Part shown: positions 1 through 17,275 of the stretch, one piece after another
How positions within the stretch are numbered: position 1 is the stretch's first letter
Layout of the letters: the number at the start of each line of letters is the position of its first letter
Source of the DNA: Prevotellaceae bacterium
Lineage (GTDB): Bacteria > Bacteroidota > Bacteroidia > Bacteroidales > UBA932
Length of the DNA: 17,275 nucleotides
Direction of reading: 5' to 3'
Assembly (NCBI GenBank): GCA_031268055.1
Contig: JAIRXY010000022.1
Coordinates: 1 to 17,275 of the forward strand
Translations under genes and position numbers: made by a program
Notes under the pieces: generated by a model
Seen by the model: the letters and a program-made list of their open reading frames with translations, nothing else
Database searches by the model: none
Told to the model about the DNA's origin: nothing

Positions 1-16
1 CCCCTACGGGGTTTTT
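1..16 (+). terminator. Rho-independent terminator, cut by the window edge
   Basis: The window opens with CCCC, a three-base TAC loop, GGGG and five T. This is a compact GC hairpin followed by a U-run. The left arm may extend beyond the edge. It probably ends a plus-strand gene to the left, since the T-run follows on the plus strand. Confidence 0.5.
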
Positions 17-55
17 CATGCATTTGCCATTCAAAATTTTCAAATTGAGGATTTC

Positions 56-83
56 ATTCAAAATTCAAAATTCAAAATTCAAA
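56..83. repeat. Heptamer tandem repeat ATTCAAA x4, upstream of araA
   Basis: Four exact head-to-tail units of the 7-mer ATTCAAA, followed by degenerate A/T-rich sequence. The same 7-mer recurs at 12220-12247 and, in reverse orientation, at 5681-5705. A one-base variant is at 13481-13507. I see no TAnnTTTG promoter element between this tract and araA. Confidence 0.85.
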
Positions 84-137
84 ATTTGAATTTCAAAATA
101 ATTGTTTTTTTTGTTAACCCATAAAACCTTTTTTACT

Positions 138-1649
138 ATGCAGAACTTCAGCTTTGACAATTTTGAAATCTGGTTTGTAACCGGCGCGCAGCTGCTCTAC
201 GGCGGCGACGCAGTGAAACACGTAGACGCCCATTCCGGCGAGATGGTAGCAGGCCTCAACAGCTCGGGCAACCTGCCCGTTAAGGTGGTGTATAAAGGAA
301 CGGTAAACTCGTCGGCGGAGGTTTCTGCCGCGCTGAGCGCCGCCAACGCCGATAGCAAATGCGCGGGCGTCATCACGTGGATGCACACCTTCTCTCCCGC
401 CAAAATGTGGATTCACGGCCTTAAGGACTACAAAAAGCCGCTGCTGCACCTGCATACGCAGTTCAACAAGGAAATCCCGTGGAGCGAAATCGACATGGAC
501 TTCATGAACCTCAACCAAAGCGCCCACGGCGACCGCGAGTTTGGCCACATCGTTTCGCGCATGCGCAAAAATCGCAAGGTGGTGGCAGGACACTGGCAAG
601 ACCCCAAGGTGCACGAGCGCATTGCGGTGTGGATGCGCGTGGCGGCAGCGTGGGCCGACGCGCAGGATATGCGCGTTATCCGCTTTGGCGACAACATGAA
701 CAACGTTGCCGTAACCGACGGCGACAAGGTAGACGCTGAAATCCGCCTGGGCTACCACGTGGACTACTTCCCTATTGGCGACCTCGCCGCCGAGGTGAAG
801 CAGGTAAGCGAAAAGCAGGTGGATGAGCTGGTTGCTACCTACGAAAGGGAGTACGACTTTGCCGATAGCGCAAAAAAAGGCGGGAAAGACCACGTGCAGG
901 TGCGCGAGGCGGCGCGCATAGAGGCGGCGCTACGCAAATTCCTGAAGGAAAAAGGGGCAAAGGCTTTCACCACCAACTTCGACGCGCTGCACGAAATCAA
1001 CCAGCTGCCGGGGCTGGCAGCGCAGCGCCTGATGGCCGAAGGCTACGGCTTTGGCGCAGAGGGCGACTGGAAAACCGCGGCGCTGCTGCGCACCATGAAG
1101 GTCATGGCGCACGGGCTTGCCGGCGGAACATCGTTTTTGGAAGATTACACCTACCACTTCAAGGGTAAGGGCGCTATCTTGCAGGCGCACATGCTCGAAA
1201 TCTGCCCAAGCATTGCAGGCGCGAGGCCGCGCATGGAGGTGCACCCGCTGGGCATTGGCGGTAAGGCCGACCCTGCCCGCTTGGTGTTCACCGCGCACGA
1301 GGGCGCCGGAGTTGCCGCCACGGTGGTAGATATGGGCAACCGTTTTCGCATGATTGTAAACTTGGTAGACGTTATCAAGCCCGAGGCGGCGCTGCCAAAG
1401 CTGCCCGTGGCGAGCGCTCTGTGGATTCCGCAGCCCAACCTTGAGGTAGGCGCCGCCGCATGGATTTACGCCGGTGGAACGCACCACACCGCGTTCAGCT
1501 TCCCGCTCACGCGCGAGTACATGGAAGACTACGCCGAAATTGCCGACATCGAAATGATAGCCATTGACAGCAGCACGACCATCTCCGAATTTAAAAAAGA
1601 GCTGCGCTTCAACGAGGTTTACTACATGCTAAACAAAGCGCTGCAATGA
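138..1649 (+). CDS. araA: L-arabinose isomerase
   Basis: Converts L-arabinose to L-ribulose, the first cytoplasmic step of bacterial arabinose catabolism; the family uses Mn2+. The protein is 503 residues, against about 500 for E. coli AraA. It starts at ATG 138 (MQNFSFDNFEIWFVTGAQLL), because the upstream TTG at 102 adds only a phenylalanine-rich leader from AT-rich spacer. Expected active-site residues are present: E308 in GAEGDWKTAALL, E335 in SFLEDYTYH, H351 in AHMLEICPS, and H449/H450 in GGTHHTAFSFP. The signature QFNKEIPW is at 108-115. The gene is GC-rich and in the same orientation as araB at 4020, but the two are separated by an AT-rich restriction-modification cassette. No araD or araR lies in the window. 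Identification is essentially certain from sequence motifs. Confidence 0.97.
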   Translation: MQNFSFDNFEIWFVTGAQLLYGGDAVKHVDAHSGEMVAGLNSSGNLPVKVVYKGTVNSSAEVSAALSAANADSKCAGVITWMHTFSPAKMWIHGLKDYKKPLLHLHTQFNKEIPWSEIDMDFMNLNQSAHGDREFGHIVSRMRKNRKVVAGHWQDPKVHERIAVWMRVAAAWADAQDMRVIRFGDNMNNVAVTDGDKVDAEIRLGYHVDYFPIGDLAAEVKQVSEKQVDELVATYEREYDFADSAKKGGKDHVQVREAARIEAALRKFLKEKGAKAFTTNFDALHEINQLPGLAAQRLMAEGYGFGAEGDWKTAALLRTMKVMAHGLAGGTSFLEDYTYHFKGKGAILQAHMLEICPSIAGARPRMEVHPLGIGGKADPARLVFTAHEGAGVAATVVDMGNRFRMIVNLVDVIKPEAALPKLPVASALWIPQPNLEVGAAAWIYAGGTHHTAFSFPLTREYMEDYAEIADIEMIAIDSSTTISEFKKELRFNEVYYMLNKALQ

Positions 1650-1743
1650 AAATTAGGAATTGCGAATTTTAGGAATGAACTCTTCGTTTTACCAAAATCA
1701 AGGAGTTTAGGAGTGTAAGTCCGTTCAAAATATTTTAGTCACC

Positions 1744-1774
1744 TTTTTATAATCATGAAAAAACATTACTTTTG
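1744..1774 (+). promoter_or_regulatory. Bacteroidota-type promoter of the restriction-modification cassette
   Basis: A perfect -7 box TACTTTTG (1767-1774, pattern TAnnTTTG) stands 19 bp after a TTTT at the -33 position (1744-1747). Transcription would start near 1780, just where the 22-bp leader repeats begin. An enterobacterial-looking TATAAT lies at 1748-1753 but has no matching -35. Confidence 0.6.
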
Positions 1775-1781
1775 TGTAAAA

Positions 1782-1847
1782 GGGCAATTCAACGCATGTA
1801 AGAGGGCAATTCAACGCATGTAAGAGGGTAATTCAACGCATATGAAA
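1782..1847 (+). repeat. Three tandem 22-bp repeats forming the leader of the restriction gene
   Basis: Units start at 1782, 1804 and 1826. The first two are identical: GGG, then CAATTCAACGC, then ATGTAAGA. The third has one substitution (GGGTAATT) and two inserted bases near its end, so it reads GCATATGAAA and supplies the real start codon at 1842. In units 1 and 2 the corresponding ATG (1796 and 1818) is followed at once by TAA. A purine run (AAAAGGG or AGAGGG) precedes each ATG by 11 nt, or by 13 nt in unit 3, as a weak Shine-Dalgarno would. Confidence 0.9.
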
Positions 1848-2915
1848 AAAGTAGCAGCAAAGCCGAGTTTGTTCGGTATAAAACACTCAAACAGAGATTT
1901 TGAGCAAAAAGATTCGTGGGGAAAGAATCAGTTTAACTCCTCTTTTCCTGCGGCGTTATCTTCTTTTATGTCATGGAAAAATATTGAAAACGTTTACCTC
2001 GTGCTGGACAAGAATAAAAATGTTAAGCATGAAAAAATCTCGACGAAGCTGCTATACGGTATTTCGCCCGACTCAAACGATTTATACTATTCATTTGAAA
2101 GCGTTTATACCCCCTATGAGCGCTTCGTAATAGGGGAGCTTCCAAGGGTTGATTTGGTTACGCAAAAATGCAGCGACGGTACAATTCTGAAAGGAATGGA
2201 GGTTAAGCTGACAGCATTGCCCGACAATTCAACCTGCGGGCTACCTGATCACCAATTCGGAACAGAAATCGTTACCAGACCTCCCACAATAGTATATCTT
2301 GCATGCAGCATCGCCTCCATTTTTCAAAAATCATATCTACCGTTACGCCAATATTTTGCTGTAAAATTTGATAAGTTGCGCGATTGGGCTAACCCTGAAA
2401 TTGTTTTGCCCCATATTCAAGATATGATAAAGACAATTGATGCTATCCTGAGCGACTATGCTTCCAAACAAGAACCAATAATTATGCAGCCAATTTGGAA
2501 AACCAACGGCAAATCCTCGCAGCTGGCCGAAAATTGCCTTGACGTATTTGTTTGGAGTAACTTTGCTTTCGTAGAGCTGATAGTAAAAGAGCTAAGAAAT
2601 CAGCCAATCGCCAAAATAACGCGGCAAGCAAGAACGCTTGTGTGGCTATTCAAAATGCTGTATGATTTTTCTAAAGCAGGGCAGTTTTATCCGAAGCAAA
2701 TCATAAACGATTATTTGTACAATACGTTAAACAACGAGGCATTTTCGGCGAGTGGGCTTCTAACTCATTTTTTTATGCAGTGCCCCGAGCTGACTCAACC
2801 GAGAATCAAAGCGGCTGAAATCAAAGAAATTATTTTGGGTGGAGGTCAAAACCTATTAAGCCCAGAGAAGCGATTTGACGCCATTATTTTTAACACACCA
2901 ATGCTATTTAAATGA
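1842..2915 (+). CDS. Type II restriction endonuclease, HindVP-like
   Basis: Probable site-specific DNA endonuclease of 357 residues. The N-terminal block (SLFGIKHSNRDF, then WGKNQFNSSFPAAL, residues 9-39) matches my memory of the HindVP family (Pfam RE_HindVP), whose known members pair with GRCGYC systems. A PD-(D/E)XK-type centre can be read: D104 in LPRVDLV followed by E120-V-K122 in GMEVKLTALPD. The start codon is ATG 1842 inside the third leader repeat. The gene is AT-rich compared with araA and araB, which suggests transfer. It ends one base before the start codon of the methyltransferase, so the two are probably translationally coupled. No controller (C) protein gene is visible. The family assignment is from memory; a restriction role is well supported by the adjacent methyltransferase. 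Confidence 0.82.
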   Translation: MKKVAAKPSLFGIKHSNRDFEQKDSWGKNQFNSSFPAALSSFMSWKNIENVYLVLDKNKNVKHEKISTKLLYGISPDSNDLYYSFESVYTPYERFVIGELPRVDLVTQKCSDGTILKGMEVKLTALPDNSTCGLPDHQFGTEIVTRPPTIVYLACSIASIFQKSYLPLRQYFAVKFDKLRDWANPEIVLPHIQDMIKTIDAILSDYASKQEPIIMQPIWKTNGKSSQLAENCLDVFVWSNFAFVELIVKELRNQPIAKITRQARTLVWLFKMLYDFSKAGQFYPKQIINDYLYNTLNNEAFSASGLLTHFFMQCPELTQPRIKAAEIKEIILGGGQNLLSPEKRFDAIIFNTPMLFK

Positions 2916-2916
2916 A

Positions 2917-3816
2917 ATGAGGGCAGTTGATTTATTTGCAGGTTGTGGCGGTCTTTCGTTAGGTTTTCAAAAAGCAGGCATTGAGGTTGTTGGCGCTTTT
3001 GAAAATTGGAAGCCTGCCATCAATATCTATCGCGCTGACTTTAGCCATCCTGTATTTGAAAAAGATTTATCGCAAGCTACCGACTATTCGCTATTTTCGC
3101 TACTGCTACCGGATATGATTATTGGAGGTCCTCCCTGCCAAGATTTTTCAAGCGCAGGCAAGCGCAACGAGGACAGCGGGCGCGGAGGTTTAACCGTGAC
3201 TTACGCCGAAATTGTAAGTAACGTGCGCCCCCAATGGTTTGTAATGGAAAACGTAGAGCGCATTTTGAAAACGCAAAAGCTTAAGCAAGCAAAAAAAATT
3301 TTCGCCGATGCCGGATACGGGCTATCAGAAGCGGTGTTAGACGCAAGCCACTGTGGAGCTCCACAAGCACGAAAAAGGTACATACTTATTGGTAAGTTAG
3401 GAGAAGTAAACCATTTCTTGGATTACTACCTAACTAAAAATCAAAGCCAAAGCCCAATGAGCGTTTACGATTATTTGGGCAATTCGTTAGGGATAGAGTA
3501 CTACTATAGGCATCCACGCAGCTATGCTCGTCGAGGAATTTTTAGCATTCATGAGCCAAGCCCAACGATTCGAGGAGTAAATAGGCCTATCCCCAAAGGA
3601 TATAAGCCACACAATGGTGATCCTGTCAATGATTTAAGTAAAATAAGACCATTAACGACAGAAGAACGTACTTACATACAAACATTTCCAAAAGATTTTA
3701 AATGGCTTGGCAACAAAACGGAATTGGAACAAATTATTGGAAATGCCGTGCCCGTAAATTTGGCAAAATTTGTCGGTAATTGTATCAAAGAATATATTAA
3801 CAACATTAATAAGTAA
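2917..3816 (+). CDS. DNA (cytosine-5-)-methyltransferase of the type II R-M system
   Basis: Methylates the partner endonuclease's site with S-adenosylmethionine, protecting host DNA. It is 299 residues from ATG 2917; an upstream TTG at 2875 would overlap the endonuclease gene and add 14 residues that match no motif. Canonical m5C motifs appear in order: motif I DLFAGCGGLSLGF (5-17), motif IV GGPPCQDFS (70-78) with catalytic C74, motif VI ENVERI (111-116), motif VIII QARKR (150-154), motif IX RPLTTEER (244-251) and motif X GNAVPVNLAKF (275-285). The target-recognition region, about residues 180-240, is short, which fits a single-specificity enzyme. The start follows the upstream stop codon by one base with no Shine-Dalgarno, so expression probably depends on coupling. 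Base composition matches the endonuclease, not the flanking ara genes. Confidence 0.96.
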   Translation: MRAVDLFAGCGGLSLGFQKAGIEVVGAFENWKPAINIYRADFSHPVFEKDLSQATDYSLFSLLLPDMIIGGPPCQDFSSAGKRNEDSGRGGLTVTYAEIVSNVRPQWFVMENVERILKTQKLKQAKKIFADAGYGLSEAVLDASHCGAPQARKRYILIGKLGEVNHFLDYYLTKNQSQSPMSVYDYLGNSLGIEYYYRHPRSYARRGIFSIHEPSPTIRGVNRPIPKGYKPHNGDPVNDLSKIRPLTTEERTYIQTFPKDFKWLGNKTELEQIIGNAVPVNLAKFVGNCIKEYINNINK

Positions 3817-4019
3817 GGACATATTGGCACAATTATGCTGAAAAATTTAATTCAAAATTAGCCTATGGCATTCTTTGTCACCTTGTGAGCAATTGTCAGA
3901 CCTCTTTTGCTCGGCATACGTAATTTGACGCTTTTGAGAATCTCGTTGATATAGCTGGCATTCATAAAGATTTATTTATAGCATTCTACGTTGAACTTTT
4001 TAATTAACTCTAACCTGTT
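3817..4019. other. Spacer between R-M cassette and araB
   Basis: A 203-bp AT-rich gap. I see no TAnnTTTG promoter and no clear terminator after the methyltransferase. A 35-codon minus-strand frame (3858-3965, beginning MNASYINEILKSVKLRMPSK) reads without a stop. It could be the end of a mobile gene or chance; I do not recognise it. No convincing direct repeat links this end to the left end of the cassette. Confidence 0.4.
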
Positions 4020-5696
4020 ATGAAATACGTTATTGGTCTGGATTACGGCACGGACTCGTGCCGCGCCATTGTGGTAGACGCCCTCACGGGAGAAGAAATG
4101 GCCACGGCGGTGCACTACTACGCGCGCTGGAAGGATGGAAAATACTGCGACCCCAAGAGCAACCGCTACCGCCAGCACCCGCTGGACTACGTGGAGGCAA
4201 TGGAGCAAACCATCAGGGAATCGCTGAAGAAGTGCGCGCCGGAGGTGGCAAAGAGCGTGGTAGGGATTTCGTTCGACACCACCGGAAGCACGCCTGCGCT
4301 GACCGACAAGAACGGAACGCCGCTGGCGCTGCTGCCCGAATTTGCCGAAAATCCCAACGCTATGTTTGTGCTGTGGAAAGACCACACGGCTGTTGCCGAA
4401 GCTTTGGAGATAACTGCGGCGGCAAAAAAATGGGCGGTAGACTACACCCTCTACGAAGGCGGCGTTTACTCCTCGGAGTGGGTGTGGGCAAAGGCGCTGC
4501 ACATACTCCGCGAGGATGCCAGCGTGCGCCGCGCCGCCTGCTCGTGGGTGGAGCACTGCGACTGGATTTCGGCGCTGCTCACGGGCAGCACGCAGCCGGA
4601 GGCAATGGCGCGCAGCCGCTGCGCCGCCGGGCACAAGGCCATGTGGAGCGAAAAGTGGGGCGGCTTGCCTTCGGAAAATTTTCTCCTCGCCGTAGACCCG
4701 CTGCTGGCCAAGTACAGGGAAAGGCTTTACACCGAAACGTACCCCAGCGGCCACAAAGCGGGCACAATAACCAAGGAGTGGGCCGACAAGCTGGGCTTGC
4801 CCGAAAATGTCGCCGTGGGCGTGGGGGCGTTTGACTGTCACATGGGCGCTGTGGGGGCGGCCATTGAGCCCTACACTTTTGTGCGTGTCATAGGCACTTC
4901 TACCTGCGACATTATGGTTGTGAAGCCGGAGGAGATGGGTAGCGAGCCCATCAGCGGAATATGCGGACAGGTGGACGGGTCGGTTATTCCGGGCATGGTT
5001 GGCTTGGAGGCAGGGCAGTCTTCCTTTGGCGATGTGTACGCATGGTTTAAGCGAATACTGTCGTTTCCCGTCGAAAATATTTTGGCAAAGACCAAGCTGG
5101 TGGATGAGGAAACGCGCCGCCAGCTGGTAGCGGAGGCCGCTGACGAAATCATTCCTGCGCTGACCAAAGAGGCCGAAAAGATTCCGATTGAGGAAAGCGC
5201 TATCGTTGCTACCGACTGGCTGAACGGCCGCCGCACTCCCTACGCCAACCAGCAGCTCACGGGCAGCATTACGGGGTTGAGCTTAGGCAGCGCCGCGCCG
5301 CTCATCTTCCGCGCGCTGGTTGAGGCTACCGCCTTTGGCTCAAAGGCCATTGTAGACCACTTTGTCGACGCGGGCATAAGGATTGACAGCGTGACGGGCA
5401 TTGGCGGCATTTCGCTCAAGTCGCCGTTTGTGATGCAAACGCTTGCCGACGTGCTGAACATGCCCATTCGGGTTTGCAAAACGGAGCAAGCCTGCGCGCT
5501 TGGCGCTGCCATGTTTGCAGCGGTGGCCGCCGGCGTTTACGCTAAGGTAGAAGATGCTCAGCAGGCAATGGCGCAAGGTTTTGCGTCGAGCTACACGCCC
5601 GACGGCAAGCGTCACGAGGCTTACGCAAGGCTGTACGCCAAATACCGCACCTTGGGAGAATTTAGCGAAAAGAGCTTGGGGAATTTTGAATTTTGA
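4020..5696 (+). CDS. araB: Ribulokinase (FGGY carbohydrate kinase)
   Basis: Phosphorylates L-ribulose with ATP to L-ribulose 5-phosphate, the step after AraA. It has 558 residues, against 566 in E. coli AraB. The N-terminal nucleotide-binding loop GLDYGTDSCRAIVVD (6-20) has the ribulokinase form G-x-D-[YF]-G-[ST]-D-S. Other family marks are GISFDTTGS (82-90), GVGAFDCHMGAVGA (about 267-280) and the C-terminal FGGY signature around GIGGISLKSPFVMQ (about 460-473). The D-S pair after the first glycines and the neighbouring araA favour ribulokinase over xylulokinase. The last residues NFEF and the stop codon are written by a TTTGAAT heptamer repeat that begins at 5681. A rho-independent terminator follows at 5766. 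Confidence 0.95.
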   Translation: MKYVIGLDYGTDSCRAIVVDALTGEEMATAVHYYARWKDGKYCDPKSNRYRQHPLDYVEAMEQTIRESLKKCAPEVAKSVVGISFDTTGSTPALTDKNGTPLALLPEFAENPNAMFVLWKDHTAVAEALEITAAAKKWAVDYTLYEGGVYSSEWVWAKALHILREDASVRRAACSWVEHCDWISALLTGSTQPEAMARSRCAAGHKAMWSEKWGGLPSENFLLAVDPLLAKYRERLYTETYPSGHKAGTITKEWADKLGLPENVAVGVGAFDCHMGAVGAAIEPYTFVRVIGTSTCDIMVVKPEEMGSEPISGICGQVDGSVIPGMVGLEAGQSSFGDVYAWFKRILSFPVENILAKTKLVDEETRRQLVAEAADEIIPALTKEAEKIPIEESAIVATDWLNGRRTPYANQQLTGSITGLSLGSAAPLIFRALVEATAFGSKAIVDHFVDAGIRIDSVTGIGGISLKSPFVMQTLADVLNMPIRVCKTEQACALGAAMFAAVAAGVYAKVEDAQQAMAQGFASSYTPDGKRHEAYARLYAKYRTLGEFSEKSLGNFEF

Positions 5697-5739
5697 ATTT
5701 TGAATCGAGCGAAGTGAGCTCACGAACTCCGAAAAAAAC
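5681..5739 (+). repeat. Composite intergenic repeat, copy A (heptamers plus palindromic head)
   Basis: About 3.5 units of GAATTTT (5681-5705) overlap the end of araB. They are followed by CGAGCGAAGTGAGCTCACGA, then ACTCCG and an A-run. The middle holds the palindrome GTGAGCTCAC (5714-5723). The reverse complement of the whole element matches copy B at 12190-12247, apart from a short difference in the palindromic part. Confidence 0.85.
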
Positions 5740-5765
5740 AAATCCAATGTGAGTAATTGGGAATG

Positions 5766-5797
5766 GGGCGATTGGAATCTTCCGATTGCCCTTTTTG
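5766..5797 (+). terminator. Rho-independent terminator of araB
   Basis: An 11-bp stem (GGGCGATTGGA against TCCGATTGCCC, two G-U pairs) encloses the loop ATCT and is followed by five T. It lies 70 bp after the araB stop codon. Confidence 0.8.
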
Positions 5798-5870
5798 TCT
5801 GAATCAGGATTTTCGGGATTTCGGGATTTTCAGGATTTCATCCCAATCAAAAAAAATCACAGCTCAGACG

Positions 5871-5901
5871 ATTAAAAAGGCACAAAAGGCGAGTGCCTTT
5901 T
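5871..5901 (-). terminator. Rho-independent terminator of the copper ATPase gene
   Basis: A perfect 9-bp inverted repeat, AAAAGGCAC and GTGCCTTTT, with a 9-base loop. On the minus strand it is followed by TTTTTAA. It lies 21 bp past the stop codon of the P-type ATPase gene. Because the arms begin or end in A/T runs it may also work on the plus strand. Confidence 0.75.
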
Positions 5902-5921
5902 GAATTGCTTGCGTGGCGCCT

Positions 5922-8120
5922 TTACAACGCCTTCCACCGCAACCGCAAGCTGTTGCACACCACGCTGACGCTGCTCAGCGCCATTGAGCCTCCGGCAATC
6001 ATGGGGTTGAGCAGAAATCCGTTGAAGGCGTAAAGAGCGCCTGCGGCAATCGGTATTGCAACGAGGTTGTAGGCAAACGCCCAAAACAAGTTCTGACGAA
6101 TTATGCTAACTGTTTGCCTCGACAGCCGTATGGCTGCCGGAATTTTGGACAGGTCGGACGACACAATGGTCATTTTGGCAACGTCAATGGCAATGTCGCT
6201 GCCTTTCCCCATAGCAATGCTAACGTCGGCTTGGGCAAGGGCTGCGCTGTCGTTTATGCCGTCGCCCACCATAGCCACTACCCTCTCTTCGCCTTGCAGC
6301 CGACGGACAAAATCCGCTTTCTGCTGCGGCAACGCCTCGGCGCAAAAATCGTGAACGCCCACCGCTGCGGCTACTCTTTCTGCCGTGGCGATGCTGTCGC
6401 CCGTGAGCAGGTAAACCATCATGCCTGCATCGCGCAGCTGCCGGATGGCAGCGCGCGACGTTTCCTTTACCTTATCGTCGATAGCTATCAGCGCAAGGGC
6501 GCGCTGTTCGTCGGCAAGCCAAACGGTTGTTTTGGCTTGTCCTGCAACTTTTCTTGCTGTGGTGGCGAGCTGTTCGTTCACCACAATGTGGTTTTCGGCG
6601 AGCAGCTGGGCGTTGCCTACAAAGTAGGTCTGCCCATCCACCGTCCCTTTTACGCCCTTGCCAACGAAGTTTTCAAAGTTGGCAACGGCGCACAGCGGCT
6701 CATCCTTAAAGCGGTGCGCGACGGCTTCGGCCAGCGGATGCTCCGACAGCTCCTCAAGGCTGCGCAAGATGGAGGCGTAGCGGCTGTTGTCGCTTGCCCA
6801 CCACGCTGCGGACACCGCCGGCTTGCCCTCGGTAACAACGCCCGTCTTGTCGAGCACAATGGCGCTAATCTTCCTTGCCGCCTCAAGGCTTTCGGCATCC
6901 TTTATCAAAATACCCTGTTCTGCCGCCTTGCCAATGCCCACCATGATGGCCGTGGGGGTTGCCAGCCCCAGCGCACAGGGGCAGGCTATAATCAGCACGG
7001 TGACGAACGCCAGCAGGCCATGCGGTAGCCCGACGGAAGCGCCGCCAACCAGCAGCCACGCTGCAAGGGCAACGAGGGCGATGCCAATGACAGTCGGCAC
7101 AAAAATACCGGCAACCTTGTCCACCAGTTTTTGCACCGGCGCTTTGCTCCCCTGCGCATCCTGCACCATGCGGATGACGTGGGCAAGCAGCGTTTCTGCG
7201 CCTACCTTTTCGGCTCTAAACCGAAAGCTGCCTTTTTGGTTAATCGTTCCGGCGTATACCTTTCCGTGCTGCTGCTTCAGCACGGGGAGCGGCTCGCCGC
7301 TCAGCATGCTTTCGTCCACGTAGGAGCTGCCCTCTGTTACTGCGCCGTCCACCGCTATTTTTTCGCCGGGCTTCACCAGCACGATATCGCCCACAGCTAC
7401 CCGCTCCACGCTTGTCTGCACCAGCTGCCCATTGTCCCGCACCAGCGTAACCGTTTTGGGGCGCAAGCCCATCAGCTTCTTTATGGACGACGAGGTGTTG
7501 CTCTTTGCTCTTTCCTCCAAGCAGCGCCCCAGCAGGACAAACGCAATGATAACGCTTGCCGTTTCAAAGTAAACGTGCGGTTGGATGCTTCTGGAGAGCC
7601 AAAATTCGGGGAACAGCATGTTGAAAATGCTAAACAGGTAGGCCACGCCTGTGCTCAGGGCAACCAGCGTATCCATGCTTGCCGTTCTATGCCGCAATTG
7701 CCTTTCTGCGCGAATAAAAAAATCTTTGCCCAGCCCAAAAACTATCGGCGTTGCAAGCGCCCACATCCACTCGTTGGCAAAGGGAATGTCCATAAAAAAC
7801 ATGCTGATGGCAACCAGCGGCAGCGATAGCACAATAGCTGCTATGGTGCGGTCTTTGAGCTTGCTGTACTCGTCGGCCTGTATTCTTTCGGCCATTTCGA
7901 GGCTGCCGGTCTCCTCAATCAGCAGGTCGTAGCCCTTTGCCTGCACCGCCTTGCGAATGTGGGGCAGCGATACCCGTTCGGGCAGATATTCGATGGTAAC
8001 GCTTGAGGCGGCAAGGTTCACCGCCACGCCAACCACGCCCGACAAGCTACGGATGGTATCCTCTACTGCCTTGGCGCACGCAGCGCAGTGCAGGTGGAGA
8101 ACGGGAAGGGTGGTAGTCAT
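5922..8120 (-). CDS. copA: Cu(+)-exporting P1B-type ATPase
   Basis: An inner-membrane pump that exports Cu(+) (or Ag(+)) using ATP, 732 residues. A single N-terminal HMA domain carries the metal-binding C12-A-A-C15. Then come paired transmembrane segments (about 91-137 and 152-205), the actuator motif SGEPLP (274-279), the transport-site motif C380-P-C382 in TM6, phosphorylation site D424-K-T-G, the P1B-specific H461-P462, TGDS (573-576) and GDGINDSAAL (619-628). TM7 has Y684-N685 and TM8 has M713-A-L-S-S, the residues that mark the copper subgroup (P1B-1). The DKTG motif continues VVT rather than the almost invariant T-[LIV]-T. The gene stands alone, without a visible CopZ or regulator, between its own promoter and terminator. 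Confidence 0.95.
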   Translation of the reverse strand: MTTTLPVLHLHCAACAKAVEDTIRSLSGVVGVAVNLAASSVTIEYLPERVSLPHIRKAVQAKGYDLLIEETGSLEMAERIQADEYSKLKDRTIAAIVLSLPLVAISMFFMDIPFANEWMWALATPIVFGLGKDFFIRAERQLRHRTASMDTLVALSTGVAYLFSIFNMLFPEFWLSRSIQPHVYFETASVIIAFVLLGRCLEERAKSNTSSSIKKLMGLRPKTVTLVRDNGQLVQTSVERVAVGDIVLVKPGEKIAVDGAVTEGSSYVDESMLSGEPLPVLKQQHGKVYAGTINQKGSFRFRAEKVGAETLLAHVIRMVQDAQGSKAPVQKLVDKVAGIFVPTVIGIALVALAAWLLVGGASVGLPHGLLAFVTVLIIACPCALGLATPTAIMVGIGKAAEQGILIKDAESLEAARKISAIVLDKTGVVTEGKPAVSAAWWASDNSRYASILRSLEELSEHPLAEAVAHRFKDEPLCAVANFENFVGKGVKGTVDGQTYFVGNAQLLAENHIVVNEQLATTARKVAGQAKTTVWLADEQRALALIAIDDKVKETSRAAIRQLRDAGMMVYLLTGDSIATAERVAAAVGVHDFCAEALPQQKADFVRRLQGEERVVAMVGDGINDSAALAQADVSIAMGKGSDIAIDVAKMTIVSSDLSKIPAAIRLSRQTVSIIRQNLFWAFAYNLVAIPIAAGALYAFNGFLLNPMIAGGSMALSSVSVVCNSLRLRWKAL

Positions 8121-8163
8121 GTAAATTAAGAATTAAAAATCAAGAATTAGGAATTGAGGAGTA

Positions 8164-8171
8164 CAAATATA
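8164..8171 (-). promoter_or_regulatory. Likely -7 box of the copA promoter
   Basis: On the minus strand the sequence reads TATATTTG, a full match to TAnnTTTG, 44 bp upstream of the copA start codon. The -33 position has no TTG, so this would be a weak or activator-dependent promoter. Confidence 0.4.
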
Positions 8172-8414
8172 TAGAGAATGGGGAATTATTCCTAATAGTT
8201 TTTGCGACACTAAGAGCCAATTTGCAAAAATGTCAATATCGAAAGGCACAAAAGTCTGCCTGACGGGTGTTCGTAAGGCAGGCTTGATTAGCTGTCGTAA
8301 GGTGAATGTAATTATCCTTTTACAAGGGCAAAGCCGCTTTGGACGTATAGAGCAACGCTGCCATATTTACAAATTTCCACCACGATTTGGCATAACCAAA
8401 AATTTTCAAAACAC

Positions 8415-8444
8415 TTGTCTATACGAAGTAAATTTGTACCTTTG
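8415..8444 (+). promoter_or_regulatory. Promoter of the tatA-tatC operon
   Basis: TTG (8415-8417), a 19-bp spacer and TACCTTTG (8437-8444): an exact match to the Bacteroidota housekeeping promoter TTTG-N19-TAnnTTTG except for the first T. The start site would be near 8450, giving a leader of about 26 nt. Confidence 0.8.
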
Positions 8445-8475
8445 CGCTTAAATCATTCTATTAAGCAATAAAAAA

Positions 8476-8694
8476 ATGAACACTAAATTTGTACTTTGTC
8501 TCTTTAGCAGCATCGGTATGCCCGAAATAATTATTGTTGCGTTAGTAGTGCTGCTGTTTTTTGGCGGAAAAAAAATTCCGGAGCTCATGCGCGGCTTGGG
8601 CAAGGGCGTACGCAGCTTCAAAGAGGGCGTAAAGGATATGGAGAGCGAAGTTAAGAAAAACATGGGCGACGAAGAAAAAGCAATAGGGGAGTAG
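8476..8694 (+). CDS. tatA: Sec-independent translocase subunit TatA
   Basis: A pore-forming component of the twin-arginine export system, which moves folded proteins across the inner membrane. It has 72 residues. One transmembrane helix (about 16-30, EIIIVALVVLLFFG) is followed by the hinge G-G-K-K-I-P-E-L, an amphipathic helix (RGLGKGVRSFKEGVKDME) and a charged tail. The polar residue E17 just before the helix matches the position of the functionally important polar residue in the TatA/TatB family. ATG 8476 was chosen because it gives a normal short N-terminus and lies just after the promoter; M15 (8518) is an alternative. It is followed by tatC after 6 bp; no separate tatB is present, so a TatAC-type system is likely. 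Confidence 0.93.
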   Translation: MNTKFVLCLFSSIGMPEIIIVALVVLLFFGGKKIPELMRGLGKGVRSFKEGVKDMESEVKKNMGDEEKAIGE

Positions 8695-8700
8695 GCAGGT

Positions 8701-9528
8701 ATGGGCAAGCGTCAGCATGACGACGACGATAGCGTAGCGCCCGGGCAGCGGGATATGACGTTCTGGGATCACCTCGAAGCCCTGCGGTGGGTGCTGCTGC
8801 GCGCTGCGGTGGCAGTGGTGGTGTGCACTATGCTGATGTTCTTCAACAAGGAGCGGCTAACTCAGGTTATTTTCGCCCCGCAGGATTCCAACTTTATTGT
8901 TTACCGCGCCATGTGCAAGCTGGCTACGCTGCTGCACTTCGACGGGCTGTGCCCCGACGAATTTTCGGTGGAGCTGCTCAACACGCGGCTGGCCTCGCCT
9001 TTCTTTACCCACATGACCGCCTCGCTGTATGTTGGCCTGCTGCTGTCGCTTCCGGTGATTATCGTTTTGCTGTGGCGGTTTATCGCGCCGGCGCTTTACC
9101 CGCACGAGCAGAGGCGCAGCATTCCCCTTATTTTTTCGTGCATTGCGCTGTTTGTGGCGGGCGTTTTGCTGGGCTACTTTCTGGTTTTTCCGCTTGCGTT
9201 TCGCTTTTTGGGCACCTACCAGTTTGGCGAGCACGTTGTCAACCGCATTGATTTGACCTCGTACATGAATATTTTTTACACTACCTTGCTGTCTATGGGG
9301 CTGGTTTTTGAAATGCCGGTGCTGGCCTACGCGCTATCGCGCATCGGGATAATAAACAAAAGTTTGCTGAGGAAATACCGGCGACATGCTGTGGTTGTAA
9401 TTTTGATTATTGGCGCGGTCATCACCCCTACCTCCGATCCGCTGACGCTCATGCTGGTGAGCATTCCCATGTACCTGCTCTACGAGCTGAGCATACATGT
9501 TGCGCGAAGCAAAAAGGCGGAGGAGTAA
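8701..9528 (+). CDS. tatC: Sec-independent translocase subunit TatC
   Basis: The signal-peptide receptor of the Tat system, a six-helix inner-membrane protein, 275 residues. The N-terminal motif MTFWDHLEALRW (19-30) is the conserved TatC entry. WRFIAPALYPHEQR (125-138) has the conserved glutamate E136 (E103 in E. coli), and GLVFEMPVL (200-208) has E204 (E170 in E. coli). The last periplasmic loop holds ITPTSDPLTL. About 18 acidic and basic residues (including DDDD at 7-10) precede the conserved start and could be a species-specific extension. The periplasmic loop between helices 1 and 2 is relatively long. The gene starts 6 bp after tatA and shares its promoter. Confidence 0.95.
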   Translation: MGKRQHDDDDSVAPGQRDMTFWDHLEALRWVLLRAAVAVVVCTMLMFFNKERLTQVIFAPQDSNFIVYRAMCKLATLLHFDGLCPDEFSVELLNTRLASPFFTHMTASLYVGLLLSLPVIIVLLWRFIAPALYPHEQRRSIPLIFSCIALFVAGVLLGYFLVFPLAFRFLGTYQFGEHVVNRIDLTSYMNIFYTTLLSMGLVFEMPVLAYALSRIGIINKSLLRKYRRHAVVVILIIGAVITPTSDPLTLMLVSIPMYLLYELSIHVARSKKAEE

Positions 9529-9532
9529 AAGC

Positions 9533-9550
9533 AGCGCGCCGCTTTGCGCT
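9533..9550 (-). terminator. Weak hairpin between convergent tatC and DUF4270 genes
   Basis: AGCGC and GCGCT form a 5-bp stem with an 8-base loop. On the minus strand it is followed by GC and TTTTA. It overlaps the stop codon of the DUF4270 gene and lies just after tatC, so it may serve the minus strand. The stem is short. Confidence 0.35.
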
Positions 9551-10880
9551 AATCCTTTATTTCTACGTAGGTTATCTTCAGCCGAGGTTTAACGTTCTTG
9601 TTGTCTATCAGCACGCTACGGGCATCGGAGGTGTAGGCGTAGGGCACTATCAGCAGTGGCCGTATGTTGCCTTTTACCACATCGTTGAAGTAGTGGGTAA
9701 TGTTGAGCGAATACTGCATTAGCGAGCGGTTGAGCGCTCCATCGAAGCTTGAGCTGAAGCTTCCGTCTGAGGCGTACATGTCCCAAATTGCCGCATACTT
9801 TCCGTTTTCCCTGCTGCTTGCCTCTACAATGCACTGTAGCTGCGTTGAGTACATGTCCAGCGCTGCGTAGTCGCTTGTGTCCACCACGTGCAGCACCAGC
9901 TCTGCGCGGCTAATGGCGTAATGCTTTTCTTTGTCGCCAATTCCTGTCCACGCCTCTACCGAATCCTTGCTTATGGTCATCTGCGTAGCTACCCCCGCCA
10001 AGCCTTGCATGTAGAGCATATCTGCTGCGCCCTGAAGGAGGCTGCTATCATGCCAAAAAACGTTGAAGCGGGGCGTGGCGCTAAATGAGTGAAAGGTAAA
10101 GGAGGTAACGCTATCTTTAACTACCTCGTCGTTGGGGTCGGTGTAGGTGTAGTGGTAGAACGCAACGAGGGCGCTTGCGGCGTACTCGCTTGAGGTATTC
10201 ACCATGCTCACAGACTTGATGCTGCCACCTGCGCCGCTGCCCGCCCTCACGTACACTCCCTTAAAGTTAGTCAAAAAAGAGTCGGCGTTGTTTGTGTGGC
10301 TAAACAACCTGCTGAACAAATTGTTGTTATCTGTCAGCTTTATGCGCGCCGTGACGCTTGCGGCGTTAATGCTGTCGACGCCGACAGCAAGGTTGGTAGC
10401 CATGTTGGACAGGCTTTCGGCAACGCTTGGCGTTCCGTAGTACGTTTCGCTCTCGCTGAGGTCGGCGCTTAGCTCGTATACCTCAACGTCCATCGGCGTT
10501 TTGTCGCTTCCGTAGGTCGAAGAAAAGCCAAGGATGAGAACAACCGAGTCGAAGCCGGTAACGCCCTCTTCGAACGTGTGAGTGTAAGTAGCCGGCAGCA
10601 GCTGCACGGCAAACCCTGCGGTAGTTTTCCCAAAGCGAGGGTCGTCCATGCGCCCCAGCACGGCAGCGTTGAAGTTGCTCGTTGACATCGAGTCGAGCGC
10701 AACGGTTTGCATTGTAAAGAAGCCCGTAGCGTCGCGCATGTACAGCTGCAGCTGCTGGTTTGGAGGTATGAAATCTTCGCCCACAGTTTTATCCATTTCT
10801 ATGCAGGCCTGAGCGAGCATTAAGAGTAGCAGGGCAAGCGCCGATGCTGCGAGTCTATTTTTTTTCGGAAATTTTGTCAT
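9549..10880 (-). CDS. DUF4270 family lipoprotein
   Basis: A cell-envelope lipoprotein of unknown function, 443 residues. The signal peptide is clear: K6-K7-N-R9, a hydrophobic stretch AASALALLLLMLAQA (11-25) and lipobox cysteine C26. The mature start IEMDKTVGEDFIPPNQQL fits my memory of the DUF4270 family, which is typical of Bacteroidota. The body is rich in Ser, Thr, Asp and aromatic residues with alternating strands, consistent with an exported beta-rich protein. An acidic E/D pattern just after the cysteine hints at surface sorting but is not a clean export signal. Its start codon overlaps the end of the upstream GT5-like gene by 26 bp, so the two are translated from one transcript. The domain name is from memory; lipoprotein status is seen directly. 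Confidence 0.82.
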   Translation of the reverse strand: MTKFPKKNRLAASALALLLLMLAQACIEMDKTVGEDFIPPNQQLQLYMRDATGFFTMQTVALDSMSTSNFNAAVLGRMDDPRFGKTTAGFAVQLLPATYTHTFEEGVTGFDSVVLILGFSSTYGSDKTPMDVEVYELSADLSESETYYGTPSVAESLSNMATNLAVGVDSINAASVTARIKLTDNNNLFSRLFSHTNNADSFLTNFKGVYVRAGSGAGGSIKSVSMVNTSSEYAASALVAFYHYTYTDPNDEVVKDSVTSFTFHSFSATPRFNVFWHDSSLLQGAADMLYMQGLAGVATQMTISKDSVEAWTGIGDKEKHYAISRAELVLHVVDTSDYAALDMYSTQLQCIVEASSRENGKYAAIWDMYASDGSFSSSFDGALNRSLMQYSLNITHYFNDVVKGNIRPLLIVPYAYTSDARSVLIDNKNVKPRLKITYVEIKD

Positions 10881-11667
10881 AAAAATTGATGTAATCTTCT
10901 ACGTACTGCTCCTCGCGGTAGGGCAGCACCGGAATTTTTAGCGTTGAGATGTGCTTCTGGAGCTCCGGGTGTATGTGGCCGCTGCCAATCACTACGCCGT
11001 CGGCGTACGACATGGCAAACTTCATCAAGCTTACGTAGCTTGTTTTTGACAGCGCCTCTACCTCTTTGGCCTTTACTCCGTCGAGCAGCACCTTCTTATT
11101 AAAGTATGAATCAAAAAGCGCGTCGAAGCTTTCGTTGTAAACGGACAGCACCACCTTGGCTTTTGCAAAAAGCGGGTCGTCGTGGTAGGCCTTCTTTACA
11201 AACAGCGGCGTTATCATCGAAAACCAGCCGTGGCAGTGGATTATTTCGGGCTGCCAGCGCAGCTTTTTGATAGTTTCGAGCGTACCGCGGGCAAAGAAAA
11301 TCATCCGCTCGTCGTTGTCGCCAAAAAACGCGCCACCTTCGTCAAATTGCATCTCCTTGCGCTTGAAGTAATCCTCGTTATCTATGAGGTATACCTGCAT
11401 ACGCGCCGAAGGTATGGAGGCCACCTTGATGATAAGCGGGTGGTCGGCATCGTTGATAATAAGGTTCATCCCCGACAGGCGAATAACTTCGTGCAGCTGG
11501 TTACGCCGCTCGTTGACGCATCCGTAACGCGGCATGAATGAGCGTATTTCGTTGCCTTTATCTTGAATAGCCTGTGGCAGGTAGCGCGATATCTTAGATA
11601 TCGCGGTCTCCGACACGTACGGCATCATCTCTTGATTGACAAACAGTATTTTGCGATTAGTTGCCAT
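10855..11667 (-). CDS. Glycogen/starch synthase-like protein, GT5 N-terminal domain only
   Basis: 270 residues that correspond only to the N-terminal Rossmann-like domain of GT5 starch/glycogen synthases, which are normally about 480 residues. The family outline can be followed: ILFVNQEMMPYV (7-18), the region PEIIHCHGWFSMITPL (140-155) matching the usual HxHDW block, and a conserved turn before it (NDERMIFFARGTLE). The donor-binding K-x-G-G-L motif is missing; the aligned residues are S19-E-T-A-I23. With no C-terminal domain and no KxGGL, glycogen synthesis is doubtful. Proteins of this size are routinely annotated as glycogen synthase in Bacteroidales. It is co-transcribed and overlaps with the DUF4270 lipoprotein gene. 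A -7 promoter box lies 36 bp upstream of its start codon. Confidence 0.82.
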   Translation of the reverse strand: MATNRKILFVNQEMMPYVSETAISKISRYLPQAIQDKGNEIRSFMPRYGCVNERRNQLHEVIRLSGMNLIINDADHPLIIKVASIPSARMQVYLIDNEDYFKRKEMQFDEGGAFFGDNDERMIFFARGTLETIKKLRWQPEIIHCHGWFSMITPLFVKKAYHDDPLFAKAKVVLSVYNESFDALFDSYFNKKVLLDGVKAKEVEALSKTSYVSLMKFAMSYADGVVIGSGHIHPELQKHISTLKIPVLPYREEQYVEDYINFYDKISEKK

Positions 11668-11702
11668 ATTTTTTTATGGAAGTACGCTGATAAAAATGAC
11701 TG

Positions 11703-11710
11703 CAAAGATA
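11703..11710 (-). promoter_or_regulatory. -7 box of the GT5-like/DUF4270 operon
   Basis: The minus strand reads TATCTTTG, a full TAnnTTTG match, 36 bp before the start codon at 11667. The -33 position is A/T-rich without TTG. The leader would be about 30 nt. Confidence 0.55.
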
Positions 11711-11794
11711 CTAAATTATTTATAATTTAACGATTTATAAATTCGCGCTAACCCCACAGGTTTGACATTCAAATCCGCAACGTATTCATTATAA

Positions 11795-11810
11795 ATTCCG
11801 TATGCGGAAT
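11795..11810. repeat. Inverted repeat ATTCCG-N4-CGGAAT
   Basis: Perfect 6-bp arms around TATG, 128 bp upstream of the GT5-like gene. It is compatible with a regulator site or a small hairpin; nothing else supports a function. Confidence 0.4.
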
Positions 11811-11856
11811 ATTCAAAGCACAAAAAAAGTCTTATTTTTTCCAAATATTCTCTTAT

Positions 11857-11874
11857 GAGCGCTTCGAAGCGCTC
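11857..11874. repeat. Perfect 18-bp palindrome GAGCGCTTCGAAGCGCTC
   Basis: It is identical to its own reverse complement over 18 bases, with GC-rich arms in an AT-rich setting. As RNA it makes a 7-bp stem with loop UCGA. There is no T-run, so it is not a classic terminator. It could be a dimeric protein operator. Confidence 0.6.
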
Positions 11875-11978
11875 CGTTGTCGCTTTACTGTAAAGGACAT
11901 AGCGCTGTAAAATGGTAGTTGACCTGCAGAATGTTTTTTTATTATTCCTGCATTCGTGGCTATATTTTGTTGGAGTAG

Positions 11979-12149
11979 CTCAAGCTACTATTTGCTTCCG
12001 TCATTAATGTTGCCAACAAACCCGCTGTTGTTGGCATGCTCAACTTCCGCGCATTCCTCCATCTTGATATGGCAAAAGCGGCAGGGGATACCGACGCCAC
12101 AATTGAATACATACGAGGGCTTGACGGCCAGCTCTTGCTACGTCTGTAG
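11979..12149 (+). pseudogene. C-terminal remnant of an unidentified protein
   Basis: A 56-codon open frame reads LKLLFASVINVANKPAVVGM and continues NFRAFLHLDMAKAAGDTDAT, then IEYIRGLDGQLLLRL and a stop. It has the helical, charged pattern and GC-rich third positions of a real gene, and starts directly after an in-frame TAG (11976). No suitable start codon exists except internal ATGs. The stop codon lies in the first arm of a REP-like hairpin (12146-12162), the usual place for such elements after a gene. I do not recognise the family. It may be the tail of a gene whose 5' part has decayed or been deleted. Confidence 0.45.
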
Positions 12150-12162
12150 GGCAAAGCCCTAC
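12146..12162. repeat. REP-like hairpin GTAGGGC-AAA-GCCCTAC
   Basis: Perfect 7-bp arms around AAA, immediately after (and sharing the stop codon of) the coding relic. The form resembles the short GC-rich palindromes that are scattered in intergenic DNA of Bacteroidota genomes. Confidence 0.65.
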
Positions 12163-12189
12163 GAAAACGGATACCTCATCCTGTATTTA

Positions 12190-12247
12190 TTTTTTCGGAG
12201 TTCGTGAGCTTGCTGCTCGATTCAAAATTCAAAATTCAAAATTCAAA
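12190..12247 (-). repeat. Composite intergenic repeat, copy B
   Basis: A T-run, CGGAGTTCGTGAGCT, then TGCTGCTCG and four exact ATTCAAA units (12220-12247). It is the inverted counterpart of copy A at 5681-5739: identical over the CGGAGTTCGTGAGCT block, the GCTCG junction and the heptamers, and different only in the few bases between them. Confidence 0.85.
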
Positions 12248-12304
12248 GTGTAAAGGTCGCATTTTTGCATACATAGATGTCAACCGGATATTAAAAATTG
12301 TTTT

Positions 12305-12312
12305 TATCTTTG
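12305..12312 (+). promoter_or_regulatory. -7 box of the xerD promoter
   Basis: TATCTTTG, a full TAnnTTTG match, 39 bp before the xerD start codon. The -33 position (AACC around 12282) does not fit, so the call rests on the -7 box and position alone. Confidence 0.5.
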
Positions 12313-12351
12313 TGCGATGATATTTTTCTGTGTTATAGCAAAAAGGTAGAA

Positions 12352-13323
12352 ATGACGTGGGATAAAGCCATAGCCGATTTTTTGGTTTACCTGCGGCTGG
12401 AAAAGTCGCTGTCGGAGAAAACCCTTACCGCATACGCCACCGACGTGCACAAGCTGCGCAATTTCGTGGAGGGCGAGTACGGCGTATCGCCTCTGCAGGT
12501 ATCGCGTGAGCACGTAGAGCAGTTCCTGTCGCACTTGTACGACAAGGGGCTTACCGGCAGCTCTCAGGCGCGCGTGCTTAGCGGCGTGAAAGCTTTTTTC
12601 AAGTACCTGCTCCTCGACGACGTCATCGCAGCCAGCCCCACCCAGCAGATAGACGCGCCCAAGCAGAAGCGTAGCCTGCCGGAGGTGCTCTCCGTTGGCG
12701 AGGTTGAGCGAATGCTTGCCGCCGTAGACCTGAGCAAGCCGGAGGGACACCGCAACAAGGCCATCGTTGAGATGCTGTACAGCTGCGGCCTGCGCGTATC
12801 GGAGCTGGTCAACCTGCGCTTCTCGGATATGTACCTCGATAAAGGATTTCTGCGCATTATCGGTAAGGGCAACAAGGAGAGGCTGACGCCCATAGGCGGC
12901 AAGGCGGTGAGCACGCTAAAGCTCTACCTCGCCGGTCGTCGCAGCGCGGTGACGCAGCGCGGCGACGACGACATCGTCTTCCTCAACCGCCACGGCGCAA
13001 AGCTGACGGCTGTAATGGTGTTTTTGATTACGAAAGACCTTGCGGCAAGAGCGGGGATAGCTAAGACGGTAAGCCCGCACACCTTTCGACACTCGTTTGC
13101 CACGCACCTCATAGCGGGTGGCGCCGACCTCCGCGCCGTGCAGGAAATGCTTGGGCACGAAAGCATCACCACCACCGAAATCTACACCCACCTCGACCGC
13201 GAATACCTCCGGAAAGCCATCATGCTCTACCATCCAAGGGCAAGACGGAGGGTGAACGCGGGGCAGGAGAACGATGAAAGTAAAACCGTAGAATCTTTAC
13301 CATCATGCCAACAAAAGAGTTAA
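12352..13323 (+). CDS. xerD: Site-specific tyrosine recombinase XerD
   Basis: With XerC it resolves chromosome dimers at dif during division, under FtsK control. It has 323 residues from ATG 12352; an upstream TTG at 12298 would place the -7 box inside the gene. The N-terminal SAM-like domain spans about 4-90 (FLVYLRLEKSLSEKTLTAY). The catalytic set is complete: R148 in CGLRVSEL, K172 in GKGNKER, H243 and R246 in HTFRHSFATHL, H269 in LGHESI and the nucleophile Y278 in IYTHL. The core ends near HPRARR (294-299), and about 24 more residues run into the start of xseB with a 19-bp overlap. XerD versus XerC cannot be fully settled by eye; the motif wording favours XerD. Confidence 0.9.
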   Translation: MTWDKAIADFLVYLRLEKSLSEKTLTAYATDVHKLRNFVEGEYGVSPLQVSREHVEQFLSHLYDKGLTGSSQARVLSGVKAFFKYLLLDDVIAASPTQQIDAPKQKRSLPEVLSVGEVERMLAAVDLSKPEGHRNKAIVEMLYSCGLRVSELVNLRFSDMYLDKGFLRIIGKGNKERLTPIGGKAVSTLKLYLAGRRSAVTQRGDDDIVFLNRHGAKLTAVMVFLITKDLAARAGIAKTVSPHTFRHSFATHLIAGGADLRAVQEMLGHESITTTEIYTHLDREYLRKAIMLYHPRARRRVNAGQENDESKTVESLPSCQQKS

Positions 13324-13499
13324 CTTACAAAGAGGCTATTGCCGAAGTAGAAAAAATATTGGAGCAGCTGGAAAGCGGCGCGCTGGACGTAGACTGCATG
13401 TCGAGCACGGTGAAGCGCGCTGCCGACCTCCTACAGCTGTGCCGTAAAAAGCTGCACGCTACGGAGGAAGAAGTGAAAAAATTGAAAATTGAAAATTGA
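13305..13499 (+). CDS. xseB: Exodeoxyribonuclease VII small subunit
   Basis: The small subunit of ExoVII, which degrades single-stranded DNA from both ends together with XseA. It has 64 residues, normal for the family (about 60-80). The family pattern is clear: LTYKEAIAEVEKILEQLESG (6-25), then LDVDCMSSTVKRAADLLQLC and a coiled-coil tail. No xseA is in the window. The start codon lies inside xerD (19-bp overlap), so translation is probably coupled. The last codons LKIEN and the TGA stop are written by an ATTGAAA heptamer repeat, which suggests that the original 3' end was replaced or trimmed. Confidence 0.92.
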   Translation: MPTKELTYKEAIAEVEKILEQLESGALDVDCMSSTVKRAADLLQLCRKKLHATEEEVKKLKIEN

Positions 13500-13507
13500 A
13501 AATTGAA
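13481..13507 (+). repeat. Heptamer tandem repeat ATTGAAA at the xseB end
   Basis: Three exact units of ATTGAAA and one partial unit. Each carries TGA, and the 7-base period shifts the frame by one each time, so all three frames are closed. The third TGA (13497-13499) ends xseB. The glycosyltransferase relic begins directly after it. Confidence 0.8.
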
Positions 13508-13741
13508 TCCTACGGTCTGGAGGTGGATGGCAACCTTGCGCTTCACCAGCTGGACGACACCTCTTTTCTCGACTTTATGTCGCGGTGCAGCGCCTGCGCC
13601 TGCACGGGTGGGTTTGAATCCATCTGTGAAGCGATGTACCTTCGAAAGCCGGTGATGATGGCGCCCGCGCACATTGAGCAGGAGTGCAACGCGTTTGACG
13701 TTAGCCGGCAAAGGTGGTGGATATGTAGGGGCGGGTTTTAA
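13508..13741 (+). pseudogene. Glycosyltransferase C-terminal fragment (GT-B fold), decayed
   Basis: The frame after the heptamer tract reads a typical donor-binding end of a GT-B glycosyltransferase: LALHQLDDTSFLDFMSRC, then TGGFESICEAMYLRKPVMMA and PAHIEQECNAFDVSR. The G-F-E-S-x-x-E-A-x-x-x-x-K-P core is the nucleotide-sugar binding signature of MurG-like and related families. The preceding about 250 residues of such a protein are absent, and after residue DVSR the reading turns into REP-like hairpin sequence (RQRWWICRGGF, stop). No start codon exists except a TTG inside the repeat. It is therefore a fragment truncated at both ends. The exact family cannot be assigned from about 65 residues. 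Confidence 0.7.
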
Positions 13742-13748
13742 ACCTGCC
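13730..13748. repeat. REP-like hairpin 1 with GGGTTTTAAACC core
   Basis: GGCGGGTT pairs with AACCTGCC (one G-U) around a TTA loop. It shares the GGGTTTTAAACC core with the next hairpin. It lies between convergent transcription units and closes the glycosyltransferase relic frame. Confidence 0.6.
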
Positions 13749-13777
13749 TTCGACGACAATGACGGCGAAGCAAATCA

Positions 13778-13806
13778 CCCTAACAGGGTTTTAAACCTTG
13801 TTAGGG
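13778..13806. repeat. REP-like hairpin 2, 13-bp stem
   Basis: CCCTAACAGGGTT pairs with AACCTTGTTAGGG across a three-base loop with a single G-U. It shares its core with hairpin 1, 30 bp away. It has no proper T-run on either strand, but lies between convergent genes and may protect or end transcripts from both sides. Confidence 0.7.
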
Positions 13807-13916
13807 TTAATTGTACGTGAATATCACATTTTTTACACGCCCCACCCGTAGAGTAAGGGTAGGGTAGGGCGTGATGGGAGGCAACCCTTGCAGCTGCCCT
13901 AATGGACATTCTGGAA

Positions 13917-15263
13917 TCATACCCCATTCTTGCCAAGCAGCCTGATAGCCCTGATAAAGATGACCGCCGTAACCACCGAGGCGACGAAATCGGCTATCGG
14001 TATGCTGACCCATACGCCAAGCGTGTGGAAAAAGTGCGGAAGAATTATCAGGCAGGGCACCAAAAACAGCATCTGACGGGTGAGCGACAGAAAAATGGCA
14101 ATCTTGGGCTTCCCGATGGAGAGGAAAAAGTTGGAGGCCACCATCTGAAAACCAACGATGGGGAAAACGGCAAAAACAATGCGTATTCCCTGCACGGAAG
14201 CTCGCGTAAGTTCCGCGTCGGTGGTAAACCACCCAACGATAAAGTTGGGGAAAAGTTGGCACATCAGCGCGCCGAACGTGGTGACGCCTATGCCCCACCA
14301 AATGGTCAGGCGGGTAACCTTGCTCACGCGGTCGGCGTGGCGCGCCCCGTAGTTGTAGCCTACAATGGGCTGCATCCCCTGGTTAAGCCCCATCACCACC
14401 ATGACGAAAAGGAAGATAATCCGGTTGATTACCCCGTAAGCGCCAATGGCCACATCTCCGCCGTACTCCTTTAGCGCCTTGTTGATGAGAATCACTATCA
14501 GGCAGGCGCAGGCATTCATCAAAAACGGCGACAGGCCAATGGAGAGCATGCCCCTAACCAGCTTGGATTTCAGCTGGAATATTCCACGGCTAAAGTGCAC
14601 CACGCTGTTGGGGTTCAGCAGGTGCACAATTTGCAGGATGAGGGAGATGGCCTGCGCAATGACGGTTGCCCACGCCGCCCCCTCAATGCCCCAGCCAAAC
14701 CCGAAGATGAAGATGGGCGCCAGCGCGCAGTTGACGGCCACCGAGAGCAGCGTGACGTACATGGCCATGCGCGGATACCCTGCCGACCGGATGATGGCGT
14801 TAAGTCCAAAGTACATGTGCGTAATCACGTTGCCCAGCAAGATAATGCGCATGAAGTCGCGCGCATGGGGGATGGTGTTTTCGCTCGCTCCAAAGAAGTA
14901 GAGGATAGGGTCTAAAAAGGGAAAGCAGAGCAGCGAAAAGAGCACGCCAAAAATGATGTTCAGCACGAGCACGTTGCCCAGCACGCGGTTGGCGCTCTTG
15001 TAGTCCCTTTGCCCCAGCTTGACCGAAATCAGCGTGGAAGCGCCCACGCCCACGAGCGAGCCAAAGGCTGCGGCGAGGTTCATCAAAGGGGAGGTAAGCG
15101 CGAGGCCGGCAATAGCCCAATGCCCCACGCCGTGCCCAATGAAAACGCTATCAACAATGTTGTAAATCGACGAAGCTGTCATGGCAATAATGGCCGGAAA
15201 AGCGTACTGCGCCAGCAGCTTACCCGGGCGCTCCGTCCCTAATAAAAGCGGTGAATTTGACAT
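13917..15263 (-). CDS. MATE family efflux transporter
   Basis: An inner-membrane drug/cation antiporter of 448 residues with about 12 hydrophobic segments in two homologous halves. Family marks are the start GTERPGKLLAQYAFPAIIAM, VDSVFIGHGVG (38-48), VGVGASTLIS (73-82) in the first half, and GLNQGMQPIVGYNYGAR (about 296-312), the hallmark of the MepA/DinF side of the family. The last residues form a short basic tail. Substrate cannot be inferred. It starts 14 bp after the stop codon of ispE on the same strand and has no promoter of its own, so it is probably co-transcribed with ispE. Confidence 0.93.
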   Translation of the reverse strand: MSNSPLLLGTERPGKLLAQYAFPAIIAMTASSIYNIVDSVFIGHGVGHWAIAGLALTSPLMNLAAAFGSLVGVGASTLISVKLGQRDYKSANRVLGNVLVLNIIFGVLFSLLCFPFLDPILYFFGASENTIPHARDFMRIILLGNVITHMYFGLNAIIRSAGYPRMAMYVTLLSVAVNCALAPIFIFGFGWGIEGAAWATVIAQAISLILQIVHLLNPNSVVHFSRGIFQLKSKLVRGMLSIGLSPFLMNACACLIVILINKALKEYGGDVAIGAYGVINRIIFLFVMVVMGLNQGMQPIVGYNYGARHADRVSKVTRLTIWWGIGVTTFGALMCQLFPNFIVGWFTTDAELTRASVQGIRIVFAVFPIVGFQMVASNFFLSIGKPKIAIFLSLTRQMLFLVPCLIILPHFFHTLGVWVSIPIADFVASVVTAVIFIRAIRLLGKNGV

Positions 15264-15277
15264 AATATTCTTTTGAC

Positions 15278-16090
15278 TCAGCGTATTTTTTGCTTAAAAA
15301 TGGTGTAGCCCGAAAAAAGCCGCTCTGCATCGTCGGGTATTTTTTCAAAAATCCCAAACAGGGCTGAGCCGCTCCCCGACATAGCCGCATAAGTTGCCCC
15401 GCAGCCGTACAGCCTGCTTTTTACGTCTTGCAGCTGCGGGTACTTTGCAAAAACAATCGGCTCAAAATCGTTGACAAGCAGCTCCCTCCACGCTTCTACG
15501 TGCCGGGTTACAATGTGCTGCAAGCTCACCTCCGGTACCTTGGGGGTAATGCCGGCGTAGGCCTCGGCCGTGCTAACGCCAAGCGGAGGCTTAACCACCA
15601 GCAGCTCATACCCCGAAAGGCTTACCGCCACCGGCTGCAAAATTTCACCGCGCCCCGTTGCCAGCATTGGGACGTTGTAGATAAAAAAGGCGCAATCGCT
15701 GCCCAGCTGCGCGGCGTACCCCGCCAGCGCTTGCTGCGAAAGCGCAAGGTGAAAAATTTTGTTCAGCGCCAGCAGCACAAAAGCGGCGTTGCTCGACCCT
15801 CCGCCAAGCCCTGCGCCGTGCGGCACTTGCTTGTGCAGAAAAATGTCGGCGCCCGGCAGTCCAAAATCTTTTTGCAGCAGGCGGAACGCCCTTGCGCATA
15901 AGTTCTCCTCCGTTGCTACGCCAACCGGAATGCCGGTGCAGCGCAGGGAAAACTCCTCGCTCGGCAGCGCCTCTACCACATCGCTCCAGCCAATGGGAAA
16001 GAGCGTTGTCTCGACGCTGTGGTAGCCGTCGGAGCGTTTTTGCGTAACGTGCAGGCCAAGGTTGATTTTTGCGTTGGAAAGCTGGAGCAT
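15278..16090 (-). CDS. ispE: 4-diphosphocytidyl-2-C-methyl-D-erythritol kinase
   Basis: A GHMP-family kinase that phosphorylates CDP-methylerythritol with ATP, the fourth step of the MEP (non-mevalonate) isoprenoid pathway. It has 270 residues, slightly below the usual 280-290. The N-terminus AKINLGLHVTQKRSDGYH (7-24) holds catalytic K8. The ATP loop is PHGAGLGGGSSNAA (90-103), the catalytic aspartate D132 lies in GSDCAFF (130-136), and the C-terminal GHMP motif is MSGSGSALFG (237-246). ATG 16090 puts K8 at its normal place. A very good promoter lies about 110 bp upstream (16201-16230), leaving a leader of about 105 nt with a long inverted repeat. The MATE gene follows after 14 bp. Confidence 0.95.
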   Translation of the reverse strand: MLQLSNAKINLGLHVTQKRSDGYHSVETTLFPIGWSDVVEALPSEEFSLRCTGIPVGVATEENLCARAFRLLQKDFGLPGADIFLHKQVPHGAGLGGGSSNAAFVLLALNKIFHLALSQQALAGYAAQLGSDCAFFIYNVPMLATGRGEILQPVAVSLSGYELLVVKPPLGVSTAEAYAGITPKVPEVSLQHIVTRHVEAWRELLVNDFEPIVFAKYPQLQDVKSRLYGCGATYAAMSGSGSALFGIFEKIPDDAERLFSGYTIFKQKIR

Positions 16091-16119
16091 TGCGGCTTAT
16101 TCGGTTATAAAATTTCGGC

Positions 16120-16179
16120 GCAGCGGTCTGCCGCCTCACACCCCGCAGCAGCAGGGAGAAGTGAGACCGGCGGCGCTGC
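16120..16179 (-). promoter_or_regulatory. Highly structured leader of ispE (long imperfect inverted repeat)
   Basis: The outer arms GCAGC and GCTGC (plus CG) enclose two more complementary pairs: GCCGCC with GGCGGC, and GGTCT with AGACC, and an inner TCAC/GTGA pair. In the right arm the GGCGGC and AGACC blocks are in swapped order, so both cannot pair at once and two alternative folds are possible. The element lies between the ispE transcription start (near 16195) and its ATG. No T-run follows it directly. Confidence 0.5.
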
Positions 16180-16200
16180 AACCGTCTGCTATTTTTCGAA

Positions 16201-16230
16201 CAAAGATAAAGCTTATTGTAGAAATTACAA
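16201..16230 (-). promoter_or_regulatory. Promoter of ispE and the MATE gene
   Basis: On the minus strand: TTG (16230-16228), a 19-bp spacer, and TATCTTTG (16208-16201). It is an exact match to TTG-N19-TAnnTTTG, as good as the tatA promoter. Confidence 0.8.
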
Positions 16231-16244
16231 GCGAATGGAGGGCT

Positions 16245-16260
16245 GAAAAAAGCTGCTTTT
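16245..16260 (-). terminator. Weak terminator-like hairpin after the NlpC/P60 gene
   Basis: On the minus strand AAAAG, loop CAG and CTTTTTT form a small stem with a T-run just after the stop codon of the peptidase gene. The stem is only 5 bp and A/T-rich, so termination would be inefficient. Confidence 0.3.
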
Positions 16261-16263
16261 GCA

Positions 16264-17082
16264 TTAGCTTACAGCATCGGGAGGCGTAACTTTAACTTCC
16301 GGCTGCAAATTCTTCACAACCTTTAGCCGGTGCGTGTAGCGGTTGAGGTCGCTGTTGAAGATACCTCTGCTGTCGACCTTGTCTATGCGGACGCTTCCGG
16401 AGGCGTGAACAATTCGCCCTTCGCCCAGCAGCATTCCCACGTGGGTAATCCGCTCATTTTCGCCGCAAAAAAATGCAAGGTCGGCAGGCTGCGCGCGCTC
16501 CACGGCGGCCACGGTACTCCCCACGCCAGCTTGCTGCGCAGCGTCGCGGGGGATGCTTACGCCGGCCACGCGGTACGCCAGCTGCGTTAGCCCCGAGCAG
16601 TCGATACCCAGCAGCGTGCGCCCTCCCCAGAGGTAGGGCGCGTTGAGCAGCTGTAGCGCGGCGGCCACGGAAGCTTCGCGCCTGCCGCGGGGTAGCTTGC
16701 GGAGGGAGCGCTCCAGCCGGTAGGCGCGCCCCGCCAGCATAAACGTGCGAGTTGCCTCGCTGTACCCGTACAGCAAGCTGCCCTGCGGAAGGCAGACGCG
16801 TTGCTCCGCTCTTTCGTCCACGGCGAAGCATAGCGAGGAGGTGCAAATTTGGCTGGGCTGCGCAGCGTACTGCCCCCACGCCTCCTCGTCCGGCAGGCGC
16901 ACCATGAGCGGGTTAACCCAGCCTACGTAGCTGTCCGCAGCGGCGCAAACGCGCAGCCAGCAGCCGGACTGCTCCTCAACGCAGAACGTTTCGCCCCACA
17001 GCAGCTGCGACGTCATTTCGCTGCGCTCGTCGGCGGCTGCGCGCATGGGGACTACCGGGGTGATGGCAATGCCGTACTTCAT
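16264..17082 (-). CDS. NlpC/P60 (C40) cysteine peptidase with SH3-like N-terminus
   Basis: A probable peptidoglycan endopeptidase, of the YkfC type that cleaves gamma-D-Glu to diamino-acid bonds in muropeptides, 272 residues. The C-terminal catalytic domain (about 135-255) has APYLWGGRTLLGIDCSGL with nucleophile C162, then H214 in ITHVGMLLG and H226 in IVHASG as the other two residues of the triad. The first 125 residues fit two bacterial SH3-like modules, with the typical G-WLRV and Y-GWV turns (41-56). No signal peptide is visible (MKYGIAITPVVPMR), so it may act in the cytoplasm on recycled peptides, as does YkfC, or leave by another route. It is transcribed apart from ispE, which has its own promoter downstream. 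Confidence 0.9.
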   Translation of the reverse strand: MKYGIAITPVVPMRAAADERSEMTSQLLWGETFCVEEQSGCWLRVCAAADSYVGWVNPLMVRLPDEEAWGQYAAQPSQICTSSLCFAVDERAEQRVCLPQGSLLYGYSEATRTFMLAGRAYRLERSLRKLPRGRREASVAAALQLLNAPYLWGGRTLLGIDCSGLTQLAYRVAGVSIPRDAAQQAGVGSTVAAVERAQPADLAFFCGENERITHVGMLLGEGRIVHASGSVRIDKVDSRGIFNSDLNRYTHRLKVVKNLQPEVKVTPPDAVS

Positions 17083-17218
17083 AAATCTTTGGTGGCTTGG
17101 ATGCTGATACGCCTGCTAATATTAGCTCAGACAACTACGCATCAGCTATTTATATTGCTTATAGAAATATTTATTTATGTGAAATAGTACTGTAAAGGTA
17201 GAAAAAATTATGGATATG

Positions 17219-17250
17219 TTTGTTGAGGTTGGCAAAAAGCAGTACGTTTG
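17219..17250 (+). promoter_or_regulatory. Rightward promoter for a gene beyond the window
   Basis: TTTG (17219-17222), a 20-bp spacer and TACGTTTG (17243-17250). The match to TTTG-N19-TAnnTTTG is complete but for one extra spacer base. A start near 17256 would feed a plus-strand gene off the right edge, divergent from the peptidase gene. Confidence 0.5.
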
Positions 17251-17275
17251 CAGCTGATTTTGAAGATAATTTGGG

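Follow-up and report, generated by a model that had tools for sequence, protein, structure and literature searches.

The gene for a type II restriction endonuclease in this genome is preceded by three tandem copies of a 22-bp leader segment, and wherever two copies meet the sequence reads ATGTAA, a start codon followed at once by a stop codon. The reading that we favor, with a probability of about 0.6, is that the leader was triplicated privately in this lineage, that the start-stop sites are by-products of the copying, and that their effect on expression is at most modest. The array lies in a window of 17,275 nucleotides, the whole stretch of DNA that was analysed, which originates from a 2.07-Mb draft genome (74.5% complete; the "own genome" below).

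The restriction-modification locus

The relevant features of the window are listed below.

138 (ATG) to 1649: araA, flanking the restriction-modification (R-M) operon
1767..1774, + strand: -7 box TACTTTTG of a Bacteroidota primary-sigma-type promoter (pattern scan, TAnnTTTG)
1778 (about 1777-1781), + strand: predicted transcription start, placed from the -7 centre
1775..1796, + strand: 22-bp unit 1, TGTAAAAGGGCAATTCAACGCA
1797..1818, + strand: 22-bp unit 2, TGTAAGAGGGCAATTCAACGCA
1819..1840, + strand: 22-bp unit 3, TGTAAGAGGGTAATTCAACGCA
1796..1801, + strand: first junction ATGTAA (start-stop), the last A of unit 1 plus TGTAA of unit 2
1818..1823, + strand: second junction ATGTAA (start-stop), the last A of unit 2 plus TGTAA of unit 3
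1842..2915, + strand: type II restriction endonuclease (R), BsaHI/HindVP family, 357 aa (PF09519, E=3e-135)
2558..2565, + strand: TAACTTTG, a tentative candidate for a methylase promoter box within the endonuclease gene
2917..3816, + strand: C5-cytosine DNA methyltransferase (M; PF00145, E=3.8e-65)
4020-5696: FGGY-family kinase gene, by position probably that of ribulokinase

The R-M pair is a two-gene operon bracketed by araA and the FGGY kinase gene. The gene behind the repeats had been called a restriction endonuclease in the first-pass annotation, and this identity is confirmed by a match across the full PF09519 profile (1-332 of 332). The protein possesses EVK, a putative catalytic ExK motif, at residue 120 and SPEKRFD at residue 340; for BsaHI, PMC2413257 describes EVK as the proposed catalytic motif and SPERRFD at the position of SPEKRFD. 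Since both the EVK motif and, with one substitution, SPEKRFD are shared with BsaHI, the endonuclease is probably active on GRCGYC. The window holds 17 GRCGYC sites, a count that decides nothing on the target of the enzyme. In a genus relative (G047:C44; L009, L011, and L012) the endonuclease gene is found in three stretches, one with an internal stop, and looks broken.

The methylase gene starts 1 nt past the endonuclease stop, and its product begins MRAVDLFAGCGG, so short a lead-in that an N-terminal regulatory domain would not fit. Translational coupling of the two genes is likely from this spacing, and any brake in the leader would consequently probably act on both. The view that a controller protein is missing agrees with the present scan for regulators, which covered araA, R, M, and the kinase gene: no controller gene was seen beside R among ORFs of at least 60 aa between these four genes.

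The operon looks like an insertion (about 1650-4010) that separates araA from the kinase gene. Both of these genes were found at the locus in six genus relatives (L139-L143 and L145), where their matched ends are 12-119 bp apart, a gap into which the restriction genes would not fit. The homology of genus relatives to the window stops on the left at about 1645-1654 and resumes on the right at about 4004-4023. AT-rich tandem repeats of 7 bp were observed at gene ends or in gaps at 56-99, 5681-5705, 12220-12247, and 13478-13507.

Predicted promoter and transcript

The promoter of the operon was located by computation. In Bacteroides thetaiotaomicron the promoter element is centred at -7, with a further element at -33 (PMC7366714), and such a centre places +1 near A1778, 3 nt inside unit 1. 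The first-pass prediction of a transcript that begins at the onset of the repeats is thus congruent with the -7 box, itself a prediction. At the -33 position (about 1744-1748) the sequence is TTTTT, which matches only weakly. A match to an E. coli-type promoter at 1724-1753 was set aside as the less likely candidate, as the phylum uses another sigma consensus. Counted from A1778, the leader would be about 64 nt long; the two AUG-UAA sites fall at about +19 and +41, and the real AUG follows at +65.

A terminator scan of positions 1-5000 listed none on the + strand. Transcription may thus continue from araA into the operon, in which case the leader would be longer than the first-pass annotation assumed. 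Within the promoter region an ATG opens a 22-codon ORF (1755-1823) whose stop is the TAA of the second ATGTAA. Its translation would require a transcript with a 5′ end upstream of the predicted one, for example by read-through from araA. The sequence ATGAAAAAA is found both in the promoter spacer (1755-1763) and at the real start (1842-1850), possibly by chance. The candidate methylase box inside the endonuclease gene is retained in 8 of 14 relatives read by eye (8 of 10 with at least 75% identity, 0 of the 4 others) and falls within the codons of a conserved run, WSNFAFVE.

The repeat array and the origin of the start-stop sites

Tandem Repeats Finder reports the array at 1775-1841 with a period of 22, 3.0 copies, 95% matches, and a score of 120. 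At a lag of 22 there are 42 matches in 44 positions, whereas the best of 2000 mononucleotide shuffles reached 28 of 44 (1650-1841, any lag of 10-39). The three repeats described in the first-pass annotation are therefore real, and with this score and these shuffles a chance origin was ruled out. An assembly artefact is unlikely, given that the units differ at two positions. The array directly follows the -7 box and precedes the endonuclease gene at 1842.

The ATG with its immediate TAA at 1796 and at 1818 was correctly described, as was the purine run 11 nt before each ATG. Unit 3 had been thought to carry a two-base insertion that leads into the real gene. It does not: unit 3 ends in CGCA as the others do and is then followed by the flank TATG in place of TGTAA. 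Each unit opens with TGTAA and closes with CGCA, and where two units meet the final A and TGTAA combine to ATGTAA. Unit 1 is preceded by TTTTG, which gives no ATG, and unit 3 is followed by TATGAAA, which contains the real start. The start-stop sites exist only at the junctions, and each extra copy therefore makes one automatically; they need no separate origin and no separate selection.

The three units show only two base differences in total, so the intact state of both ATGTAA sites says little on selection. These same differences imply that the array has lasted some time, and selection could explain its persistence. Paired ATGTAA sites 12-20 nt apart are not rare in the own genome (7, against 10 for a reversed-pattern control). 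From their sequence context the start-stop sites look more like by-products of copying than a purpose-built brake. The case carries a general caution: duplication of any leader segment that starts with TG and ends with A yields start codons for free, and repeated start-stop sites alone are no evidence of design.

Comparison with related loci

Besides the window's own locus, 58 relative loci were compared, and the start of R could be placed in 42 of them (41 distinct, as L008 equals L020). In none of these 42 do the 150 nt upstream of R contain a tandem repeat with a period of 12-59, and among the 16 leaders with unplaced starts, the nine read by eye contain no tandem either. The ten relatives with at least 75% identity likewise have no repeated leader. 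A methylase gene accompanies R in 55 of the 58 loci. The two genes share a strand in 54 of these, and the distance from the endonuclease end to the methylase is -4 to +33 nt in 49 of the 54.

The relatives have a shorter leader. A TAnnTTTG box precedes the R start in 22 of the 42; for 21 of these the nearest box is at 18-45 nt, and for the remaining one at 94 nt. In the window this distance is 67 nt; minus two units it is 23 nt, which is inside the usual 18-45 nt of the relatives. Single start-stop sites (ATGTAA, ATGTAG, or ATGTGA) occur within 100 nt upstream in 9 of 42 relatives (8 of 41 distinct), never in tandem. At three of these loci (L014, L015, and L017) an ATGTAA begins 3 nt after the -7 box, which would put it at the extreme 5′ end of the transcript. 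After the box, several close relatives have a stretch resembling TTTGC-N3-YRTAA.

The array is private among the sequences examined. The pattern occurs in one of 11 genus genomes, the own one, and the own draft genome contains no further copies, the three matches with up to 3 mismatches all being in the array. A protein search of the order found R in 5 of 393 genomes, these being the own genome and four already among the loci compared. Positions 1500-2100 match no known RNA family at E up to 1, no copies of 1690-2000 were found in the plasmid collection, and viral contigs gave no match to one exact repeat pattern and none to the endonuclease. Among the open-access literature matches listed, no title concerns start-stop repeats ahead of a restriction gene, which is a weak negative.

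Possible ribosome use of the upstream AUGs

Bacteroidia ribosomes are reported to fail to recognize Shine-Dalgarno (SD) sequences (PMC6847099; PMC9976891), and in the own genome SD-like 4-mers precede 13 of 123 starts as against 7 of 123 in a shifted control. The purine runs, which might be taken for ribosome-binding sites, are therefore poor candidates for that role. A start-context profile from 123 genes of the own genome, which is a shallow one, puts the upstream AUGs at the 76th and 63rd percentiles, above the real start at the 11th, by which measure they may capture ribosomes; for the downstream context the real start is at the 72nd percentile versus the 11th and 15th for the upstream AUGs. 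In Flavobacterium johnsoniae an A is described as helpful at -3, -6, -12, and -13 (PMC6847099; PMC9976891). The upstream AUGs have an A at 0 of these four positions and the real start at 2.

AUG is reported as avoided near Bacteroidetes starts (PMC6847099), and ATG is found in the 20 nt before the start in 7 of 126 genes of the own genome, versus 28 and 28 in the next two intervals. This local avoidance is weak evidence here. Because the first ATG of each gene was taken as its start, in-frame upstream ATGs are absent by construction; out of frame, ATG occurs in 7, 21, and 18 of 126 genes and the control triplet GAT is equally depleted (6, 15, and 20 of 126); and G046, a family relative, shows hardly any depletion of out-of-frame ATG (41, 50, and 50 of 290). 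Long leaders of the own genome do not notably avoid AUG: 875 nt of them contain 8 ATG, and the counts for five control triplets are 9-15. Two or more AUGs are present in 2 of 15 long leaders in the own genome and in 2 of 15 in G046, so such leaders are not rare. A search for the 16S tail gave one match with a mismatch, from which nothing was concluded.

Predicted folding of the leader

The GCAUGU at each junction is self-complementary if G-U pairs are counted, and the upstream AUGs can pair with each other; the AUG-AUG hairpin alone has a computed energy of -4.8 kcal/mol. In the fold of three units plus 45 nt of coding sequence, the upstream AUGs have unpaired probabilities of 0.04 and 0.02 and the real AUG one of 0.57. 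With one to five units and the same 45 nt, the real AUG is unpaired at 0.67, 0.06, 0.57, 0.34, and 0.58, and the pattern for one to three units is stable at 25, 30, and 37 °C. The leader as a whole is of average stability, 49% of 500 dinucleotide shuffles being as low or lower. When the inner parts of the units were shuffled with the junctions kept, both upstream AUGs fell below 0.1 unpaired in 172 of 500 cases, so that masking is no sign of design. The difference between three and two units in the accessibility of the real AUG, observed at 0.51, exceeded 0.5 in only 8 of 500 such shuffles. It shrinks as coding sequence is added: the values for two and three units are 0.16 versus 0.54 with 90 nt and 0.69 versus 0.68 with 150 nt, at which length the first upstream AUG is no longer masked (0.65).

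Alternative explanations

The first-pass annotation regarded the leader as a decoy: ribosomes would initiate at the upstream AUGs, stop at UAA, and reach the endonuclease gene less often, which would keep the enzyme low with no controller protein. The predicted leader does contain two AUG-UAA sites, at distances of about 19 and 41 nt from its 5′ end, and the first is only 2 nt short of the position that the start codon would occupy in a one-unit leader. The own-genome profile and the reported avoidance of AUG near starts also speak for their use. Against this stand the weakness of the avoidance signal, its near absence in long leaders, the lack of A at all four helpful positions, and the pairing of both AUGs in the short folds; moreover, ribosomes that end at UAA may reinitiate downstream. 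Design is not borne out by sites that arise at unit junctions and are in tandem in 0 of 42 relatives, nor would the endonuclease be lowered selectively if the methylase is positioned for coupling. A decoy effect is possible and not indicated; as an account of the array we consider it unlikely. The sign of any effect is not fixed either, as published upstream minigenes and repeated starts raise or lower translation (PMC8708949; PMC9723656). Ribosomes might load at the 5′ end and reinitiate downstream, or shield the transcript from decay, and the start-stop sites would then raise expression. In the axe-txe leader, inactivation of both minigenes is reported to lower downstream translation over 8-fold, and removal of the whole minigene segment raised it by 30% (PMC8708949). 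Tandem initiation sites in Bacillus licheniformis increased GFP up to 5-fold, with a useful spacing of 15-21 nt, but the same arrays lowered output in E. coli (PMC9723656), where termination-reinitiation at start-stop sites has been demonstrated (PMC9841429). Those systems rely on SD pairing, which is generally unused in this phylum, and the spacing here is 22 nt; a helping role for the start-stop sites is accordingly quite improbable.

The folds raise a further thought, namely that copy number acts as a switch. An odd count of units would let the upstream AUGs pair mutually, so that the real start is free; an even count would leave one of them to pair with the real start and close it, and slippage by one unit would toggle the operon. 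The alternating values for one to five units, their constancy with temperature over one to three units, and the rarity of so large a gap among the shuffles fit such a scheme. The loss of the gap with 150 nt of coding sequence does not, nor does the average fold energy, and no copy-number variants were seen among the genomes compared, which are one per species. We consider the switch very improbable; were it true, 22-bp slippage would flip the whole R-M operon with promoter and reading frame untouched. The repeats could also be DNA, not RNA, elements: an array of operators for a repressor, spaced two helical turns apart, as the 22-bp period and the location directly downstream of the promoter would allow. 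The unit contains no inverted repeat of at least 6 bp, and the four genes scanned (araA, R, M, and the kinase gene) include no regulator. A second site is absent from the draft genome, as are tandem sites from the 42 relatives, and the methylase is without an N-terminal domain. An operator array is therefore scarcely credible.

A private triplication of the leader remains the preferred reading. We surmise that a 22-bp segment of the ancestral leader was copied in one lineage, by two tandem duplications or by one triplication, and that this segment was approximately the whole ancestral leader, beginning just past the -7 box and ending shortly ahead of the start codon. Each added copy would have created a junction AUG-UAA as a by-product. 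In the resulting three-unit leader the upstream AUGs would pair mutually, leaving the real AUG about as accessible as with one unit. The net effect would most likely be small, a leader longer by 44 nt and a modest change in endonuclease translation, and translation of the methylase would probably be changed too via the 1-nt gene junction.

Relation to known systems

If the upstream AUG-stops are used, they would constitute a protein-free restraint of a restriction enzyme in a phylum whose ribosomes generally ignore SD sequences, and the leader would cleanly test how ribosomes of this kind select one AUG out of several. The AUG-stop upstream ORFs of plants, as in NIP5;1, similarly have an AUG directly followed by a stop in the leader; they act on eukaryotic scanning ribosomes and there is no homology. 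Other routes to R-M control include the reverse promoters and antisense RNA described for EcoRI and Eco29kI (PMC3874152).

The axe-txe minigene is comparable: it too runs from AUG to UAA over a very short distance, and the gene whose leader contains it is potentially lethal (PMC8708949). The minigene differs in that it reads ATG-ACT-TAA, has translation signals, and was tested for function, whereas the present AUG-UAA has no further sense codon, is born of a junction, and is known from sequence only. The engineered tandem initiation sites of PMC9723656 are also head-to-tail repeats, each with a start codon, ahead of the real gene, but they are SD-based, and their upstream starts extend the protein N-terminally with no immediate stop. 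The operon itself belongs with the BsaHI/HindVP R-M systems (GRCGYC), with which the window shares a full-profile PF09519 endonuclease, EVK, SPEKRFD (SPERRFD in BsaHI; PMC2413257), and an adjoining C5 methylase. The present system, whose GRCGYC target is putative, is distinguished by its location inside an arabinose operon and by its triplicated leader.
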